From the NCBI GenBank assembly GCA_028284155.1, contig JANQSF010000134.1:248001-312000 (forward strand): DNA of 64,000 bases, given 5' to 3'. The translations under genes and the position numbers were made by a program. The notes beneath the pieces are model-generated. The model saw only the letters and a program-made list of their open reading frames with translations, was not told the DNA's origin and did not search any database. Source of the stretch: Phycisphaeraceae bacterium (GTDB taxonomy: Bacteria > Planctomycetota > Phycisphaerae > Phycisphaerales > Phycisphaeraceae). Each line of letters begins with the position of its first letter. Positions within the stretch are counted from its first letter, which is position 1. Below, piece after piece: positions 1-64,000 of the stretch.

Positions 1-310
1 CATGCTGTGCTGGTACTATCGTCCGGACCGGTCCGCGACCTTTAGCGGCCGTACCCATTTTCTGACCGGGTGATTCGACAGGGTCTCCCAGCCTCCAGCA
101 ACAAACGGACACACGGGAATAATCCGCCCGCCCGGCGCGTCTGTTCATTGGACCGCCGTCGGCTCGCGATCCGTTAGACTGTCCCCGCAATTCGGGCTGA
201 CTTCCGCAGCAGGCGGATCAACAGCCTTGCGGCGCATCGCACCGATGATCCAGAACCCCGTCGCCGATCGCGACAACGAAACGACCCCTTCCCGTCAAAG
301 GACCTCATTC
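1..310. other. Left-edge region without an identified gene
   Basis: I see no convincing coding frame here. The region leads into the bufferin-type operon starting at 311 and should carry its promoter, but no -35/-10 pair with acceptable spacing stands out. The first three bases read as a reverse ATG, so a minus-strand gene could begin at the very edge, which cannot be tested. Confidence 0.4.
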
Positions 311-832
311 ATGAACGCCAAAGACCTCACCCGTCGCGACTTCTCCAAGCTCTCGGTCGCCGCCCTGGGCGGCGCGCTGGCCGGCACCGTCATGGTCGGC
401 TGCGGCGACAACAAAGACGGCGACGCCGACGGCAAGAAGGCGGACGACAAGAAAGGCGCTGACAGCGGCGGCGGCGACACGCACAACGTGGCCTACCTGC
501 TCGAAGAGCCGCACGTCTGCCGCGGCCTGAATACCTGCAAAGACAAGGGCAAGGGCGGCGGCAACGACTGCGCCGGCGCGGGCGCGTGTCATACCGCCAG
601 GGCACACGCCTGCAACGGCGAAAACACCTGCAAAGGCCAGGGTGGCTGCGGTGACTACCCCGGGCAGAACGAGTGCAACACGAAGGGCAAGTGCCAAGTG
701 CCGCTACACGGCCACGAAAAGCTCGACATGGAAAACACGTGGGGCAAGGCACGCAAGGCGTTCGCCAAGGCCTACGCCGACGCCAACGACGGCAAGAAGC
801 TGCTCGACGCGCCCGCGGCCGACGGCGGTTAA
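311..832 (+). CDS. Bufferin-type cysteine-rich RiPP precursor with Tat/lipoprotein signal
   Basis: Probable precursor of a bufferin-type modified peptide that sequesters metal, copper in described systems. The 173-residue product opens with a twin-arginine motif (T-R-R-D-F, 7-11) and a hydrophobic stretch ending V-M-V-G-C, so Cys31 may be lipidated. A charged Lys/Asp linker (about 34-50) precedes a core whose nine cysteines (70, 76, 87, 93, 101, 107, 113, 122, 128) are all spaced as C-x5-C pairs or triplets. The tail after 130 has no cysteine. ATG 311 is chosen because AAAGGA lies 8 bases upstream and the signal starts there; the frame is open back to 227. The two genes after it encode the modifying enzyme and its partner. 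The role is inferred from family and context; the cysteine pattern is seen directly. Confidence 0.75.
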   Translation: MNAKDLTRRDFSKLSVAALGGALAGTVMVGCGDNKDGDADGKKADDKKGADSGGGDTHNVAYLLEEPHVCRGLNTCKDKGKGGGNDCAGAGACHTARAHACNGENTCKGQGGCGDYPGQNECNTKGKCQVPLHGHEKLDMENTWGKARKAFAKAYADANDGKKLLDAPAADGG

Positions 833-941
833 GCGGCGCTGATCGCCCGGCCATCGATTCTCAATCAAACACCCTGCCGCGCTCGGCCTTCGGGCGCGGT
901 ACTTTTTTTGACTCACCCGATTCCTCCGCAACGTGATCGCC

Positions 942-1889
942 ATGCCCCTCCCCCGCCTCGGCCACGACAACCTCGGACTCGGACTCGGCCTGCGGGCGAC
1001 CCACTACCCGCACATCCTCAAGCACCGACCCAGCGTCGATTGGTTCGAGATCATCAGCGAGAACTACATGGACTCGCACGGTCGGCCGCGTTACGTGCTC
1101 GAACAGATCGCCGAGCACTACCCGCTGGTCATGCACGGCGTGTCACTGTCCATCGGCTCGACCGACCCCCTCGACCGCGACTACCTCAAACGACTCAAAG
1201 GCCTGGCCGACGCGGTCAAGCCCGCCTGGGTCTCCGATCACGTTTGCTGGACGGGCGTGGGCGGCCGAAACACACACGACCTGCTGCCGATCCCTTTCAC
1301 CGAGCAGTCATTGAAACACGTCGTCGAGCGCGTCAAGCAGGTGCAGGACGTGCTCGAACGCCCGTTCGTTCTGGAAAACCCTTCAAGCTATGTCCAATTC
1401 CGCGGATCGACGATGGACGAGTGGGAGTTCATCACCCGCATGGCTGAGGACGCCGACTGCGGCCTGCTGCTCGACGTGAACAATGTTTACGTCTCAACGT
1501 TCAACCACGAACTCGACCCGCACGAGTTCATCCGCAACCTGCCGCACGAACGCATTGTGCAATTCCATTTGGCCGGCCACACCAACATGGAAACGCACCT
1601 GATCGACACGCACGACAACCACGTGATCGATCCGGTGTGGGACCTGTACCGCATGGCCCACGAACTGACAGGCGGCGTCTCGACCCTGCTGGAATGGGAC
1701 GCCAACATCCCGCCCTTCGACGTGCTGCACGCCGAAGTCCTCAAAGCCAAACGCCACATGGGCGAGCAACTCCAAACGGACGACTCGACCGAAGGCAGCC
1801 CGGCTACCGACGACACACATGAGATGCCGATCGACGACGCTTCATGGGTCCCCCACCCCCTGCATCACATGGTTGCGGAGGTGGAATAA
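942..1889 (+). CDS. bufB: MNIO family (DUF692) RiPP-modifying enzyme, BufB-like
   Basis: DUF692/MNIO enzymes are TIM-barrel multinuclear iron oxidases that modify cysteines of precursor peptides. The 315 residues cover the whole family. Recognisable blocks are G-L-G-L-R near the start, [40 protein letters not shown] and F-H-L-A-G-H, which carry the metal-binding His, Glu and Asp residues. A GTG at 933 is an alternative start 9 bases upstream. It lies 109 bases after the precursor gene and 51 before the DUF2063 gene, the usual BufA-BufB-BufC order. The substrate is inferred to be the product of 311-832. Confidence 0.9.
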
Positions 1890-1899
1890 CACGCCCGAA

Positions 1900-1923
1900 G
1901 CCCACGGATTCCAATCCGTGGGC
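1900..1923. repeat. Perfect 11-bp hairpin between bufB-like and bufC-like genes
   Basis: GCCCACGGATT and its exact complement are separated by 2 bases in the 51-base gap between the two genes. No T-tract follows on the plus strand, so an RNA-stability or attenuation element is more likely than a terminator. Confidence 0.6.
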
Positions 1924-1940
1924 GTCCCGCACAAACAGAC

Positions 1941-2861
1941 ATGTCCGACGACACCGCATCATCCCCCGACCTCAACACCATCCAGAAATGGCTCCAGTCC
2001 GTCGTTACCCACCCCAACGGCGTCGCGGCTGGTGTCGAATCGGATGCCGCGCAACAACACGTCGCGCTGACACGCGACCAACTTGAACAACTGGTCACAC
2101 GCACGAGCAACCGGTCAGCGGAAGAACGACTCAACGTCTACGCCCACGCCTACTACGCCCGGCTCATCGATTGCCTCGGCGAGGTGTTCCCCATGCTCAA
2201 ACGCGCACTGGGCGAGGAGGTCTTCAACAGCTTCGCGTCCGACTATCTCCAGGAATACCCGTCGCGCAGCTACACGCTCAACGAGATGGGCCGACACTTT
2301 GCGCAGTTCTTCCAGGAGACCCGACCCGACCGCGACGAACATGCGTCGGCCGACAACGACCTGCCGGTGAATTGGCCGGACCTGCTCATCGACCTGGCCA
2401 ACCTCGAATGGACGATCAACGAAGTGTTCGACGGCCCCGGCATCGAAGGCCAACCGACACTCACCCACAACGACCTCGCCGCCGTCGCCCCGCGGGATTG
2501 GCCGAACATCCGCCTTCAGCCGATCGTCTGCCTGCGACTACTGGCCACCCGCTATCCCGTCAACGACTACTACACCGCGCTCCGCCAGGCCGACGAGAAC
2601 GACGACATCGACAAGCCCGCCCCCGCGCCCTCATGGGTCGCCATCGCGCGGCGCGACTACGTCGTCCGCCGTTTCAGCCTCAGCCGACCACAGTACGCCT
2701 TGCTCACCGCGCTGCAAGACGGCGCGACCGTCGGCCAAGCCATCGAACACGCCGCCGAACACGCCGACCACCTCGACGACTCAGCCTTCGCCGAAGCGTT
2801 GCAGGAATGGTTCAAGTCATGGACGGCCGAGGAATTGTTCGCGCCAATCGAGAACGCGTGA
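1941..2861 (+). CDS. bufC: DUF2063 / HvfC-BufC family protein, bufferin maturation partner
   Basis: This 306-residue protein has the N-terminal helical DUF2063 domain (about 8-140), including Q-L-x-Q-L-V-T, R-L-N-V-Y-A-H-A-Y-Y-A-R-L and the F-P-M-L-K-R-A-L-G segment typical of the family. The second half (about 150-300) matches the usual BufC/HvfC C-terminal part and contains R-R-D-Y-V-V-R-R-F. In described systems this protein pairs with the MNIO enzyme and helps it bind the precursor. It is the last gene of the plus-strand operon; the next gene converges on it with only 32 bases between the two stop codons. No DoxX-like BufD gene follows. Confidence 0.85.
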   Translation: MSDDTASSPDLNTIQKWLQSVVTHPNGVAAGVESDAAQQHVALTRDQLEQLVTRTSNRSAEERLNVYAHAYYARLIDCLGEVFPMLKRALGEEVFNSFASDYLQEYPSRSYTLNEMGRHFAQFFQETRPDRDEHASADNDLPVNWPDLLIDLANLEWTINEVFDGPGIEGQPTLTHNDLAAVAPRDWPNIRLQPIVCLRLLATRYPVNDYYTALRQADENDDIDKPAPAPSWVAIARRDYVVRRFSLSRPQYALLTALQDGATVGQAIEHAAEHADHLDDSAFAEALQEWFKSWTAEELFAPIENA

Positions 2862-2893
2862 CGGGACGCGATTCACCAAGTGCCGCATTCGGC

Positions 2894-3721
2894 TCACTTC
2901 TGATTGACCAGCGTCGTCGCGTCCTGATAGACCATCGCCGCGTTGGAGCCGGTATTCTCTTCGTCATCAGAAAACAGATTGTCCGCGTCCATCACCGGGC
3001 CAACGCCAAAACGGGTGTTGGTGAGGACAGGACTGTCGTAATCGCCGTCATACGGTGAGAGGAACAGGGAACTACCATCATTGAATTGAACTTGGCCCTC
3101 CCATCGCCCGCTACCTGCTTCGGCAAGGTCGCTTTCCGCCTGCCCGACGGCGCTGCCCGATCCGACGTTTCGATCGCTCAAGACGACGGCCGAAGCATTC
3201 TGTGTGGCCTGCCATTCACCGCGTCGCCCTGACAGCGGATCGTCGATGCGAAGCATGGCGTAGGAAAAGTTGTCAGACGACACCGAGTCATCCACATCGT
3301 CTACCTCTCCAATAGGCCAAACCTCCGACTTGCCATTCCCTTTCTCAGCCGGACGGATCATGTATTCCGGCGTGAAGTAGCTTGCGTTAAGCATGACGCA
3401 ATAGCGCACGCTCGGGTCGTCTCCTCGAGTGCCGTCAGAGAGAAAAGTGCCGTCAACACCCGTGAATGTGACCGCATCGACCAATTGGCCGCTCCCGTTG
3501 AGGCCGGGGTAATAACCGTCACCTGTCGGTCCCCTGTTGCTCTGCGAAAAGGTCACCATCCCCTGAAAAATACCGCCCATCTGATCTGCATTTGACGCGA
3601 ATCGCAACCGCCGCTTCAACGTATGGATTGCGGGCACGGCAATCGCCAGAAGCACGGCAAGCGTCACTACCACGATCAACAGATCACGGATCGTCATGCC
3701 GCGTTGACGAGCGTTATTCAT
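2894..3721 (-). CDS. Pseudopilin-like protein, third paralog of a tandem triplet
   Basis: 275 residues with a type IV prepilin N-terminus: short basic leader, G-M-T-I-R-D at 8-13, then about 25 hydrophobic residues. A prepilin peptidase would cut after Gly8. Position +5, normally Glu, is Asp here, unlike its paralogs. The head carries the conserved G-I-F-Q-G-M-V-T-F-S-Q-S and D-G-Y-Y-P-G-L segments, Y-M-I-R-P, S-Y-A-M-L-R-I-D, L-S-D-R-N-V-G-S-G and the ending A-A-M-V-Y-Q-D-A-T-T-L-V shared with its two upstream neighbours. It starts 12 bases after the preceding gene, so it is cotranscribed. It is probably a minor pseudopilin or envelope-anchored protein; the exact role is unknown. Confidence 0.75.
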   Translation of the reverse strand: MNNARQRGMTIRDLLIVVVTLAVLLAIAVPAIHTLKRRLRFASNADQMGGIFQGMVTFSQSNRGPTGDGYYPGLNGSGQLVDAVTFTGVDGTFLSDGTRGDDPSVRYCVMLNASYFTPEYMIRPAEKGNGKSEVWPIGEVDDVDDSVSSDNFSYAMLRIDDPLSGRRGEWQATQNASAVVLSDRNVGSGSAVGQAESDLAEAGSGRWEGQVQFNDGSSLFLSPYDGDYDSPVLTNTRFGVGPVMDADNLFSDDEENTGSNAAMVYQDATTLVNQK

Positions 3722-3733
3722 CGGCTTGACCTG

Positions 3734-4582
3734 CTATTGCTGATCCACCAACGTCGTCGCATCCTGAAACACCATCGCCGCGTTCGAGCCCGCCAGCGTG
3801 ACGCCGAGCGGGTCGACATCCTCGAACAGGTTGTCATCCTTGACGACAGGCTGGACGCCATAGCGTGTCTCGGCGATCGTCGGTGTGTCGTATCCGTTGT
3901 CTTTCGGGTTGATGTACTGCGCGACGCCGTTGTTGAACATGACCGTCCCTTCCCACCGCCCGCTGGCCGCGCCGGTCCAGGCGCTCGCGGCCTGCCCCGC
4001 GCCCGAACCGGGGCCGATGTTCCGGTCACTCAACACGACCTCGTGCGGGCTGATGGTCTCCGCCCACGCCTTGCGGCGTCCGTCCGACCCCTCGCCGATC
4101 CGCAGCATCGCGTACGAGAAGTTATTGGGCGAAAGCACTTCGTCCGCACCACCGCCCGTGCCGATGGGGCTGACCGACATCTTGCCGCTTTGCGGGTCGT
4201 TCTCCATCGGGTGGATCACGTACTCCGGCGTGAAGTACGACTTGTTCAGCATGTACGTGAAGCGGACCGCGGGGTGCGCCCCATGAACCGTGTCGCCGGC
4301 GGTAAACGAGCCCGCCGCCGTCGGCCAGGTAAACGCAGGAACAACCGCGCCGCCACCTGTCAGCCCCGGATACGTCCCGTCCCCCGTCGATGTTTTGCAG
4401 CTCTGTGAAAAAGTCACCATCCCCTGATGGATCCCTCGCAGTTGTGTTGCATTCGTCAGTTTGTGCGACACGCGCCTCGCACAGGACAACCCCGGCACGA
4501 CAATGATCGCCAGCACAGCAAGGATCGCCAGAACGATCAAGACTTCCCGGATCGTCATCCCACGTCGATACGCATCACCCAT
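3734..4582 (-). CDS. Pseudopilin-like protein, second paralog of the triplet
   Basis: 282 residues with the prepilin signature R-R-G-M-T-I-R-E-V-L-I-V-L: cleavage is expected after Gly8 and Glu is at +5. One transmembrane helix is followed by a large head close in sequence to the proteins encoded on either side (G-I-H-Q-G-M-V-T-F-S-Q-S, T-Y-P-G-L, K-S-Y-F-T-P-E-Y-V-I-H-P, V-V-L-S-D-R-N-I-G-P-G-S). ATG 4582 is chosen because the prepilin leader begins there; the open frame further upstream overlaps the neighbouring gene and looks non-coding. Gaps of 14 and 12 bases to the flanking genes mark a single transcript. Confidence 0.78.
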   Translation of the reverse strand: MGDAYRRGMTIREVLIVLAILAVLAIIVVPGLSCARRVSHKLTNATQLRGIHQGMVTFSQSCKTSTGDGTYPGLTGGGAVVPAFTWPTAAGSFTAGDTVHGAHPAVRFTYMLNKSYFTPEYVIHPMENDPQSGKMSVSPIGTGGGADEVLSPNNFSYAMLRIGEGSDGRRKAWAETISPHEVVLSDRNIGPGSGAGQAASAWTGAASGRWEGTVMFNNGVAQYINPKDNGYDTPTIAETRYGVQPVVKDDNLFEDVDPLGVTLAGSNAAMVFQDATTLVDQQ

Positions 4583-4596
4583 GGTTGCCACCTGTG

Positions 4597-5445
4597 TCAG
4601 TGTTGGTCCACCATCGTCGTCGCGTCCTGAAACACCATCGCCGCGTTCGAGCCCGCCAGCGTGACGTCCATCGGGTCGTCGTCCGCAAACAGGTTGTCGT
4701 CCTCGACGTACGGCTCGTCGCCGTAGCGTGTCTTGGCCAGCGTCGGTGTGTCGTAGCCGTTGTCGCTTGGGATGACGTAGCTGACGCTGCCGTCGTTGAA
4801 CACGACCGTCCCTTCCCATTCGCCGCTGTCGACGCCAGTCCAAACACTTGCGGCCTGCCCCGCCCCGGAACCCGGGCCGATGTTGCGGTCACTGAGAACA
4901 ACCTCGTTCGCGCTGATCGTCTCCGCCCAGGCCGCCCGTCGCCCCTCCGAAGGCTCGTCGATCCGCAGCATCGCGTAGGAAAAGTTGTCCGGCGAAACGA
5001 CCTTGTCGTCGACGCCGCTCGTGCCGATCGGGTGAACCAGCCTCTTGCCGCCCTCTCGCCCGGCATCCATCGGATTGATCAGGTATTCAGGCGTGAAGTA
5101 CGACTTGTTCAGCATGACCGTGAAGCGCGTGGCAGGCTCGGCGCCGTGGACGGTCTTGCCCGCGGTGAACGTGCCGTTCGCAGTTGGCCAAGTGAACTCT
5201 GTCACCAGTGTGCCGTCAGACTTCAGTCCGGGATAAGGACCGTCTCCTGTTGCCTTCTTGGAGCCTGCGGAGAAGGTCACGCACCCTTGGTGAATACCGC
5301 GCAACTGAGTCGTGTTGGTAATCTTTCGAGATACACGGCGCACGCGGGCGAGGCCGGGCAGAAGCAGCACCGCCATGACGACGATGCAAACCAGAATGAT
5401 CAGAACCTCTCGGATCGTCATCCCGCTTCGATGTCTGTTCTTCAT
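4597..5445 (-). CDS. Pseudopilin-like protein, first paralog of the triplet
   Basis: 282 residues beginning with a basic leader and S-G-M-T-I-R-E-V-L-I-I-L, a type IV prepilin motif with Glu at +5, then one hydrophobic helix. The head shares nearly every conserved block with the next gene in the operon (G-I-H-Q-G-C-V-T-F-S-A-G, K-S-Y-F-T-P-E-Y-L-I-N-P, N-F-S-Y-A-M-L-R-I-D, L-S-D-R-N-I-G-P-G-S-G-A), so the two are a recent duplication. Its ATG overlaps the stop of the LEPR-XLL gene by four bases (ATGA), indicating translational coupling. Confidence 0.78.
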   Translation of the reverse strand: MKNRHRSGMTIREVLIILVCIVVMAVLLLPGLARVRRVSRKITNTTQLRGIHQGCVTFSAGSKKATGDGPYPGLKSDGTLVTEFTWPTANGTFTAGKTVHGAEPATRFTVMLNKSYFTPEYLINPMDAGREGGKRLVHPIGTSGVDDKVVSPDNFSYAMLRIDEPSEGRRAAWAETISANEVVLSDRNIGPGSGAGQAASVWTGVDSGEWEGTVVFNDGSVSYVIPSDNGYDTPTLAKTRYGDEPYVEDDNLFADDDPMDVTLAGSNAAMVFQDATTMVDQH

Positions 5446-7793
5446 AGCACGCGCACCGTCAGGTCGTTGATGGGATCGAACGCTGTGAAATCAGACGAGC
5501 GCACGAGCCGATGGGTTCGACCGTTTTCGGTGAATGTGACACTTCGATAGAAAGTCGCCGCCAGGCCGAACGCGACGCCGGCGTTTTGCGTATCAACCTC
5601 ACGCAGGCTCAGCCGCCCAAGCGACGCGGCCGAGATGTGGCTGTTCAACATCGCAAACGGTTCGTCAACCAATCCGCGCAAAGCGACAGACGCGATCGAC
5701 GCATCCGCAACCAGGTCGTCGCGTGTTGTCGGAAGCGTCAACAGGTCGTCGCGCACACCGGCGAATAAGGCCGAGTCGAACAACGCGCCGGCCACGACGT
5801 TGCCGATGTGGCCGGCCGATCGCAGGACGACTTCGAACAGTCGGCCGGTCACCGTCATGCGCGTCAGGTTGCGGTCACGTGGCGAATCGCCGATCGGCCG
5901 AGTCAGGTGAACGTCAACGCCAGACACGTCGCCGCGCGTCTGCCATGTCCGAATGACCGGTGCGCTGACCACGTCGGCCGACCCGTCCGTCTCGCCCCAG
6001 TCGCGTGTGCCCAGCAGTTGCACGTCGGTGTCGCTGAACACGTTCAGGTCGTTGACGAACTCCGCCCGGATCGTGACCTTGTCACGCTCGCCGCCCGGCC
6101 CGACCTCGATCGTGTGCGGCTGATCCGTCGGCAGGAAGTCGCCCAAGTTGAGCTGCTTGGTCGTCCCCGTGATCAGGACATCGCCCGTGAAATCAATCTG
6201 CCGGGCGTTGATCCGCCCGATCGACGTGCGGTCCGCGGGGTCCCCGACGTCGCCCACCTCCACGCCGCCGATCGTAAACCGGCGATCCCCGCCGATCGCC
6301 GAGATCGTCAGGGCCGACCGATCGGTCGTGCCGGTCAAGACGATGACCGCATTCTCACCCTCGCCAAAGACCTCGCCCCGACCCGGCCCGGTCAGGGCGA
6401 GCGTCAGGACCGTTCCGTCGCCGTCGCGCATGCGGAAGCGAACATTGCGACGTGTCCCGACCGTGCCGAACTGGCGCTCGACGCGCACGGTTGTGTCGCT
6501 GACGATAATGTTGTCCGCCTCGTCCGCCTCCGGGAGCAGGTCGCCGGAATCCAGGTGCGTGATGATGTAATAGTCACCGGCCACCACGTCAGCCGAGGCG
6601 GGCAGGTCGATCACCGGTCGATAGGTGCGCTGCCGGCCCGACCGCAACTCCGTGCGCAGGTTATTCGCCGTGCCGATAGGCGTATCTCCCGCATCGAGCG
6701 TTTGATCCGCTGAAAGATAGAACTGCACGTCAACGTGACCGCGCGCAAAGCCCTCGCCTTCGTTGCGCATCACGATGCGTGCCCGGACTCGGTCGCCCGG
6801 CACGATGACATCGGGCAACGCCTGCGTTTGTGATTCGCCCGTCAGATCGACGCCGCGCTCCGTCGATGCGTGCAACGCGAGCGTGTAATGCGGGTTGAAG
6901 AAGAAATCGGTGTCACACGCTTCAAAACCAAACGACCCCGTTTCGCGACACCGTTCAACGTCGTGGCGGAGCGCGATCGAGTACGTCCCCGGCGGCAGGC
7001 CGGCCATGGGCAGCCGCCGCGTCACGGCCGCGCCCTGCTCGATGTCCGTGCGTTCGATGCCCAGCACGAGCACCTGGTTGTTGCTGACGACACGGCGCAG
7101 CACAGGTCGCACGAGCCCGTCACCGATCATCGTGCTGACCTCGACGAAGTCGCCGACCTTGCCCGTGCCCAGCATCTGGAAGGTGAAAAAGTCCGACCCG
7201 TCCAGCGTGTTCAGGTTGGTCACGACGCGCAAGCCTTCGACTCGGCCGAGGTTGGCTGGCTGCAGGTCTTCCAGAATGACAACATTGGCGTTGACCTCGA
7301 ACGTGCCGAGGTCGCCGGCCGACGCCGCATTGCCCAACAGGTCAAATACCTCGTTTGCTTCCATTCGAACGGTGTAAGTGCCGTTGTCGTCGGGCGACCA
7401 TTCACCGCCCGGCGCGTCGATGCGGTACGTCGCGGTTACACGCGTGTCGTCGAACTGACGATTGATCCGCACGAACCTCGCAAGTTGCCCGCCGCCGCCC
7501 GGCTCGACCACCGACAGGTCGAACCGATCGAAGCTGAAGATGTCCAGCCCGTCGGGGTCGTCAAACGTGACGACAAGACCGTGGAATTCGTTCCCGCCCT
7601 TCTCAACGTCGGCCACGTCGAGCGACACGGTCGGCGCGCTGAGCAACGTACGGCGTTCGAGTGGCTCAAACCACAGCCCGTCGCGATCGGGCGAGCTGAG
7701 CGTTGCGGCTTTGTTGAAAGTCAGGCGGCGCACGTGGGCCTCGTCGTGGGGTCGCCTGAGATTATACACGATACGTAGACGTATCGACGGCAT
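5442..7793 (-). CDS. LEPR-XLL surface protein with CARDB domain
   Basis: 783 residues. W-F-E-P-L-E-R-R-T-L-L-S at about 41-52 is the planctomycete LEPR-XLL motif, an N-terminal signature of very large exported proteins. Ig-like beta-sandwich sequence follows (from about 55), and a CARDB-type adhesion domain lies at about 330-440, ending L-P-E-A-D-E-A-D-N. The C-terminal half is beta-rich and resembles the C-terminal part of the 1898-residue subtilase in this window (shared G-T-T-D-R-S and G-D-V-L-I-T/A-G-T motifs). ATG 7793 is preferred; it shares one base with the upstream stop (TGATG). A GTG at 7796 is the alternative. Role inferred: cell-surface structural or adhesion protein, cotranscribed with pseudopilins. 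Confidence 0.8.
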   Translation of the reverse strand: MPSIRLRIVYNLRRPHDEAHVRRLTFNKAATLSSPDRDGLWFEPLERRTLLSAPTVSLDVADVEKGGNEFHGLVVTFDDPDGLDIFSFDRFDLSVVEPGGGGQLARFVRINRQFDDTRVTATYRIDAPGGEWSPDDNGTYTVRMEANEVFDLLGNAASAGDLGTFEVNANVVILEDLQPANLGRVEGLRVVTNLNTLDGSDFFTFQMLGTGKVGDFVEVSTMIGDGLVRPVLRRVVSNNQVLVLGIERTDIEQGAAVTRRLPMAGLPPGTYSIALRHDVERCRETGSFGFEACDTDFFFNPHYTLALHASTERGVDLTGESQTQALPDVIVPGDRVRARIVMRNEGEGFARGHVDVQFYLSADQTLDAGDTPIGTANNLRTELRSGRQRTYRPVIDLPASADVVAGDYYIITHLDSGDLLPEADEADNIIVSDTTVRVERQFGTVGTRRNVRFRMRDGDGTVLTLALTGPGRGEVFGEGENAVIVLTGTTDRSALTISAIGGDRRFTIGGVEVGDVGDPADRTSIGRINARQIDFTGDVLITGTTKQLNLGDFLPTDQPHTIEVGPGGERDKVTIRAEFVNDLNVFSDTDVQLLGTRDWGETDGSADVVSAPVIRTWQTRGDVSGVDVHLTRPIGDSPRDRNLTRMTVTGRLFEVVLRSAGHIGNVVAGALFDSALFAGVRDDLLTLPTTRDDLVADASIASVALRGLVDEPFAMLNSHISAASLGRLSLREVDTQNAGVAFGLAATFYRSVTFTENGRTHRLVRSSDFTAFDPINDLTVRVL
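7761..7785 (-). promoter_or_regulatory. Possible internal promoter with palindromic operator
   Basis: On the minus strand TGTATAAT (an extended -10 element, 7761-7768) directly follows a perfect palindrome, GATACGT-2-ACGTATC (7770-7785). Both lie inside the first codons of the LEPR-XLL gene. If active, translation could start at a downstream GTG before V-R-R-L-T-F. No good -35 is visible, so an activator site or chance are both possible. Confidence 0.25.
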
Positions 7794-8620
7794 CACTCCG
7801 CGGCGCGGTCCGTGCGGTAATTCAATTCGATCACGCTGCCGCGCGCCTCGAGCCCGGTCAGCCGAACATCCTTGCCGTCGAAGTTGTGCCGCGGATCGAC
7901 CTTGAACCCATCCAGGGCACGCTGGAGCCAGGCGACGACCTCGGCCGGCGGCTTCTGCCCGCCGATGCCGTCCCGCAATTGGTTGACGAGGAAGTTAACG
8001 GGCAGTTCAAGTTCGCCGCCGCGCACGGCCAGGAGCCGAAGATGAAGTTGGCCGTCCTGTGTCATCCGCGCATCGAGCACGGCGCTGACGACCTGATTGA
8101 TCTGGTCGGCCTTGAACGCCACGACGAGTTTGCCGTCCTGAATCGCGACGATCGGCTTGCCGATACCGCTCGGCAGCCGATCGTTCTGATTGGCCAGGGC
8201 CTTCTCCAATCGCACAGCCAACCACGCGTTGGCTTCGCGCAGGTCGAGCACGAGCCAGCGCGTGCCGTCTGACGCGATGCCACTGCGCGCGGCCTCGTCG
8301 GCGCCCTGGATCGCGGCGACGGTGATCGCGTCGAGCGCTTCCTGAGCCGTCACCGGCGTGACGTAGTGGTTGCGCCCCAGCGTCATGTCGTGCTCGTTCG
8401 TCGCGGCCAACACGCGTTGCTGCACGGACGTGGCGATCGCCTGCACGCGTGGGTTGTTTTCCGCGTCGCCGAGGAACGCCTGCGCCTCGTCCCAATACTG
8501 CGGCGTCGAGTTCCAACGCCACCAGGCGACCACGGCGAGCAGGATACCGATCGCAATCAACGCAAACAGACCGCGGACGACCCAGCCTGCTATCGATTTG
8601 CGGCGTTTGGAGTTGGCCAT
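7793..8620 (-). CDS. Single-pass membrane protein of unknown function
   Basis: 275 residues. A basic N-terminus (K-R-R-K) is followed by one transmembrane helix at about 12-34, then a soluble domain with mixed alpha/beta pattern that I do not recognise. The topology predicts an exported C-terminal domain anchored at its N-terminus. It is the first gene of a five-gene minus-strand operon: its stop overlaps the start of the LEPR-XLL gene, and pseudopilin genes follow. That context points to envelope assembly or export of surface proteins, which is inference. The start is clear because the basic plus hydrophobic signal begins at this ATG. Confidence 0.7.
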   Translation of the reverse strand: MANSKRRKSIAGWVVRGLFALIAIGILLAVVAWWRWNSTPQYWDEAQAFLGDAENNPRVQAIATSVQQRVLAATNEHDMTLGRNHYVTPVTAQEALDAITVAAIQGADEAARSGIASDGTRWLVLDLREANAWLAVRLEKALANQNDRLPSGIGKPIVAIQDGKLVVAFKADQINQVVSAVLDARMTQDGQLHLRLLAVRGGELELPVNFLVNQLRDGIGGQKPPAEVVAWLQRALDGFKVDPRHNFDGKDVRLTGLEARGSVIELNYRTDRAAE

Positions 8621-8661
8621 CCGGAACGGTCTCGTCGGTTCAATTCAAGTCGATAAAGCAA

Positions 8662-9393
8662 CTAACGTGCGGCGCGCAACGCGCGGGCGGCGTCGTAAAG
8701 ACGCTGGTGCAGGATCTCGTGGTCGTTGACGACGGCGAGGCAATCGGCCAACGCGTTTATGCGCTCGACACCCGTTACGTGCGGGCCGACGGTCGCCAAC
8801 GCCGCGTCGCCGAGTCGTTCAGCCGCGTCAAGAAACCAGTCGGCCGGCGTCTTTCCATACGGCCGACCCCCCCCGTGCGGTTCGTTCGAGTCTTGCGGCG
8901 TCCTCCACCGTCCGATCCATTCGGCGGGCGGCGCGGGCAGTGTGCACGACACGTTCGGCCCGGCCGTGCTGCGGATGACCCATTGCGATGCCTCGGCCTC
9001 ATTGTCAGCCCAAAGCACTTCGACATGGCGGCGGTCCAATCGGGCACGCTCGACCAGATCGGCGGCGGCGGATCGGTCTGCCGGTCGTGTCACGACGACA
9101 CAGCCGGCCGGTCGCTCGTCATTGAACAGCGTATCCAGCGATTCGCCCCGGGGTGTACCCAACATGACAGGCCCGTCCGCCGCAATCATGCGGCGTTGTC
9201 GGCGCGCTTCCTGCAACGGCAACAACACGCGTGTAAAACACGGCCAATCCTCCCGCCGCCGCGCCTCCGCCAGCGTCGCCAGGCAGAGCGATTCGGTCGC
9301 CAGATAGTCCATCTCGGCCAACGCTTCGCTGGCCGACTCCATCACGGCGTCGAGATCAGTCTGCGCGTCGATTTTTTCGATGGCGGCGGGCAT
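8662..9393 (-). CDS. Hypothetical protein, 243 residues
   Basis: I do not recognise this family. From ATG 9393 the product starts M-P-A-A-I-E-K-I-D and has a helical N-terminal half with acidic and arginine-rich stretches (E-A-L-A-E-M-D-Y-L-A-T-E-S-L-C), then an alpha/beta part and a helical C-terminus. No signal peptide or membrane helix is evident, so it is probably cytoplasmic. The frame is open to 9438, but ATG 9393 sits 6 bases after a -10-like TACAAT and a perfect inverted repeat, suggesting a near-leaderless, regulated transcript. It lies 41 bases upstream of the operon starting at 8620 and may be read through into it. Confidence 0.6.
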   Translation of the reverse strand: MPAAIEKIDAQTDLDAVMESASEALAEMDYLATESLCLATLAEARRREDWPCFTRVLLPLQEARRQRRMIAADGPVMLGTPRGESLDTLFNDERPAGCVVVTRPADRSAAADLVERARLDRRHVEVLWADNEAEASQWVIRSTAGPNVSCTLPAPPAEWIGRWRTPQDSNEPHGGGRPYGKTPADWFLDAAERLGDAALATVGPHVTGVERINALADCLAVVNDHEILHQRLYDAARALRAAR

Positions 9394-9399
9394 GACGGG

Positions 9400-9427
9400 A
9401 TTGTACGTCGCCCCGACGCGACGTACA
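9400..9427 (-). promoter_or_regulatory. -10-like box overlapped by a perfect inverted repeat (possible operator)
   Basis: TGTACGTCGC and its complement GCGACGTACA (9402-9411 and 9418-9427) are separated by six bases. The repeat runs into TACAAT read on the minus strand (9405-9400), which ends six bases before ATG 9393. A repressor site over a promoter would look like this; a -35 box is not obvious. Confidence 0.4.
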
Positions 9428-9511
9428 CCGCAGACCACGAATGCGGCACATCATCAATCCGGGCATTTCCGATGGCCCGGAGCCAATGGACCATCAATGT
9501 CGCGTGCGATG

Positions 9512-9531
9512 CGGGCCTTCGGAAGGGCCCG
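9512..9531. terminator. GGCCTT/AAGGGCC hairpin after the secreted-protein gene
   Basis: An 8-bp stem with a one-base bulge and a three-base loop lies 43 bases downstream of the minus-strand gene ending at 9574. It resembles the hairpins at 39316-39347 and 41354-41375 and may be a dispersed REP-like element that also acts as a terminator. Confidence 0.4.
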
Positions 9532-9573
9532 GCTTCCATCCAAACGAGTCCTGCGCACGCATGAGCTCAAAGC

Positions 9574-11061
9574 CTATTTGGCTTTCGGCTTCTGTCCGCC
9601 GGCGACCTTGCTCCACTGCTCCGCTGTGAAGCCGGTTTGCTTGGTCAGCTTCTTGTTCAACTCGTTGACTGTCATCGCCTCAACGTGCCCGTCGCAGAAC
9701 CCGACACCGACTTTACCGTCGCGCGCGAAATGCACCTTTTCGAAGACCAATACCGTTTCGCTCGGTTGCTTCACGTTGTCCATACGCCCTTCGATGGGGA
9801 TGTAGGCGTAAGACGCGTTCTTGTTGATCCACGCACGCAACTTCGGATCGGAGAGTTGCTCGACCGCTCTTTCCGGCGTGGCCTGCGATTGTGGCGCTCG
9901 CACGACGAGCATGGGTTGTCCGAGGTATTCCTTTATGCTACCCAGGTCGGTGGGGAACCTACCTTCATGATCGACAGCGTACGCATGCACCGCAACGCAC
10001 AACTGTCGGATGTTGGACATCGAGACTGCCTGGCGGGCGGCCTGCCGTGCCCGGTAGGCGGCCTGCACACCCCACTTGGCCAACGCCTGCGCATCCGAAT
10101 GCGACAGTTTCAGTTGCAACTGATCGCCCAATTGTGTCGGCGTCAACATCTGAAGGACCTGCGTTGTCGGGACAGGGCCGCCCCACTTCAACGCCTCCTG
10201 CTTCCAGGTCTGCAACGCCGCGGCAACGAGCAGGCGCAGGGCCTTGGCGGCCGCCGGCGATTCCGATTGCACAACGAGTTGGCCCTTCACTTGCTGACCT
10301 GTTTCGACCGACGCGGCGGCCCAAGTCAGACCGCGCGAGATGATCAGGCTCGTCCCGCCGCCAATCTCCTTCGGCAGATCGAACGGGACCTCGTTGAACG
10401 CGCGGCGGATGTACGTCGCGGGGACGAACACGGCACTGGCCGTCGCGTCCTCGTCGACCGCCCGCCATGCGCGGCGGAGGTCGGCTGATCGGTCTTCCTT
10501 GTTGGACATGGCGCGGTCGACAAGCGTGCCCGGGCCGACGAGCACGGTGTTGTCCGGCCCGACGCGGGCCTCGCCCGGCAGGTTCAGGCTGAGGTTGAAG
10601 CGTGGCCGGGGTTGACCCGGCTCGACCTTGGCGGCCTGGAGCAACGGGAACAGCGCGTCGGCCTTCGCGTTTGGTGTGTGCGTCGCAACAACGACGAACG
10701 ACGGCTCGGGGAAAACGGTCATGTCGATCAGCACGTAGATGTCACGTCCGCCCGCATCGTTGAACGCTCTGATCCAGTCCGTGCCGGCCTTTTCAAACAT
10801 CGCCAGACCTCGCAACATGTCCTGCCGGCTTTTCTCGTCGCCCGGCTCGGGGTCAGACGCCTTCGCCGCGTCGAACACGACCTTCAACACCGACTTCAGA
10901 TCGAGCTTCGACGTTTGAATACGTACGACGGCGACCGTGCTCGACCCAACGAACCGCTTGATCGTGTCGGTCGCATCCGCACGCACCGTTGCCGGCGCGA
11001 CGGTGAACGACGACACGAGGGCGAGGGCTGTCAATGTGACTCGGATGACTTGCAACTTCAT
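9574..11061 (-). CDS. Secreted protein with a pseudopilin-head-like C-terminus
   Basis: 495 residues from ATG 11061, preceded by GAGG; the upstream gene ends 8 bases before. A Sec signal peptide (M-K-L-Q-V-I-R..., cut near V-R-A-D at about 29) leads an exported alpha/beta domain of unknown type. The last 150 residues resemble heads of planctomycete pseudopilins: S-N-I-R-Q-L-C-V-A-V-H-A-Y, a Pro-Thr-Asp segment, Y-A-Y-I-P, and the typical V-G-F-C-D-G-H-V-E-A ending. The protein therefore combines an unknown N-terminal domain with a pseudopilin-type head but lacks the prepilin signal. It forms one transcript with the three genes upstream (secreted protein, anti-sigma-like protein, sigma factor). 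Confidence 0.7.
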   Translation of the reverse strand: MKLQVIRVTLTALALVSSFTVAPATVRADATDTIKRFVGSSTVAVVRIQTSKLDLKSVLKVVFDAAKASDPEPGDEKSRQDMLRGLAMFEKAGTDWIRAFNDAGGRDIYVLIDMTVFPEPSFVVVATHTPNAKADALFPLLQAAKVEPGQPRPRFNLSLNLPGEARVGPDNTVLVGPGTLVDRAMSNKEDRSADLRRAWRAVDEDATASAVFVPATYIRRAFNEVPFDLPKEIGGGTSLIISRGLTWAAASVETGQQVKGQLVVQSESPAAAKALRLLVAAALQTWKQEALKWGGPVPTTQVLQMLTPTQLGDQLQLKLSHSDAQALAKWGVQAAYRARQAARQAVSMSNIRQLCVAVHAYAVDHEGRFPTDLGSIKEYLGQPMLVVRAPQSQATPERAVEQLSDPKLRAWINKNASYAYIPIEGRMDNVKQPSETVLVFEKVHFARDGKVGVGFCDGHVEAMTVNELNKKLTKQTGFTAEQWSKVAGGQKPKAK

Positions 11062-11069
11062 AGGGAACC

Positions 11070-12500
11070 TCACTTTTGATTGTTGCGCTTCTTTTCGATC
11101 ACGATTTGGTATTGAATGACGCCCGATGCACGCCAGTTCTTCGGTGTCGGGCCGGCAACTGTCGCGACACCATCGACCAGGTGGTACTCGAACGGCTTGC
11201 CGGTCACGGGGTCGATCGGCGTCGGCGTGCCTTTGATCATCGCCAGCGACCCGGGCAACTGTTGGTCGTTCGCCGCGGCGTGCAGACGGATGGCCTCGAC
11301 CGTCCGGAGAGCGGCGACACGACGACCGAGCACGTGTTGGCTGCGCATCGCGGCGCTGAGCGCGGGCAGGACCATGTTAAACGGCCAACCGTCCTGCTCG
11401 GCCACGGCCTTGGTGAAGGCGTCCTCCGTTTTCGCCAAACCTTCGATCTGCTGCCGGACAGGCACGTTCGACCACTTGTGAATCTCGTCACGCCAATAGC
11501 GGTAGCGGTGCAATAGGTAGATCATCGTGACCTGGGTCACCGGCATGTCGTCCACAGCCTTGGCCGGCCGACCGCGATCGATCAGGTGCTGCCGCGCGGT
11601 CGGGTAGTACTTGGTCGACAAAGCCACGAGCAATGCGGCGGACTCCCGGCTACGTTCCTCCCCTAAGCCGACGAACATCTTGGCGATGCCCTCACGCAGG
11701 AAGGTCTTCCACTGCTCGGCGGCCATCGGCTCGCCTTCGATCCGGTGTATGTCGGGCCAGGTCATTTCAAGCGCCTCGCGCTCGACCATCAGCCCGTTGC
11801 GCATGCTTACCAACGGCGATGGCAGGTCGGTCAGCGCCCAATACAGGTTGGGCGAACCTGGCTGCCGAATGAACTCGTCGATCCGGTCGAGCATGATGTT
11901 GGCGATCGCGATCCCGATCAACCCTTCGATCAGCGTCTCGCCTTCCTGCAGGTGCCGCGCCATCGCGAAGCCGAGTTGCAACGACTCGACCGCGTCATCG
12001 AAGCGGCGTTCTGCGATTTCGAGTCGGATGCGCAACGCCAGCAGTTTGGCCAACGTTCTCACCTCGACCCGCCCGGGCAACAAAGCCATGAACCCGTGCT
12101 CGCGAACGGTCGACTCCCAGACACACCGGACACGCGTCGCCGCCGTCTCGACCTGTGTCAGCAGGCTGCTTTCGCGCACCATCGCACCGACCTCGTCCTT
12201 GGGCAACTCCGACAACGGCGTGTCCAGCCACTTGGAGACCTTCTCCACGTCTTCCTTCTTAAGACTGTCCGCCAATTGCACGCCGCCCAGGTAGAACAGC
12301 GCGGCGTTGCCCGGCTTCTGCCGTGTGGCCGGTGGCATGAGCACGAAGCGCAACGCCGGCTCGGGAGTTGCGGCGGCGTGGACCTTGAACTTCCTGACCG
12401 CGCTCGCCTCGCCGTCGGCCGGCGCCTGCGCCGAAGCCAATGACACCGAAACCAGCACAGCGCACAGCGCGGGCGCACTGACAAAACACGCACTCTTCAT
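11070..12500 (-). CDS. Secreted protein of unknown function, 476 residues
   Basis: Sec signal peptide (M-K-S-A-C-F-V..., hydrophobic to about 22, cut near A-S-A-Q). The mature protein is strongly helical and resembles exported helical-repeat proteins common in planctomycetes; I cannot name the family. A C-terminal segment with P-I-D-P-V-T-G-K-P-F-E-Y-H (about 430-442) is a recurring planctomycete motif. Its first codon overlaps the stop of the anti-sigma-like gene by four bases, and the gene for the 495-residue secreted protein starts 8 bases after its end, so four genes are coupled under one sigma factor unit. Confidence 0.65.
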   Translation of the reverse strand: MKSACFVSAPALCAVLVSVSLASAQAPADGEASAVRKFKVHAAATPEPALRFVLMPPATRQKPGNAALFYLGGVQLADSLKKEDVEKVSKWLDTPLSELPKDEVGAMVRESSLLTQVETAATRVRCVWESTVREHGFMALLPGRVEVRTLAKLLALRIRLEIAERRFDDAVESLQLGFAMARHLQEGETLIEGLIGIAIANIMLDRIDEFIRQPGSPNLYWALTDLPSPLVSMRNGLMVEREALEMTWPDIHRIEGEPMAAEQWKTFLREGIAKMFVGLGEERSRESAALLVALSTKYYPTARQHLIDRGRPAKAVDDMPVTQVTMIYLLHRYRYWRDEIHKWSNVPVRQQIEGLAKTEDAFTKAVAEQDGWPFNMVLPALSAAMRSQHVLGRRVAALRTVEAIRLHAAANDQQLPGSLAMIKGTPTPIDPVTGKPFEYHLVDGVATVAGPTPKNWRASGVIQYQIVIEKKRNNQK

Positions 12501-13072
12501 GATGGTTCTCCAGGAGTGGTCGGTCCGAACAAACGCGGGCGCTCAAAGGGCGCGCGGTCGGTCGGCCTGTCAATCAAGTTGTCGCCGGGGCGCAGATTAC
12601 GCGTCGGCAAGCCGCTGGGCGAGGCCTCGGGCAATGCATCGACCCCGTCGCGCAAGACGCGCTGACGCAACACAAACACAGACGACGGCGCGGGCGCACT
12701 TGACACGAGCACGACTGGTTCGTCAGACCGTGCCCCGGGTGGATCCATCGCGCCAACTCTCGACTGCATTGCAGAGCGTTCCTTGGCATCCGACGCAGGC
12801 CCGCTCGCCACGCTCGGCTGACCCGACACGTGTGACGCCGTATCCAACAGCCGCAACACCGGCACCGTCACGAGCACAGCCAACAACACGGACGCCAACG
12901 ACGTACACCACGTCACCCGCCGCGCGGCACGTCGCCCGTTGGCCCTGCCAAGCTCGAACAACATCGCGTCTCGATCGCCACTCGGCGTCGCAGGCTCAAG
13001 CCGGCCGAGCGCCGAAGCCAGCTCGTTCAACGCCGGGTCGAGGTCGAATCCGTCGGTGTGTTGGTCTTGCAT
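12497..13072 (-). CDS. Probable membrane anti-sigma factor or regulator
   Basis: 191 residues: a short acidic cytoplasmic part (about 1-50, D-P-A-L-N-E-L-A-S-A-L), one transmembrane helix near 56-75, and a Pro/Ser-rich exported tail. The gene starts inside the end of the ECF sigma gene (46-base overlap in another frame), the classical arrangement for a cognate anti-sigma factor. The zinc anti-sigma H-x3-C-x2-C motif is absent, so assignment rests on topology and context. Its stop overlaps the next gene by four bases. Confidence 0.65.
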   Translation of the reverse strand: MQDQHTDGFDLDPALNELASALGRLEPATPSGDRDAMLFELGRANGRRAARRVTWCTSLASVLLAVLVTVPVLRLLDTASHVSGQPSVASGPASDAKERSAMQSRVGAMDPPGARSDEPVVLVSSAPAPSSVFVLRQRVLRDGVDALPEASPSGLPTRNLRPGDNLIDRPTDRAPFERPRLFGPTTPGEPS

Positions 13073-13554
13073 GAAGTCTCCAATCGTTTTCGCAAGGCGT
13101 TCAGCCCGGCCTCGTATCGCCGGAACGCCGTGGCCTTGGACACGCCCATCGTTGCCGCCACGTCGTCGAAACTCAGGCCGCCCCAGACGCGAAGCACGAT
13201 CGCCTCGCGCTGCTCGCCGTCCAATTCGCCCAGCAGCGACGCCGCCAACCGGGCATCGATCAGGTCGTCCGGCCGACTCTCGAACGGCGCTGCACCTGCT
13301 TGGCCGACGGCCAACTCATACCGGCGACGACGACGACGCGAACGCGTTCGGCTGATTGCACCGTTTCGCACGACGCGGAACAGCCAGGCTTTGACGTGCA
13401 CCGGCTCGCTCCGCTGCCGCATGAGCTGCACGAAAGCGTCCTGCACAACGTCGTCAGCCGCCACGGCGTCAACCCACTGACGGGCGTAAAGCGACAACGA
13501 CGGGCTAAACGCCTCGTACCAATCGCCCAGCTTCGTCGGGTCAATCCACGTCAT
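13027..13554 (-). CDS. ECF-type RNA polymerase sigma factor
   Basis: 175 residues with both core sigma domains. Region 2 is at about 15-80 (D-D-V-V-Q-D-A-F-V-Q-L-M and W-L-F-R-V-V-R-N), then a basic linker (R-R-R-R-R-R-Y), and region 4 at about 105-160 (L-D-G-E-Q-R-E-A-I-V-L-R-V-W-G-G-L, with the helix-turn-helix V-A-A-T-M-G-V-S-K-A-T-A-F-R-R-Y). It heads a unit with a membrane anti-sigma-like protein and two secreted proteins, so it probably responds to an envelope signal and may transcribe its own operon. Confidence 0.9.
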   Translation of the reverse strand: MTWIDPTKLGDWYEAFSPSLSLYARQWVDAVAADDVVQDAFVQLMRQRSEPVHVKAWLFRVVRNGAISRTRSRRRRRRYELAVGQAGAAPFESRPDDLIDARLAASLLGELDGEQREAIVLRVWGGLSFDDVAATMGVSKATAFRRYEAGLNALRKRLETSCKTNTPTDSTSTRR

Positions 13555-13619
13555 GAACGGCCAATCAATAACAAGACGCCACCGGCGGCGTTCTGTTTCA
13601 GCACTTCAGACTTTTTTTC

Positions 13620-15350
13620 TCAGGTCGAGAGTCGGGGCCCACTTTGGCCGCTCTCACTCGCCACGACATGACGCGACTCGGACGCCGGCCCAGCCTCCGC
13701 GTGCCCGCCCCCGCCGTCGTGGTGCGCGCGGAACAGCCACAGGCCAAGGATCAGGAAGGCCGTCAACGCCACCACCAGCGCAACCAGCACGACGCGTCGG
13801 TCGTATTCCTGCACCTTGCTCTTGAGATTGTGCGATTGAAGCGCGACGCGCTCCTGCGACGTCGGCTTCAAAGGATCGACGGGCTTCGGCGGATCGTCCA
13901 CCTTGACCGGTGTCCAGGGACGGAGCATGACGATGCCGCCGAACGCGCTGCCCACAGCCAACACCAGGATCCCGATCGCCGCGTAGGTGTGGTTGAAGCC
14001 CAACATCAAGGCGAAGATGTGCGCCAGTTCGACCACATAGACCGAGATCAGGAACACCTCGACCCACTCGATCTTGTGCTGAACGTGCAGGATGTTCTTG
14101 ACGGTGGCTTCCAACCCGCGCGACTCAAGCTCCGCGTCCAGCTCGGCGACGGCCGTCTTGAGGTGGTCCCACGCTTCCTGCACCCGTAGCGCGTCGCGGA
14201 CGAGGTGGTAATACCGCGTCGCGCGGTCGCCTGTCGAGAGCTGGCCGAACTGGCCGCAAAGCGTGAAGTCGAGAATCTGCTTGCGCAAATCGGGCAGGCC
14301 GGCGCGGATGCGCCGGATGCGGTCTTCCTCCGTCGACGGCTCTGCCGGGCCTTGCGACGCCGTGCCATGCAGCAGGTCGACCGCGTCTTTCGAAACGCGG
14401 TGTGCACACCACAGTTGCAACAAGGCCGTCAGGTACTGAACAAAGTGCTTGTCGAACGTGCGTCGCACGCGGTGCGCGTTGAACGGGTGATCGCCGGGCT
14501 GATCGTTGACCAGGTGCACCGCACCGCGCAGATTGACGGCCGTCCAGTGACACTCCGTCATCACCAGCTCGTTGACGGGCAACGCCCCGTCGGCCGCCCC
14601 CGCATAATCGGACCGCCAAAGGCCAACCAACGCCGCCAACTGCGGGCCAAACGGCGCACGATCGTCAGCCGTGCCGAACGTCACGTGCTCATCAAACCCG
14701 ACGACGGTATAGGCCGACAAACTGCGCTGCACGGCCTCATATCCCGGCAGCAGGTCGTCGCCCTCCGGTCCGTTTAACAGGGTGTTGATCAGGTCGAACA
14801 GGCGTGCTTCTTTGTCAACGAGACCTTCGATCGCCCCACCGTCGCGGAGAATCATGGGGCTGTCTTCACGGTCGCCAATGTGCAACGCGGCGAGCCAGTC
14901 GCGCACGGACTCAAGCGGCATCACCTCATCACCCGGCGTGAGCGCGATCGACAGCAGGCCCACGCCCGGCGCGATCAGAAACAACTCGATGCCGGGCAAA
15001 CCGCCCTCCCCACCGTCATCGACCAGCGCACCGCGATGCGTCGCGTCGTCCCCGTCGGCCCTGCGGTCCTGAAACGTAAAGCCGCCGAGCAGGTCGCGGG
15101 CCAGTTCGTCCGGCACACGCAGGTAGGTCGAAACACTGCGGTCGTAACCGAACCAGTGATTCCGGATGTAATCCAGAAAGTTGTCTTTATAAAGGTCGGG
15201 GACGTCGGCCTCTTCCCAAGCCTGCTTACCGCTGACGTGGCGTCCGGTCAATTGCGCGACCACATCGCGGACGCAGTCCCGCTCGACGAAGAACGGCCAG
15301 AGCATGCGCGACCGGACCTGCGTTGCCTTGTGCTTGAATGCCTTAGCCAT
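13620..15350 (-). CDS. Large membrane protein with CorA-like architecture
   Basis: 576 residues: a long soluble N-terminal region (1 to about 420) whose end is helical with a probable coiled coil (A-V-A-E-L-D-A-E-L-E-S-R), then two closely spaced hydrophobic helices near 430-478 and a third near 520-545 before a Gly/His-rich tail. This layout recalls CorA-type channels and RMD1-like proteins, but the G-M-N pore motif is absent and I cannot name a family. The gene stands alone; neighbours are the sigma unit downstream and the HD protein 32 bases upstream, which may share its transcript. Confidence 0.5.
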   Translation of the reverse strand: MAKAFKHKATQVRSRMLWPFFVERDCVRDVVAQLTGRHVSGKQAWEEADVPDLYKDNFLDYIRNHWFGYDRSVSTYLRVPDELARDLLGGFTFQDRRADGDDATHRGALVDDGGEGGLPGIELFLIAPGVGLLSIALTPGDEVMPLESVRDWLAALHIGDREDSPMILRDGGAIEGLVDKEARLFDLINTLLNGPEGDDLLPGYEAVQRSLSAYTVVGFDEHVTFGTADDRAPFGPQLAALVGLWRSDYAGAADGALPVNELVMTECHWTAVNLRGAVHLVNDQPGDHPFNAHRVRRTFDKHFVQYLTALLQLWCAHRVSKDAVDLLHGTASQGPAEPSTEEDRIRRIRAGLPDLRKQILDFTLCGQFGQLSTGDRATRYYHLVRDALRVQEAWDHLKTAVAELDAELESRGLEATVKNILHVQHKIEWVEVFLISVYVVELAHIFALMLGFNHTYAAIGILVLAVGSAFGGIVMLRPWTPVKVDDPPKPVDPLKPTSQERVALQSHNLKSKVQEYDRRVVLVALVVALTAFLILGLWLFRAHHDGGGGHAEAGPASESRHVVASESGQSGPRLST

Positions 15351-15382
15351 GGATCCCGCACCCGAATGAACGAACTTGCGTC

Positions 15383-15952
15383 CTAGGAGGACTCGAGTTC
15401 ATCGACCAGCGTCGCCAACTCCCGCGCCGGCCCTTCCGGACCGTGACACAACAACGCATCGACGACGGCGCGATAGTACCACAAACTGCCGTCCCGCCCG
15501 CCGCGAAACCGTTCCCACACAGCCGAGCCTTCACTGCGAAGATCGCGCAGGATCGTACGTGCGTTGTGCGCTTTGTCCGCCGCCAAAATGAGCCTCGCCT
15601 CCGACGGCATGCGCGCGATGGCCTCGACCGTCCGCTGCTTCCGTTCCCGCCAAGGCGCTTTGGGTTGGCCGTCCACCGGCAGGTCGTCCGAAAGACACTC
15701 GACGAGTTCCGCCACGCGCGAACCGAAACGTTCCGTAATCATCTCCAGAACACGTCGCCCGCCCTGGTCTTCCGCCGCGTCGTGAAGCAACGCGGCGATC
15801 GCCGTGTCCTCGTCCCCGCCATGCTCCAGCACCATCGAAGCGACCGCCAACAGGTGCGACACGTAAGGCACATCCGACCCTTTGCGCAACTGCTCCCGAT
15901 GCAACTCACACGCGAGCGCCAAGGCGTCATCAAATCGAGACGTCAACAACAT
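15383..15952 (-). CDS. Stand-alone HD hydrolase of the SpoT/MESH1 type
   Basis: 189 residues matching the HD domain of RelA/SpoT hydrolases with no synthetase domain: Y-V-S-H-L-L-A-V-A (metal His), A-A-L-L-H-D-A-A-E-D (HD pair plus E-D), F-G-x3-A-x-L-V-E and A-D-K-A-H-N-A (Asp at the second metal/substrate site). Small alarmone hydrolases of this type remove the 3'-pyrophosphate from (p)ppGpp or act on NADPH. The function is inferred from these motifs. It is adjacent to, and in the same direction as, the 576-residue membrane protein. Confidence 0.8.
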   Translation of the reverse strand: MLLTSRFDDALALACELHREQLRKGSDVPYVSHLLAVASMVLEHGGDEDTAIAALLHDAAEDQGGRRVLEMITERFGSRVAELVECLSDDLPVDGQPKAPWRERKQRTVEAIARMPSEARLILAADKAHNARTILRDLRSEGSAVWERFRGGRDGSLWYYRAVVDALLCHGPEGPARELATLVDELESS

Positions 15953-15997
15953 CCCCCCATCCTAACTCTTCCCCGCCGCTTGCGGCTTAGCGCTCCC

Positions 15998-18900
15998 TCA
16001 AATCAACACGAACCGGCCCTCACCATCATTCAACGGATCAATCCGCACCCGATCGATACTCACGCTGCGCGGGAATTGCCCCGCCGTAAACGCCACGGCC
16101 CCGCCCGGCGCCGCCCCACTGATCGTGATGTTCTTGATGAAATGAACCGCCCCACTCTTGAGCGGGTCGCCCACGTCGAACCCGTCGACACCCACAAGCA
16201 CGACCGTCCCACCCGTGACCGCGCCGCCGACACGGAACGTGCCGATGCTGTTCCCCTCGCCCGGCCCGGTCGGCCCGCCGGCGATCAGGGTTGCCCCATT
16301 CATATCGCCTCGAACATCGACCCGGCCGAACGCGATCGCGGCGGCGAGGCCGTCGAACTGGGCCGCGCTGGCCAGCGTCTTGACCTCGCCCTCAAATAGG
16401 CCGTCAAAACCCGCGTCGATCACGCCCGCACGCACGTTGCCCACTGGGCCGATGACCCGCCATCGGCCCGTCAGCGTGTGGGCGACCTGCGCGTTGGTCA
16501 CAACGCTCCGCGCTTCACTCGTGCCGTCGGCGTTGACGGTCACATTTGCGCCCATGTCGCCCCGCGTGTTGCTCCGGCGATCGCCCGCGATGCGCAATGT
16601 CCGCACGTCGAGCAGCACGACCTCGCCGGTCATCCACTTCACCGCCTGCACCGTGCCCGTGCTGCCGGCCGACAGGTCGCCGCTCCCCACGTCACCGATT
16701 CGCGCCGTACGCAACGGACCGGCGATATCGGCGTCCAGCCCGTCGACCGCCCCGCGCAGGTCGAACGTGCCGGCCGACCCGCTCACCGTCGCCGCCAATG
16801 TGTCCGTATCACCGTCGGCCCTGAACTGCCCAAGCGCGTCACGGACGCGCGGGTCGTTCGAACCGCGCACGTTCAGCCCGACGCGCGTCACATCGCCCGG
16901 GTCGCCGCTGCGCGCGTCGCGACGGACCAACAACGACCGCGCGCTGGCGATGTCGAATGTCACCTCGGTGATCGAGTTGAACTGAAGCGTGCCGAAATCG
17001 CCCCCGGTCATGTCGACCGTGTCGAGTTGCCCCGCGCTCAGCCGGTTCGCGCCACCGTCCAGCGCGATCGTGCTCATGCTCACATCGCCACCGAACGTGA
17101 GATTGCTGGCCGCGCCGTCAACCAACCACTGCGTGTCCGTAGTGTCGCCGTCGATCTTGACATTGCCCGCGTCGCCGTCGAGGTCAAAAGTGACGCCCGA
17201 CGCCGGACCGGCCACGCGCAAGTTGTCGAGCACACGGCCGTCAACACCAATACCCGTCGCAATCAGGTCGGCTTCGAGCACGCCTTCCACGTCGCGATCG
17301 CCCTTGACCTGTACTGTCCCAAACTTGGGCGCTATGAACGACTCGTGTGCCGGGTCGACATTTTCGATCCGCGTCGCGGTGAGGCGTTGCACGATCGCGG
17401 TCGAAACGAAGTTGACATCGGTGAGCACGCCGAAGGTCAGGTTGACGCCCCGGTCGCCGGTCGTGCCGCCGATCTCGACGCGGTGTTGCGCGTCGATGTC
17501 GCCGGTCACCATCGAACCGACCCAGCCGGCGATCAGGATGTCGCCGACAAACCGAACATCCCTGGCGTTGATCGACGCCAACGCGCCGTCGGCGACGATG
17601 CTGTGCAACGCAGGGTTGACCGCGTTGCGATCAGGCCGAACGGTCAGCCGACTGCGATCGGTCGTGCCGGTCAGTTCAATCGACAGATGGCCGTCCGTAT
17701 GCTCGAACAGCGTCGCCTCGCCGTCGCCGTTGAGCGAAAAGTCAAACACGTTGCCGAACCCGTCGGTCTGTTGCAGACGCGTCACGCCGATCGATTGGCC
17801 GAACGCCCCGACGGCGATACGGTCGACGCCGAACCCGATGATGTCGAACGTGTAAGGCGACTCGTCTGCGTCGTCGCTGAGCACGGTCACGGTCGCACGC
17901 CGCTCGCCGCCGGCCGACGGGTCGAACGCGATCTGGAAGTCGACGCTGTTCGCCACACCCGGCGCGACGGTGTCGCTGACCGGTTGAACGGTCACGGCGA
18001 AGTCGCCCGCGTCGACACCGGTGACCTGCACGATCGGCTGACCTGTCAGGTTCAACGTGGCGTCACCGAGGTTGGTCACGGTGAACGCGTGCGTCACCAC
18101 GCCACCGGCCACAAGCGCATCGCCGAAGTCGGTGTTGTCCAGCGTCTGCGGCGTCGTGTCGCCGTCGGCGATCGAAAGCCCCAGTCCGGTGATGTCGATC
18201 TCCGGCGCGGGCGCTTCGACGCCGACGCCGAGTATCCAAAACGTGTACCCCGACTCGTCACTGTCGTCGTTGGCGATCGTGACCGATGCCGAGCGCGACC
18301 CCAACGCCGTCGGCGTGAACGTCACGTCGAACGACACGCTGCTGTCGGGCGCGACCGTCGCACCGGCCGGTTGCGTCACGACGAAATCGCCCGCCGCCAC
18401 GCCGCCAATCGTCACGAGCGGGTTGCCGGTCAGTTGCAGGTCGGCGTCGCCGACGTTGTGCACGACGAACGTGTGCGTCACCGGCGTACCGCCCAACTCG
18501 ACGCTGCCGAAGTCGGTCCCGTCGGCAGGGTCGGGCGACGGGTCGCCGTCGGCGATCGACAGGCCGTTGCCGCGCACGTCGATCTCCGGCCGTTCGATCG
18601 TGTCGGCGTTGAGGATGACCGCGTAGTCGCCCTGCGCCCCCGGCGCGGCGTTCGCGCCGGTGTTGGCGTCGTAATCACCGGCATTCGGCGACGCGCCGTT
18701 GACGCCGATGAAATACGTCTGACCCGGCTGCGCCTCGAACGTCACCCGGCTGGCGACCGTGGTCGAGTTCGCGTTGTCGTTGCTGGCCATCTCGTTGCCC
18801 GCGGCATCGAACACGCGCAGGAACGTGTCGGCGCTGAAATCGGACACCAGCGCCGTGCGCACCTCGACCTCGGCGTTTTCACTGGCGTCGAACCGGAACA

Positions 18901-21694
18901 GGTCGATGTCCGTAGCGCCGCGGACCAGACCGTTGTCCGACCCGATGAACGCGGAAAGCGTGTCACCGGCGTTGATCGTCGTCACCCCACCGAACGAAAT
19001 GCCGTCGTCGGCCCGCGCATTGACCGTCGCGATCGGCAGCAGTTCTGCGTTAAATTCGTAAAGCCCCGTGTCACCCGGCGTGCCGCTGCCGAGTTGGAAC
19101 GGGTCGAAGTTGTCGTTGCCGAACCCAACGATCGCCACGAAATAGTCGCGCCCGCCTTCCACCTCAGCCAACAACAACGGGTCAAGCCCGTCGGCGTCAT
19201 CGTTGCCACCGACCAGCACGCCGTCACTATCGTATAGATAGACGACCGTATCGACGGCGTCGGCCGCGTCGAACACGCTGTAAGAATCGATGTCGATCTC
19301 GAGTACGCCGTCGTTGGCCGGCGTGACCTTGACGAAGTCGACGTCGCGGTCGCCGACCTGTTGCAGGCCCTGGTTCGAGCCGTCGGTACCGATCTCGCCC
19401 GGTTGATCGATGATCGGCAGGCCGATCGCGTTGCCGTCCACCGCCTGCGGGATGCTGCCGTTCAGGTCATTGTTAAAGAAGCTGATGATGAGGTTGTAGA
19501 ACCCGCCGTCGCCGGTGGCCGGGCGGTTGTCGAGGTTGGTCGGGTCGTACAGGTTGTTCAAAAAGTCGCTGACGCCGATGTAAAACACGTCACCCCGCGT
19601 GACTGTGCCGGCGATGAAGCTGTCGGTCTGATGCCCGTCGAAGAACTGACGGTCGACCGGGTCGTGGAAGGCGAGGTCGCCGAACAGCGGGTCGGTGAAC
19701 TCGGTGGCGAACCCGTCGATGTCGACGGACAGTTCGTCGTCGCTGAACGCCAGCTCGTTGCCGGCGCTGTCGAAGACGCGCAGGAACGAGTCGACGAATT
19801 CGCCCTCGACGAACGGCGTGTCGATGTCGATCAGCAGCGTTCCGTCGTCCGGCACGACGAGACGGAACAGGTCGACGTCGGCGACGCCGACGGGCTCGCC
19901 GAAGTCCGCGCCGATGAACCCGTTGAAGAACTCCGGCTCGCCCCCGCCGCCGAGGTTGACCGGCACCGCGCCGGTGAGCAGGCCGTTGGGGTCGGGGTTG
20001 GTCAGGCTGAACAGCAAGCTGTAGTTGCCCGTCGCGCCGGCGACGCCGCCGCCGGCCTGGTTCGGGTTGTACTGGTCGTTGTTGAACCCGCTGACGCCGA
20101 CGAAGTACGTCCCCGGTGCGAGGTCCGTGCTGATCTGGCTGAACGTCTCGACGCCCGGTTGGATGTCGTCGTTCACCGTCAGCTCGACGCCGTTGGAGTC
20201 GAACAGGCGGAGGATCGTGTCGAAGTCGTCCGGGTCGGTCGGGTGCGTGTCGGTCGTGACGGTGAGGGTGCCGGGCGAGAGCATTTGCACGCGGTAGAGA
20301 TCGACATCGGTCGGGCCGATATCCGCCTGCTGGTCGAAACCGATCGACCCGAGAACGACGCCGGTCGGCGCGCCGTCGAGCCGCGGGCCAAGGATCGCGC
20401 CTTCGATCGTGCTGTTCGGGTCGCCCGTACCGGGCAGGCCGGGGTCGGGCGCGGCGATGTCGGCGAACCGGCGTTCGATCTCCTTCACTGCCTCGTGCAC
20501 ATTGAGCCGTGGATAGACCAGGTCGGTCGCCTCGAACGGGCGCAGCTCGTTGTTGCTGATCACACCGTCGCCGTTGGTATCGACGAACGCGACGGAGTCT
20601 TCGTCGTCGCCGTCGAAGATGAGATCGGCTGTGTTAATGATGATGTCCTGCACCTCGGCCGTCGAGAGCAGCCGCCCGCCGAACGTCAAAGCCGCGTCCT
20701 GCATCAGCGCGACCGCGCCCGCGACCATCGGCGACGCCATCGACGTGCCGGGCAACTCGGCGAAACGGTTGCCCGGGATCGTGCTGTTGATGAACGCGCC
20801 CGGCGCGAAGATGCCGTTGGCGGCGTTCGTCGGCGGGCGTTGGCTGAAGCCGGTGATGCGGTCGGCGTCGGTCGTGTTCTCGACCGTGTTGCCGACGATG
20901 AAGTCGCCGCCCTCATTAGTCTCCCACACCGCGCCCACGTTGAGCGTTGACACAATTCCGGGGGCGCCGGAGTTGGGGAACATCGCGTTAAACGTCTGCC
21001 CGCTGCTCGGGTCCTGGAGGATGCCGTACGAGTTGCCTGCGGCGCTGACGACGGTGACGCCGAGCGCCTCGAGTGTCTGAATCTCGTCGAGGTAGATCGG
21101 CGTGCCCGCCTGCGCCGGCGACGCAAAGAACCCGCCGCCGAGCGACATGTTGACCGCGACGATGTTGTGCTGCGCGCGGTTATCAATCACCCACTGCAAC
21201 GCGTCTTCGATGTGACGGTTGCTGGCCGTGGGCGATTGGCCCGGCACCGGTGTGAAGACCTGCAAACCGATCAGGCCAACGCCGGTGGCGACACCGATCT
21301 CCGGGTCGGTCGCGCCGACAATGCCAGCCACGTGCGTGCCGTGCTCATGCACAGGCGTCGCTTCGTCGCCGCCGAACACGAGGTCTGCACCGGCCACGAA
21401 GTTTGGCGACAGACGGAAGTGCGTGAAGTCGACGCCCGTGTCAATCACCGCCACGCTGACGCCCCCGCCGTCGATGCCGGCGAAATCGGCGTCGGCCCGC
21501 AGGTCGGTCAAACCGATCAGGTCGAACGCGGCGCTGAGCAGGACACGCCGCTCCAGCGCATCGAACCACGCCGCGCCGCGGCCTGGCTTCGCCCGATTCA
21601 GGTTGCGATTGACGCGGCCCGCCTCCCGCCACGCGGCCCACACACGCGACCATCGGCCGTGCAAACTCCACTCTCGCTTGGCCCTGGATGGCAT
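15998..21694 (-). CDS. Giant LEPR-XLL subtilase with PPC repeats and choice-of-anchor D domains
   Basis: 1898 residues. W-F-D-A-L-E-R-R-V-L-L-S at about 43-54 is the LEPR-XLL motif. A peptidase S8 domain follows with a full catalytic set: Asp85 (A-V-I-D-T-G), His118 (H-G-T-H-V-A-G), Asn221 (A-A-G-N) and Ser318 (G-T-S-M-A-S-P). An EF-hand-like loop (D-T-N-G-D-G-V-I-S) lies near 370. Then come four PPC-type repeats, each with a D-V-D-L/F core and G-x-Y-F-V/I-G-V, two choice-of-anchor D modules (G-D-F-A/V-V-T...P...A-S-V-T-I), and a long beta-helix-like C-terminus. ATG 21694 is chosen; it lies 7 bases after TATAAT. Probably a secreted surface protease in biopolymer degradation or adhesion. Confidence 0.88.
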   Translation of the reverse strand: MPSRAKREWSLHGRWSRVWAAWREAGRVNRNLNRAKPGRGAAWFDALERRVLLSAAFDLIGLTDLRADADFAGIDGGGVSVAVIDTGVDFTHFRLSPNFVAGADLVFGGDEATPVHEHGTHVAGIVGATDPEIGVATGVGLIGLQVFTPVPGQSPTASNRHIEDALQWVIDNRAQHNIVAVNMSLGGGFFASPAQAGTPIYLDEIQTLEALGVTVVSAAGNSYGILQDPSSGQTFNAMFPNSGAPGIVSTLNVGAVWETNEGGDFIVGNTVENTTDADRITGFSQRPPTNAANGIFAPGAFINSTIPGNRFAELPGTSMASPMVAGAVALMQDAALTFGGRLLSTAEVQDIIINTADLIFDGDDEDSVAFVDTNGDGVISNNELRPFEATDLVYPRLNVHEAVKEIERRFADIAAPDPGLPGTGDPNSTIEGAILGPRLDGAPTGVVLGSIGFDQQADIGPTDVDLYRVQMLSPGTLTVTTDTHPTDPDDFDTILRLFDSNGVELTVNDDIQPGVETFSQISTDLAPGTYFVGVSGFNNDQYNPNQAGGGVAGATGNYSLLFSLTNPDPNGLLTGAVPVNLGGGGEPEFFNGFIGADFGEPVGVADVDLFRLVVPDDGTLLIDIDTPFVEGEFVDSFLRVFDSAGNELAFSDDELSVDIDGFATEFTDPLFGDLAFHDPVDRQFFDGHQTDSFIAGTVTRGDVFYIGVSDFLNNLYDPTNLDNRPATGDGGFYNLIISFFNNDLNGSIPQAVDGNAIGLPIIDQPGEIGTDGSNQGLQQVGDRDVDFVKVTPANDGVLEIDIDSYSVFDAADAVDTVVYLYDSDGVLVGGNDDADGLDPLLLAEVEGGRDYFVAIVGFGNDNFDPFQLGSGTPGDTGLYEFNAELLPIATVNARADDGISFGGVTTINAGDTLSAFIGSDNGLVRGATDIDLFRFDASENAEVEVRTALVSDFSADTFLRVFDAAGNEMASNDNANSTTVASRVTFEAQPGQTYFIGVNGASPNAGDYDANTGANAAPGAQGDYAVILNADTIERPEIDVRGNGLSIADGDPSPDPADGTDFGSVELGGTPVTHTFVVHNVGDADLQLTGNPLVTIGGVAAGDFVVTQPAGATVAPDSSVSFDVTFTPTALGSRSASVTIANDDSDESGYTFWILGVGVEAPAPEIDITGLGLSIADGDTTPQTLDNTDFGDALVAGGVVTHAFTVTNLGDATLNLTGQPIVQVTGVDAGDFAVTVQPVSDTVAPGVANSVDFQIAFDPSAGGERRATVTVLSDDADESPYTFDIIGFGVDRIAVGAFGQSIGVTRLQQTDGFGNVFDFSLNGDGEATLFEHTDGHLSIELTGTTDRSRLTVRPDRNAVNPALHSIVADGALASINARDVRFVGDILIAGWVGSMVTGDIDAQHRVEIGGTTGDRGVNLTFGVLTDVNFVSTAIVQRLTATRIENVDPAHESFIAPKFGTVQVKGDRDVEGVLEADLIATGIGVDGRVLDNLRVAGPASGVTFDLDGDAGNVKIDGDTTDTQWLVDGAASNLTFGGDVSMSTIALDGGANRLSAGQLDTVDMTGGDFGTLQFNSITEVTFDIASARSLLVRRDARSGDPGDVTRVGLNVRGSNDPRVRDALGQFRADGDTDTLAATVSGSAGTFDLRGAVDGLDADIAGPLRTARIGDVGSGDLSAGSTGTVQAVKWMTGEVVLLDVRTLRIAGDRRSNTRGDMGANVTVNADGTSEARSVVTNAQVAHTLTGRWRVIGPVGNVRAGVIDAGFDGLFEGEVKTLASAAQFDGLAAAIAFGRVDVRGDMNGATLIAGGPTGPGEGNSIGTFRVGGAVTGGTVVLVGVDGFDVGDPLKSGAVHFIKNITISGAAPGGAVAFTAGQFPRSVSIDRVRIDPLNDGEGRFVLI

Positions 21695-21701
21695 GGTTCG
21701 G

Positions 21702-21707
21702 ATTATA
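21702..21707 (-). promoter_or_regulatory. -10 box (TATAAT) immediately upstream of the subtilase start
   Basis: A perfect TATAAT on the minus strand ends 7 bases before ATG 21694, with a weak TTGGGT 16 bases upstream as the -35. If used, the transcript would begin at or next to the start codon, i.e. leaderless. No Shine-Dalgarno sequence is present. Confidence 0.4.
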
Positions 21708-21851
21708 TCGACAGGATTGGCAAACCCAATGGACGGATTTGAGCACACACAATCTGGTCGTAGCGATGCGATCAGCACAACCGGCACAGCCGTCACAATG
21801 GGCAAGGTGCGTTGAGCCGCGAACGGGCCGGGGCGCTACTATGGCGGCGTT

Positions 21852-22448
21852 ATGAACGACACCAACTTGGCCATGCGGCACGTCATCGCAGCCCTCGTCA
21901 CCAACGAGCCGGGCGTCCTCGCGCAGGTCGCCGGTATGTTCGCCGCACGCGGTTTTAACATCGACTCGCTGGTGGTCGGCCGAACCGAGACGCCCGAGCT
22001 GTCGCGCATGACGATCGTCGTCAACGGCGACGACGCGGTACTCGAACAGGTCCGCAAACAGTTGCAGAAACTCGTGCCCGTGGTGAAGGTCGTCGACTAC
22101 AAGGACGTCGCGTTCGTGGAGCGCGACCTGATGCTCGTGCAGGTCGCGACGAACGGCCCGGACGGCGAGAACCGGCGCAGCGAGATTATCGAGTTAGCCA
22201 ACCTGTTCCGCGCCAAGGTCGTCGACGTGAGCAACGAACGACTTATGATCGAACTGTCCGGCCCGGAGGACAAGATCGTCGCGTTCGTCAAGCTGCTCCG
22301 CCCGTTCGGCATCGTCGAACTGGCGCGCACAGGCGTGATCGCGATGTCGCGCGGCGACACAACGCCCGGTCGGAGCCAACGCCAGGTCGCCGCGACCGTC
22401 GAGTCCACCGGCCCGGGCATGGACGAAGGCGACCTGCCGCCCGGCTAA
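21852..22448 (+). CDS. ilvH: Acetolactate synthase small (regulatory) subunit
   Basis: Regulatory subunit of acetohydroxyacid synthase, first committed step of branched-chain amino acid synthesis; it binds valine for feedback inhibition. 198 residues: N-terminal ACT domain (about 9-85) with N-E-P-G-V-L-A-Q-V-A-G-M-F-A-A-R-G-F-N-I-D-S-L, then the small-subunit C-terminal domain with E-R-D-L-M-L-V-Q-V and F-G-I-V-E-L-A-R-T-G. About 35 residues after that are an extra, low-conservation tail compared with the usual 160-170 residue protein. The catalytic subunit gene is not in this window. A hairpin repeat begins at its stop codon. Confidence 0.92.
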   Translation: MNDTNLAMRHVIAALVTNEPGVLAQVAGMFAARGFNIDSLVVGRTETPELSRMTIVVNGDDAVLEQVRKQLQKLVPVVKVVDYKDVAFVERDLMLVQVATNGPDGENRRSEIIELANLFRAKVVDVSNERLMIELSGPEDKIVAFVKLLRPFGIVELARTGVIAMSRGDTTPGRSQRQVAATVESTGPGMDEGDLPPG

Positions 22449-22592
22449 TTCAAAATGCAAAATGCAAAATGCAAAATGGCTTCGGATTGGGGATCTGTTG
22501 TGTATCCGAAGTCAAGGTTAGTTGTGCGCCTATCACCTACGCTCGATCTTCATGACTCCGCATTTTGCATTTTGCATTTTGCATTTTGAATT
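22447..22592. repeat. Perfect 32-bp inverted repeat built from four CAAAATG heptamers
   Basis: Arms at 22447-22478 and 22561-22592 are exact complements, each AATT plus four tandem CAAAATG units, with an 82-base loop. It starts one base before the ilvH stop ends and runs to just before the glycosyltransferase, whose nominal upstream start codons lie inside the second arm. Confidence 0.9.
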
Positions 22593-22624
22593 CTGAATTC
22601 CCTCCCCAAACCGAGCAGTATCCA

Positions 22625-24409
22625 TTGCCCTCCCCCACCGCTCACACACTCGCTCACGTTACGCACGAGGCCGTTGACCACATCGGCGGCATCGGCACCG
22701 TCCTCGAAGGGCTGATGGTCAGCCCGGTCTATCAGCAGCACGTCAAGCGTTCGATCCTGGTCGGCCCGACATCGACGCACATGCAGGTCGACCCGGAGAA
22801 GCGACTCGGCGAGCACGGCCGCGTTCTGTACAGCTCGATCGACGCGATCGACCGCATGAACCTGGCGGGAAAGTTCAGGCCGGTCGAGTGGGCGTTTAAC
22901 GTCGCCATTGTCTACGGCACACGGCAGTACAACCCGCCCGGCCAAGGCCGAACCGGCGAGTCCGAGGTGCTGCTGATTGACGTATTCCGTACGAACCCCG
23001 ATCGGCTGGGCGTGTTCAAGCTGCGGCTGTGGGAGACGTTCGGCATCGACTCGGCGCGGTACGAGCAGGCGTGGGACTATGAGGAGTACGCGCGGTTGGC
23101 CGAGCCGGCGTACTACGCGCTGCTCGCGCTGCTGCAACCCGAGGACGAGCCGTGCACGCTGTTCGCGCACGAGTTCATGGGCATGCCGGCCGCGCTGCAG
23201 GCGATCATGGAAGGGCCGCAACACTTCCGCACCGTCTTTCACGCGCACGAGTGCGCCACCGCGCGGCGCATCGTCGAGGACCACCCCGGCCACGACACGA
23301 TGTTCTACAACGTGCTCGACCAGGCCCGCGCGCAGGGCAAGTACGTGACCGACGTGTTCGGCGATCAGAGCCACCTGCTCCGTCACGCGCTGGTCAGCCG
23401 GGCGCACCTGTGCGACGGGGTGATCGCCGTGGGCGACCGCACGCGCGACGAGATGTACTTCCTCGACCCGCACTTCGATGGTCAACCGATCGACCTGGTC
23501 TACAACGGCCTGCCCGCGTTCGAGGTCGATTTGGCGACGAAGCTGCGCAGCCGACGCATGTTGGCCGACTATGCCACCGCCCTGCTCGGCCACGAACCGA
23601 CGCACCTGCTGACGCACGTCACTCGGCCGGTCATCAGCAAAGGACTGTGGCGCGACCTGAAAGTGTGTCACGAACTGGACGCGCTGCTGTCGCAACGCGG
23701 CGAGTCGGCTGTGCTGTTCATCCTCACCAGCGGCGCAGGCGTTCGGCGGGCGCAGGACATCGCGATGATGGAGGAGCAGTACGGTTGGCCGCGCGACCAC
23801 CGCGACGGCTACCCCGACCTGGTCGGCCCGGAGGTCGACCTCGACCGCGACATCGAACGCTTCAACGTCGACCACCAGGCCGTCCAGGTCGTGATGGTCA
23901 ACCAGTTCGGCTGGACCTGTCCGCGCATCGGCAAGCGGCTGCCCGAAGGCATGACCATGGCCGACCTCCGCCGCGGCGCCGACGCCGAGTTCGGCATGGC
24001 CGTCTACGAGCCGTTCGGCATCAGCCCGCTCGAACCGCTGGGCGCGGGTGCCGTTTGTGTCATCACCAACGTGTGCGGTTGCCAGGGTTTTGTGAATCAC
24101 GTGACCGACAGCGCGGGAACGCCGAACGTCATCGTGGCCGACTTCACGCAACTCGATCGGCCGCAGGACATCGGCGAGTTGTTGGCCATGACACAGGAAC
24201 AACGCAACGCGCTCGAGGCGCCGGTCGCCGCGGAAGTTGCGTCAACACTGGCGCAACGTCTGCCGCGAACAGAAAATGAACGTCAAGCACTGCTCGACGA
24301 AGGCCAACGCCTCGTCGCCAAGATGGGCTGGGATCAGGTCATCGAAGACAGCCTGCTCCCGATGCTCGACCGCATCGCGGCGCTGCCGGCGGGGAATGGC
24401 TCACAGTAG
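22625..24409 (+). CDS. Glycogen-synthase-like glycosyltransferase
   Basis: About 594 residues of GT-B fold, closest to GT3/GT5 glycogen synthases. Visible features: an N-terminal sugar-nucleotide loop H-E-A-V-D-H-I-G-G-I-G-T-V with the usual K-x-G-G Lys replaced, F-A-H-E-F-M-G, F-H-A-H-E-C-A-T-A-R, and the C-terminal donor motif Y-E-P-F-G-I-S-P-L-E-P-L-G-A-G. It likely extends an alpha-glucan from UDP- or ADP-glucose. An ATG at 22565 lies inside the heptamer inverted repeat and would add a repeat-derived N-terminus, so TTG 22625, just before the conserved part, is preferred but not proven. Confidence 0.75.
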   Translation: MPSPTAHTLAHVTHEAVDHIGGIGTVLEGLMVSPVYQQHVKRSILVGPTSTHMQVDPEKRLGEHGRVLYSSIDAIDRMNLAGKFRPVEWAFNVAIVYGTRQYNPPGQGRTGESEVLLIDVFRTNPDRLGVFKLRLWETFGIDSARYEQAWDYEEYARLAEPAYYALLALLQPEDEPCTLFAHEFMGMPAALQAIMEGPQHFRTVFHAHECATARRIVEDHPGHDTMFYNVLDQARAQGKYVTDVFGDQSHLLRHALVSRAHLCDGVIAVGDRTRDEMYFLDPHFDGQPIDLVYNGLPAFEVDLATKLRSRRMLADYATALLGHEPTHLLTHVTRPVISKGLWRDLKVCHELDALLSQRGESAVLFILTSGAGVRRAQDIAMMEEQYGWPRDHRDGYPDLVGPEVDLDRDIERFNVDHQAVQVVMVNQFGWTCPRIGKRLPEGMTMADLRRGADAEFGMAVYEPFGISPLEPLGAGAVCVITNVCGCQGFVNHVTDSAGTPNVIVADFTQLDRPQDIGELLAMTQEQRNALEAPVAAEVASTLAQRLPRTENERQALLDEGQRLVAKMGWDQVIEDSLLPMLDRIAALPAGNGSQ

Positions 24410-24575
24410 CATGGCGGCGGCACAGTTTCACCCGCCAAATTGGCCGATCCCCTTCAATCGTTCGCGATTGCACGCCCACACACATCCGATTAGACTGACG
24501 ACTTCTTCCAACGCGCTGCGGGAGCGTGTGCTCGTATCACGATATGCACGTTTCATAGAAAGGGGGCGACCAGCC

Positions 24576-25136
24576 ATGGAAACGACGAACTGCCCACACT
24601 GTGGAGCCAACACCTCTGTAGGGCAACAGTACTGTGAGCAATGCGGCATGGCCCTGCCGACCGCGCAGGGTGGCCAACCTCGGGTCGTCGAGGGCAGTGC
24701 GATCGCCACCAGCGCCGTCGGCCAAGACCTTCAAACCGATGAGTTAGCGAAGAAGTCGCGCTCAGCGTGGGGCGCTTTGTTAGCAGTTGCGATCTTGCAG
24801 GTCATCGGCGGCATCGCCATCTACGCCTTGCTGAACAGCCAAGGCGGTCCGGCGGCGAAAGGTGCACCGATGGTCTTGTTTGTGATGCTGGGCATCGGCG
24901 CGTTGTTCTTCGGTCTGGCAATCTGGGCCCGAAAAGACCCGTTCCCCGCCGCGATCGCCGGGCTGGTTGTTTTCGTAACCTTGCACCTTATTGAAGCGGT
25001 CATGGACCCCCCGTCACTGGTACGTGGGATCATCGTCAAAGTGATCGTAATCGTCGTACTGGTCAACGCCATCAAAGCGGGGGCTCAGCACCGCGAGATT
25101 CTGAATCAGCAGCGTGCCAATCAGGCACGTCTTTAG
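24576..25136 (+). CDS. Zinc-ribbon membrane protein
   Basis: 186 residues. A zinc ribbon (Cys6, Cys9, Cys20, Cys23) is followed by a linker and four probable transmembrane helices between about 65 and 165. The ATG is chosen because the ribbon starts there and an AG-rich ribosome site (AGAAAGGGGG, 24557-24566) precedes it; the open frame upstream overlaps the end of the glycosyltransferase. Function unknown. It is followed 12 bases later by a CAAX-type protease that also carries a zinc ribbon, so the pair is probably an operon. Confidence 0.7.
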   Translation: METTNCPHCGANTSVGQQYCEQCGMALPTAQGGQPRVVEGSAIATSAVGQDLQTDELAKKSRSAWGALLAVAILQVIGGIAIYALLNSQGGPAAKGAPMVLFVMLGIGALFFGLAIWARKDPFPAAIAGLVVFVTLHLIEAVMDPPSLVRGIIVKVIVIVVLVNAIKAGAQHREILNQQRANQARL

Positions 25137-25148
25137 TCCGAGCCTTTT

Positions 25149-26030
25149 GTGAGCAGTTGGACCGCCGCGGTGAATCCCCTCAATCCCGATCACGATGACC
25201 GCCAGAAATGGGACCACGACGCGCTCGCAGAAAGGGCATCGTTTAGCGAACCGCCGAAGGAGCGTGCCCAGCCGGGCGACCCGGCCGATGCACCGCCCCG
25301 CTTTTGCGCCCGTTGCGGCGCGATCCTTGACCTGCCCACAGGCCATTGTCCGGCATGCATCGCGCGGAGGGTGCACGCAGAACAATCTCCGTCGATGGCA
25401 TCGACCAGCCACGCGCTGAGCCATGTCAAATCGGCCGTCGGCCTCTACTTCGCCCTGCTCCTCTCGTTCGGCCTGTTCTTCATCATCGACGACCTGTTCG
25501 AAGCCGAGTGCATCGTCGGCGTCATCGACGCCGTGCTGGTCGGCATCTGGTGTATCGCCTGCTATCGTGTTGCTGGGCCCTGCTTGACCAAAGTCGGCGA
25601 AGCGAAGTGGTACGGCATCGCGGCGGGTCTTTCAGTCGGCACGTTTGCGTTCGGCTGGGCGCTCATCACCGTGCTGACCTCGGTGTTCGAGGTCGAAGAC
25701 GTCAGCTACCTCGAACCGATCTTCAAGGCGGGGTATGGCTGGCCAATGGCCATCCTGCTGATCTGCATCCAACCCGCCATCGTCGAAGAGTTGGCATTCC
25801 GCGGCTTGATCCTGCCCTCCCTCGCCGAGACGATGAGCGTTAATGCGGCGATCGTGTGCAGCGCCTGCCTGTTCATGATCCTGCACCTGTCGATCCCGAG
25901 CATGCCGTTCCTGTTATTGCTCGGCGCCGTGCTGGGCTACCTGCGCGTTAAGTCGGGATCGATTTACCCGCCGATACTCCTACACTTTTGCCACAATCTG
26001 CTGGTACTGCTCGCCGAAGGCTTGGCCTGA
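25149..26030 (+). CDS. CPBP (CAAX/Abi) family intramembrane metalloprotease with zinc ribbon
   Basis: 293 residues from GTG 25149. A cytoplasmic zinc ribbon (Cys53, Cys56, Cys67, Cys70) precedes about seven transmembrane helices. The diagnostic protease motifs are present: E-E-L-A-F-R-G (Glu213/Glu214, Arg218), a His in M-I-L-H-L-S near 251, and H-N in the last helix near 283. CPBP proteases cleave membrane-embedded substrates; some confer bacteriocin self-immunity or process prenylated proteins. The substrate is unknown. A short gene for a tail-anchored protein follows 18 bases later. Confidence 0.85.
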   Translation: MSSWTAAVNPLNPDHDDRQKWDHDALAERASFSEPPKERAQPGDPADAPPRFCARCGAILDLPTGHCPACIARRVHAEQSPSMASTSHALSHVKSAVGLYFALLLSFGLFFIIDDLFEAECIVGVIDAVLVGIWCIACYRVAGPCLTKVGEAKWYGIAAGLSVGTFAFGWALITVLTSVFEVEDVSYLEPIFKAGYGWPMAILLICIQPAIVEELAFRGLILPSLAETMSVNAAIVCSACLFMILHLSIPSMPFLLLLGAVLGYLRVKSGSIYPPILLHFCHNLLVLLAEGLA

Positions 26031-26048
26031 TCCCGACGGGGGTGTCGC

Positions 26049-26525
26049 TTGATCGTCGAACATCAATTCATTACCACGCTGCCGCCCGACGACTACACCA
26101 TGTTGGCTACGGCGTTTCTACGCGATATCGGATTCACTGCACACAGCGATGAACACCACTCGGTGATCGGTCGACGCGGCAAGAGCGGCGCGACCTACGC
26201 AAAGTCTGCAGACCAGTTGCCGCAGAATGTTCGACTCAGCTACGACCGGGGCCGGGTTAACGTGGCTGTCTCAGTCGAGACCGCCAAGCTCAAGCTGAAG
26301 AACACGCAACCTTACGCCTTGGCGATCGCCACCGGGCTGGAGCGGATCTTGGCACACCTCGAACCGATGGACGAATCCGTCATGACGGCGCGTCAGGCGG
26401 CAAACGCGTTGTCTGAAGATTTCCGCTCCCGCAAACAATTCCGCCTCGGCCTCGTGCTCGCGGTCGTGGGTGTGATTGTCTTGCTGCTGTTCGGCTGCAT
26501 CATCTTTGCGATCGCCATGTCGTAA
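26049..26525 (+). CDS. Tail-anchored hypothetical protein
   Basis: 158 residues from TTG 26049. A soluble N-terminal domain (about 1-125) of alternating strands and helices ends in one hydrophobic helix (about 133-156) with only two residues after it, i.e. a tail-anchored or C-terminally anchored protein. I do not recognise the family. It is the last of three plus-strand genes with short gaps (12 and 18 bases), so it probably belongs with the two zinc-ribbon membrane proteins. The TTG start is the only one that keeps the full conserved-looking beginning; confidence in it is moderate. Confidence 0.6.
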   Translation: MIVEHQFITTLPPDDYTMLATAFLRDIGFTAHSDEHHSVIGRRGKSGATYAKSADQLPQNVRLSYDRGRVNVAVSVETAKLKLKNTQPYALAIATGLERILAHLEPMDESVMTARQAANALSEDFRSRKQFRLGLVLAVVGVIVLLLFGCIIFAIAMS

Positions 26526-26607
26526 ACCGGCCAACACTAATCAAATGTCTGCCAAGCAAGACCTTGTACGAGTGCACGCACGTGGTTGGCGGGCGGCGTG
26601 GCACCTT

Positions 26608-27360
26608 TTACGACGAGCCTGAGCGTGTCCTTGGACGGATCGCGCGCAGCAAACTCTCAATCCGCTCGCCCAGCGGCGGGTGCGACGAGAAGTATTCGCT
26701 CAGCCAATCAACGTCGCCCGCCTCCTGTCGACGCAGCAGCCGCCTCAACATGTCCGGGCCGCCCATCGGGTCGTAGCCCGCGGCCGAGGCCAGCTTCGCG
26801 CCCAGCGCGTCGGCCTCGAACTCGTTGGCCTGCGAGTAAGCGCTGTGGATCGCCTTGATCCCCGCGCTCTTGATCATCCCGCCGACCACGCCCCGGCCAA
26901 TCGGGACCACCTTCGCCGCCGTGCCCACAGCCGAGCTGTGCAGCATCCGGTCGGCCGCGTGCTTGCGGATGACGTGCGCCATCTCGTGCCCCAGCACAAA
27001 CGCCAACTCGTTCGGTTGCCACTCGCACAGGTCGATCAGCGGGCGGTTGATGTAGATGAAGCCGCCCGGCAGCGCGAACGCGTTGGGCGTCTCGGCCGGC
27101 ACACACCAGAACTCGAACCGCCGCGCCTTGTTCGACACGCGTTTCACGAGCCGCGGGCCGATCTCGTCGAGCAACGTACGCACTTTCGGGTCGGCGTCCA
27201 CGCCCATCTGCTGCTGGGTCTGCGCGGCCAACTCTCGCCCGATCTCGTACTCAGCCCTGACGATGTCCTCTTCGGCCCCGGTGACCGACTCGAACATCCA
27301 CTTGCCCTTCTTCAGGCCACGCCCCGCCGCCCGCCCGAGGTTATAAAACCATCCCGCCAT
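26608..27360 (-). CDS. M48-family zinc metallopeptidase
   Basis: 250 residues. Zinc site H-E-M-A-H (His125, Glu126, His129) with the third ligand Glu182 in N-E-F-E-A-D-A-L-G, as in M48C proteases such as LoiP/BepA. N-A-F-A-L-P-G-G-F-I-Y-I-N before the active site is diagnostic. There is no signal peptide or lipobox at the N-terminus (M-A-G-W-F-Y-N-L-G-R), so it may stay cytoplasmic or be membrane-attached through its amphipathic start. M48C enzymes degrade misfolded envelope proteins. It stands alone, converging on the tail-anchored gene. Confidence 0.88.
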   Translation of the reverse strand: MAGWFYNLGRAAGRGLKKGKWMFESVTGAEEDIVRAEYEIGRELAAQTQQQMGVDADPKVRTLLDEIGPRLVKRVSNKARRFEFWCVPAETPNAFALPGGFIYINRPLIDLCEWQPNELAFVLGHEMAHVIRKHAADRMLHSSAVGTAAKVVPIGRGVVGGMIKSAGIKAIHSAYSQANEFEADALGAKLASAAGYDPMGGPDMLRRLLRRQEAGDVDWLSEYFSSHPPLGERIESLLRAIRPRTRSGSS

Positions 27361-27490
27361 ATAAGGAATATAGCCCGCCCGTCCCGGGTGGGTTCCGACG
27401 TATTTCGCTACAGATCAGAAGGGTCGACCAAGTTACGCCTTGTGGTCTACGTTCGTTGAATTGCACAAGTCGGACCGATAGGTATTGAAG

Positions 27491-27767
27491 AGGCGATGCC
27501 CTGCCGGGCGGGCCGGCTCACCCCCGGGGGCGCCGCAGCGGGTTGGCGCTGCGCCTTGCGGACGACATGAGTTGGGGGACGCTCGCCGCCGCTCCCCCAA
27601 ACCACCGAGGCTCCCCCGCGGAAGGGTGGGCAACGCATTGAGCGCCGCCCGCGCCTTGGACAGGTGCGGCGCAGGGCGTGTCAACGCGGGCGAAACGCCG
27701 TTGCTGCTGGGCGCAAGTTCTGAGCCACTCTGGCGATTGAAGAGGCCCGCCCGGCAGGGCACCGCCT
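27491..27767. repeat. MITE-like element with 24-bp terminal inverted repeats
   Basis: Arms at 27491-27514 and 27744-27767 match as inverted repeats in 23 of 24 positions around TGCCCTGCCGGGCGGGCC. The 229 bases between them are GC-rich and hold only low-complexity open frames on both strands. It fills most of a 436-base gap and could be a non-autonomous mobile element; target-site duplications are not clear. Confidence 0.5.
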
Positions 27768-27796
27768 CGATTGAGCCGCGCGAAGATTAGAATGCC

Positions 27797-27979
27797 CTAT
27801 TTGCTTACTGATCGCAGAACGCGCGCAATATGTCGAGGAAGTCTTCGTTCAAGGATGGACTCCCCTTTGCTCGCCCAAGCATCGACGGTCACCGCCCAGA
27901 CCATCTGGATGCGCTGCTCCATCGACAAATGAAGCAGGTCGGAATCACCCGCTTGCTCACGCAAGGTCGATACACGCAC
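27797..27979 (-). CDS. Small hypothetical protein, 60 residues
   Basis: Short frame starting at a GTG. The product contains S-M-E-Q-R-I-Q-M-V-W-A-V-T-V-D-A-W and ends E-R-R-L-P-R-H-I-A-R-V-L-R. This pattern of an amphipathic helix, a Trp pair and a basic R-L-P-R-H-I-x-R-V end looks protein-like and recalls small planctomycete proteins of unknown function. No clear ribosome site is seen, and the start is uncertain. It lies between the MITE-like repeat and the cupredoxin-like gene, 77 bases after the latter's stop. Confidence 0.4.
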   Translation of the reverse strand: MRVSTLREQAGDSDLLHLSMEQRIQMVWAVTVDAWASKGESILERRLPRHIARVLRSVSK

Positions 27980-28056
27980 GATATCGCGGTTGCTTTGCAC
28001 GGCGCAGTATAGCGCGGGTCGGCTGCCGCTGACGGGTCGGCAGACACAACAACCGT

Positions 28057-28821
28057 CTACTTCTCCGCCTCGCGCTTCTTCGGCCGATACATGAAATCGA
28101 CCTCGGCTGTCTTGCCCGCCTCGACGCGCACCTTGATCGTTTCCTTGTCCGCGGCAAAACGTTTGAACTCGTGCCAGACGCTCAACTCGTACTCGCCTGG
28201 CGGCAGGCCCTTGATCTCGAACGTGCCGGGCTTGCGTGTGATGTCGAAGTAGGGATGCTCCACGACGTGGATGTAGGCGAACATCCAAGGATGAACGTTA
28301 CAAGAGACGCGCATTCCGATCTCAGCTCCATCGAATCGCTTGTCGGTTTTCTGGCCCTTAACAGGCATTGCGAAATTGAACGGCGGGTTCTTGTTGTTTC
28401 TCGGAATACCGAACACGTTGTGCAACGTGGCGTCGCTGTTGACGAATTGCACCTTCTGCCCTTTCTGGATCGCGATCACGTGCGGCGTGTAGACGCACTT
28501 GATCTGGTCGAGCACGACCGGCTCTATAGGCGGCTTGTAGTCACCGGCCTTCACACCTTTCGAGACATACACCAGGACGTTCTGTAACGTGTCGTTGTTG
28601 CCCCAGACCCAGCGTTCCTTGAGGATCGGGACGCGCGGTGCGCCGGGCACACACTGAACACCGTTCGGGTCAACCGGCGGTTGAGCAGGCTTCGGCCCCG
28701 TGTATTTGACCTTGCCGCGGATCGTACCCGTTTGGGTGGGTTTGTCGTCCGCCTGGCAAGGGGTCTTCACGATCCCGCCAACGAGCAACAATCCGGCCAA
28801 CGTCGTTGCTAGAGCTTTCAT
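28057..28821 (-). CDS. Secreted cupredoxin-like / carboxypeptidase-regulatory protein
   Basis: 254 residues with a Sec signal peptide (M-K-A-L-A-T-T-L-A-G-L-L..., cut near C-Q-A-D). The mature protein has a beta-sandwich resembling methylamine-utilisation and plastocyanin-type proteins: G-T-I-R-G-K-V-K-Y-T-G, V-I-A-I-Q-K-G-Q-K-V-Q-F-V-N-S-D, T-L-H-N-V-F-G, then C-N-V-H-P-W-M-F-A-Y-I. The His in H-N-V, the Cys-N-V-His set and the Met are candidate type-1 copper ligands. A carnitine-like C-terminal sandwich (F-E-I-K-G-L-P-P-G-E-Y) follows. ATG 28821 is preceded by GAGG. Likely an exported copper or redox protein. Confidence 0.7.
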   Translation of the reverse strand: MKALATTLAGLLLVGGIVKTPCQADDKPTQTGTIRGKVKYTGPKPAQPPVDPNGVQCVPGAPRVPILKERWVWGNNDTLQNVLVYVSKGVKAGDYKPPIEPVVLDQIKCVYTPHVIAIQKGQKVQFVNSDATLHNVFGIPRNNKNPPFNFAMPVKGQKTDKRFDGAEIGMRVSCNVHPWMFAYIHVVEHPYFDITRKPGTFEIKGLPPGEYELSVWHEFKRFAADKETIKVRVEAGKTAEVDFMYRPKKREAEK

Positions 28822-28891
28822 GGTGAGACCTCGACACATGTTGGATCACGAAGGGCAAGTGCAAACAGTTTACTGGCAAAGGTGAGGGCCT

Positions 28892-29647
28892 TCACTCCAG
28901 TTCGGCCTTGAGTCGACCCAGCCCGCCAAACGCACTGAACCTTTTAGCGCCGTCGGCATTGATCTGCGCAAGCGACTTTGGCTTGCCGTCGCCGCTAACC
29001 GGGAACAGACAATATGCGACGCCTGCGCCCGCGCCGCCGACCCGCGTCGATGGATTGATTCCCAGCGAGTTGGCCAACGCGATTGACCCTTCTCCGAGGT
29101 TGTCCACACTCCCTCGTTCAGCCACGATCGCATACGCGACCTTGTTGTTGGCTAGATTGACTACGGCTGCGACGTCTCCCAATTGCACACCGAACAGGTC
29201 CGTCTTCCCCGGCAATGCGATGTACGGGATTACAGACGCACTCACGTACCGACGAGGGTCTGTCACCTCGAAGCGCTCGTCGGCGAGTGAGGTCTTGGAG
29301 ACGTAAAAACCCGGCGCGGGATCGGTAGGCCCCTGAATAATCGGATTCCCGGAAGACTCGCCGTTGTCCGTCACAAGCCGTCGCCACTGGCCCGGACGAC
29401 CCGCGTCGCGCAGGTTCGCCAAGCCCTTCGCGTCGTCCGGCTTGGGGTGAAACGCCATCGGAGCGCCATCCGCGAGGACGGTCAGCCCGCTCTTGTAAAC
29501 CACCGCCACGCCAGCCGACTCGTTGCCCACTCGCTTGACCCGTTCTCCGCCAACAATCATCTGATTTGGCTCGGTCGCGGCGCAGGCCGTCAGAAAAATC
29601 GTTGCGAACAACACCATTAAGCACTTAAAGACTGCGTCCATCATCAT
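28892..29647 (-). CDS. Lipoprotein with GH75 (chitosanase)-like domain
   Basis: 251 residues. The lipobox L-T-A-C (Cys22) predicts a lipoprotein. The mature part resembles glycoside hydrolase family 75: Y-V-S-A-S-V-I-P-Y-I-A-L-P-G, G-D-V-A-A-V-V-N, V-A-Y-A-I-V-A-E-R-G and G-E-G-S-I-A-L-A. GH75 uses an Asp after the A-I-V-G segment and the Glu of G-E-A-S-I. Here the first position is Glu178 and the second Glu186, so activity is uncertain. Three successive ATGs (29647, 29644, 29641) could start it; the open frame further upstream is unlikely. Neighbours give no pathway. Confidence 0.55.
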   Translation of the reverse strand: MMMDAVFKCLMVLFATIFLTACAATEPNQMIVGGERVKRVGNESAGVAVVYKSGLTVLADGAPMAFHPKPDDAKGLANLRDAGRPGQWRRLVTDNGESSGNPIIQGPTDPAPGFYVSKTSLADERFEVTDPRRYVSASVIPYIALPGKTDLFGVQLGDVAAVVNLANNKVAYAIVAERGSVDNLGEGSIALANSLGINPSTRVGGAGAGVAYCLFPVSGDGKPKSLAQINADGAKRFSAFGGLGRLKAELE

Positions 29648-29740
29648 GATTACCCATTGGTCAATAGTGAATCGAACACGACACAAACGAGGAACTGATC
29701 CAATGCGCGCATGATAGCACTTGCGCACGACCTGACCGTT

Positions 29741-30595
29741 CTACTTCCGGCCCGTCCATCGTTCACCGTTGCGCAGCACGGCATGAGGCTGAGCCAATTC
29801 GACACAGGCTGACTCAAACTCATCCGGCGTCGCCGTGTTAAAAGTGAACATGTCGTAATGACATGGGATCACGACGCCCGCGCCGATATCGTGGGCAAGC
29901 TGGGCCGCTTCGCGCCCCCACAGGTTGCCCGACACGCGGCGCTGCGGCGCTCGGCCGTTGATGGGCAGCAGCGCGACATCGATCTCAAACGGCGACAGCG
30001 CTTCGGCCATGCCTTCGTAACGGACGGTGTCGCCGCTGTGATAGACCGTCCACGGGCCGAGTTTCGCGACGACGCCGATGTGCGTGTACCGCCCTTGTTC
30101 GTCCGTATCCAACGACTCGTGCGCCGCGGGGACAGCGTGCAGTTCAGTGTCGCCGATCGTCGCGGGCGCGGCGACGTCCATCACTTGCAAGCGGTCTTCA
30201 TTGACTCCGAGCCGTTCGGCCGCGAACGCGCGATTCGCCGCAGGCACGACGATGTTGACCCCCGGATTGGCGTCCATCAGCGCGCCGAGTGTTTCTCCGT
30301 CGAGGTGGTCCGTGTGGTTGTGACTGGACGTCACGACATCGACCATGTCCAACCGGCGCGGGTCGATGACCAGTTCCGTCATGCGCACGTGCGGCTTTTC
30401 CGTGTCCGCGTACTTGCGCGTCAGCGAGTCGGAGAGGTACGGGTCGAACAGCAGATGTTTGTCGGCGTGCTGGAGGAGGAACCCGCTTTGGCCGAGCCAC
30501 CAAAGGTGCAGCGCGTTGTCGGCGGAGTCGTCGCGTGCGACCGCGATGTCGGCGAGCAAGGCGTCGTGTTGGAGCACGGGCTTGATCAGTGACAT
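29741..30595 (-). CDS. Metallo-beta-lactamase fold hydrolase, UlaG-like
   Basis: 284 residues. L-W-W-L-G-Q-S-G-F-L-L and the metal motif S-H-N-H-T-D-H-L-D (His92, His94, Asp96, His97) place it with UlaG/L-ascorbate-6-phosphate lactonase-like proteins. Later ligands appear in H-S-G-D-T-V (Asp) and C-H-Y-D-M-F (His). Cytoplasmic, no signal. Its start follows the stop of the MetE-like gene by three bases, so both are cotranscribed; the substrate is unknown, and the context (sugar kinase, SIS protein nearby) suggests small-molecule catabolism. Confidence 0.8.
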   Translation of the reverse strand: MSLIKPVLQHDALLADIAVARDDSADNALHLWWLGQSGFLLQHADKHLLFDPYLSDSLTRKYADTEKPHVRMTELVIDPRRLDMVDVVTSSHNHTDHLDGETLGALMDANPGVNIVVPAANRAFAAERLGVNEDRLQVMDVAAPATIGDTELHAVPAAHESLDTDEQGRYTHIGVVAKLGPWTVYHSGDTVRYEGMAEALSPFEIDVALLPINGRAPQRRVSGNLWGREAAQLAHDIGAGVVIPCHYDMFTFNTATPDEFESACVELAQPHAVLRNGERWTGRK

Positions 30596-30598
30596 ACC

Positions 30599-31669
30599 TC
30601 AGGCCACTCCCAATTCGCGGCGAACGCGCCGCACGCCCTCGACCATGTTGGCCAGCTTCTTCCGCGCCGCCCAGCGCGCCGTCTGACTGAGGCCGCAGTC
30701 GGGCGCGAACGACAATCGCTCAGCCGGCGCGTGTTCGAGGCAGGCCCGCACGCGATCGGCCACGTCGTCGGCCGACTCGACGTAGTAGCTCTTGACGTCG
30801 ATGATGCCCACCGCCACGTCGCGCTGCTCGGCGATCACGCCGATGATGTCCAACTCGGAGTACTCGCGTGATGCCATTTCGACGTGCAGTTCGTCGACGG
30901 TCATGTCAAGGAAGGCTGGAAACATCGGCGCGTAGCGACGCAGGCCGACGGCGTGGCCCTTGAAGTTGCCGAAACACAGGTGTGTCGACAGATGTGTCTT
31001 ACCGACAATCGGCTCGACCGTGCGGTTGAACATCTCGACAAACTTCGCGGGGTTGGCCGCACTCCGATGTGCGTAGCAACTCATTGACGGCTCATCAACG
31101 GTCAATTCGCGACAACCGGCCTCGACCAACGCGACCAGTTCGCGTTGAACGATGGGCAACAAGGCCTCGGCCACCGCGTCGCGGTCGGGGTAGTCGCTGT
31201 TCGGGGTAAGCCGACCACTAAGCGTGTATGGCCCGGGCACGGACGCCTTGAGCACAGGCCGCTTGTCAGCCGGCACATTCGCGAGCAGGTCGTCGGCGAG
31301 TCGTTGCAGACGTTCAAACTCCTCCACCGCGCCCAGGCCGTCGGGGGCGCGCAGCTCGCCGACGATCTTGTGCTTGCCGCGCTGGTCGTGCGCCGGCGGG
31401 CCGAACACGCGCGGCGAGGCGCTCTCCATCTCCAACCCGTCGAGGTAGCCGTAGAACGACAGGTTGAAGTCAAAGCGCGTCTGCTCGCCGTCGGTCACCA
31501 CGTCAAGCCCGGCCGCGAACTGGTCGTGCAGCGCGGCCGTGACCGCGTCGTCCTGCATCTCGGCGATCTCATCCCGCCCGAATGCGTCGAGGTGTTGCGA
31601 GGCGTGTTCGAGCCAGCCGGGGAACGGGTAGCTGCCGATGACGGTGGTGCGCAGGGGGATGGGTTTCAT
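30599..31669 (-). CDS. Cobalamin-independent methionine synthase-like protein (MetE C-terminal fold)
   Basis: 356 residues, the length of the stand-alone C-terminal MetE barrel. Zinc ligands are visible: His230 and Cys232 (T-H-L-C-F-G-N-F), Glu264 (H-V-E-M) and Cys325 (P-D-C-G-L). V-D-E-P-S-M-S-C and T-V-I-G-S-Y-P-F-P are typical. Such short MetE homologs use methyl donors other than folylpolyglutamate or act on other thiols, so the exact reaction is open. ATG 31669 is chosen because the upstream frame translates the 31767-31857 inverted repeat. It is cotranscribed with the MBL hydrolase. Confidence 0.8.
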   Translation of the reverse strand: MKPIPLRTTVIGSYPFPGWLEHASQHLDAFGRDEIAEMQDDAVTAALHDQFAAGLDVVTDGEQTRFDFNLSFYGYLDGLEMESASPRVFGPPAHDQRGKHKIVGELRAPDGLGAVEEFERLQRLADDLLANVPADKRPVLKASVPGPYTLSGRLTPNSDYPDRDAVAEALLPIVQRELVALVEAGCRELTVDEPSMSCYAHRSAANPAKFVEMFNRTVEPIVGKTHLSTHLCFGNFKGHAVGLRRYAPMFPAFLDMTVDELHVEMASREYSELDIIGVIAEQRDVAVGIIDVKSYYVESADDVADRVRACLEHAPAERLSFAPDCGLSQTARWAARKKLANMVEGVRRVRRELGVA

Positions 31670-31766
31670 GTCGCTGCTCTTGTGTGTCTGCGGGTCGTCG
31701 GCATTGGTAGGTGCCTGCGACAAAGGCTTTGCGTGCCACAGGTCGCGGTGCGGTCCACCACTACAA

Positions 31767-31857
31767 GGTGTCACACTTTGGCTTTGCAAAGTGTGCCGTC
31801 GCGCAAACGTTGCCGCATGTCGAAAACGCACACTTTGCAAAGCCAAAGTGTGGCACC
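31767..31857. repeat. 29-bp inverted repeat, each arm itself a hairpin
   Basis: Arms 31767-31795 and 31829-31857 match in 28 of 29 positions. Inside each arm CACACTTTG and CAAAGTGTG are complementary, so either two small hairpins or one long stem can form. It lies between two minus-strand genes, downstream of the SIS gene. Confidence 0.85.
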
Positions 31858-31864
31858 CTACTTC

Positions 31865-32653
31865 CTATGCGTCGTCGCGACCGAGGCCTTCGTACAACTT
31901 CGCCAACCGCCGCGCGTGTTCGTCGTAGGCCGACTCGAACAGTTCGACCGCACGGTCCGCACCGACGACGCAGCCGGCGCTGAGCACCTTCGGCGGCCGA
32001 CCCGCTTGCGTCAGCCGATGCGCGACCTCGGCTTTGATGGCGTTTACCAGCAGGCAGCCGCCGACGGTCGAGCCGGGCGACACGGGCGTGTCCAGACCGT
32101 CGATCGACACCATCGCGTCGCCGGGCGGCGCGCCGGTGTCGAGCACTAGGTCGGCGAAGTCGGTCAGCTTCTTGCCGTCGTCGCGCTTCGACGTGCTCGC
32201 GTCGCTGTGCGCATGGCTCACGATCGCGACGACCTTCATGTCGGCCGCTTGCAAGCGCTCAGCCATCTCGATCGGCACGACGTTGCAGCCGCTGGACGAG
32301 ATGACCAGCCCAGCGTCGGCCGTCGACAGGTCGAAGTTGCGGAGGATGCGCGCCGCCAGGCCGGGCACGTTTTCAAGGAACATGGCCTGCCGCTGGCCGT
32401 TCGACCCGACGACCGGGTTGTGGAAGGTCAACGATAATTCGACGATTGGGTTGAACCCGGGGAACGACCCGTACCGCGGCCACATCTCCTCGACCATGAT
32501 GCGCGAGTGACCCGAACCGAACACGTGGACCATCCGGTCGGCCAGGATGGCGTCGGCGAACCAGTCGGCCGCCTGCGCGACGGCGTCGCGCTGCGCGGCG
32601 ACAGCGTCGAGGATCGTGCGGCATTTGTCGAGGTATTGGTCGGCGGGGGTCAT
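31865..32653 (-). CDS. SIS-domain protein, UPF0309-like sugar isomerase/phosphosugar binding
   Basis: 262 residues. The SIS fold is shown by V-H-V-F-G-S-G-H-S-R (phosphate-binding Gly-Ser), G-L-V-I-S-S-S-G-C-N-V-V-P-I-E-M-A and V-V-A-I-V-S-H. The H-S-R-I-M-V-E-E-M and P-R-Y-G-S-F-P-G segments fit the UPF0309/YfeU-like group. It likely binds or isomerises an amino-sugar phosphate. ATG 32653 is chosen over the longer frame (M-T-P-A-D-Q-Y). It follows the ROK kinase gene in the same direction by 45 bases, a plausible sugar-use pair. Confidence 0.8.
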   Translation of the reverse strand: MTPADQYLDKCRTILDAVAAQRDAVAQAADWFADAILADRMVHVFGSGHSRIMVEEMWPRYGSFPGFNPIVELSLTFHNPVVGSNGQRQAMFLENVPGLAARILRNFDLSTADAGLVISSSGCNVVPIEMAERLQAADMKVVAIVSHAHSDASTSKRDDGKKLTDFADLVLDTGAPPGDAMVSIDGLDTPVSPGSTVGGCLLVNAIKAEVAHRLTQAGRPPKVLSAGCVVGADRAVELFESAYDEHARRLAKLYEGLGRDDA

Positions 32654-32698
32654 TGGCGGGCAACGATAGCACAACACACGCGACCCAGCCGAGAGCGG

Positions 32699-33607
32699 TC
32701 AGTGCGAGCCTGCCGCAAACCCCAGCGCGTGCTTCGCCGCGCCGATCGCGCCCGCGAACTCGCCGGCCGTCGCCTTGACGATGGGCACGCTTGGGCCGAA
32801 CGGCCGCCACTCAATCTCGTCCATGCGTTGGTTGAGCGGTTCGAACAGCGCATCGTCGGCCTGCGTGATGCCACCGGCCAAGACCACGACCTGCGGGTCG
32901 ACGGCGTTGATCAGCGAGGCGATGCCGGCCGCGAGCACGTCGATCGACTTGAGCCAGATGCGCGCCGCTTCCTTGTCGCCCGCGCGGTAGGCGTCGATCA
33001 GTTCGTGCGTCGAAGCGAACTGGCCGTTGCTCCGCTCCTTGATCGTGTAGTTGCCGATGGCGTGCTCGAGCGCTCCGGGGCAGTTGGTGATGCTCTTGGG
33101 ACCGTCGGGGTCGAGGCTGATGTGGCCGAGGTGACCCGCCCGGCCGGTGTGGCCTTGCAAGAGTCGCCCGCCGGACAGGATCGCGCCGCCGACGCCCGTG
33201 CCGAGCGTGAGCATGACGACGTCGTCGCATCCTTTGGCCGCGCCGAGCCAGACCTCGCCGAGCATCGCCGCGTGCGCGTCGTTGATGACGGGCACGCGTG
33301 TGTCGCGCCCGAACACAGGCGCCCACTCGAGTCCGACCAGCCGTTCCATGCGGCCGACCATCCATGTGATGCATCGGCCGTCAGGCGCGGCGATACCCGG
33401 GCCCGCAACGCCGATGTGGTCGGCCGGCGCGTCACGATTGGCCTGCAAGCCTTCGGCAATGCCGCGCACACCGGCTTGCCACGTCGCGTCGTCGCCTTCG
33501 TCGTCGTCCGTGCGGCGCATGACCTTTTCGAGGATGTCGCCGTCGGGCGTGACAGCGACCGCCTTGATGCGTGTGCCGCCGAGGTCGATGCCGATCGCGT
33601 ACGTCAT
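32699..33607 (-). CDS. ROK-family sugar kinase
   Basis: 302 residues with I-G-I-D-L-G-G-T-R-I-K (ATP loop), N-D-A-H-A-A-M-L-G-E (catalytic Asp region), L-T-L-G-T-G-V-G-G-A-I and G-H-T-G-R-A-G-H-L-G-H-I. The ROK zinc motif C-x-C-G-x2-G-C is reduced to N-C-P-G-A-L-E-H, so zinc binding is probably lost. The substrate is likely glucose or an N-acetylated amino sugar. It lies just before the SIS protein on the same strand, and the two together could phosphorylate and convert a sugar. Confidence 0.88.
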   Translation of the reverse strand: MTYAIGIDLGGTRIKAVAVTPDGDILEKVMRRTDDDEGDDATWQAGVRGIAEGLQANRDAPADHIGVAGPGIAAPDGRCITWMVGRMERLVGLEWAPVFGRDTRVPVINDAHAAMLGEVWLGAAKGCDDVVMLTLGTGVGGAILSGGRLLQGHTGRAGHLGHISLDPDGPKSITNCPGALEHAIGNYTIKERSNGQFASTHELIDAYRAGDKEAARIWLKSIDVLAAGIASLINAVDPQVVVLAGGITQADDALFEPLNQRMDEIEWRPFGPSVPIVKATAGEFAGAIGAAKHALGFAAGSH

Positions 33608-33655
33608 GATTCAGTCGCCCGCGTGGTGTGGGTCGGGCGATGATACAACACGGGC

Positions 33656-34417
33656 CTAGCGTTGGTGCTCCGGGCTATGGAACCCCGCTTTGCAACCCGC
33701 TTCCCACGCGTCCGGCAGATTGCCGTGCGCGGGCACGCCACCGGCGTCCTTCAGCATGCGTGCCAGATGCAGACAGTTCCAAACCAGGAACGTCGTGTTG
33801 CGATTCGTGAAGTCGTTCTCAGGACCGCCTGAGCCGGGGTCCATGTACGACGGGCCGGGGCCGGCCTCGCCCATCCAACCCGCGTCGGCCTGCGGCGGGA
33901 CGGTGTAGCCGATATGCGACAGGCTGAACAGGATGTTCATTGCGCAGTGTTTCACGCCGTCTTCGTTGCCCGTAATCAGACACGCTCCGACCTTGCCGTA
34001 GTCGCGGTACTGGCCTTTGTCGTTGAACTGATGCGTGTAGCCGTACATCCGTTCGAGCGTTCGGCTGCACACCGAACTCTTCTCGCCCAGCCAAACAGAC
34101 GTGCCAATGATGAGGATGTCGCATGCGTCGATCTCGGCCTGGATCTTCGGCCAATCGTCGCGCTCCCATTCGTCGGTTTGCGACATGTCCAGCCCAAGCC
34201 CGGCAGGAACCTCGTAATCGACCGGGCGAATCAGTTTCGTCTGCTTCACGCCGACCGACTCGAATATGCCCTGGGCGACACGGATAAGGCCTTCGGTATG
34301 CGACATGATCGGATTTCGGCTGAGTGTGCAGTTGAGAAACAGCACGCTCAGATCGTCATACTTCGCTGGGGGACAGGAACAGAGTTGTTCATTGATCGAC
34401 TTCGTCTGCGTGGACAT
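33656..34417 (-). CDS. Flavodoxin-fold NAD(P)H/FMN reductase
   Basis: 253 residues. The flavodoxin-like fold is indicated by L-S-V-L-F-L-N-C-T-L-S-R (beta strand then phosphate loop), C-D-I-L-I-I-G-T-S-V-W-L-G-E-K-S-S and G-K-V-G-A-C-L-I-T-G-N-E-D-G-V-K-H, the FMN-contact segments of NADPH-dependent FMN reductases. Cytoplasmic, with no signal. A short Cys-containing N-terminal extension (residues 1-20) is unusual. Substrate unknown; it is isolated on the minus strand. Confidence 0.8.
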   Translation of the reverse strand: MSTQTKSINEQLCSCPPAKYDDLSVLFLNCTLSRNPIMSHTEGLIRVAQGIFESVGVKQTKLIRPVDYEVPAGLGLDMSQTDEWERDDWPKIQAEIDACDILIIGTSVWLGEKSSVCSRTLERMYGYTHQFNDKGQYRDYGKVGACLITGNEDGVKHCAMNILFSLSHIGYTVPPQADAGWMGEAGPGPSYMDPGSGGPENDFTNRNTTFLVWNCLHLARMLKDAGGVPAHGNLPDAWEAGCKAGFHSPEHQR

Positions 34418-34507
34418 AGTCTGCCTTTCGAGATGGGCCTGGAACGCGACCAGTATTCGATGCAGCGTAACTCAATACGTCACACCTTGACGACGTGGCA
34501 ATGAATA

Positions 34508-34536
34508 GCCCGGCTCAGCGCGATGCTGAACCGGGC
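34508..34536. terminator. GCCCGGCTCAGC hairpin downstream of the small LEPR-XLL gene
   Basis: A 12-bp stem with one mismatch and a five-base loop lies 46 bases after the stop of the minus-strand gene at 34582 and upstream of the reductase. It is a plausible intergenic terminator on the minus strand, although no T-tract follows. Confidence 0.45.
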
Positions 34537-34581
34537 GTTCACGATCCCTCCCCTGTCCCGTTTCCCAGAGACCACAGGTGT

Positions 34582-35022
34582 TTAACCGACCAGGATCGCG
34601 ATGATCGACAGGTCTTGACCATCCGGTTCGCCGACATCGTGGACGTCGTGGTGGTTGTGTGCAGCGAGGCCGAACTGCTTCAGGTTGTTGCCGCTTTCGG
34701 TCTCAACGACCGCGTCAAAGAAGAACGGATCGTCCTGAATCTGCGTTCTGACCCTGACGCCACTGGCGGTGTTGTGTTGCGCGTCGCCGCCGGCTGACGC
34801 ACGGACGGGCAGGATGTCCGGCAAGAGCACGCCGCCGAGTTGGTTCGGCTCGTTGCCGGCCAAGTCTTCGAAGGTTTGGACGACCACGGGCCGATTCTCG
34901 ATAGCGCTGTCGGTCGCGCCGCCGTCGTCGACCATGGTCGAACTCATCAGCATGCGATTTTCCAAGGCGTCGAAGAAGCGGGTGTTCGTGTCGGCGAAGT
35001 TGTGGTTCGGCTTGCGGGTCAT
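34582..35022 (-). CDS. Small LEPR-XLL-like protein
   Basis: 146 residues. R-F-F-D-A-L-E-N-R-M-L-M-S-S at 16-29 is a variant LEPR-XLL motif, but the protein is only 146 residues whereas such proteins normally exceed several hundred. The rest is acidic and low-complexity with a His-rich stretch (A-A-H-N-H-H-D-V-H-D-V) near 124, and no domain is recognised. ATG 35022 has AAAGG 8 bases upstream. It may be a truncated relic of a larger surface protein or a genuinely small exported protein. The C-terminus ends in hydrophobic I-I-A-I-L-V-G. Confidence 0.65.
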   Translation of the reverse strand: MTRKPNHNFADTNTRFFDALENRMLMSSTMVDDGGATDSAIENRPVVVQTFEDLAGNEPNQLGGVLLPDILPVRASAGGDAQHNTASGVRVRTQIQDDPFFFDAVVETESGNNLKQFGLAAHNHHDVHDVGEPDGQDLSIIAILVG

Positions 35023-35239
35023 CGGTCGGCCTTTCGTGAGTGGGCGACGCGTGTCGTCGCTTCGCCCCTCTAATGTGCACACGGCGTGCCAAAGCGAACA
35101 AACCCCGTTCTGGGCCGCCAAGGGGGATTCCCCTTCAGGCCAATGGGGAGTATTGCCCAATGCGGGGTGAAATCATGGGGAATTGCCCGGAAGCAAAGAC
35201 CGGCGGTCACGCGTCTCCGGTCGACCGCTACGATCGTCC

Positions 35240-36577
35240 ATGCACGCGGTCTTGGCCCATGTCAAGTGGTTCAGCGAGTATGACTTTCATGACAAGCCTG
35301 CGGGGCTCGCCGAGGTCTTGACACCGAGTTTCTGGGCAATGGCAGGCCTCAGTCTGGGCGTCATCGCCTTGCTAGTCCTGATTGAGAAACCGATTAGCCA
35401 AAGCGTCTGGGCAGGCCGTCTCGACTCATGGTTCAGCCAATTCCGACACACGGCCACAACGATCATGCGCGTCGGCGTGTTCGCCACGCTGCTGTGGGCG
35501 TGGCAAATGGGTGTGCTCTTCGCACCGGACCTGACCGTCTGGGCACCGTGGGTCGGCTGGGCCCAGTTTGTTGTTGCGTTGCTGATGCTGCTGCCCGTGA
35601 CCGTGCCGCTGGGAGGGGCCGCGCTGATCGGGCTGTACGCGGCCGGCGTCGGGAATTTCGGCTTCTTCCACATGCTCGACTACCTGCTGTTCATCGGCGT
35701 GGGTTACTACCTGATCGTCACCAGGTTGAACTCGGCGAAACTGCGCGAAAGCGGACTGCCCGTGATGTACGCCACCGTCGGGTTCTGCCTCGCCTGGCTT
35801 GCGGCGGAGAAACTCGTCTATCCTCAATGGTCGCTCTACCTGTTGGCCGGGCACCCCGAGTTGACGTTTGGCATCGATCACCGGTTCTTCCTTGTCGCGA
35901 GCGCGTTTATCGAGCTCAGCCTCGGGTATCTATTGATCATCTGCCTCTTTGAACGCACCTGGGCGATCATTATCACGTGTACGTTCTTCAGCACGTCGAT
36001 GGTGTTCGGCAAGACGGAGGTGATCGGTCACACCATCCTCCATGCGGCGCTGCTGGTCTTCCTTGTACAAGGGGCGGGCGAGCGCTACACCGCGCCGATC
36101 CGCCTGGTTCGCCAAACGCCGGCGCGACTCGCGGTGGCGCTGGTTGGCTTCGCCGCGCTGCTGGCGGTCATCCTCATTCCATACAGCGCGGCGGCTAAAC
36201 ACAACCACCGGGCTGCCACCGCCGACTCGACCGGGAAGCACACGGCCGTCGCGGTCGACGATTGGGAGCGGCAACCGGCACTCGAGTTATCCGTCAGCGC
36301 AACGGATTCCGGCGGCTGGAACCTGCACATCCGAACCGAGCATTTTCGATTTGCCCCCGAACATGCCGACGGACAACACGTTCGCGGCGAAGGCCACGCG
36401 CACCTGTATGTTGACGGACGCAAAGCCGGGCGGATCTACGGCAACTGGCATTACATCCCGCCTTTGCCGGCCGGCACACATGAATTGAGGGTCACTTTGA
36501 ACGCAAACCACCACGGGCCATACACGGCGCAGGGCGTGCCGATCTCGGCCGAACTGACGGTCGAACAAGAGCGGTAG
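35240..36577 (+). CDS. Multi-pass membrane protein fused to a His-rich exported domain
   Basis: 445 residues: about eight transmembrane helices from residue 27 to 330 with a DoxX-like pattern of short loops, then a linker and a soluble exported domain (about 345-445). That domain contains F-R-F-A-P-E-H-A-D-G, G-E-G-H-A-H-L-Y-V-D-G, Y-G-N-W-H-Y-I and N-A-N-H-H-G-P-Y, with His residues placed like metal ligands (copper is a guess). ATG 35240 begins the conserved-looking sequence; the frame upstream is open to 35183. It is isolated, with divergent and convergent neighbours. Confidence 0.65.
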   Translation: MHAVLAHVKWFSEYDFHDKPAGLAEVLTPSFWAMAGLSLGVIALLVLIEKPISQSVWAGRLDSWFSQFRHTATTIMRVGVFATLLWAWQMGVLFAPDLTVWAPWVGWAQFVVALLMLLPVTVPLGGAALIGLYAAGVGNFGFFHMLDYLLFIGVGYYLIVTRLNSAKLRESGLPVMYATVGFCLAWLAAEKLVYPQWSLYLLAGHPELTFGIDHRFFLVASAFIELSLGYLLIICLFERTWAIIITCTFFSTSMVFGKTEVIGHTILHAALLVFLVQGAGERYTAPIRLVRQTPARLAVALVGFAALLAVILIPYSAAAKHNHRAATADSTGKHTAVAVDDWERQPALELSVSATDSGGWNLHIRTEHFRFAPEHADGQHVRGEGHAHLYVDGRKAGRIYGNWHYIPPLPAGTHELRVTLNANHHGPYTAQGVPISAELTVEQER

Positions 36578-36656
36578 TCAGCCAAGCCTGCATGCCGACG
36601 CGCACGCGCCCTACGAGATGTGCCCGCAACCCTTCGGACACCACGGGCTGAGACCT

Positions 36657-37436
36657 CTAGTAACTCACTTGCCAGTGCTGGCGGATGAATCCCGCCGCCT
36701 CGCCCCCATAGACATAGGTCTCTTCCTTCGCCACCAGTTCGACGTGCGCGTCGTAAAAGGCAATGTTGGCCGCGTCGCGGTCGCCCATATGGTGCCGGGG
36801 GATCATGCCGCCCCACCCGCCGTGGTCGATGTGGCCGCGGTCGAAATACTGCAGGTAGTCTGAGAAACGCGAACTCATCCACCAATTGTCGCCGTCGGCG
36901 AACTGGAACTTCTCCGATGCGTTGTTGATCGTCGCAGCGCGACCCGAATCGCCGTGCGTCTCGCGGTTGTACGCGATGCCGATCTCATGCCCCCAGTAGT
37001 CGTTCTGCACCCAGTAATTCGGCTTGCCCTGGCTGGGGCAGTCGAACTTGTCAGGCCACTGACAGCCGGCCTGGAACCCCGCGCCGTAATGCCCGGGATT
37101 GGTCTTCCATTTGTTCGATACCTCTTCCGTCGTCAACCCGACCCGGTCGAGAAAGTCAGGCGTCGTAGACCAGTAGTCGGTGTAGTTGACACCCTTGTAG
37201 CTCGCGCCGCCGTACGTGTTGTAGATGTACCGGCCGTCTAAATCGTCGGCGTAGCCCGCATTGGCCACGGCCGTCTGTTTCACGACCGTCTGGCATTTCA
37301 TCGTCCTCGCCTGGTCGCGCGCATTGTTAAGCGAGGGCAAGAGCATCGCGATCAACAGGATGATGATCGAGATCACAACCAACAATTCAACGATCGAAAA
37401 ACCGGGCCGAGAAGCAAATCTCCACAAGTCTGACAT
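36657..37436 (-). CDS. DUF1559-type planctomycete pseudopilin
   Basis: 259 residues. Prepilin signature R-P-G-F-S-I-V-E-L-L-V-V-I-S (cleavage after Gly12, Glu at +5), one hydrophobic helix, then L-L-P-S-L-N-N-A-R-D-Q-A-R and a head ending I-A-F-Y-D-A-H-V-E-L-V, characteristic of the planctomycete family. Sequence and length differ from the four paralogs elsewhere in the window, so it is a separate branch. ATG 37436 has GAGG 7 bases before it. It lies next to, and divergent from, a secreted sulfatase. Confidence 0.85.
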   Translation of the reverse strand: MSDLWRFASRPGFSIVELLVVISIIILLIAMLLPSLNNARDQARTMKCQTVVKQTAVANAGYADDLDGRYIYNTYGGASYKGVNYTDYWSTTPDFLDRVGLTTEEVSNKWKTNPGHYGAGFQAGCQWPDKFDCPSQGKPNYWVQNDYWGHEIGIAYNRETHGDSGRAATINNASEKFQFADGDNWWMSSRFSDYLQYFDRGHIDHGGWGGMIPRHHMGDRDAANIAFYDAHVELVAKEETYVYGGEAAGFIRQHWQVSY

Positions 37437-37664
37437 CGTATTGCCTCGACTGAAAGACACAGAGCCCCTGGATGCACAGCAATCCGATTCAAATCACATC
37501 AGAACGGTCTTGCGAAGCCAATCAGCACGTCGCATCAATCAATGCTATCTCCCGTTGGTTCCGATCTAACGCCGACTTCGACCGAATCGACGCCCGTCAC
37601 GGTCGACGCAAAACGCGACAGGTCTCCGAATAGACGCTACCCCCACTCCAACGGGGTCAACACC

Positions 37665-37691
37665 TTGACGCGGATCGACAGATGTTAGAAT
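37665..37691 (+). promoter_or_regulatory. Candidate promoter for the sulfatase gene
   Basis: TTGACG at 37665-37670 and TAGAAT at 37686-37691 are each one mismatch from consensus but only 15 bases apart. The predicted transcript would have a leader of about 55 bases before ATG 37755. Confidence 0.35.
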
Positions 37692-37754
37692 CGCTCAATC
37701 GACTCCTGCACGATCCCCTGCCCGCTCACCTTCGCTACCGAATGGAAGAACGAC

Positions 37755-39281
37755 ATGCACCTTCATCGACACACTCGATTCTTCGTTTTGATATTCACGC
37801 TGTTCGCCGCGGCCGCATTCAACCCAGCCCAGGCCGAAGCCGCCGAGCCGCGCCCCAACTTCCTGTTCATCATCGCCGACGACCAGTCGCCGTTCGATCT
37901 GAAAACGTACGACCCGTCATCGAAGCTCGACACGCCTGCCATCGATCGGCTGGCGGCGCAGGGCATGGTGTTCGACGCCGCGCACCACATGGGCTCGTGG
38001 TCGGGCGCGGTATGCACGCCGTCGCGGCACATGGTTATGACCGGCCGAACGGTCTGGCATATCCCCACGAAGCGCCGCAATCGACGGAACCCGAACGAGA
38101 CGAACAACAAACTCGTGCCGCCGGACCTGGCGAAATACACCATGCCGGCCGTCTTCAACCGGGCCGGGTACGAAACGATGCGTACCTGCAAGCGGGGGAA
38201 CAGTTACGAAGCGGCCAACGCGTTGTTTACGATCCGCAGAGACGCGACCAAACGCGGCGGGACGCACGAATCGGGCAGCGCCTGGCACGGCGACCAGGTG
38301 ATGGACTATCTCAAGCAGCGCGAACAGCAAGCCAAGCGCAAACCGTTCCTGATCTACTTCGGCTTCTCCCACCCGCACGACGTGCGCGACGGCACGCCGG
38401 AACTGCTAGCCAAGTACGGCGCGGTGAATCACAAGAACCGCAAGACATTGCCGGCCGCCAACCCCATCGCCCCGCCGCTTCCCAGCAACTACCTGCCCAA
38501 ACACCCGTTCCACCACGGCCACCCAAGACTGCGCGACGAGGTCTCCGTCAGCGGTGTGTGGGAACGACGCGATCCCGTGACAATCCGCAACGAGATCGGC
38601 AGACAGTTCGCCTGCAGCGAATACATCGACATCCAGATCCAACGGGTCTTGAAGAAGCTCAAAGCGATGGGCGAGTTGGACAACACGTACATCATCTACA
38701 CAGCCGACCACGGCATGGCGATCGGCCGACACGGTTTGCAGGGCAAGCAAAACCTTTATGAACACACGTGGCGCGTGCCGTTCATTATCAAGGGGCCGGG
38801 CATCAAGCCCGGCACACGTGCCAAAGGCAACATCTACCTGCTCGATGTGCTGCCGACGCTGTGCGACCTCGCGGGCATCGACGCGCCGAAGACGGTCGAG
38901 GGCCTGAGTATGCGACCCGTGCTGGAAGGGAAGAAAGACACCGTGCGCGACGTGCTGTACGGCGTCTACAGCGGGGGTACGAAGCCCGGCATGCGGTGTG
39001 TCAAGAAAGGCGACTGGAAACTGATCAAGTACGACGTGATGGAGGGTACTGTCCGCAAGACGCAGTTGTTTAACCTGGCTGAGAACCCCGAAGAATACCT
39101 GCAAGAACACCACGACAAGGCCGTCACCGCGGTGACCAAGCATCAACCAAAGCCCAACCAGCGCAATCTCGCGAGTGACCCGAAGTACGCGGACAAGCTC
39201 AAGGAGATGGAGGCGTTGCTGCTGTCTGAGCAGAAGCGATTGGATGATCCGTATCGGCTCTGGGATCAACCCAAGGACTAA
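37755..39281 (+). CDS. Secreted formylglycine-dependent sulfatase
   Basis: 508 residues. Signal peptide at 1-30, then N-F-L-F-I-I-A-D-D-Q (metal Asp pair). The active site V-C-T-P-S-R (Cys87, Pro89, Arg91) is the C-x-P-x-R signature whose Cys becomes formylglycine. Further motifs: Y-T-A-D-H-G-M-A-I-G-R-H-G and a final G-D-W-K-L-I. Family S1 sulfatases desulfate algal or mucin polysaccharides, a planctomycete hallmark. A perfect 14-bp hairpin follows the stop. No FGE gene is in this window. Confidence 0.9.
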   Translation: MHLHRHTRFFVLIFTLFAAAAFNPAQAEAAEPRPNFLFIIADDQSPFDLKTYDPSSKLDTPAIDRLAAQGMVFDAAHHMGSWSGAVCTPSRHMVMTGRTVWHIPTKRRNRRNPNETNNKLVPPDLAKYTMPAVFNRAGYETMRTCKRGNSYEAANALFTIRRDATKRGGTHESGSAWHGDQVMDYLKQREQQAKRKPFLIYFGFSHPHDVRDGTPELLAKYGAVNHKNRKTLPAANPIAPPLPSNYLPKHPFHHGHPRLRDEVSVSGVWERRDPVTIRNEIGRQFACSEYIDIQIQRVLKKLKAMGELDNTYIIYTADHGMAIGRHGLQGKQNLYEHTWRVPFIIKGPGIKPGTRAKGNIYLLDVLPTLCDLAGIDAPKTVEGLSMRPVLEGKKDTVRDVLYGVYSGGTKPGMRCVKKGDWKLIKYDVMEGTVRKTQLFNLAENPEEYLQEHHDKAVTAVTKHQPKPNQRNLASDPKYADKLKEMEALLLSEQKRLDDPYRLWDQPKD

Positions 39282-39315
39282 AAGACATCTCACGATCTGT
39301 GTGATTGAGTTACAC

Positions 39316-39347
39316 CTAAGCCGGGCCTTTCCGAAGGCCCGGCTTAG
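39316..39347 (+). terminator. Perfect 14-bp hairpin after the sulfatase gene
   Basis: CTAAGCCGGGCCTT is followed by a TCCG loop and its exact complement, 35 bases downstream of the sulfatase stop. It belongs to the same CCGGGyCTT...AAGrCCCGG family as 9512-9531 and 41354-41375. It could serve as terminator or as a REP-like element. Confidence 0.6.
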
Positions 39348-39822
39348 CTTGCTTTGGGGCGTTGCAAGGCAAGTTGGACATTGTTGATCGAACCAGACTC
39401 GCCCACTTGTGGCCCAAGCTCAATCCCCAGAATCTCCAATCACAAGACTTAGGATTGACTCGACTCAAACTTTTAAAGAAAGTTGCTCGAATTCGGCAAT
39501 GATCTATTGCCTTTCGCCGTTGATGCCGATAGCCTCTGTTGTCCCGCAAAGGGTTTTGCACCGATGATCACCAAGCAACATATTTCGAAACACCTCCGAC
39601 GCACGTCATGTGCGTGGTTGCTTGGTGGGCGCGGTCAGGCGTGGCGCGTGTATCAGATAGATACACACGCCCCGACGCAGCTAGGCGACGACGCCAATAC
39701 GCTGGTCGGAAGTATGGGTCGACCGTTTACCGGTTTACCCGAACGCAAACGCTCAGCCTGACGCGCAACCCCAGAAACGACAACCGAATAACGTCAGAAA
39801 ACGGCCAGGCATGGCCTGTTTC
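39348..39822. other. Region before the tRNA array without an identified gene
   Basis: No convincing coding frame: the longest candidate (39483-39761) has no ribosome site and an unnatural composition. It holds a small hairpin, GCGTGTATC against GATACACACGC, at 39645-39670, and should contain the promoter of the tRNA array. TTGACT at 39455 has no well-placed -10. Confidence 0.4.
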
Positions 39823-39894
39823 GACCCTGTGGTGTAATGGTCAGCACAGCGCCCCTTCATGGCGCAGATTCGGGTTCGATTCCCGGTAGGGTCA
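39823..39894 (+). tRNA. tRNA-Glu(TTC)
   Basis: 7-bp acceptor stem GACCCTG/TAGGGTC, D-loop and T-arm CGGG-TTCGATT-CCCG. The anticodon stem GCGCC/GGCGC encloses loop CCTTCAT, giving TTC at 34-36 but C at position 33, where U is nearly universal. First tRNA of the array; no CCA encoded. Confidence 0.75.
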
Positions 39895-39968
39895 TTGATT
39901 CGTTCGACCGCAAAACCTCGCTGCCCGCTCCCAAGCGGCACTCAGGCGACGCGGCCTGACAACCCGGA

Positions 39969-40040
39969 TGCGATGTAGCTCAACGGCAGAGCAAGCCCCT
40001 CATAAGGGAAAGGTCGCTGGTTCGACTCCAGCCGTCGCAA
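39969..40040 (+). tRNA. tRNA-Met(CAT), elongator type, or Ile2
   Basis: Acceptor TGCGATG/CGTCGCA, T-arm CTGG-TTCGACT-CCAG, loop CTCATAA. Only three G-C pairs form the anticodon stem, with CCC on the 5' side, so it is not the initiator pattern (GGG 5'). CAT could also be a lysidine-modified Ile tRNA. Confidence 0.8.
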
Positions 40041-40120
40041 TTGACAATCGAGCAGCATCGTCGTGGAACCGCGATTTAGAACTATAGAACATCGCGTGCG
40101 CGATCGGTCTGCCCAGAGAC

Positions 40121-40193
40121 TGCCGCGTAGCTCAGCGGCTAGAGCGCCTGTCTTACAAACAGGAGTGCGTCGGTTCGAATCCGACCGCGGCGA
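40121..40193 (+). tRNA. tRNA-Val(TAC)
   Basis: Cloverleaf with acceptor TGCCGCG/CGCGGCG (first pair T-G), anticodon stem CCTGT/ACAGG, loop CTTACAA and T-arm GTCGG/CCGAC. Discriminator A, followed by TTG. Confidence 0.85.
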
Positions 40194-40200
40194 TTGACAA

Positions 40201-40278
40201 GTAGCGATCAGCGATTAGCGGACAGCGATCAGCCAGAGAACGCTTGCTGACCGCTGATAGCTGACCCCTGACAGCTAC
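40201..40278. repeat. AGC-heptamer inverted repeat, copy 1 (Val-Phe spacer)
   Basis: Each arm is GT plus four 7-base units of the form AGCnnTC/T and a final AGC, around a short centre beginning CCAGAGA. The arms have the same length and phase but differ in several unit bases, so the structure is conserved more than the sequence. Confidence 0.8.
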
Positions 40279-40282
40279 CCCT

Positions 40283-40354
40283 CGCTGGTTCGCTTAGCGG
40301 GTAAAGCGCTCGGCTGAAAACCGAGAGCCCTCCGTTCGAATCGGAGACCAGCGG
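40283..40354 (+). tRNA. tRNA-Phe(GAA)
   Basis: Acceptor CGCTGGT/ACCAGCG, anticodon stem CTCGG/CCGAG, loop CTGAAAA, T-arm CTCCG/CGGAG. All stems are intact. Confidence 0.9.
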
Positions 40355-40437
40355 CTTGAACGGAATAGCATGAACGTGGCTAAAGCGTTCGGACGGGTCC
40401 TTGACAAGTGAAGAGCGGATCGATTGTTGAATGCAAC

Positions 40438-40465
40438 CGGTGCGCCCGCCCAGGCGGGCGCACCG
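40438..40465. repeat. Perfect 13-bp hairpin (Phe-Ile spacer)
   Basis: CGGTGCGCCCGCC, a two-base CA loop and the exact complement, ending three bases before tRNA-Ile. No T-tract follows. Confidence 0.75.
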
Positions 40466-40468
40466 AAA

Positions 40469-40540
40469 CGACCTGTAGCTCAGTGGCAGAGCAGTCCCCT
40501 GATAAGGGACAGGTCGGGGGTTCGAGTCCTCCCGGGTCGA
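40469..40540 (+). tRNA. tRNA-Ile(GAT)
   Basis: Acceptor CGACCTG/CGGGTCG, anticodon stem GTCCC/GGGAC, loop CTGATAA, T-loop TTCGAGT, discriminator A. Confidence 0.9.
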
Positions 40541-40648
40541 TTGCAATCACTCAAGCATTCAACCGAAAGACACAGGCGGCGGCATGGTCGTCCGCGCGGC
40601 GAGTGCAGCGTCGCGCGGGCGGGGCTTCACGCCCTCCCCGCCTGACCT

Positions 40649-40721
40649 GGTGCTGTAGCTCAATTGGCAGAGCACTTCCCTGTCACGGAAGAGGTCGCGG
40701 GTTCGATCCCCGCCAGTGCCG
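40649..40721 (+). tRNA. tRNA-Asp(GTC)
   Basis: Acceptor GGTGCTG/CAGTGCC with two G-T pairs, anticodon stem CTTCC/GGAAG, loop CTGTCAC, T-arm GCGGG/CCCGC, discriminator G as expected for Asp. Confidence 0.9.
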
Positions 40722-40730
40722 CTTTGCATA

Positions 40731-40884
40731 GAGCGCGGGAGAAAGGGAGCGGGGGAGAGTGGGAGATCGCGAGGGCGACAGAGCCTGTGCTCCCAGCGAC
40801 GAAAGCAAGACGTGACACTCTCTCTTTCCGCTCGCGTTCGAATGGCTCCCCTTCTCCCCCGCTCCCTCGCTCCCCTGCTCTCCT
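40731..40884. repeat. Octamer-based inverted repeat (Asp-Thr spacer)
   Basis: Arms 40731-40780 and 40846-40884 are purine-rich and pyrimidine-rich runs with period 8 (units such as AGCGGGGG and CTCCCCCG). About 25 of 30 positions pair in the best stretch. Confidence 0.75.
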
Positions 40885-40888
40885 GGCC

Positions 40889-40961
40889 GCCGCGGTAGCT
40901 CAATGGCTAGAGCAGCCGATTCGTAATCGGCAGACTACAGGTTCGAGTCCTGTTCGCGGCT
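40889..40961 (+). tRNA. tRNA-Thr(CGT)
   Basis: Acceptor GCCGCGG/TCGCGGC, anticodon stem GCCGA/TCGGC, loop TTCGTAA, T-arm ACAGG/CCTGT. It is the only Thr tRNA in the array and reads ACG. Confidence 0.9.
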
Positions 40962-41054
40962 TTTCATGAACACACCGAATACCGGGAGCGCCGAATCGGG
41001 GGCGGCGGTTCCAGTGGCCAATCCTCGCGTAGGTAGACCCTTCCGGGGGTTTGA

Positions 41055-41127
41055 TACCTCGTAGCTCAATCGGAAGAGCACCGGACTACGAATCCGGCGG
41101 TTGCTGGTTCGACTCCAGTCGGGGTAA
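41055..41127 (+). tRNA. tRNA-Arg(ACG)
   Basis: Acceptor TACCTCG/CGGGGTA, anticodon stem CCGGA/TCCGG, loop CTACGAA (A34 would be edited to inosine by TadA), T-loop TTCGACT. Confidence 0.9.
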
Positions 41128-41134
41128 TTCATGA

Positions 41135-41216
41135 GAGCGGCCAGCGATTAGCAATCAGCGGTCAGCCAGAACGGGTGTCGTCTTGCTGACCGCTGATTGC
41201 TAATCGCTGGCCGCTC
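41135..41216. repeat. AGC-heptamer inverted repeat, copy 2 (Arg-Arg spacer), perfect 32-bp arms
   Basis: Arms 41135-41166 and 41185-41216 are exact complements of 32 bases with an 18-base loop starting CAGAACGGG. The arm is a run of AGC-initial heptamers (AGCGATT, AGCAATC, AGCGGTC). Confidence 0.92.
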
Positions 41217-41221
41217 CAACC

Positions 41222-41294
41222 CAACCCGTAGCTCAGTAGGAAGAGCACCTGTCTCCGAAGCAGGAAGTCGGAGGTTCGACTCCTCCCGGGTTGA
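41222..41294 (+). tRNA. tRNA-Arg(CCG)
   Basis: Acceptor CAACCCG/CGGGTTG, anticodon stem CCTGT/GCAGG, loop CTCCGAA, T-arm GGAGG/CCTCC. Confidence 0.9.
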
Positions 41295-41300
41295 TTGAAT

Positions 41301-41440
41301 CGGGGAACATGGAACAGTGGGCAAGGGTCAGAGTGAAGGGACTGCGGACTGATCCGGGTCTTCGGAAAGACCCGGCTTATGAAGTCGGCAACTGTCCCCT
41401 GTCTCTTGTTCCCTGTTCCCCGTCCCCTATCCCCTGAACA
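41301..41440. repeat. Heptamer-based inverted repeat enclosing a REP-like hairpin (Arg-Leu spacer)
   Basis: Arm 1 (41301-41345, units such as GGGGAAC, ATGGAAC) pairs with arm 2 (41391-41440, units CTGTTCC, CCGTCCC), both with period 7. A perfect CCGGGTCTT hairpin at 41354-41375 sits inside and belongs to the family seen at 9512 and 39316. Confidence 0.75.
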
Positions 41441-41441
41441 C

Positions 41442-41516
41442 GCCGTCGTACCCCAATTCGGCAGAGGGAGCCGGCTCAGACCCGGTCCAGTGCAGGTTCG
41501 AGTCCTGCCGGCGGCA
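41442..41516 (+). tRNA. tRNA-Leu-like (CAG) with short variable loop
   Basis: Acceptor GCCGTCG/CGGCGGC, anticodon stem GCCGG/CCGGT, loop CTCAGAC, T-arm GCAGG/CCTGC. The variable loop is only five bases, whereas bacterial Leu tRNAs are class II. The D-arm GTACCCCAATTCGGCAGAGG is shared with 41659 and 41745. Confidence 0.8.
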
Positions 41517-41527
41517 TTGATCGAATA

Positions 41528-41611
41528 GCCCCCGTGGCGAAACGGGAAAACGCGGTGGGTTTAAACCCCGCTGCCGACTGCGGCTTGCTGGTTCGAGTCC
41601 AGCCGGGGGCA
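41528..41611 (+). tRNA. tRNA-Leu(TAA), class II
   Basis: Acceptor GCCCCCG/CGGGGGC, anticodon stem GTGGG/CCCGC, loop TTTAAAC, normal long variable arm (GCCGACTGCGGC), T-arm GCTGG/CCAGC. It contrasts with its short-armed Leu neighbours. Confidence 0.88.
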
Positions 41612-41658
41612 TTCCGGTGAAACGCCGGAAACACTTTTCAGGCAGTTGCGTTGAGTCT

Positions 41659-41732
41659 GGCCCGGTATCCCAACCGGCAGAGGAAGCGGATTCAAACCCC
41701 GCGCGTTGTGGGTTCGACTCCCACCCGGGCCA
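41659..41732 (+). tRNA. tRNA-Leu-like (CAA) with short variable loop
   Basis: Acceptor GGCCCGG/CCGGGCC, anticodon loop TTCAAAC on a stem whose last pair is A-C, variable loop of five bases, T-arm GTGGG/CCCAC. D-arm of the T-A-T/C-C-C-C-A-A type. Confidence 0.78.
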
Positions 41733-41744
41733 CTTACTTACCTG

Positions 41745-41819
41745 GTCGCCGTACCCCAATCCGGCAGAGGGACAGCGCCGAGAACGCTGACAGTGGAGGT
41801 TCGAGTCCTCCCGGCGACA
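41745..41819 (+). tRNA. tRNA-Leu-like (GAG) with short variable loop and C33
   Basis: Acceptor GTCGCCG/CGGCGAC, perfect anticodon stem CAGCG/CGCTG, loop CCGAGAA (GAG at 34-36, C at 33), variable loop of five bases, T-arm GGAGG/CCTCC. The D-arm matches the CAG and CAA members. Confidence 0.78.
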
Positions 41820-41822
41820 TTT

Positions 41823-41896
41823 GGGATGTGCGATGTTTGATCGGCGATGTGCGATGTCAGAGGCGTGGCCCAACACACAACTACATCGCACATCAT
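41823..41896. repeat. ATGTGCG-heptamer inverted repeat (Leu-Ala spacer)
   Basis: The first arm holds period-7 units (ATGTGCG, ATGTTTG, ATCGGCG, ATGTGCG); ACATCGCACATC at 41883-41894 is their complement. The same unit family recurs at 58677-58945. Confidence 0.7.
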
Positions 41897-41902
41897 CCAC
41901 AT

Positions 41903-41973
41903 GGGGTTGTAGCTCAATGGGAGAGCACCCGGCTTGCACCCGGGGGATCGGGGTTCGAGTCCCCGCTACTCCA
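41903..41973 (+). tRNA. tRNA-Ala(TGC)
   Basis: Anticodon stem CCCGG/CCGGG, loop CTTGCAC, T-arm CGGGG/CCCCG. The acceptor GGGGTTG/CTACTCC has a T-T mismatch and a G-T pair; the G3-U70 wobble, an Ala identity element, is present. Confidence 0.85.
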
Positions 41974-42011
41974 CTTACCTGATTCCCTTACTCTGACCGC
42001 GGAGGTGCCCT

Positions 42012-42053
42012 GTGCCAATGTACATTCCCAACGACGACGAGCAGTCCTTTTGA
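42012..42053 (+). CDS. Possible 13-residue micro-ORF
   Basis: GTG 42012 follows GGAGG by six bases and reads [13 protein letters not shown] before TGA, ending four bases before the next ATG (42058). The same CGGAGGTGC ribosome site precedes the 42333 gene. It may be a leader peptide coupling translation of the SEC-C gene; evidence is only the ribosome site and spacing. Confidence 0.3.
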
Positions 42054-42057
42054 GCCC

Positions 42058-42240
42058 ATGAGCAAACGGAGGCGCGGCTATCCTACCGAGTCGCGGGTCA
42101 AACGCGGCTACCGCGAGGTTCACGGCAACAAAGAGTTGCTGGAACGGCTCGGCCGCAACGACCTGTGCCCGTGCGGCTCCGGACGACCCTTTCAAGCGAT
42201 GCTGTCTGGCGTCAGGCCGATACGATGGCAGCAACCGTGA
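42058..42240 (+). CDS. Small protein with truncated SEC-C motif
   Basis: 60 residues, basic N-terminus (M-S-K-R-R-R-G-Y) then [13 protein letters not shown], the first half of a SEC-C zinc motif. The second Cys/His pair that normally follows (K-x-C-C or K-x-C-H) is missing, so zinc binding is doubtful. SEC-C domains occur at the end of SecA and in many nuclease-associated proteins. It lies inside the tRNA array between Ala and Pro tRNAs. It could be a remnant of a larger gene. Confidence 0.5.
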
Positions 42241-42332
42241 CCACTACTTTTAGGGACTGACCGCGCACGCGAGGTGTGGGCACGAACGATTGCCCATTGA
42301 TTCCCTTCACCCCTAACCCACGGAGGTGCGAC

Positions 42333-42773
42333 TTGCTCCCGATGACGATTCTGCATTCGCCCTTCGTGCGGCAGGCCTTCTATGTCCTGCGTGTGCTGGG
42401 TGTGATCCGTTCGGCCGGCTTCGCGGTCGACTGGGTCGGCGACAACGTGCCGATCGGTCGGAACGTGAACGCGACGACGCTCGCGCACGACCTGACGCAG
42501 GTCGTGGGTTCGGACGTTTTCCGTTGGGCGCTGGTGGGTCGGAACCTCGTGTTCGTCCCGTTCGTGCTCGACGCGATGTTCGACACGGCCGAGGCTGTGG
42601 AAGCGCCGACCAGTTCGGCCCCTTCGATCGGCCTGGATCACAACGACCTGTTCAGCTCGATGGCATCGACTTGCCTCGAACTGATCGCGCGACGTTCGGG
42701 TTCGCCCAACGAACGGGACGTTGCCAGCGCACCTGTCGCGCGTCATGACAGGGCAGAACGTGTGCCGGCGTGA
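42333..42773 (+). CDS. Hypothetical protein within the tRNA array
   Basis: 146 residues from TTG 42333, six bases after GGAGG; ATG 42342 is the alternative. I recognise no domain. The sequence shows a short hydrophobic stretch near the start (V-R-Q-A-F-Y-V-L-R-V-L-G-V-I), a middle part rich in Val/Asp, and a polar Ala/Arg-rich tail. There is no clear membrane helix or signal. It lies alone between tRNA-Ala and tRNA-Pro with the SEC-C protein upstream and shares the CGGAGGTGC ribosome site with the micro-ORF. Confidence 0.5.
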   Translation: MLPMTILHSPFVRQAFYVLRVLGVIRSAGFAVDWVGDNVPIGRNVNATTLAHDLTQVVGSDVFRWALVGRNLVFVPFVLDAMFDTAEAVEAPTSSAPSIGLDHNDLFSSMASTCLELIARRSGSPNERDVASAPVARHDRAERVPA

Positions 42774-43010
42774 CCCGCCTCGCGAGCCCCACCCAAGCCA
42801 GGGGTGGCGGACCGCGAACGCAAGCGTCGCGATCGGCTTGACCAGTTAACCTTGAACGCAATCGACACGGGACGCCGGCCGACGGGCCCGTCGGCTGACG
42901 GCTTCGTTTGTGCGGGCTGCATCTGACAGCCTGCCCATCACCTCGAGGACGCAGCCGACCCGTGGTACGACCTGTGATTGGCCGACTCGCCGCCGTAAGC
43001 GGCGACGTAA

Positions 43011-43082
43011 CAGAGTGGAGCTCGGTGGCTGAGCACCCGGTTTGGGCCCGGGTGGACGCAGGTTCGAATCCTGCCACTCTGA
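43011..43082 (+). tRNA. tRNA-Pro(TGG)
   Basis: Acceptor CAGAGTG/CACTCTG, anticodon stem CCCGG/CCGGG, loop TTTGGGC, T-arm GCAGG/CCTGC. A TCGCCGC/GCGGCGA hairpin ends five bases upstream (42987-43005). Confidence 0.9.
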
Positions 43083-43084
43083 TT

Positions 43085-43158
43085 GTGACGGAAGCTGAAG
43101 CGGCCGAAGCACCAGGACGTGACCCTGGGGGAAGCGGGTTCGAGTCCCGTCCGTCACC
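43085..43158 (+). tRNA. tRNA-His(GTG) with C33 and no encoded G-1
   Basis: Acceptor GTGACGG/CCGTCAC, discriminator C (His identity), anticodon stem CCAGG/CCTGG, loop ACGTGAC (C33). The base at -1 is T, so the G-1 required by bacterial HisRS is not encoded. It starts two bases after tRNA-Pro. Confidence 0.78.
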
Positions 43159-43258
43159 CTTTGTTAGGCAGGAGACAGTGGGCAGGAGACAGGAGGCAAA
43201 GGCCGTCGCCTTTGTCGTTCTCCCAACATGCCGAGCGCTGCGTTGGGCACAATCGATT

Positions 43259-43332
43259 GCGTCGTTAGCTCACGTTGGTCGAGCGGGTGACTTCCAATCA
43301 CCATGCCGTCGGTTCGATTCCGGCACGACGCA
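43259..43332 (+). tRNA. tRNA-Gly(TCC)
   Basis: Acceptor GCGTCGT/ACGACGC, anticodon stem GGTGA/TCACC, loop CTTCCAA, T-arm GTCGG/CCGGC. Period-7 repeats (AGGCAGG, AGACAGT type) fill part of the spacer upstream (43163-43200). Confidence 0.9.
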
Positions 43333-43338
43333 TTGCAT

Positions 43339-43412
43339 GGACTGGTAGCTCAAGCGGGCAGAGCACCCGGCTTTTAACCGGGAGGTTGTGGGATCATGGC
43401 CCACCCGGTCCA
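43339..43412 (+). tRNA. tRNA-Lys(TTT) with degenerate T-loop
   Basis: Acceptor GGACTGG/CCGGTCC, anticodon stem CCCGG/CCGGG, loop CTTTTAA. The T-stem GTGGG/CCCAC is intact but the loop reads ATCATGG instead of TTCRANY, losing the T54-Psi55-C56 signature. Six bases after tRNA-Gly. Confidence 0.75.
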
Positions 43413-43529
43413 TTACGATGGCATCTCCCAATTCGGCGCTGGTTCGCCATTACCTTCACAACTGGAAAGCACACCAGTAATCTGACTTTGCTGCAATGAC
43501 CTAATCCAACATACCGATTGGAGCCGCGA

Positions 43530-44435
43530 ATGGCCACTATATGGGATACACAGAATCGGATTGTGTTTCAGAGGGGAGTTGCTTGGCAGAAAGACTCCGA
43601 CGGTCAGTGGCACTGCGAAGGAACAGATGAGAACGTTGGACGAATCACTGCCAAATACATGGTTGAAGAGCTGCAACTTCGCCCACTTCGGATCTATCCA
43701 GATGTGCAGTATACACACTCGTTGCTTCTGCCATTTGGTCGAGGAGGTGCACTCGACATAGAACTGGCCGAAATCGAACAGCGTCGTATTCTACAAATGT
43801 CATCAGATGGCACTATTGCTTCAGCGGACGCGCGCAATCTCAGAGTCGTGATGTACAATATGCAATGTGTTTTGTATCACTGCAAGCAACTCTCGCAGTC
43901 CTACGTCAGTACAGTCGCGGAATTCACCAAATGGCCAAATCCGCCGACACTAGGCGATCGGGTTGGATTCGCGTCGATGGAGCCATTCTTCGAGTTTGAT
44001 GCACTCGTCACAGCGGTTGTTCGAACGCTAGACAGTCTGCGTCGTCCGATCTGGAACAAGTTCGGCAATCCTGGGTCAATGCCAAGCTCGTTCAATCGCG
44101 TTCTCGACGATACGTCTATCGCATTGAAGATGCCACGCCACTTGTTTGACAAGCTAGCTCTTGTAAGAACTAATTGGTTTGACAAAGCGAAGGAGTATCG
44201 TGATTGTGTACAACACTACTACTCGCCGGGATCCGCTGGACCTCGGAGTATCATGGAACGTCGCACACCGGGCTTATGGACGCTCACCGCGTGGCTACCA
44301 GATGAACCGAGCCGTTCCCTTGATGAGTTCAAGTTTACGAAGCAAATCGATGTGCTTGACTACGGGTGGGAACTCACGACAAGAGCCGTAGATGCCTTGG
44401 CCGTAGTAATGGACATCTATGACCCAGCCGCCTAA
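43530..44435 (+). CDS. HEPN-like protein candidate in the tRNA array, low-GC gene
   Basis: 301 residues, no signal or membrane helix. The second half is helical: two predicted helices (Y-N-M-Q-C-V-L-Y-H-C-K-Q and F-D-A-L-V-T-A-V-V-R-T-L) precede K-E-Y-R-D-C-V-Q-H-Y, whose Arg224 and His229 match the RX4H catalytic motif of HEPN ribonucleases. HEPN assignment is tentative. The coding sequence is visibly lower in GC than all neighbours, suggesting transfer. ATG 43530 is used; TTG 43518 is possible. It lies between tRNA-Lys and tRNA-Asn, so an RNA target such as tRNA is attractive but unproven. Confidence 0.6.
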   Translation: MATIWDTQNRIVFQRGVAWQKDSDGQWHCEGTDENVGRITAKYMVEELQLRPLRIYPDVQYTHSLLLPFGRGGALDIELAEIEQRRILQMSSDGTIASADARNLRVVMYNMQCVLYHCKQLSQSYVSTVAEFTKWPNPPTLGDRVGFASMEPFFEFDALVTAVVRTLDSLRRPIWNKFGNPGSMPSSFNRVLDDTSIALKMPRHLFDKLALVRTNWFDKAKEYRDCVQHYYSPGSAGPRSIMERRTPGLWTLTAWLPDEPSRSLDEFKFTKQIDVLDYGWELTTRAVDALAVVMDIYDPAA

Positions 44436-44460
44436 CACCCCGCACTTGAACATACGTCTT

Positions 44461-44532
44461 TGCATCGTAGCTCAACGGTAGAGCGGCGCCCTGTTAAGGC
44501 GACGGTTGCTGGTTCGAGTCCAGCCGGTGCAG
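44461..44532 (+). tRNA. tRNA-Asn(GTT)
   Basis: Acceptor TGCATCG/CGGTGCA, loop CTGTTAA, T-arm GCTGG/CCAGC, discriminator G (Asn identity). The outermost anticodon-stem pair is G-A. Confidence 0.88.
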
Positions 44533-44539
44533 TTGGGGA

Positions 44540-44682
44540 GTAGCGGTTAGCTTTTAGCGGTCAGCGGTCAGCCAGAGTCGGCGGCCCGGCGTTGGTTGAA
44601 AAGGCTGATCGCTATCCGCTTCTGGCTGACCGCTGACCGCTACCCGCTTCTTGCTGATCGCTGATCGCTAACAGCTAAAAGC
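44540..44682. repeat. AGC-heptamer inverted repeat, copy 3 (Asn-Trp spacer), expanded
   Basis: The first arm (44540-44573) carries AGCGGTT, AGCTTTT, AGCGGTC units. Two blocks of the complementary GCTGAnC units follow (44603-44645 and 44653-44682), so this copy appears duplicated on one side. Confidence 0.75.
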
Positions 44683-44687
44683 TTCAT

Positions 44688-44760
44688 ACGCATGTAGCTC
44701 AACTGGTAGAGCGCTGGATTCCAAATCCGGTCGATGAGGGTTCGACTCCTTCCGTGCGTG
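44688..44760 (+). tRNA. tRNA-Trp(CCA)
   Basis: Acceptor ACGCATG/CGTGCGT, anticodon stem CTGGA/TCCGG, loop TTCCAAA, discriminator G (Trp identity). Confidence 0.9.
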
Positions 44761-44812
44761 TTTTGCTAACGACCTGCGTTCAAGTATAGATTGTTACGAT
44801 CTCACTCGTTCG

Positions 44813-46099
44813 CTATGGCTCATTGACGGGTTGCGTTTCCGTGGCGTCGTTTCGCGGGCGCAGGCTGATGTATGTGCCGAGGCCGAGCAGCGCGAACGCC
44901 GCTACCACGGCTGTCACGCCCCATTGCAGGACGTTCTTTGGCATCGCCGCGTGGGCGTTTTTCCAGATCGTCGGCAGGTCGTGGCCGGCCGCGGCGGCGG
45001 TCAGCCAGATGACCGACCAGGTGGGCAGCCAGTAGCCACGACGGGACGCGAAGGCGGCGAGCATCAACGCGGCCGCGCCGATCAGTGTGATGCGCAACGG
45101 CGTGATCCAGATCGGGAACGACGGCGTGCCGACATCCGTGATCAACCCGTCGGTGAACGGCATGGACATGGCCAACGCGAGAAGTGACGAACAGACCAGC
45201 ACACACACGGCCCAACCCTTTGACACGGCAATCCGCGACCAACGGAAGAACCACCACGCAAATGACAAGGCCAGCGGCGCGACGAACGGGAGCGTCAAGG
45301 GGACGTCGAATACGAAGTGACCGCTGACCAAATGCAGCACCATCGACGCGGCGGGCCCCGCGAAGAAGGCCACGCGTAGCACACGTCGAAGCACGCGGGC
45401 CCACATGCGGGCGAACGGTCGCGACATGCCTGGCTGAAGCGGGACGTTTTCGTCCTCGGCCGGTCGCACCCTTCGCCAGAGACGTGGCCCAGCCAAACCC
45501 GCTAACAGCGCGGCGACGCACCACCAGCCGACGTAAAGAATCCATTCGGACAGGATGCCGCCCGGTGCGCAGTATCGAAACGCGACCGGCAGCCAGACCG
45601 CGGCGACGATCGAGGCGGCGATGAGCCACCAGCCGGCCCGTGTGATGCCCAACCGTCCGACGCGGCCGACGACGGCGAGCTTGATGACCGCCAACGGCGT
45701 GGCGACGCTGGCGAGCACGGCGCCGACAGGCAGCGAGTGCGTGACGCACTCCTGATAGAGAAACGCCAGGTCGACAATGAGCAGGACTTCGAGCACGAGC
45801 AGGTAACCCGCGTCGCGCATCATCCCCTTCTTCCGCCAAAGGTACAGGCCGAGCGTGATCACCAACGCTTCATAAACGTTCAGCACGACGAGCAAAGCTG
45901 TCAGTTTGATCAACGGCTCGCGGTCCTGATGCGTCGCGTAGGCGATGAGGAAACAACCTGCCAACATGCACAACCCACTTAACAGGTGGAACGGGTTGTG
46001 GTCGTTGATCCACGCCCGCCAGGTCGGCCGACGGAAGAACGCGTCGCGGAGTGTGGGCGGTTGATCGGCGTGGGGACGGTCGGCGGCGGGCGTTTCCAT
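44813..46099 (-). CDS. Multi-pass membrane protein, unknown function
   Basis: 428 residues with about ten to eleven transmembrane helices spread over the whole length and short polar loops. No catalytic motif or transporter signature is recognised. It is transcribed against the tRNA genes and is typical high-GC host sequence, unlike the HEPN-like gene. The N-terminal 30 residues (acidic/basic, R-R-P-T-W-R-A-W) are cytoplasmic. It may be an older host gene inside the array rather than part of it. Confidence 0.7.
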   Translation of the reverse strand: METPAADRPHADQPPTLRDAFFRRPTWRAWINDHNPFHLLSGLCMLAGCFLIAYATHQDREPLIKLTALLVVLNVYEALVITLGLYLWRKKGMMRDAGYLLVLEVLLIVDLAFLYQECVTHSLPVGAVLASVATPLAVIKLAVVGRVGRLGITRAGWWLIAASIVAAVWLPVAFRYCAPGGILSEWILYVGWWCVAALLAGLAGPRLWRRVRPAEDENVPLQPGMSRPFARMWARVLRRVLRVAFFAGPAASMVLHLVSGHFVFDVPLTLPFVAPLALSFAWWFFRWSRIAVSKGWAVCVLVCSSLLALAMSMPFTDGLITDVGTPSFPIWITPLRITLIGAAALMLAAFASRRGYWLPTWSVIWLTAAAAGHDLPTIWKNAHAAMPKNVLQWGVTAVVAAFALLGLGTYISLRPRNDATETQPVNEP

Positions 46100-46480
46100 G
46101 GGCTTCTCCAGGTCCGGGTGCGGTAAGAACGAACCACAAGCGCCGGGCGTGTCTCACGTCCTGACCGCACGAACACGTTGTGCTTGGCCAAGCGAGACGA
46201 CACACCCATCGCGCGGCCGAACTACGCGTTCGGCTGGCAGGGTCGCGGGCATGCACCCGACCTGGGATGAAGGAAGGATCAGATAGCGGTTGGCTGTGGA
46301 GGTCGGCTGCGCACCGCAGGTCAAGTTGTCAGGCGGGCCGCGGATGCAAACACATGTGCGCGGCACGCCTGGGCCGACGATCGCCCTCTAACCAAGTGAC
46401 AGACAAGGCCGGCTGCTAGCAAGTACGGCCGAGCAGGTCGTTTGGTTCGTCACGCATGAACACGCAACGCGACCTACTTC
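46100..46480. other. Non-coding stretch before the GAGGCTCC inverted repeat
   Basis: No supportable gene; short frames on both strands have low-complexity composition and no ribosome sites. It separates the membrane-protein gene from the next inverted repeat and tRNA-Gly. Confidence 0.4.
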
Positions 46481-46562
46481 GGGAGGGCGAGGCTCCGTCC
46501 GAGCCGTGGCGAAGTCTGTGCGACCAACTCGCCCCGCGGCTCGGACGGAGCCTCGCCCTCCC
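46481..46562. repeat. Perfect 26-bp inverted repeat (GAGGCTCCGTCCGAGCC type)
   Basis: Arms 46481-46506 and 46537-46562 are exact complements with a 30-base loop. This GC-rich word looks like a genome-wide dispersed hairpin rather than a tRNA-array element. Confidence 0.92.
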
Positions 46563-46641
46563 CATGTATCAAAGCCAAATACGTTCCAAGCCGGGGTGTC
46601 GCCCGTCCGCGTGGGCGGGCGGCATTCCATTTACCAACACT

Positions 46642-46713
46642 GCGGCAGTCGCTCAATTGGCAGAGCACCGCCCCGCCACGGCGGAGGTGCAGGTTCGAGT
46701 CCTGCCTGTCGCA
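46642..46713 (+). tRNA. tRNA-Gly(GCC) with C33
   Basis: Acceptor GCGGCAG/CTGTCGC, perfect anticodon stem CCGCC/GGCGG, loop CCGCCAC (C at 33), T-arm GCAGG/CCTGC. Confidence 0.85.
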
Positions 46714-46756
46714 TTGCCTTGCTCACTCAAAACCAACCTCACCGAAAGGACATGCC

Positions 46757-46855
46757 ATGACTGTTAGCCAACCCCTCACTGCACCCTCGTGCCCGTCGGC
46801 CCGCACCGGAGCGGACCTGGTGGGCGACTGTTCGATTGACATCGATTCGAGTTGA
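46757..46855 (+). CDS. Possible 32-residue small protein
   Basis: ATG 46757 follows AAAGGA and reads M-T-V-S-Q-P-L-T-A-P-S-C-P to a TGA 13 bases before the next ATG (46869), which has its own AAGGAG. Acidic C-terminal end (D-C-S-I-D-I-D-S-S). The two could form a small operon or leader plus gene. Support is ribosome site and spacing only. Confidence 0.4.
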   Translation: MTVSQPLTAPSCPSARTGADLVGDCSIDIDSS

Positions 46856-46868
46856 CAAGGAGTCCACC

Positions 46869-47681
46869 ATGGACAAAGGACTACTCAAGTCCGAGTTTGA
46901 GCGGATCGGGTCGCGCATCGAGATCAACAATTCGAGACGTCGGACCCGTCGCCGTGATCTATTCAGCCTCGACGTCGTGCATGACAAGGATGGAGAGCTA
47001 TTCAGCCTTCGTTCGAGAGTCACGACGATCCAACACTGGCGTGTACTTGACAGCCGACCGGACATGAAGCACCTGCTGCTGGGCATCCAGGTACATTCGT
47101 TCGGGTTCATCGACTCGTACAAGTACCTTTGCGGCCGTGATGAACGGCACTGGTTTGTCGCGGCGATCCCGCCCCACCCTTCGTCGCAAACGGTGGCGGA
47201 GGCGATGGAGGCCTTAAAGCCGCCGGTCGTGCTCGATGCACAGTTCGCAGCCGGCATTCGTCCTTTCGAGCGACTACGCCGCCGCAACGCCGCGTACATC
47301 CGTCAGGGCGAATGGTTCTTTGTACCAAGACCTGATGATCACTACAGCCAGCGACAAGTCCGCAAGGACGAGCCGCTGAGCCGCGGAAACGGCAGCAAAC
47401 CACACGTTGTTGAAGAAGCTGTACGTTTCGGTGGCGAGGTGGTGTTCGTGAGCGATGCCGTACCGACAGGTCTGACCGGCCGCGAATTGGCTGACTGGTG
47501 CCGAGTTCACCCGCACCGCCGCGTCGAATGGCGCGAAATGCGTCGCGGTGCCAAGGTCCTGGTCCGCGGTCGAGTTTGGCATCCCGACCACGAGACGATC
47601 ACGCTCAATGGATGGCACGAGGTCGCCATGAACCGGGAAAGTGAAGCCCCGGCCATGCGTCACGTCGTGTTCCTCGACTGA
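46869..47681 (+). CDS. Orphan protein within the tRNA array
   Basis: 270 residues, basic, no signal or membrane helix. The start (M-D-K-G-L-L-K-S-E-F-E-R-I-G-S-R) has a strong AAGGAG site. I recognise no family. The N-terminal half is beta-rich with R-R-R-T-R-R-R-D-L-F-S-L-D-V; the C-terminal half has W-C-R-V-H-P-H-R-R-V-E-W-R-E-M and H-P-D-H-E-T-I-T-L-N-G-W-H, a pattern rich in Arg, Trp and His as in nucleic-acid-binding proteins (inference). It follows tRNA-Gly and a small ORF. Confidence 0.65.
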   Translation: MDKGLLKSEFERIGSRIEINNSRRRTRRRDLFSLDVVHDKDGELFSLRSRVTTIQHWRVLDSRPDMKHLLLGIQVHSFGFIDSYKYLCGRDERHWFVAAIPPHPSSQTVAEAMEALKPPVVLDAQFAAGIRPFERLRRRNAAYIRQGEWFFVPRPDDHYSQRQVRKDEPLSRGNGSKPHVVEEAVRFGGEVVFVSDAVPTGLTGRELADWCRVHPHRRVEWREMRRGAKVLVRGRVWHPDHETITLNGWHEVAMNRESEAPAMRHVVFLD

Positions 47682-47763
47682 TCTCCCCTGGGCCGGGCGG
47701 CCTCGTGCCGCCCGGCCTTCTCTTCTGACTTGTTTCGTGAGCCATTGAGAGTACGCAGCGCGG

Positions 47764-48039
47764 TCACGGCTGATCGTCCCGCCCCTTGAACCAATCAGCA
47801 TTGATCTCGATAAAGTGCCTCTTGTCCTGCGGCAACTCGTCGTCCAGAAAGATCGCATCGACCGGGCATTCCGACGGGCACAGGCCGCAGTCGATGCACT
47901 CGTCGGGGTTGATATACAACTGGTCGGCCGCGTCGAAACCCGGCTCCGATCCGGTGGGATGGATGCAGTCCATGGGGCAGACTTCGACGCAGGCCGTGTC
48001 CTTGCAACCGACGCACGAATCGATAATGACGTGAGCCAT
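47764..48039 (-). CDS. 7Fe-type ferredoxin
   Basis: 91 residues, small cytoplasmic electron carrier. The first cluster motif D-S-C-V-G-C-K-D-T-A-C-V-E-V-C-P has the spacing of a [3Fe-4S] or 7Fe ferredoxin (C-x2-C-x4-C-x3-C-P). The second, C-I-D-C-G-L-C-P-S-E-C-P, is a standard [4Fe-4S] motif. The ending (D-K-R-H-F-I-E-I-N-A-D-W-F) is typical of FdxA. ATG 48039 has AGGAG 9 bases upstream; a GTG at 48048 is less likely. Minus strand, opposite to the tRNAs. Confidence 0.9.
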   Translation of the reverse strand: MAHVIIDSCVGCKDTACVEVCPMDCIHPTGSEPGFDAADQLYINPDECIDCGLCPSECPVDAIFLDDELPQDKRHFIEINADWFKGRDDQP

Positions 48040-48103
48040 TGGGTTCACTCCTGTTTGAATGCTTGTTGATGGAGCGGCGACGGACAGGCCGCCACGGATC
48101 GAC

Positions 48104-48661
48104 TCAGTTGCTCAGCCGGCGGCGCAGTTGTTCGCGGATGCGCAGGAGCCCGACGCGGACGGCCGACGGCTTGATGCCGAAGATCTCGCCGATTTCGGTG
48201 GCTGTCATGCCCTCGGCGTAACGCATCTCGAGGATGCGTCGTGACACGAGCGGGAGGCTTGCCACAGCGTCGGCCAACCGTTGAAGCGACTCGTGCTTGT
48301 CGTACGCCTCACCGATCGACGGGCTGTTATCCGTCAACGCCGCCACGGCCCAACCGAGTTCGGTCTGACGCTTGCGTCGTTCGCGGAAGTGCTCCTGCAC
48401 GACTCGGCGTGCGATGCCGCGCAGGAACGGCCCGGGGCTGTCCGGGTCGCGGATGCGGTCTGCTCGGGCGATGGCGCGTGTGAAGACTTCCTGCGACAGG
48501 TCGTCGACGGCCTGGGTATCGCGAGACAGCGCCGCGACATACGCGCGGACCATGCGTTCGTTTTCCGGCGTGGCGATGGACAACGTCACCCGACTCCGCA
48601 GGCTGAGCGTCGGCTGGGCAGGCAAGGAACATGTTCGAACGGCGACGGCGGCAACCATCAT
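48104..48661 (-). CDS. ECF-type RNA polymerase sigma factor
   Basis: 185 residues. Region 2 is at about 38-90 (D-D-L-S-Q-E-V-F-T-R-A and F-L-R-G-I-A-R-R-V-V-Q-E-H-F), region 4 at about 125-182 (L-P-L-V-S-R-R-I-L-E-M-R-Y-A-E-G-M-T-A-T-E-I-G-E-I-F-G). No anti-sigma partner is adjacent. It lies 64 bases upstream of the ferredoxin gene on the same strand. The first 25 residues before region 2 are variable; ATG 48658 is an equally good start. Confidence 0.88.
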   Translation of the reverse strand: MMVAAVAVRTCSLPAQPTLSLRSRVTLSIATPENERMVRAYVAALSRDTQAVDDLSQEVFTRAIARADRIRDPDSPGPFLRGIARRVVQEHFRERRKRQTELGWAVAALTDNSPSIGEAYDKHESLQRLADAVASLPLVSRRILEMRYAEGMTATEIGEIFGIKPSAVRVGLLRIREQLRRRLSN

Positions 48662-48772
48662 ACGACTCCTGTCTGGTCATATAGAGGATGGCGCAACCCG
48701 CCGGGGTGTTACAAGAAAACTCGAACAAATGAAACGACCACGTCGCCCGTCGCTCTGGCGTGCGACTCCGCT

Positions 48773-48847
48773 TGGCTCGTAGTTTCTGTCGGTAGAAATA
48801 CCGGGCTTTGAACCCGGTGTCCGCAGGTTCGACTCCTGCCGAGCCAG
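48773..48847 (+). tRNA. tRNA-Gln(TTG)
   Basis: Acceptor TGGCTCG/CGAGCCA, anticodon stem CCGGG/CCCGG, loop CTTTGAA, T-arm GCAGG/CCTGC, discriminator G. D-arm GTTT...AAAT is A/T-rich. Confidence 0.88.
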
Positions 48848-48892
48848 CTTGCAATTCACATCGATCCGCTCTTCGCCTCAAAAGACCCACTT

Positions 48893-48964
48893 GGCCGGGT
48901 GCCCGAAAGGCCAGGGGCCTGATTGCAACTCAGGCGTATGCAGGTTCGAGTCCTGTCCCGGTCT
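48893..48964 (+). tRNA. tRNA-Cys(GCA)
   Basis: Acceptor GGCCGGG/CCCGGTC, anticodon stem CCTGA/TCAGG, loop TTGCAAC, discriminator T, the key Cys identity base. Confidence 0.9.
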
Positions 48965-48970
48965 TTTGCA

Positions 48971-49081
48971 GGAGCGGTCAGCGACTAGCGGTTAGCGGTC
49001 AGCCAGAGAGCAGACGTTCGGGCGTCGACTCTGAAGCTGAACGCTGACGGCTAACAGCTCATGGCTGAAAGCTGACGGCTT
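48971..49081. repeat. AGC-heptamer inverted repeat, copy 4 (Cys-Ser spacer)
   Basis: Arm 1 has AGCGACT, AGCGGTT, AGCGGTC units; arm 2 the complementary GCTGAnG, GCTAACA types. The centre CCAGAGA...CGGGCGTCGACTCTGA is shared with copies 5 and 6. Confidence 0.75.
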
Positions 49082-49086
49082 GATTT

Positions 49087-49178
49087 GGAAGGTGAACCGA
49101 CCGTTGGGGTCGGCCGCGGCTGCTAACCGCGTGGTCCGACCTGACCGGCCGGATGTGGATCGTGTCCACCGCCTTCCG
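49087..49178 (+). tRNA. tRNA-Ser(GCT), class II, degenerate T-loop
   Basis: Acceptor GGAAGGT/GCCTTCC, anticodon stem CGCGG/CCGCG, loop CTGCTAA, long variable arm. The T-stem GTGG/CCAC closes ATCGTGT instead of a TTCRA loop. Discriminator G. Confidence 0.8.
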
Positions 49179-49188
49179 CTTGATAAGG

Positions 49189-49279
49189 AGCTTTCAGCGA
49201 TTAGCTGTCAGCGGTCAGCCAGAGAAGAGACGAACGGGCGTCAACTCTGAAGCTGAAAGTTAGTAGCTAATGGCTTGTT
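49189..49279. repeat. AGC-heptamer inverted repeat, copy 5 (Ser-Ser spacer)
   Basis: Units AGCTTTC, AGCGATT, AGCTGTC, AGCGGTC in arm 1; the second arm is degraded (GCTGAAA, TAGTAGC). Same centre as copies 4 and 6. Confidence 0.7.
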
Positions 49280-49281
49280 CA

Positions 49282-49367
49282 GGAAGGTGACGTCGCCGGT
49301 GGGTGCGGCCCCCGTCTCGAAAACGGGTGGGGTTTCACGGCCTGGGGTTCGAGTCCTCCGCCTTCCG
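49282..49367 (+). tRNA. tRNA-Ser(CGA), class II
   Basis: Acceptor GGAAGGT/GCCTTCC identical to tRNA-Ser(GCT), anticodon stem CCCGT/ACGGG, loop CTCGAAA, long variable arm, T-loop TTCGAGT, discriminator G. Confidence 0.9.
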
Positions 49368-49377
49368 TTTGATTTGA

Positions 49378-49474
49378 AGCTGTTAGCGATTAGCGATCGG
49401 CGGTTAGCCAGAGAAGAGGCGTACGGGCGTCGACTCAATGCTGACCGCTAACAGCTAGTAGCTGACAGCTAACA
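49378..49474. repeat. AGC-heptamer inverted repeat, copy 6 (Ser-Tyr spacer)
   Basis: Arm 1 units AGCTGTT, AGCGATT, AGCGATC; arm 2 units GCTGACC, GCTAACA, GCTGACA. The centre CGGGCGTCGACTC is shared with copies 4 and 5. It ends four bases before tRNA-Tyr. Confidence 0.75.
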
Positions 49475-49477
49475 ACT

Positions 49478-49561
49478 GAGGTAGCTGGGCATTGGCGGGC
49501 CCACCTGGTTGTAACCCAGACGCCTTTCGGGGCCATGGCGGTTCGACTCCGTCCTGCCTCA
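49478..49561 (+). tRNA. tRNA-Tyr(GTA), class II
   Basis: Acceptor GAGGTAG/CTGCCTC, loop TTGTAAC, long variable arm as in bacterial Tyr tRNAs, T-loop TTCGACT, discriminator A. One anticodon-stem end pair is C-A. Confidence 0.88.
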
Positions 49562-49596
49562 TTGGGAAATGTGACTCTTGTAAGGAGTGTGACACG

Positions 49597-49902
49597 ATGC
49601 AGACGCAACTCAACGGCAACCTGACGATCGGCGACCTGGTCGCGCGCTACGGCGTGGCGCCGCAATCGCTGCGCAACTGGGAAGCGCAGGGCGATATCCC
49701 GCCCGCGCAGCGCACGCCCGGTGGCCACCGGCGTTACTCGCAAGAGCACGTCGATGCGCTGGACCGCCTGTTCGGTATGCAGTCTGTGCCGTGGGAGCCC
49801 ACGCGCCACAGCATCCTTCCCACCGAGGGGCCGTTGGATGTGAATGAGCGCCGTGAAACCGTTCTGAATCGGCAGGCGGGCGACTTGGCAGCCATTCTCT
49901 GA
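49597..49902 (+). CDS. MerR-type helix-turn-helix regulator
   Basis: 101 residues. L-T-I-G-D-L-V-A-R-Y-G-V-A-P-Q-S-L-R-N-W-E-A-Q-G is the MerR-type winged helix (about 9-32), followed by P-A-Q-R-T-P-G-G-H-R-R-Y and a short D-V-D-x-L tail. There is no metal-binding Cys or long dimer helix, so it is a minimal HTH protein like BldC/excisionase-type regulators. AAGGAG precedes ATG 49597 by 9 bases. It starts 35 bases after tRNA-Tyr, and its TGA is immediately followed by the upstream ATG of the RNA ligase frame, so both are probably one transcript and it may regulate the ligase. Confidence 0.88.
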   Translation: MQTQLNGNLTIGDLVARYGVAPQSLRNWEAQGDIPPAQRTPGGHRRYSQEHVDALDRLFGMQSVPWEPTRHSILPTEGPLDVNERRETVLNRQAGDLAAIL

Positions 49903-49938
49903 ATGACCCAGGCGGCCTGCTGCGACGGATGGACTGTT

Positions 49939-50658
49939 ATGCGCGAACGCAAGCCACTAGGACGCAAAGCTTACGGCTCGATCGGCCATATGCCCGGCAG
50001 CCGTCGTGGCCCGGGTGATCATGGTGTGCATGACGGGCAGGGCGCGATCTGCACCGTCAAGCCGCGTGATCGGCATGACACCGTGATTGTCCAGGAGAAG
50101 CTCGACGGCAGCAACGTCGCGGTGGCTCGTGTTGATGGTCGGCTAGTTGCACTGAACCGTGCGGGTTACGTCTGCTGGTCGTCCCGTCGGGCACAGCACC
50201 ACATGTTCGCACATTGGTTGTTTCGCAACGAGTCGTCGTTCGACTGGCTTGATGAAGGATGGCGCGTGTGCGGCGAGTGGCTCGCTCAGGCTCACGGAAC
50301 CCGGTACGACCTGGTCGGCCTGCGGCTGCCTCCCTTCGTCGCGTTCGATCTGATGAGCGGTACCCGTCGTGCTCCGCTGGCTGAGTTCGAGTCGACAGTC
50401 AAGGGCATACCGCGCGCACGCGTCATCCATGTCGGCGGTGCGTTGCCGATCGATGACGCGATGGCGATGCTTGGCGACAAGGGACAGTACGGCGCACTAG
50501 ATCAAGTCGAAGGTGCCGTGTGGCGCGTCGAGCGTCGCGGCGAGGTCGACTTCCTGGCGAAGTACGTTCGGCCTGACAAGGTGGACGGCTCCTACCTGCC
50601 CGAGTTGACGGGGAAACCGCCCGTTTGGAACTGGACGCCATTAGATCTGTCAACGTAG
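49939..50658 (+). CDS. Rnl2-like RNA ligase
   Basis: 239 residues (251 if ATG 49903 is used). All nucleotidyltransferase motifs are visible: motif I E-K-L-D-G-S-N with adenylated Lys54, motif III V-C-G-E-W-L-A-Q-A-H, IIIa P-P-F-V-A-F-D-L-M, IV V-E-G-A-V-W-R-V-E and V F-L-A-K-Y-V-R-P-D-K-V-D-G. Such ligases seal 3'-OH/5'-PO4 RNA nicks; phage T4 uses one to repair tRNAs cut by host anticodon nucleases. The setting inside a tRNA array, between tRNA-Tyr and tRNA-Leu, and directly after a MerR gene, suggests tRNA repair. No kinase/phosphatase partner is next to it. The start is uncertain. Confidence 0.85.
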   Translation: MRERKPLGRKAYGSIGHMPGSRRGPGDHGVHDGQGAICTVKPRDRHDTVIVQEKLDGSNVAVARVDGRLVALNRAGYVCWSSRRAQHHMFAHWLFRNESSFDWLDEGWRVCGEWLAQAHGTRYDLVGLRLPPFVAFDLMSGTRRAPLAEFESTVKGIPRARVIHVGGALPIDDAMAMLGDKGQYGALDQVEGAVWRVERRGEVDFLAKYVRPDKVDGSYLPELTGKPPVWNWTPLDLST

Positions 50659-50794
50659 CCGTATCCAGGCTGGCCCGGCCGTGGCGGGCGCGCACTTCGT
50701 GTGACCCCGCCACGCCGGGCTGCGCCCGCGTTGAGTCGGCGTGCGCCGGCCGACGGCGCATCGGCTAGACTCTCCGCGCAGGCTCGCCCCGCTC

Positions 50795-50880
50795 GGCCCA
50801 GTGGCGGAATTGGCAGACGCGACGGACTTAAAATCCGTTCCATGGCGACATGGGTGTGGGTTCGAGTCCCACCTGGGCCA
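50795..50880 (+). tRNA. tRNA-Leu(TAA), class II, last tRNA of the array
   Basis: Acceptor GGCCCAG/CTGGGCC, anticodon stem ACGGA/TCCGT, loop CTTAAAA, long variable arm, T-arm GTGGG/CCCAC. Canonical D-arm TGGCGGAATTGGCAGACGC, unlike the short-armed Leu tRNAs; it may be the native chromosomal gene at which the array sits. Confidence 0.92.
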
Positions 50881-51096
50881 TTGGCCGATGCATTGCGTCA
50901 TAGTCGACCGGGCGGTCCAAGTCGAGATACTCGATCGGCCTGCCCAATGACGGCGTGCAATGCGAGGGACACCCAGCGATTGCCGTCGCCGCCAGCGAAT
51001 GCAAAGCATGTCTATTCAGAACTTTATGACTCATTAGCAGTTGGGCGCCTGTCCAAGTAGAATAGACACCGACGGGTGGGACATGGAGTGAGCACA

Positions 51097-51870
51097 ATGC
51101 CCGAAATGGCAAGATCGATGAGAGCAGCGGCTTACGCGGCGGTTGTCGTATTGGTTTATGCCATGTCGAGCACGGTCCAAGCGGGACCGGTCACCATTGA
51201 CGACGGCCAGATCAAAGTATCAGTGAGGCGGGGGGAACCTCCAGCTTCAACGCCTTCAATGTCAACCGACGCCGAGTTTGGCACGGGCATGCTATCAGTT
51301 CAAGACAATGTGCTTCCGTCGAACATCGCAACCGTAGAGTATGACTTATCGCAAACCGGATTCATCATTGACAGCACGCTCGAGATCGATACTCGCAAAG
51401 GGTCACTGGCGAGATCATTCGACACGGGCATGAACTTCATCAAGTTCACTGTTACTCAAAACGGTACTTACGACCTGTCTGGATACATCTCCGCAACCAA
51501 TCATGCCAAAGTAACGCTGAAGGTCGTATTGTGGGATGTGACAGCCGGCACACAGGAACTTTTCAGCAACGAACAAGTCAGTATCAACACGCCGGACGAA
51601 GTGCTAACTCTAGGGGAAACAGGAGGCGATTCGACTAACACTCTATCAGGCAGCCTTACGGGCAGTTTGATCGCGGGCCATTCTTATTCTTTCTTCTACG
51701 AGACAGAGATCATCAACTCAAACAACACCACGCACCTTGCCTCGTCTACATCCGCTACATCGAACATTACCCTCGCCCTGACCGTCCCCAGCCCCGCCGC
51801 GGCGGGACTGGGCCTTCCGTTACTTGGGATGCTTGGCATGTCGCGTCCTCGTCGTCGCCGGTCGTTCTGA
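51097..51870 (+). CDS. Exported protein with PEP-CTERM-like sorting signal
   Basis: 257 residues. A signal peptide (to about 31, V-Q-A-G) precedes a Thr/Ser/Asn-rich beta domain. The C-terminus has V-P-S-P-A-A-A-G-L, a hydrophobic helix and R-P-R-R-R-R-S-F, the three-part PEP-CTERM layout that exosortase recognises (here P-S-P rather than P-E-P). GGAG precedes the ATG by 8 bases. Such proteins associate with extracellular polysaccharide. The gene has fewer G/C bases than its neighbours. Function unknown. Confidence 0.75.
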   Translation: MPEMARSMRAAAYAAVVVLVYAMSSTVQAGPVTIDDGQIKVSVRRGEPPASTPSMSTDAEFGTGMLSVQDNVLPSNIATVEYDLSQTGFIIDSTLEIDTRKGSLARSFDTGMNFIKFTVTQNGTYDLSGYISATNHAKVTLKVVLWDVTAGTQELFSNEQVSINTPDEVLTLGETGGDSTNTLSGSLTGSLIAGHSYSFFYETEIINSNNTTHLASSTSATSNITLALTVPSPAAAGLGLPLLGMLGMSRPRRRRSF

Positions 51871-52120
51871 ACAACTGAATGCGAACAGTGACCGACCCCG
51901 CATTGCCGGGCGTTGTTTGCTGCGCCGATTCTGTCGCGCGCTTGTTAGTTGTTTGCGTGTCAAGCAGCGGTCTTGCTGCACTTAGGACCGACCAGAGCAC
52001 GCATCCGCATATCCGGCTTTCCCCCATAGCACTGAAGGGACACACGCCCATGGCTGGTTGAGCGCGATGAGTCTAAAAGAGTGGCCTCATACCGATGTGG
52101 GCCTCGTTTCTTTGTCACCC

Positions 52121-52675
52121 ATGGCCAAACCCGACTCGGACAGGACGTCACCGGCTGCCCCGCAGGCCTCTACACGCCGCAGTTTCGTGGGTGGTGCTTG
52201 CGCAGCGGCGATGGCCGGCGGGTTGGCCGCGTCGTACGGGACGTTCTTCGCTTATTCAGGTCGTTTCCTCTACCCCGCTCGGCCGGCTGAGCGCGGGTGG
52301 ATGTACGTGGCCGTCGCAAACGACCTGCAAGTGGGCGACGCGTTGACGTATCGCACACCGGCCGGCGCGGGCGTGACCGTCGCGAGGCAGGGCGACGAGG
52401 GCGGTGTCGGAGATTTCATCGCGCTGTCGAGTGTCTGCCCGCACCTGGGCTGCCAGGTCTTTTGGGAAGCCAACAACGATCGCTTCTTCTGCCCATGCCA
52501 CAACGGCGCGTTCGACCCGTCGGGCAAGCCGAAATCCGGGCCGGTCGCGGAGGCCAACCAATCGCTCCCCGAGTATGAGCTGCGGATCGAGGACGGCCTT
52601 CTGATGATCAATGTCGAGTTGGAGTCGTTGGTCAGCGTCTCAACCCGGCAGCCACGCGACGAAAGGACGGCCTGA
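52121..52675 (+). CDS. Rieske iron-sulfur protein of a cytochrome bc complex
   Basis: 184 residues from ATG 52121 (ATG 52067 also possible). A Tat-type signal anchor, R-R-S-F-V-G-G followed by a hydrophobic helix (about 19-40), directs export of the folded protein. The Rieske motifs C-P-H-L-G-C (Cys106, His108, with Cys111) and C-P-C-H (Cys124, Cys126, His127) supply the [2Fe-2S] ligands and the disulfide. It accepts electrons from quinol. Its stop is one base before the cytochrome b ATG. Confidence 0.9.
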   Translation: MAKPDSDRTSPAAPQASTRRSFVGGACAAAMAGGLAASYGTFFAYSGRFLYPARPAERGWMYVAVANDLQVGDALTYRTPAGAGVTVARQGDEGGVGDFIALSSVCPHLGCQVFWEANNDRFFCPCHNGAFDPSGKPKSGPVAEANQSLPEYELRIEDGLLMINVELESLVSVSTRQPRDERTA

Positions 52676-52676
52676 C

Positions 52677-53726
52677 ATGGCTTCGATCGTCGCCTGGTTC
52701 CGTCAGCGCATCCCGCTCTCGGGCGTCAAGCTGCGCGAGCTGACGAACGAGCCGGTCCCCAACCACCTCAAGACCTGGTGGTGGTGCCTGGGCGGCACGC
52801 CGGCTTACTTGTTCGTCGTGCAGATCATCACGGGCATCCTGCTGGCGTTCTACTACGAGCCGTCGCCGCAGACGGCGTACGAATCGGTGCGGTACATCAC
52901 GGAAGAGGCGGCGTTCGGCTGGTACATCCGGAGTGTGCACAAGTGGGCGGCGACGCTCATGATCGCGGCGGTCATCCTGCACCAGATCCGCGTCTTCTTC
53001 ACCGGCGCGTACCGCAAGCCGCGCGAGCTGAACTGGATGATCGGCTGCTGCCTGCTCATGTGCACGCTGGTCATCGGCTTCACCGGCTACAGCCTGGTCT
53101 ACGAACAGCTCAGCTACTGGGGCGCGACGGTCGGTGCGAATATCGCCGACACCGTGCCGTTCGTCGGCGGGTTCTTCAAGCAGATGTTGTTGGCCGGCGA
53201 GACGTACAACGAGCGGACGTTGCCGCGGTTCTTCATCCTGCACGCGGCCGTGCTGCCGACGGTCATGATCCTGTTGATCACGATCCACATTTTCTTCATC
53301 CGGCTGCAAGGCGTCACCGAGTTCCGCTTCGGTGACGAACCTACGGACCAGCCGACGCACTACCAGTTCTTCCCGGACCACCTGATGAAAGAGCTGATCA
53401 TCGGCCTGGTCCTGATGATCCTGCTGAGCGCCTTGGCCACGGCGTTGCCGGTCACGATGGGCCCGCCGGCCGACCCGCTGACGACGCCCGAGGTGATTAA
53501 ACCCGAGTGGTTCTTCTACGCGACGTTCCGCTGGCTGAAGATGTTCACCGGCGTCGCGGCCGTGCTGAGCATGGGGTTCATCGTGTTCGTCATGTTCATT
53601 TGGCCGTTCATCGACGCGGCGGTTCGGCGGTTCCTCCCACGCAGTGAGTTCAGCGTGTGGGTCGGCATCCTCGGCGCGGCCGCGATCATCGGGCTGACCG
53701 TATACGAAGCGTTGGTCGTGCATTGA
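52677..53726 (+). CDS. Cytochrome b, b6/subunit-IV fused type
   Basis: 349 residues, eight membrane helices, quinol oxidase core of a bc complex. Heme ligands His88/His102 and His189/His204 are seen; the second pair is spaced by 14 residues, as in cytochrome b6. The Qo-site motif is P-E-W-F (usually P-E-W-Y). ATG 52677 has AAAGGA upstream. Together with the Rieske gene and the octaheme cytochrome gene it forms a three-gene redox unit with no separate cytochrome c1; the octaheme protein may take that place. Confidence 0.92.
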   Translation: MASIVAWFRQRIPLSGVKLRELTNEPVPNHLKTWWWCLGGTPAYLFVVQIITGILLAFYYEPSPQTAYESVRYITEEAAFGWYIRSVHKWAATLMIAAVILHQIRVFFTGAYRKPRELNWMIGCCLLMCTLVIGFTGYSLVYEQLSYWGATVGANIADTVPFVGGFFKQMLLAGETYNERTLPRFFILHAAVLPTVMILLITIHIFFIRLQGVTEFRFGDEPTDQPTHYQFFPDHLMKELIIGLVLMILLSALATALPVTMGPPADPLTTPEVIKPEWFFYATFRWLKMFTGVAAVLSMGFIVFVMFIWPFIDAAVRRFLPRSEFSVWVGILGAAAIIGLTVYEALVVH

Positions 53727-53732
53727 CGGGGA

Positions 53733-53848
53733 GAGGGACCAAGGGACCAAGCCACCAAAGGATTCAAGACCGAACACAACTGCCGGACTCGACTCAAACC
53801 ACCCGGACCAACGCCCTTGATGGCTTGATCGCTTGATCCCTCGATGGC
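53733..53848. repeat. Octamer-based inverted repeat between cytochrome b and octaheme genes
   Basis: Arm 1 has period-8 units GGACCAAG and CCACCAAA (from 53733); arm 2 has TTGATCGC, TTGATCCC (53814-53848). Each unit differs by one C/T transition between arms, so RNA from the minus strand would pair throughout with G-U wobbles while plus-strand RNA would have regular C-A mismatches. Confidence 0.7.
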
Positions 53849-53907
53849 TTTTTAGCTGGTCCAACTGACACCGTCGCAACAGGTTTAATCGCTGAGAGTT
53901 TTCACCC

Positions 53908-55584
53908 ATGAGCCTTCGCAGCAAACAGATCATCATCGCCCTGCTTTCGATCGTGTTTCTGGCGTCGCTGATCCTCGTGCAGTACCGCGAGGTCGCGCAC
54001 CGGCGTGAGCAGGCCGGCCTCCGTGCGCCGCACATCGTGATCCCCGCCAGCTCGAAACAGTGCGTCGAGTGTCACAACCAGCAGACGCCGGGCATCATCG
54101 CGCACTGGGAGAACAGCACGCACGCGCTCAAGGGTGTGGGCTGCGTCGAGTGCCACACGGCCGACGCGGAGGACCCGGACGCGTTCACGCACTACGGGAC
54201 GACGATCGCCACCATCGTGACGCCGCTCGATTGCTCGCGCTGCCATGAACACGAATACCAGGAGTTCGCGCACAGCCACCACGCCAAGGGCGGGAACATC
54301 CTTGCTTCACTGGACAACTTCCTGGCCGAGACGGTCGAAGGCTCACGCGAGCCGTTCAACCCGCACTCCCCCACACCCGGTCGCGCGTTCGACAAGGTCA
54401 ACGGTATGGCAAGCGCTTTCAGCGGTTGCCAGCAATGCCACGGGTCGAAGATCGCCCTGACTTCGACATCCGGCGCGATGATCACCGTCGACGACCTGAA
54501 GCCGGACAAAGACGGCAAACCCACCAACAAAGAGATCCTCCGCGACATCATGAAGAAGGACATGGGCGTCGCGGGCCAACGGCCTGTCTTCCACGCCGGC
54601 ACTTGGCCGAACACCGGCATCGGTCGGATCAACCTCGACGGCTCACGCGGGTCGTGTTCAGCCTGCCACAGCCGACACGATTTCTCGCCTCGTCGCGCCC
54701 GGCAGCCGGAGAACTGCGCCAAGTGCCACCTCGGCCCGGACCACCCTCAGAAGGAGATCTTCGAGGAGTCGAAGCACGGTGTCGCCTACCGCGACCTGAA
54801 AGACCACATGAACCTCGACGCCAAGAGTTGGGTGCTCGGCAAGGACTACGCCGAGGCGCCCACGTGCGCGACGTGCCATATGTCAGGCCACCTGCGCAAC
54901 GACGGCAAGATCACGCACGACCCCGGCCGACGCATCAGTTGGACCAACCGCCCGCCGGTGAGTCGGTGGATGGACACGGACAAGGACCACGTCATCATCG
55001 GCGAGACCGACCCGGCCGAGCGTCAGAAGCGGCTGGCGGATGGCGGCGACACCGGCATGGCCAAACGCGAACGCATGAAAATGGTGTGCTCGCACTGCCA
55101 CACACCGGACTATGTCAATGCCTTCTACCAACAGTACGACGACCTGATCGTCCTCTACAACGAGAAGTTCGCCAAGCCCGGCCAGGCGATCATGGCTGCT
55201 CTCCTGCAAAACGACCTGCGCACCAAGACGCAGTTTGACGAAGAGATCGAGTGGACGTGGTTCTACCTGTGGCACCACGAAGGCCGACGTGCCCGTCACG
55301 GTGCGAGCATGATGGCGCCGGACTACACGCACTGGCACGGCATGTACGAGGTAGCGGAACGCTTCTACATGGAATTGATCCCGCAAGCGCGTGAGATCAC
55401 CGAACACGCGGCTGAACACGGCAAAGCCGACCAAGCCAAGGCTGTCAACGACGTGATCGACGCGATACTCGCCCGCCCCGAACACAAGTGGTTCTCGGAA
55501 GGCGCAGCGGAGGACGCCGAACGCATCCGCAAAGCCATGGAAGAACGCTACGGCAAACAGACGGGCAAACCGAAGCAGGAGTAA
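53908..55584 (+). CDS. Octaheme cytochrome c of the HAO family
   Basis: 558 residues with an N-terminal membrane anchor (8-26) and eight C-x2-C-H heme sites at 52, 79, 109, 174, 250, 270, 320 and 394, the number and spacing of hydroxylamine oxidoreductase-like octaheme cytochromes. After heme 8 come Y-N-E-K-F-A-K-P and D-Y-T-H-W-H-G (Tyr473). Oxidative HAOs need a Tyr in the C-terminal region for cross-linking to heme 4; whether Tyr473 is that residue needs alignment. Members reduce nitrite/hydroxylamine or oxidise hydroxylamine. The Rieske/cytochrome b genes upstream imply quinol coupling. Confidence 0.85.
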   Translation: MSLRSKQIIIALLSIVFLASLILVQYREVAHRREQAGLRAPHIVIPASSKQCVECHNQQTPGIIAHWENSTHALKGVGCVECHTADAEDPDAFTHYGTTIATIVTPLDCSRCHEHEYQEFAHSHHAKGGNILASLDNFLAETVEGSREPFNPHSPTPGRAFDKVNGMASAFSGCQQCHGSKIALTSTSGAMITVDDLKPDKDGKPTNKEILRDIMKKDMGVAGQRPVFHAGTWPNTGIGRINLDGSRGSCSACHSRHDFSPRRARQPENCAKCHLGPDHPQKEIFEESKHGVAYRDLKDHMNLDAKSWVLGKDYAEAPTCATCHMSGHLRNDGKITHDPGRRISWTNRPPVSRWMDTDKDHVIIGETDPAERQKRLADGGDTGMAKRERMKMVCSHCHTPDYVNAFYQQYDDLIVLYNEKFAKPGQAIMAALLQNDLRTKTQFDEEIEWTWFYLWHHEGRRARHGASMMAPDYTHWHGMYEVAERFYMELIPQAREITEHAAEHGKADQAKAVNDVIDAILARPEHKWFSEGAAEDAERIRKAMEERYGKQTGKPKQE

Positions 55585-55660
55585 GGCGCGTCCTGTTCCT
55601 TCGCGGGCGGGGGCGCTGACAGCCCCGCCGCCGCAACGCCGTCACGCCTTATGATCTGTC

Positions 55661-55951
55661 ATGGCGCAGTATCAGGCAGAGGACGGACGCGAAGACCGGC
55701 ACGGCGAGATGACCGGCGCGATCTCGGTCAATCTGGTTCTCTGCTGCCCGCCCGTCACCGCGTGGTGCGTGTTCATCGGCCCGTGGCTGTTCGCCGACCG
55801 CGTTTGGCTGACGGTAACGACAGGCGTCGCGATGGCGCTCGTCCTGCCGCTGGCCTTGCTCAAGCCAAGCCGGTCGCTGTGGGCGTGGCTGAGCGATTGG
55901 GCGGGGCGGGTTGAGGGGGATGAAGGCGGACAGGAAGGCACGGAGGGTTGA
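55661..55951 (+). CDS. Small two-helix membrane protein
   Basis: 96 residues with two transmembrane helices at about 20-42 and 46-66, and a charged tail. The last residues (E-G-G-Q-E-G-T-E-G) are encoded by the first arm of an inverted repeat (55934-55946), so the true C-terminus may have been replaced. Function unknown. It lies 76 bases after the octaheme gene, possibly in the same transcript. Confidence 0.55.
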   Translation: MAQYQAEDGREDRHGEMTGAISVNLVLCCPPVTAWCVFIGPWLFADRVWLTVTTGVAMALVLPLALLKPSRSLWAWLSDWAGRVEGDEGGQEGTEG

Positions 55952-56082
55952 TGTACCGAACGACCGTCTCGTAACGTGCATGTAAGGCTGCCGCCTGACG
56001 AAGCTTTGACCTAGGGCAGCCCAATGGGCACGCCGCCAAACGGGCCGTCCAATAAACAACCCCTTCGTGCCTCCGTGCCTTC
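55934..56082. repeat. Inverted repeat of CTTCGTGCC-type units
   Basis: GAAGGCACGGAGG (55934-55946) is complementary to 56070-56082, the latter lying in a run of TTCGTGCC/TCCGTGCC octamers. The 306-base gap to the next gene otherwise holds nothing recognisable. Confidence 0.65.
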
Positions 56083-56258
56083 GTGCCTTGCCCCCTCCCT
56101 TTCTGGCGTCGCAAGCCCGCGCACGCCGATTCCAGAAGAGACATCGTGCGACTCCCCTCCCGCTCTGCGCTATCGCGTGGCTGTGGGTGGCGGACGTTTG
56201 TGGGGCAATTCTGGATCGCCAGGGCCAAGGAAGGTCAACCACACTCGGAAGCGTAACC

Positions 56259-56537
56259 ATGAATCGACGGATCGAACTGCAGTGTGCCACCGATGAGCAC
56301 GGTCAGCCCGGAGTTCAATTCTTTGTCCCGGCCGACCAGATGCCCGAACTGCTCGACGCACTCGAACTCGCGGCGGACGACGGAAACCACGACACCATCG
56401 ACCAGTTGCTGGTCCAGCTCGATCGCCTGATCAAGCGGGCCTCCGACGCCGGCGACGACTGGGCGACCCAGTTGCTGACCGAGTTGGAACAGGCTGTAGA
56501 CCTGTCACGCGACCAGTTGCTCCGCCGGGCGGGGTAG
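56259..56537 (+). CDS. Small acidic hypothetical protein
   Basis: 92 residues, no Cys pair, signal or membrane helix. The sequence is helical and acidic: F-F-V-P-A-D-Q-M-P-E-L-L-D-A-L-E-L-A, then D-Q-L-L-V-Q-L-D-R-L-I-K. ATG 56259 begins M-N-R-R-I-E-L-Q-C with GGAAG seven bases upstream; the open frame before it is low-complexity. Family unknown. Confidence 0.55.
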   Translation: MNRRIELQCATDEHGQPGVQFFVPADQMPELLDALELAADDGNHDTIDQLLVQLDRLIKRASDAGDDWATQLLTELEQAVDLSRDQLLRRAG

Positions 56538-56545
56538 GCTTGGCA

Positions 56546-56655
56546 GGGACGAGGGACAAGCGACTAGCCACAAGGGAGAATGACCGGGCTGCCCAAACAG
56601 TCGCTCGCTGTCTCTGCCCTCGTCGCTAGTCGCTTGTCCCTCATCCCTACCCTCC
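56546..56655. repeat. Heptamer-based inverted repeat before the NagB-PIG-L gene
   Basis: Arms 56546-56576 and 56618-56655 pair in about 28 of 31 positions. Units are period 7 (GGGACGA, GGGACAA, GCGACTA). Confidence 0.8.
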
Positions 56656-56719
56656 TTGCATTTCCCCGCCAATCCGCCAAAGATAGCCGCTCACCCCACT
56701 TCGTGGAGGAGCGGTCCAC

Positions 56720-58672
56720 ATGCCCGCAATCGCCCCGTCGTCCCCCCCGTCCCCCCGGTCCCCCATGACCGCCCGCGAACGCCTGGTGACCGCCGTCTAT
56801 GACGACGCGGCGCAGGTCGCCATCGCCGTTGCGCAGGAGATCGCCAGCCTCATCCGCGAGCGCGCGGCCGCCGGCCAAATGGCTGTGCTCGGCTTGGCCA
56901 CCGGCTCGACGCCTGTCGGCGTCTACGACGAGTTAGTGCGCATGCACAACGAGCAGAAGCTCTCGTTCAAGAACGTCATCACGTTCAATCTCGACGAGTA
57001 CTTCCCGATGCAGCGGAAGGAGTTGCAGAGCTACCACCGCTTTATGCGGGAACACCTGCACGACCTGGTCGACATCGACCCGGGCAACGCGCACATCCCC
57101 GACGGCACGCTCGACATCGCCGACGTGCAGCAGCACTGCATCGACTACGAGAAGAAGATCGACGACGCCGGCGGCATCGACATCCAACTCCTGGGCATCG
57201 GCCGAACGGGCCACATCGGGTTCAACGAACCGGGTTCGAGCAAGGAATCGCTGACCCGCCTGATCACGCTCGACCGCGTGACCCGCCTCGACGCGGCCAG
57301 CGACTTCTTTGGCGAAGAGTATGTGCCCCGCCGCGCGATCACGATGGGCGTCGGCACGATCCTCAAAGCCAAGCGCATCTTCCTGCTCGCATTCGGCGAA
57401 CACAAAGCGCCGATCATCGCGCAGGCCGTCGAGGGCGACATCTCCCCGCACGTCAGCGCGAGCTATCTTCAGGAACACGACAACGCGCAGGTCATGCTCG
57501 ACACCGCGGCCGCGGCCGAGTTGACCCGTTACAACACGCCCTGGCTGCTCGGCCCCGTCGACTGGGACGCGCAGCGCATCCGCAAGGCGACCATCTGGCT
57601 TGCCCGCCACCTCAAGAAACCCATTCTCAAACTGACCGAAGGCGACTACAACGAGGCCGGCCTGCAAGACCTGTTGGCGGGGCACGGCCCGGCCTACGAA
57701 ATCAACATCCAGGTCTTCCGCTCGCTGCAGGACACGATCACCGGTTGGCCCGGCGGCAAGCCGGCCGGCCGAGCGGCCGAACGCCCCACGCCCAACCGTC
57801 GGGCCGGCGATGACATCTTCCCCAAGCGCGTCGTCATCTTTTCTCCGCACCCGGACGACGACGTGATCTCCATGGGCGGCACGCTGCTCCGCCTGGTCGA
57901 TCAGGGCCACGAAGTGCACGTCGCTTACCAGACGTCGGGCAACATCGCCGTGTTCGACGAAGACGCGATCCGCTTCGCCGACTTCGCCAACGAGTTCAAC
58001 GCGATGTTCGGCATCGACCCGGAGAACACCGCCAAGATCGAGGAGCACATCGAGGAGTTCCTGCGCAACAAGGAGCCGGGCCAGGTCGACAGCCCAAAGG
58101 TGCAGAAGATCAAAGGCCTGATCCGCCGCGGCGAGGCCCGCGCGGCCGGCCGATACTGCGGCGTGCCCTATGAGCAACTGCACTTCCTGGACATGCCGTT
58201 CTACGAGACAGGACGAGTTCGCAAAAACCCGCCCGACGAGAAGGACGAGAAGAAGGTCGCAGACCTGCTGCAACAGGTTAAGCCGCATCAGATTTACGCG
58301 GCCGGCGACCTGTCCGACCCGCACGGCACGCATCGCGTGTGCCTGAACGTCATCTTCAAGGTCATGCACGACCTGGCGAACGAAGACTGGGCCAAACAGT
58401 GCGTGCTCTGGCTCTACCGCGGCGCTTGGCAGGAATGGGGTGTCGAAGACATCGAGATGGCCGTGCCGATCGCGCCGGTCGAACTGATGCGCAAACGCAA
58501 AGCGATCTTCAAACACGAGTCGCAGAAAGACGCCGCGCTGTTCCCCGGAACGGACACCCGCGAGTTCTGGGAACGGGCTGAAGACCGCAACCGCGCCACC
58601 GCGCAGCTCTACGACCAACTCGGTTTGGCCGAGTATGAAGCGATCGAGGGTTTCGTGCGGTGGAAGGGCTGA
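56720..58672 (+). CDS. Glucosamine-6-phosphate deaminase-like protein fused to a PIG-L deacetylase
   Basis: 650 residues. Residues 15-330 are NagB-like (N-L-D-E-Y with Asp92, then G-I-G-R-T-G-H-I-G-F-N-E-P with His165 and Glu170). The Asp of the usual D-G-H-I is Thr163 here. Residues 365-645 are a PIG-L/LmbE deacetylase, zinc motif S-P-H-P-D-D-D (His377, Asp379/Asp380), with D-P-H-G-T-H-R later. The same fusion is known in other bacteria. It probably deacetylates and/or deaminates an amino-sugar derivative. GGAGGAG precedes ATG 56720. Confidence 0.88.
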   Translation: MPAIAPSSPPSPRSPMTARERLVTAVYDDAAQVAIAVAQEIASLIRERAAAGQMAVLGLATGSTPVGVYDELVRMHNEQKLSFKNVITFNLDEYFPMQRKELQSYHRFMREHLHDLVDIDPGNAHIPDGTLDIADVQQHCIDYEKKIDDAGGIDIQLLGIGRTGHIGFNEPGSSKESLTRLITLDRVTRLDAASDFFGEEYVPRRAITMGVGTILKAKRIFLLAFGEHKAPIIAQAVEGDISPHVSASYLQEHDNAQVMLDTAAAAELTRYNTPWLLGPVDWDAQRIRKATIWLARHLKKPILKLTEGDYNEAGLQDLLAGHGPAYEINIQVFRSLQDTITGWPGGKPAGRAAERPTPNRRAGDDIFPKRVVIFSPHPDDDVISMGGTLLRLVDQGHEVHVAYQTSGNIAVFDEDAIRFADFANEFNAMFGIDPENTAKIEEHIEEFLRNKEPGQVDSPKVQKIKGLIRRGEARAAGRYCGVPYEQLHFLDMPFYETGRVRKNPPDEKDEKKVADLLQQVKPHQIYAAGDLSDPHGTHRVCLNVIFKVMHDLANEDWAKQCVLWLYRGAWQEWGVEDIEMAVPIAPVELMRKRKAIFKHESQKDAALFPGTDTREFWERAEDRNRATAQLYDQLGLAEYEAIEGFVRWKG

Positions 58673-58676
58673 TCGG

Positions 58677-58945
58677 GATGTGCGATGTTCGATCGGCGAC
58701 GTGTGATGTCCGGAGGTAACGGTTCATGCCATGCCAAGCGTCTGTCTCGTGCCACGGCCGTGTCGGCCGTGTGGTGCAATAGGCTGTATCGCACGGCCGA
58801 CACGGCCGTGGCACGAAACCGCACGTCACAGCGAACCGCCGCTGGCTGCATGTGACATTGCACACCAGACGACATCGCGATAGCTTGGACGACTCAGCGC
58901 GATTCCTCTGACATCGAACATCCAACATCGCACATCGGAGATCTA
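58677..58945. repeat. Nested inverted repeats in the NagB-isomerase spacer
   Basis: The outer pair has GATGTGC-type heptamers (58677-58716 and 58900-58945). Nested inside is a perfect 25-bp inverted repeat (58747-58771 and 58792-58816, built on ACGGCCGTGTCGGCCGTG). Nearly the whole 274-base spacer is repeat. Confidence 0.85.
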
Positions 58946-58946
58946 C

Positions 58947-59786
58947 ATGGCTTCCCAGTCCCCCGAGCAACTCGGCGTCTGTAGCTGGTCAACCCTCGCC
59001 GAAAGCCCCGCCGACCTGGTCGATAAGGTGCAGTCCATCGGTGTCAAGCGTGTGCAACTCGCCCTGACCGCCCACCGCGGCGACCTCGGCGACTGGGCCG
59101 CCGCGCCCGAGGCGCTCAAGGCCGTGGGCGTCGAGGTCGTCTCCGGCATGTTTGGCACGAAAGGCGAAGACTACTCGACGCCGCAGACGATCAAGGCCAC
59201 CGGCGGCGTCATCCCCGACGAGCACTGGGAAGAAAACCAGCGCATCTGCAAGGCCGCGTGCGAGACGGCCGCGAACATGGGGCTCAAGCTGGTCAGCACG
59301 CACGCCGGCTTCCTGCCGCACGACCCAGCCGACCCCGACTTCGCCAAACTGCTCGACCGCATCGTCACGTTCGCGAAGATGCACGCCGACCACGGCCTGA
59401 CCATGCTGTTCGAGACGGGGCAGGAGTCAGCCGACTCGCTCACGCAATTCCTCAACGCCGTGCATGAGACCGGCGCGACGAACGTCGGCGTCAACTTCGA
59501 CCCAGCCAACATGTTGCTGTACGACATGGGCGACCCCGTCGAGTCGCTGCGCAAGCTCATGCCGCACGTCCAGTCCGTCCACATCAAAGACGCCAATGTC
59601 CCGACCACCCCCGGCACGTGGGGCGAAGAAGTCGTCGTCGGCACCGGCCAGGTCGATTGGCCCGCGTTCCTGAACGTCCTGAACGAAGCCGACTACACCG
59701 GCGACCTGATCTTCGAACGCGAGGCGGGCGACGATCGGGTTGGCGATATCAAGCAAGGCATCGCGAATCTGTCGGCGCTGATGTGA
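58947..59786 (+). CDS. Sugar phosphate isomerase/epimerase (xylose-isomerase-like TIM barrel)
   Basis: 279 residues, AP-endonuclease-2 fold. Conserved metal ligands are suggested by T-H-A-G-F (His), F-E-T-G-Q-E (Glu), N-V-G-V-N-F-D-P-A-N (Asp), V-H-I-K-D (His/Asp) and L-I-F-E-R-E-A-G (Glu). The start M-A-S-Q-S-P-E-Q-L-G-V-C-S-W is typical. It follows the amino-sugar fusion gene and precedes a sulfatase, consistent with sugar catabolism; the substrate is unknown. Confidence 0.85.
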   Translation: MASQSPEQLGVCSWSTLAESPADLVDKVQSIGVKRVQLALTAHRGDLGDWAAAPEALKAVGVEVVSGMFGTKGEDYSTPQTIKATGGVIPDEHWEENQRICKAACETAANMGLKLVSTHAGFLPHDPADPDFAKLLDRIVTFAKMHADHGLTMLFETGQESADSLTQFLNAVHETGATNVGVNFDPANMLLYDMGDPVESLRKLMPHVQSVHIKDANVPTTPGTWGEEVVVGTGQVDWPAFLNVLNEADYTGDLIFEREAGDDRVGDIKQGIANLSALM

Positions 59787-59807
59787 GTCTGGACGACCAA
59801 CGGGTTG

Positions 59808-60030
59808 AACCACCGAGAACACAGAGGACACAGAGAAGAAGAGAAGAAGAGTGGGGAGAGGGAGATCGAATCGATGAGCATTGGGTGCCTGTGAATGAGC
59901 GAAGCGTTTCGCGGATTTGGACGCCCCCGATCCGTGAAGCGCTTCGCTTATTCACAGGCACCCGACTCACCCCTCTCATTTGCCTCGTCTTCTCCCTCTC
60001 GGTGCTCTCGGTGACCTCGGTGGTTAAACT
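59808..60030. repeat. Nested inverted repeats before the second sulfatase
   Basis: The outer arms (59808-59870, 59984-60030) hold period-9 units ACCACCGAG, GACACAGAG and CTCTCGGTG. The inner pair (59883-59920 and 59926-59963) begins with 23 of 24 matches around GGGTGCCTGTGAAT. Confidence 0.85.
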
Positions 60031-60062
60031 CATACACGACACACACCCCAAGAGGTGACACC

Positions 60063-61499
60063 ATGAGACGCTTCACGTTTGCCCTGACCGCCCTGCTGCT
60101 GGCCCTGACCTTCGGCACGTCGTCCGCCCAAGCCGCGGACAAGCCCACCAACTTTGTCTTTTTCCTTGTCGACGACCTGGGCTGGACCGACCTGGGCTGC
60201 TACGGCAGCACGTTTTACGACACGCCCAACGTCAACAAACTGGCCGCGACGGGGATGAAGTTCACCAGCGCCTACGCGGCCTGCCCCGTCTGTTCGCCGA
60301 CGCGCGGGAGCATCATGACCGGGCGGTACCCGACGCGTATCGGGATCACCGACTACATCGGTGCTGCGCAGCCGAACCGTTGGCGGCGTAAGACCAAGCT
60401 CCTGCCCGCGCCGTACAACCCGAAGCTCGACCACAAGGAAACGACGTTGGCTGAGGCGCTCAAAGGGCACGGCTACGCGACGTTCTTCGCCGGCAAGTGG
60501 CACCTCGGCTCGGAGAAGTTTTGGCCGGAGCATCAGGGCTTCGACGTGAACATGGGCGGCATCGACCGCGGCGGGCCTTACGGCGGCAAGAAGTATTTCT
60601 CGCCCTACGGCAACCCGCGTCTCAAAGACGGCCCGCCCGGCGAGCACCTGCCGGATCGCCTCGCGAAAGAAGCCGTCAAGTTCATCGAGCAGAACAAGGA
60701 CAAACCGTTCCTGACGTACATCTCGTTCTACTCGGTCCACACGCCGCTGATCTCGCGCGACGATCTGAAGCAGAAGTACCTGGCCAAGAAAAAGAAGCTC
60801 GGCCTAGAAGCGAAATGGGGCCATGAGCGCGCCCGCAAGGTTCGGCTCGTGCAGGAACACGCGGTCTACGCCGGCATGGTCGAGGCGATGGATCTTGCGG
60901 TCGGTAAGGTGCTCAACAAGCTCGACGAACTGGGCATCGCCGACAATACGGTCGTCATCTTCATGTCGGACAACGGTGGGCTGTCAACGTCTGAAGGCCA
61001 CCCCACGTCGAACCTGCCGCTGCGCGCGGGCAAAGGGTGGATGTACGAGGGCGGCATCCGCGAGCCGATGATTGTGCGTTGGCCGAACGTCACGAAGCCG
61101 GGCAGCGTGTGCGACCAGTACGTGACCAGCACCGACTTCTTCCCGACGATGCTCGACATGGCCGACCTGCCCGCGATGCCCAAGGCGCACGTCGACGGCG
61201 TGAGCTTCACGAGACTGCTCAAGGGCGAGCCGATGGACCGCGGGCCGATCTATTGGCATTACCCGCACTATGGCAACCAGGGCGGCGCACCGAGCGGCGC
61301 GGTGCGCGACGGCGACTGGAAACTGATCGAGTGGTATGAGGACGGCTCACTCGAGTTGTTCAACCTCAAGAACGACCTGGGTGAAAAGACCAACCTCGCC
61401 AAGCAACACTCGGACAAGGCCAAGGCGCTGCACGCCAAACTCGCGTCATGGCGGAAAGCGACCGGCGCGAAAATGCCGACGGTGAAGCCCGGACAATAA
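60063..61499 (+). CDS. Secreted formylglycine-dependent sulfatase
   Basis: 478 residues. Signal peptide at 1-25 (A-Q-A-A-D). F-F-L-V-D-D-L-G-W-T-D (metal Asp pair) and V-C-S-P-T-R-G (Cys77, Pro79, Arg81), the C-x-P-x-R formylglycine site. Also G-K-W-H-L-G and M-S-D-N-G-G. This is an arylsulfatase A-like S1 family enzyme. It differs from the sulfatase at 37755 (C-T-P-S-R). A 31.5-kb spread of sulfatases and sugar genes fits degradation of sulfated polysaccharides. Confidence 0.92.
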   Translation: MRRFTFALTALLLALTFGTSSAQAADKPTNFVFFLVDDLGWTDLGCYGSTFYDTPNVNKLAATGMKFTSAYAACPVCSPTRGSIMTGRYPTRIGITDYIGAAQPNRWRRKTKLLPAPYNPKLDHKETTLAEALKGHGYATFFAGKWHLGSEKFWPEHQGFDVNMGGIDRGGPYGGKKYFSPYGNPRLKDGPPGEHLPDRLAKEAVKFIEQNKDKPFLTYISFYSVHTPLISRDDLKQKYLAKKKKLGLEAKWGHERARKVRLVQEHAVYAGMVEAMDLAVGKVLNKLDELGIADNTVVIFMSDNGGLSTSEGHPTSNLPLRAGKGWMYEGGIREPMIVRWPNVTKPGSVCDQYVTSTDFFPTMLDMADLPAMPKAHVDGVSFTRLLKGEPMDRGPIYWHYPHYGNQGGAPSGAVRDGDWKLIEWYEDGSLELFNLKNDLGEKTNLAKQHSDKAKALHAKLASWRKATGAKMPTVKPGQ

Positions 61500-61527
61500 C
61501 ACCAGATGCGTCCTGCCATACGTTGAA

Positions 61528-62526
61528 TCACTTCTGATTCTCATGGTCGTCCGCCTTCGCGTAGACCATGGCGGCGTTGGCGCCGTCGGAGCCGTCGTCA
61601 GGGACGAACAGATTGTCTTTCTTGACGACGGGCTGCTTGTTGTAGCGTGTGTTGGCCAGGAATGGACCTTCGTATTCGTTCCGGAAGTTGCCCTGTCCCT
61701 CAAACATGACCGCGCCGTCGTTGTAGACGACGTTGCCGCGCCATTCGCCGCTGCCGGGTTTCGTCCAGTAACTCTGTGGGCTGGCGACCGTGCCGAGATT
61801 GCGCGTGCTCATAACAGCGGCCTGTGAGTTGATCGTCTCTGACCACTCTGCCTTGCGGTGCGCGTTGTCTAGTCGAAGCATCGCGTAGGAATAGCTGCGC
61901 GAACCGATCGGCGCCGCACCCGGCTGACCCACCGGCTTCGCCACGGATTTTGTGCGCCTGTCGAGAGGGCTGATCATGACGTCGGTCGTAATGTAGCCCT
62001 TGTTGATCATGATCGAGTACCGCGTGGCCGGGTGGTCACCGGCCATCGACTCGGCGGTGTAGGTCCCTTCAACGCCGGACCATGTGAATCCCTCGTCTGG
62101 CAGCGAGCCGTCCCGTTTCAGCCCGGGGAAGAAACCGTCGCCGGTGGGCGTCTTGTTGTTTTGCGCAAAAGTAAGCAGCCCCACGTGAATCGAGCGCAAT
62201 TGCATCGCCTCGCGCGTGCGATACCGCGCACCGATGATCGGCATGTTCGCCAACACGGCGAGGTCGTCCGTCGCCTCAACACGTTCGATCGGCGGCAGTT
62301 CGCCTTCGAAACGTTGGACCGGCCCGTCCAGGCGCGGCTTCTCGCTGGCCACGCTCGGGGGCTCCGGCGGCGGCTTGGACGCGCCTTTCTTGTCATCCGC
62401 CCCCCCGCCCTTCGACTTCGACGGTGAACTGTTGTCGCAGGCCACGACCGCGAACAGGACGAACGCGGCGAACATGACGGTCAGAACGGCGGCTTCGATC
62501 AGTGTGAACGCGCGACGGTGAGGCAT
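61528..62526 (-). CDS. Distant paralog of the pseudopilin triplet, with extended linker
   Basis: 332 residues. Prepilin-like start R-R-A-F-T-L-I-E-A-A (Ala replaces Gly before the cut site). A Lys/Pro-rich insertion of about 60 residues follows the helix, then the head shares blocks with the 2.9-5.4 kb triplet (G-D-G-F-F-P-G-L, S-Y-A-M-L-R-L-D, S-T-R-N-L-G, A-A-M-V-Y). It is closer in head sequence to the 3721/4582/5445 proteins than to the 37436 protein. AAAGGA lies 8 bases before ATG 62526. Confidence 0.75.
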   Translation of the reverse strand: MPHRRAFTLIEAAVLTVMFAAFVLFAVVACDNSSPSKSKGGGADDKKGASKPPPEPPSVASEKPRLDGPVQRFEGELPPIERVEATDDLAVLANMPIIGARYRTREAMQLRSIHVGLLTFAQNNKTPTGDGFFPGLKRDGSLPDEGFTWSGVEGTYTAESMAGDHPATRYSIMINKGYITTDVMISPLDRRTKSVAKPVGQPGAAPIGSRSYSYAMLRLDNAHRKAEWSETINSQAAVMSTRNLGTVASPQSYWTKPGSGEWRGNVVYNDGAVMFEGQGNFRNEYEGPFLANTRYNKQPVVKKDNLFVPDDGSDGANAAMVYAKADDHENQK

Positions 62527-62568
62527 GTGTGAGTCCTTTCGAGGGAAACTCATTAGAGTCTACTCGAA

Positions 62569-63228
62569 CTAGCTCATGTCGTCGGTGAGCAGGATCGGCT
62601 GGTCCATCTCGACCGGCAACCTGTAGTTGCGCCAGTCGTTGCGGTACTTGCCCGGCCTCTCTCGGCCTCGGAGCTCGCGCATGACCCATTTGTATCCCAG
62701 GCCCAACGACATAACGCCAACAGAGGCGACCCAGTGCAACATCTTTTGCGTCAGGTTGCCGTCGCCGAGTACGGTCGCTGTCATGAACCAGAGAAAGCCG
62801 CCCAACAGTCCATACGTCGATACGTGCAATACCAATAAGACGAGAATCGCCCAGCCCGTGTGATGGCATGACCGGACCCACCGGACGCACTTGTAAAGCC
62901 AGAACACGCCGGGCAAGATCGCCCCAACAGACATGAAGGCGGTGTGTCTATCAAAAAAGGCGACGCCACAACACAACGTCGAGAACGGGATGAACAGTGA
63001 CCAGAGCACCGCCACGGCCGGCCAATGCTGTCTGACCTGTTCGCCCAAGGGCATCTTCGTCATTTGCCATAGCTGCGGTGTTCGCAGGTCGTAGGCGTGG
63101 CCGCACTCGGGGCAGCGGATGAGCGGTCCGACCAACCCGCGCAGGTTGTAGCGGCAACCCAGACACGGCAGGTAACCGGTCAGCAGCCAACGGTGTTCGG
63201 CGTTGGATGGCGTCGCTTCGTCTGGCAA
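62569..63228 (-). CDS. Zinc-ribbon membrane protein
   Basis: 219 residues from TTG 63228 (uncertain). A zinc ribbon C-L-G-C-R-Y-N-L...C-P-E-C-G-H is followed by four to five membrane helices between about 70 and 175, and a basic tail. This is a common planctomycete layout of unknown function, like the proteins at 24576 and 25149. The open frame upstream overlaps mqnE and has no ATG. It lies 43 bases after mqnE on the same strand. Confidence 0.6.
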   Translation of the reverse strand: MPDEATPSNAEHRWLLTGYLPCLGCRYNLRGLVGPLIRCPECGHAYDLRTPQLWQMTKMPLGEQVRQHWPAVAVLWSLFIPFSTLCCGVAFFDRHTAFMSVGAILPGVFWLYKCVRWVRSCHHTGWAILVLLVLHVSTYGLLGGFLWFMTATVLGDGNLTQKMLHWVASVGVMSLGLGYKWVMRELRGRERPGKYRNDWRNYRLPVEMDQPILLTDDMS

Positions 63229-63271
63229 GGCCCGGTTGCCCCCTGCGCGTCGCGTGATGGACTCGATGTTT

Positions 63272-64000
63272 CTACGTCGCGCCGACCGCGGCCGGTTCGA
63301 CCGCCCGCCATTGCGCGCCGTCACGTTCGACGTGGCGGTACAGGGTGTCGCGTTCGATGGGGTCGAAGCCGGCCTCGACGATCGCGTGGCGCAGTTCCTT
63401 GACGCCCAACTCCTGGTGCGTCGATGCGCCGCCGACCTTGGTGATGTCGTACCACACGACCGTGCCGTCCACGTCATCGACGCCGAAGTGCAGCGCGGTC
63501 TGCGACAGCTCGATCGTCTGCATGATCCAGAACGCCTTGACGTGCGCGAAGTTGTCGAGCATGAGTCGGCTGACGGCCAACATCTTCAGGTCGTCCAGAC
63601 CGGTCGGGCCGTACAGGTGTTCGAGTTCCGAGTCGTCCGGGATGAAGGGCAGCGGGATGACCGTCTGGAAACGACCCGCGTGGCCGCGCTCGATGGCCTC
63701 GTCCTGCGCCTGACGCAACAGCTCGAAATGGTGCACGCGGTCTTCGAGCGACTCGATGTGGCCGTACAGGATGGTCGCGTTAGTCATCAGGCCCAGCTCG
63801 TGCGCGGCCTTGTGCACGTCGAGCCACTGGTCGCTGCGGATCTTGCCCTTGAACGCCTCGTCGTGCACGCGGTCGTCGAACACCTCGGCCCCGCCGCCCG
63901 GCAGCGAGCCGAGTCCCGCGTCTTTCAGGTCGGCCAGGATCGAGCGGATGCCCGCCGCGTTGCCGCCGCGTTTGCTGATGCGCGCCAGGTGCACGATCTC
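63272..64000 (-). CDS. mqnE: Aminofutalosine synthase MqnE (partial at window edge)
   Basis: The C-terminal 242 residues of a radical SAM enzyme of the futalosine menaquinone pathway; the frame continues beyond the right edge, so the CxxxCxxC cluster site is not visible. Diagnostic segments are G-L-G-S-L-P-G-G-G-A-E-V-F, I-L-Y-G-H-I-E, T-V-I-P-L-P-F-I-P and F-W-I-M-Q-T-I-E-L-S-Q. MqnE joins 3-[(1-carboxyvinyl)oxy]benzoate to SAM-derived adenosine. The alternative MqnC is less likely because of the G-H-I-E-S segment. It implies a menaquinone-based chain feeding the bc complex. Confidence 0.88.
   Translation of the reverse strand, partial: EIVHLARISKRGGNAAGIRSILADLKDAGLGSLPGGGAEVFDDRVHDEAFKGKIRSDQWLDVHKAAHELGLMTNATILYGHIESLEDRVHHFELLRQAQDEAIERGHAGRFQTVIPLPFIPDDSELEHLYGPTGLDDLKMLAVSRLMLDNFAHVKAFWIMQTIELSQTALHFGVDDVDGTVVWYDITKVGGASTHQELGVKELRHAIVEAGFDPIERDTLYRHVERDGAQWRAVEPAAVGAT

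Follow-up and report, generated by a model that had tools for sequence, protein, structure and literature searches.

The low-GC gene at 43530-44435 probably encodes a HEPN-superfamily RNase of an undescribed, rare family that was acquired horizontally and inserted between the tRNA-Lys and tRNA-Asn genes of a conserved tRNA array, where it would serve as an effector against phages or in stress. This reading builds on the conserved RD-x3-H and Dx3[KR] signatures, on the order of helices in a low-confidence model, and on the presence of 11 HEPN structures in the best 50 rows of a VIA alignment. It further builds on the lowest GC content in the window (i.e., the whole 64-kb stretch of DNA that was analysed), a patchy distribution, the location of one relative (P0002) in a defence-like island, and the absence of the gene from 12 orthologous arrays. 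Counted against it are the lack of a match to any HEPN profile or PDB sequence, the null result of Foldseek and the ties in VIA, the fact that no antitoxin or regulator was recognised beside the gene, and the small number of relatives, one of which is weak. The conserved array with its RNA-repair cargo is a more interesting by-product of the analysis than the HEPN-type gene. Features are listed in Table 1.

Table 1. Coordinates of the features discussed, in window positions
Feature	Position	Strand	Basis
tRNA array, 26 tRNAs, all 20 amino acids	39823..49562	+	ARAGORN and Rfam
tRNA-His(GUG)	43085..43158	+	Rfam RF00005, 44.1 bits; missed by ARAGORN
tRNA-Lys(UUU), directly 5' of the HEPN-type gene	43338..43413	+	ARAGORN
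HEPN-type RNase gene (predicted), low GC	43530..44435	+	ORF, composition, relatives with RX4H and Dx3[KR]
N-terminal ~90 residues, partly beta, not shared by the relatives	43530..43799	+	Alignment; low-confidence single-sequence model
HEPN-like domain, residues 91-301	43800..44432	+	AF2, 3-sequence alignment
Dx3[KR] codons D168-S-L-R-R172, helix 2 (model)	44031..44045	+	Dx3[KR] in all four sequences
RX4H motif codons R224-D-C-V-Q-H229, helix 3 end (model)	44199..44216	+	
tRNA-Asn(GUU), directly 3' of the HEPN-type gene	44460..44533	+	ARAGORN
Cargo gene, no known family	46836..47681	+	Shared with two related arrays, 49-50% identity
MerR/BldC-like regulator, array end	49492..49902	+	Shared with six related arrays
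Rnl-type RNA ligase, directly after the MerR gene	49903..50658	+	PF09414, E 7.7e-18

A low-GC gene with HEPN signatures

The ORF is intact, with an ATG at 43530 that is preceded at six bases by GGAG and a stop at 44435, and its product is a protein of 301 amino acids (P0001). An earlier note on this DNA had described the gene as low in GC and located inside a tRNA array, and both statements were borne out. When all 43 non-overlapping ORFs of 200 codons or more in the window are compared, its GC content is the lowest (50.9%, with a GC3 of 52.6%). GC3 was 68-82% in the genes measured within the array and just upstream, and in the gene immediately beyond the array (51076-51870) it was low as well (60%). 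The atypical base composition of the HEPN-type gene points to recent acquisition. The gene is flanked by tRNA-Lys(UUU), 116 nt upstream, and tRNA-Asn(GUU), 24 nt downstream, all in the same direction.

HEPN domains are recognised by an RX4-6H motif with a polar residue after the arginine, positioned at the end of helix 3, and by an Ex3[KR] motif (Anantharaman et al., 2013, PMC3710099). The 301-residue protein does contain the R224-D-C-V-Q-H229 sequence (Arg224, His229) to which the earlier note drew attention, and this is its sole RX4-6H. When the protein was shuffled, RX4H appeared in 33% and R[NDH]x3H in 4.3% of the versions. Because RX4H is frequent in shuffles, the presence of RDCVQH in one sequence alone is weak evidence, and the motif carries weight through being kept in one alignment column in relatives of 22-24% identity as well as in a weaker one.

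The searches identified two clear relatives, both in the same bacterial class: P0002 (E 9.6e-8) and P0003 (E 3.3e-7; E 4e-10 in a pairwise BLASTP with P0001). Their overall identity to P0001 is 22-24%. A third relative, P0004, is weak (E 7e-4 per genome, with 392 genomes searched). A search of the genomes with an alignment of the domain returned just the two relatives already known, a scan of genome contigs with the single protein gave none, and none was found in plasmids, phages or viral contigs. L024 and other weak matches were not accepted. Overall, the genome searches revealed no relatives beyond P0002, P0003 and P0004, and the family is sparse and patchy.

The RX4H region is the most conserved block across these relatives (two clear, one weak). 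RD-x3-H occupies one common column in all four sequences (RDCVQH, RDCFMH, RDCFTH and RDTVSH), i.e., a conserved RX4-6H motif with a polar residue after the arginine is present in each of P0001-P0004. An acidic residue followed by x3[KR] in helix 2, which is a common but not universal HEPN feature, is present in all four as well (DSLRR, DALAR, DLLAR and DLAIK), in the form Dx3[KR] where the published form is Ex3[KR]. Nine columns are invariant in all four proteins; three of them belong to the motif (R, D and H) and one to helix 2 (the D of Dx3[KR]). The helix 2 region of P0004 reads FEFEA...LDLAIK; since the automatic match to P0004 stopped short of helix 2, this region provides partly independent support.

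Database searches were uninformative. Scans of the protein against Pfam, PADLOC, NCBIfam and PHROGs gave no informative match, no HEPN family was hit in sequence searches of the PDB, and none of P0001-P0004 was matched by the curated HEPN profiles. The window gene was also not matched when the HEPN_Cthe2314 profile was run against its own genome. Profile-profile methods are needed to recognise many of the HEPN families.

Structure prediction of the full protein from the single sequence was poor (AF2, pLDDT 41.8), and a model of residues ~91-301 that included the two relatives in a 3-sequence alignment reached a pLDDT of 56.6 and a pTM of 0.56. Both models agree on a helical C-terminal half, which is what the earlier note had described. 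In the low-confidence domain model, a long helix 1 is followed by a short strand, helix 2, a short helix, helix 3 ending at the motif, a beta hairpin and helix 4. This modelled order, in which helix 3 ends with the motif, is HEPN-like, which is consistent with a HEPN fold but not proof of it. Foldseek gave no significant match with the domain model, and a BFVD search with the protein gave no credible match. When the Foldseek candidates were aligned with VIA, 11 HEPN structures were among the best 50 rows (8xdj, 8xeh, 5yep, 8yuf, 6m6u, 7ae6, 7ae8, 2hsb, 7ae9, 1wwp and 4nqf), with Z scores of 6.0-7.2 that are tied with those of actin-binding, designed and other bundles.

The RX4H motif might also be a chance occurrence in a helical protein that has a different fold and function, as could be argued from its frequency in shuffles, the lack of a HEPN profile match and VIA Z scores that tie with unrelated bundles. 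However, the arginine, the polar aspartate and the histidine are kept at 22-24% overall identity and lie at the predicted end of helix 3, and Dx3[KR] in helix 2 is kept too, also in the weak P0004, whose automatic match omitted helix 2. We consider a chance motif improbable and the domain likely to be HEPN. The HEPN domain suggested in the earlier note thus stands on the side of the conserved signatures, which support a HEPN-type RNase well at the sequence level, and on the side of structure it is consistent but unproven. The N-terminal ~90 residues, which the relatives do not share, are possibly a sensing or control part.

The surroundings of the relatives were also inspected. P0002, from a Humisphaera MAG, is encoded less than 4 kb from an HmaC-like DUF499 ATPase (PADLOC E 4e-116), with a DUF6119 gene nearby, and its neighbourhood is defence-like. 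In this region (L018 869-8531), the P0002 gene directly follows a short ORF that appears GIY-YIG-like by eye and has no Pfam match. The P0003 gene (L019 7686-8498) starts 34 nt past a tRNA-Sec gene (L019 7557-7651), so that a tRNA-adjacent placement recurs once in the family. tRNA genes are common insertion sites. A search for attachment-site repeats yielded only tRNA T-loop repeats around the window gene and none at P0003, and consequently neither site bears a visible scar of tRNA-site integration.

The tRNA array and its counterparts in Phycisphaerae

The array consists of 25 tRNAs detected by ARAGORN and a tRNA-His(GUG) found by Rfam alone, which has C33 instead of the invariant U33 and brings the array to 20 amino acids. 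Its 26 tRNAs, out of 74 in the genome (Rfam search), are packed in 9.7 kb, are largely redundant in anticodon with the scattered core set, and are 56-77% identical to the core isoacceptors; the cluster is thus dense, redundant and divergent, as is characteristic of a tRNA array unit. The scattered tRNAs form an almost complete housekeeping set, in which tRNA-Asn was not recognised; the assembly is 95.7% complete. In six of six non-Pro isoacceptors (Asp, Arg-ACG, Arg-CCG, Leu-CAG, Leu-GAG and Gln-UUG), the array has A37 where the core has G37, and because of this replacement the Leu and Arg members of the array would escape m1G37 methylation. Several anticodon loops, including that of Lys, are identical between core and array.

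Three array Leu tRNAs of 75 nt (CAG, CAA and GAG, at 41442-41819) are without the long variable arm, and the same is seen in most related arrays. Outside the array, the locus L043 (G000:C83:65292-65532) has two tandem short tRNAs of odd identity, called as Ser (GCU, ACU), again with no long variable arm. The tRNA-Leu(UAA) at 50795 is core-like (84% to a core Leu tRNA) and is probably not a member of the array. Short direct repeats occur between tRNA-Asn and tRNA-Trp (44604-44676), and a hairpin-like stretch precedes tRNA-Gly(GCC) (46475-46568), to which several RNA models matched weakly, on both strands and below thresholds. For the MerR/BldC-like gene, the listed ORF begins within tRNA-Tyr and the true start is probably near 49597. 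The cargo gene at 46836-47681 has its counterparts at L097 8323-9267 and L099 1588-2385, with protein lengths of 265-314 residues, and is a candidate functional part of the array. A phage remnant was rejected as the main reading of the array; no phage structural gene was recognised among the array genes scanned, and the array is syntenic in at least 12 cellular genomes.

Related arrays were found with the first 1.5 kb of the window array as query, and 12 of them, all from Phycisphaerae (L096-L107), were taken for comparison. They contain 8 to 38 tRNAs each and several end at contig ends, and the cargo counts are lower bounds. RtcB is located between Gly(UCC) and Lys in at least 7 of the 12, a slipin/SPFH gene between Trp and Gly(GCC) in at least 9, an HNH gene between Ala and Pro in at least 7, and the MerR/BldC-like gene after Tyr/Gln in at least 6 as well as in the window. 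A37 was found in 272 of the 310 tRNAs of arrays.

The HEPN-type gene is absent from the 12 related arrays (tblastn; profile search), and the Rnl-type ligase of the window has no counterpart in them. No RtcB, slipin or HNH gene was seen in the window array, where Gly(UCC) adjoins Lys and the HEPN-type gene comes after Lys. The genome has one RtcB outside the array, which is 34% identical to the array type. Other arrays carry one-off insertions without an evident tie to RNA, and mainly for this reason we regard the HEPN-type gene as cargo until shown otherwise, i.e., as a genome-specific insertion comparable to the unrelated cargo elsewhere.

RNA ends and possible roles of the locus

The closest relatives of the window ligase are in Flavobacterium phages (42% identity), and 40 further genomes of the family were without a match to it. 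As a member of the Rnl family, it presumably joins 5'-P/3'-OH ends. HEPN cleavage produces a 5'-OH on one side of the break. On the other side, HEPN RNases leave a 2',3'-cyclic phosphate (PMC3710099). The ligase alone could therefore not seal such a break, and a kinase/phosphatase would be needed; the array genes scanned included no recognisable one. RtcB joins 2',3'-cyclic-P/5'-OH ends directly. The suggestion in the earlier note that the island may hold both a cutter and a mender is partly supported: the mender has substance for the arrays as a class, with RtcB at one fixed place in at least 7 of 12, and a conserved pair of cutter and mender is not supported, since the HEPN-type gene and the window ligase occur in 0 of 12.

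HEPN RNases often act as effectors in defence against phages. In the mechanism that we propose, the HEPN-type protein would dimerise, and Arg224 and His229 would cleave RNA without a metal, giving 2',3'-cyclic-P and 5'-OH ends. Phage infection or stress would release the RNase, perhaps by way of the N-terminal 90 residues, the part that best qualifies for sensing or control, and translation and growth would halt. The array, which is read in the same direction, may offer the gene a transcribed site that tolerates insertions.

Other roles can be assigned to the same components. The array and ligase could protect the cell or an element from outside tRNA-cutting toxins, with the HEPN-type gene as an independent selfish or defence gene that landed there. 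The one-off genes without an evident RNA tie in other arrays and the confinement of the low GC to the HEPN-type gene are in line with this, and so is the description of mycobacterial arrays as a putative antidefence system (PMC12803027). On the other hand, P0003 too sits directly after a tRNA gene, and a protective array is compatible with the horizontally acquired RNase described above, from which it differs solely by denying use of the shared locus; we rate it as rather unlikely. A functional pair appears less likely than that. Here a HEPN anticodon nuclease would destroy the housekeeping tRNAs on infection, the array would provide substitute tRNAs with altered loops, and the ligase would mend the rest. 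The coverage of 20 amino acids, the divergence from the core (56-77% identity) and the six non-Pro cases of A37 for G37 would fit, as would RtcB in related arrays, the RNA ligase in the same island and the evasion of anticodon nucleases by phage tRNAs through loop changes (PMC10264068). However, the absence of the HEPN-type gene from all 12 related arrays implies that the tRNAs were not altered in evolution as a response to it, the A37 pattern is common to all arrays, several loops, Lys included, are the same in core and array, and HEPN RNases do not provide the ends that ligases of this family require. Slightly more doubtful still is a self-immune translation-shutdown island, in which infection or stress prompts a HEPN anticodon nuclease to deplete the housekeeping tRNAs, and the complete, co-encoded second tRNA set with its altered anticodon loops (A37 for G37) and an RNA ligase keep or restart translation.

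We thus retain the horizontally acquired HEPN-type RNase as the preferred reading, with the cutter as an add-on; it could be a partner of the array tRNAs, but this is unproven. For the array, the most likely role is that of a second set of tRNAs for use upon damage to the housekeeping tRNAs. The orphan HEPN-type family adds to the HEPN catalogue, and the larger value is in the setting, i.e., a Phycisphaerae array that joins RtcB, slipin, HNH and MerR in one locus, families that Anabaena co-regulates with a stress-induced tRNA operon. The long-open question of the role of bacterial tRNA arrays, codon supply or rescue from tRNA damage, becomes testable, and the predicted HEPN-type RNase in one array copy is a natural cutter to test against the array.

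Comparison with known systems

Like HEPN superfamily RNases, the window protein has a helical domain that carries an RX4H, with a polar residue following the arginine, at the modelled end of helix 3, and an acidic x3[KR] in modelled helix 2. Unlike these, it is not matched by a curated profile, its N-terminal part is unshared, and in the model a long beta hairpin separates helix 3 from helix 4. The HEPN chains of HEPN-MNT toxin-antitoxin pairs (8xdj, 8xeh and 5yep) are among its structural matches, whereas the gene has no adjacent nucleotidyltransferase gene: its neighbours are tRNA genes, no MNT match was found among the neighbouring proteins scanned, and no antitoxin or regulator gene was recognised beside it. 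With PrrC and RloC, which the earlier note had named for comparison, it shares a possible C-terminal HEPN domain and an RNA ligase gene in the same island. Unlike PrrC/RloC, the 301-residue protein has no ABC/SbcC-type ATPase domain (no match to an ATPase domain at E up to 10) and no linked restriction-modification genes. The comparison fails on this architecture, and membership in PrrC/RloC was rejected because the ABC ATPase is absent.

Degenerate tRNA clusters have been reported in planctomycetes (PMC4807772). In the literature searched, the coverage of which is incomplete, neither RtcB nor slipin was described as part of a tRNA array, and no array with a HEPN gene was encountered. Mycobacterial tRNA arrays with an HNH gene have been described as a putative antidefence system (PMC5966550, PMC12803027). 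Like the window array, they have many clustered, redundant and divergent tRNAs, and they mostly have an embedded HNH gene. Unlike them, the window copy is without HNH, which is present in 7 related arrays, and it represents a chromosomal locus conserved within Phycisphaerae.

Anabaena has 48 scattered tRNAs and a silent operon of 26 more that translational stress switches on; the repressor of this operon, TrcR, keeps rtcB repressed as well, and a slipin gene and HNH genes rise strongly in a trcR deletion (PMC10272220). The trn operon and TrcR regulon resemble the window in having 26 divergent, redundant tRNAs versus about 48 scattered ones, and the regulon families RtcB, slipin and HNH are also the cargo of related Phycisphaerae arrays. 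Unlike in Anabaena, the Phycisphaerae genes are physically linked in one locus and a MerR-type gene takes the place of the RHH repressor, and the window copy has a HEPN-type gene and an Rnl-type ligase and is without RtcB, slipin and HNH. By this analogy, the array looks like a tRNA-repair or replacement locus resembling the Anabaena TrcR regulon.
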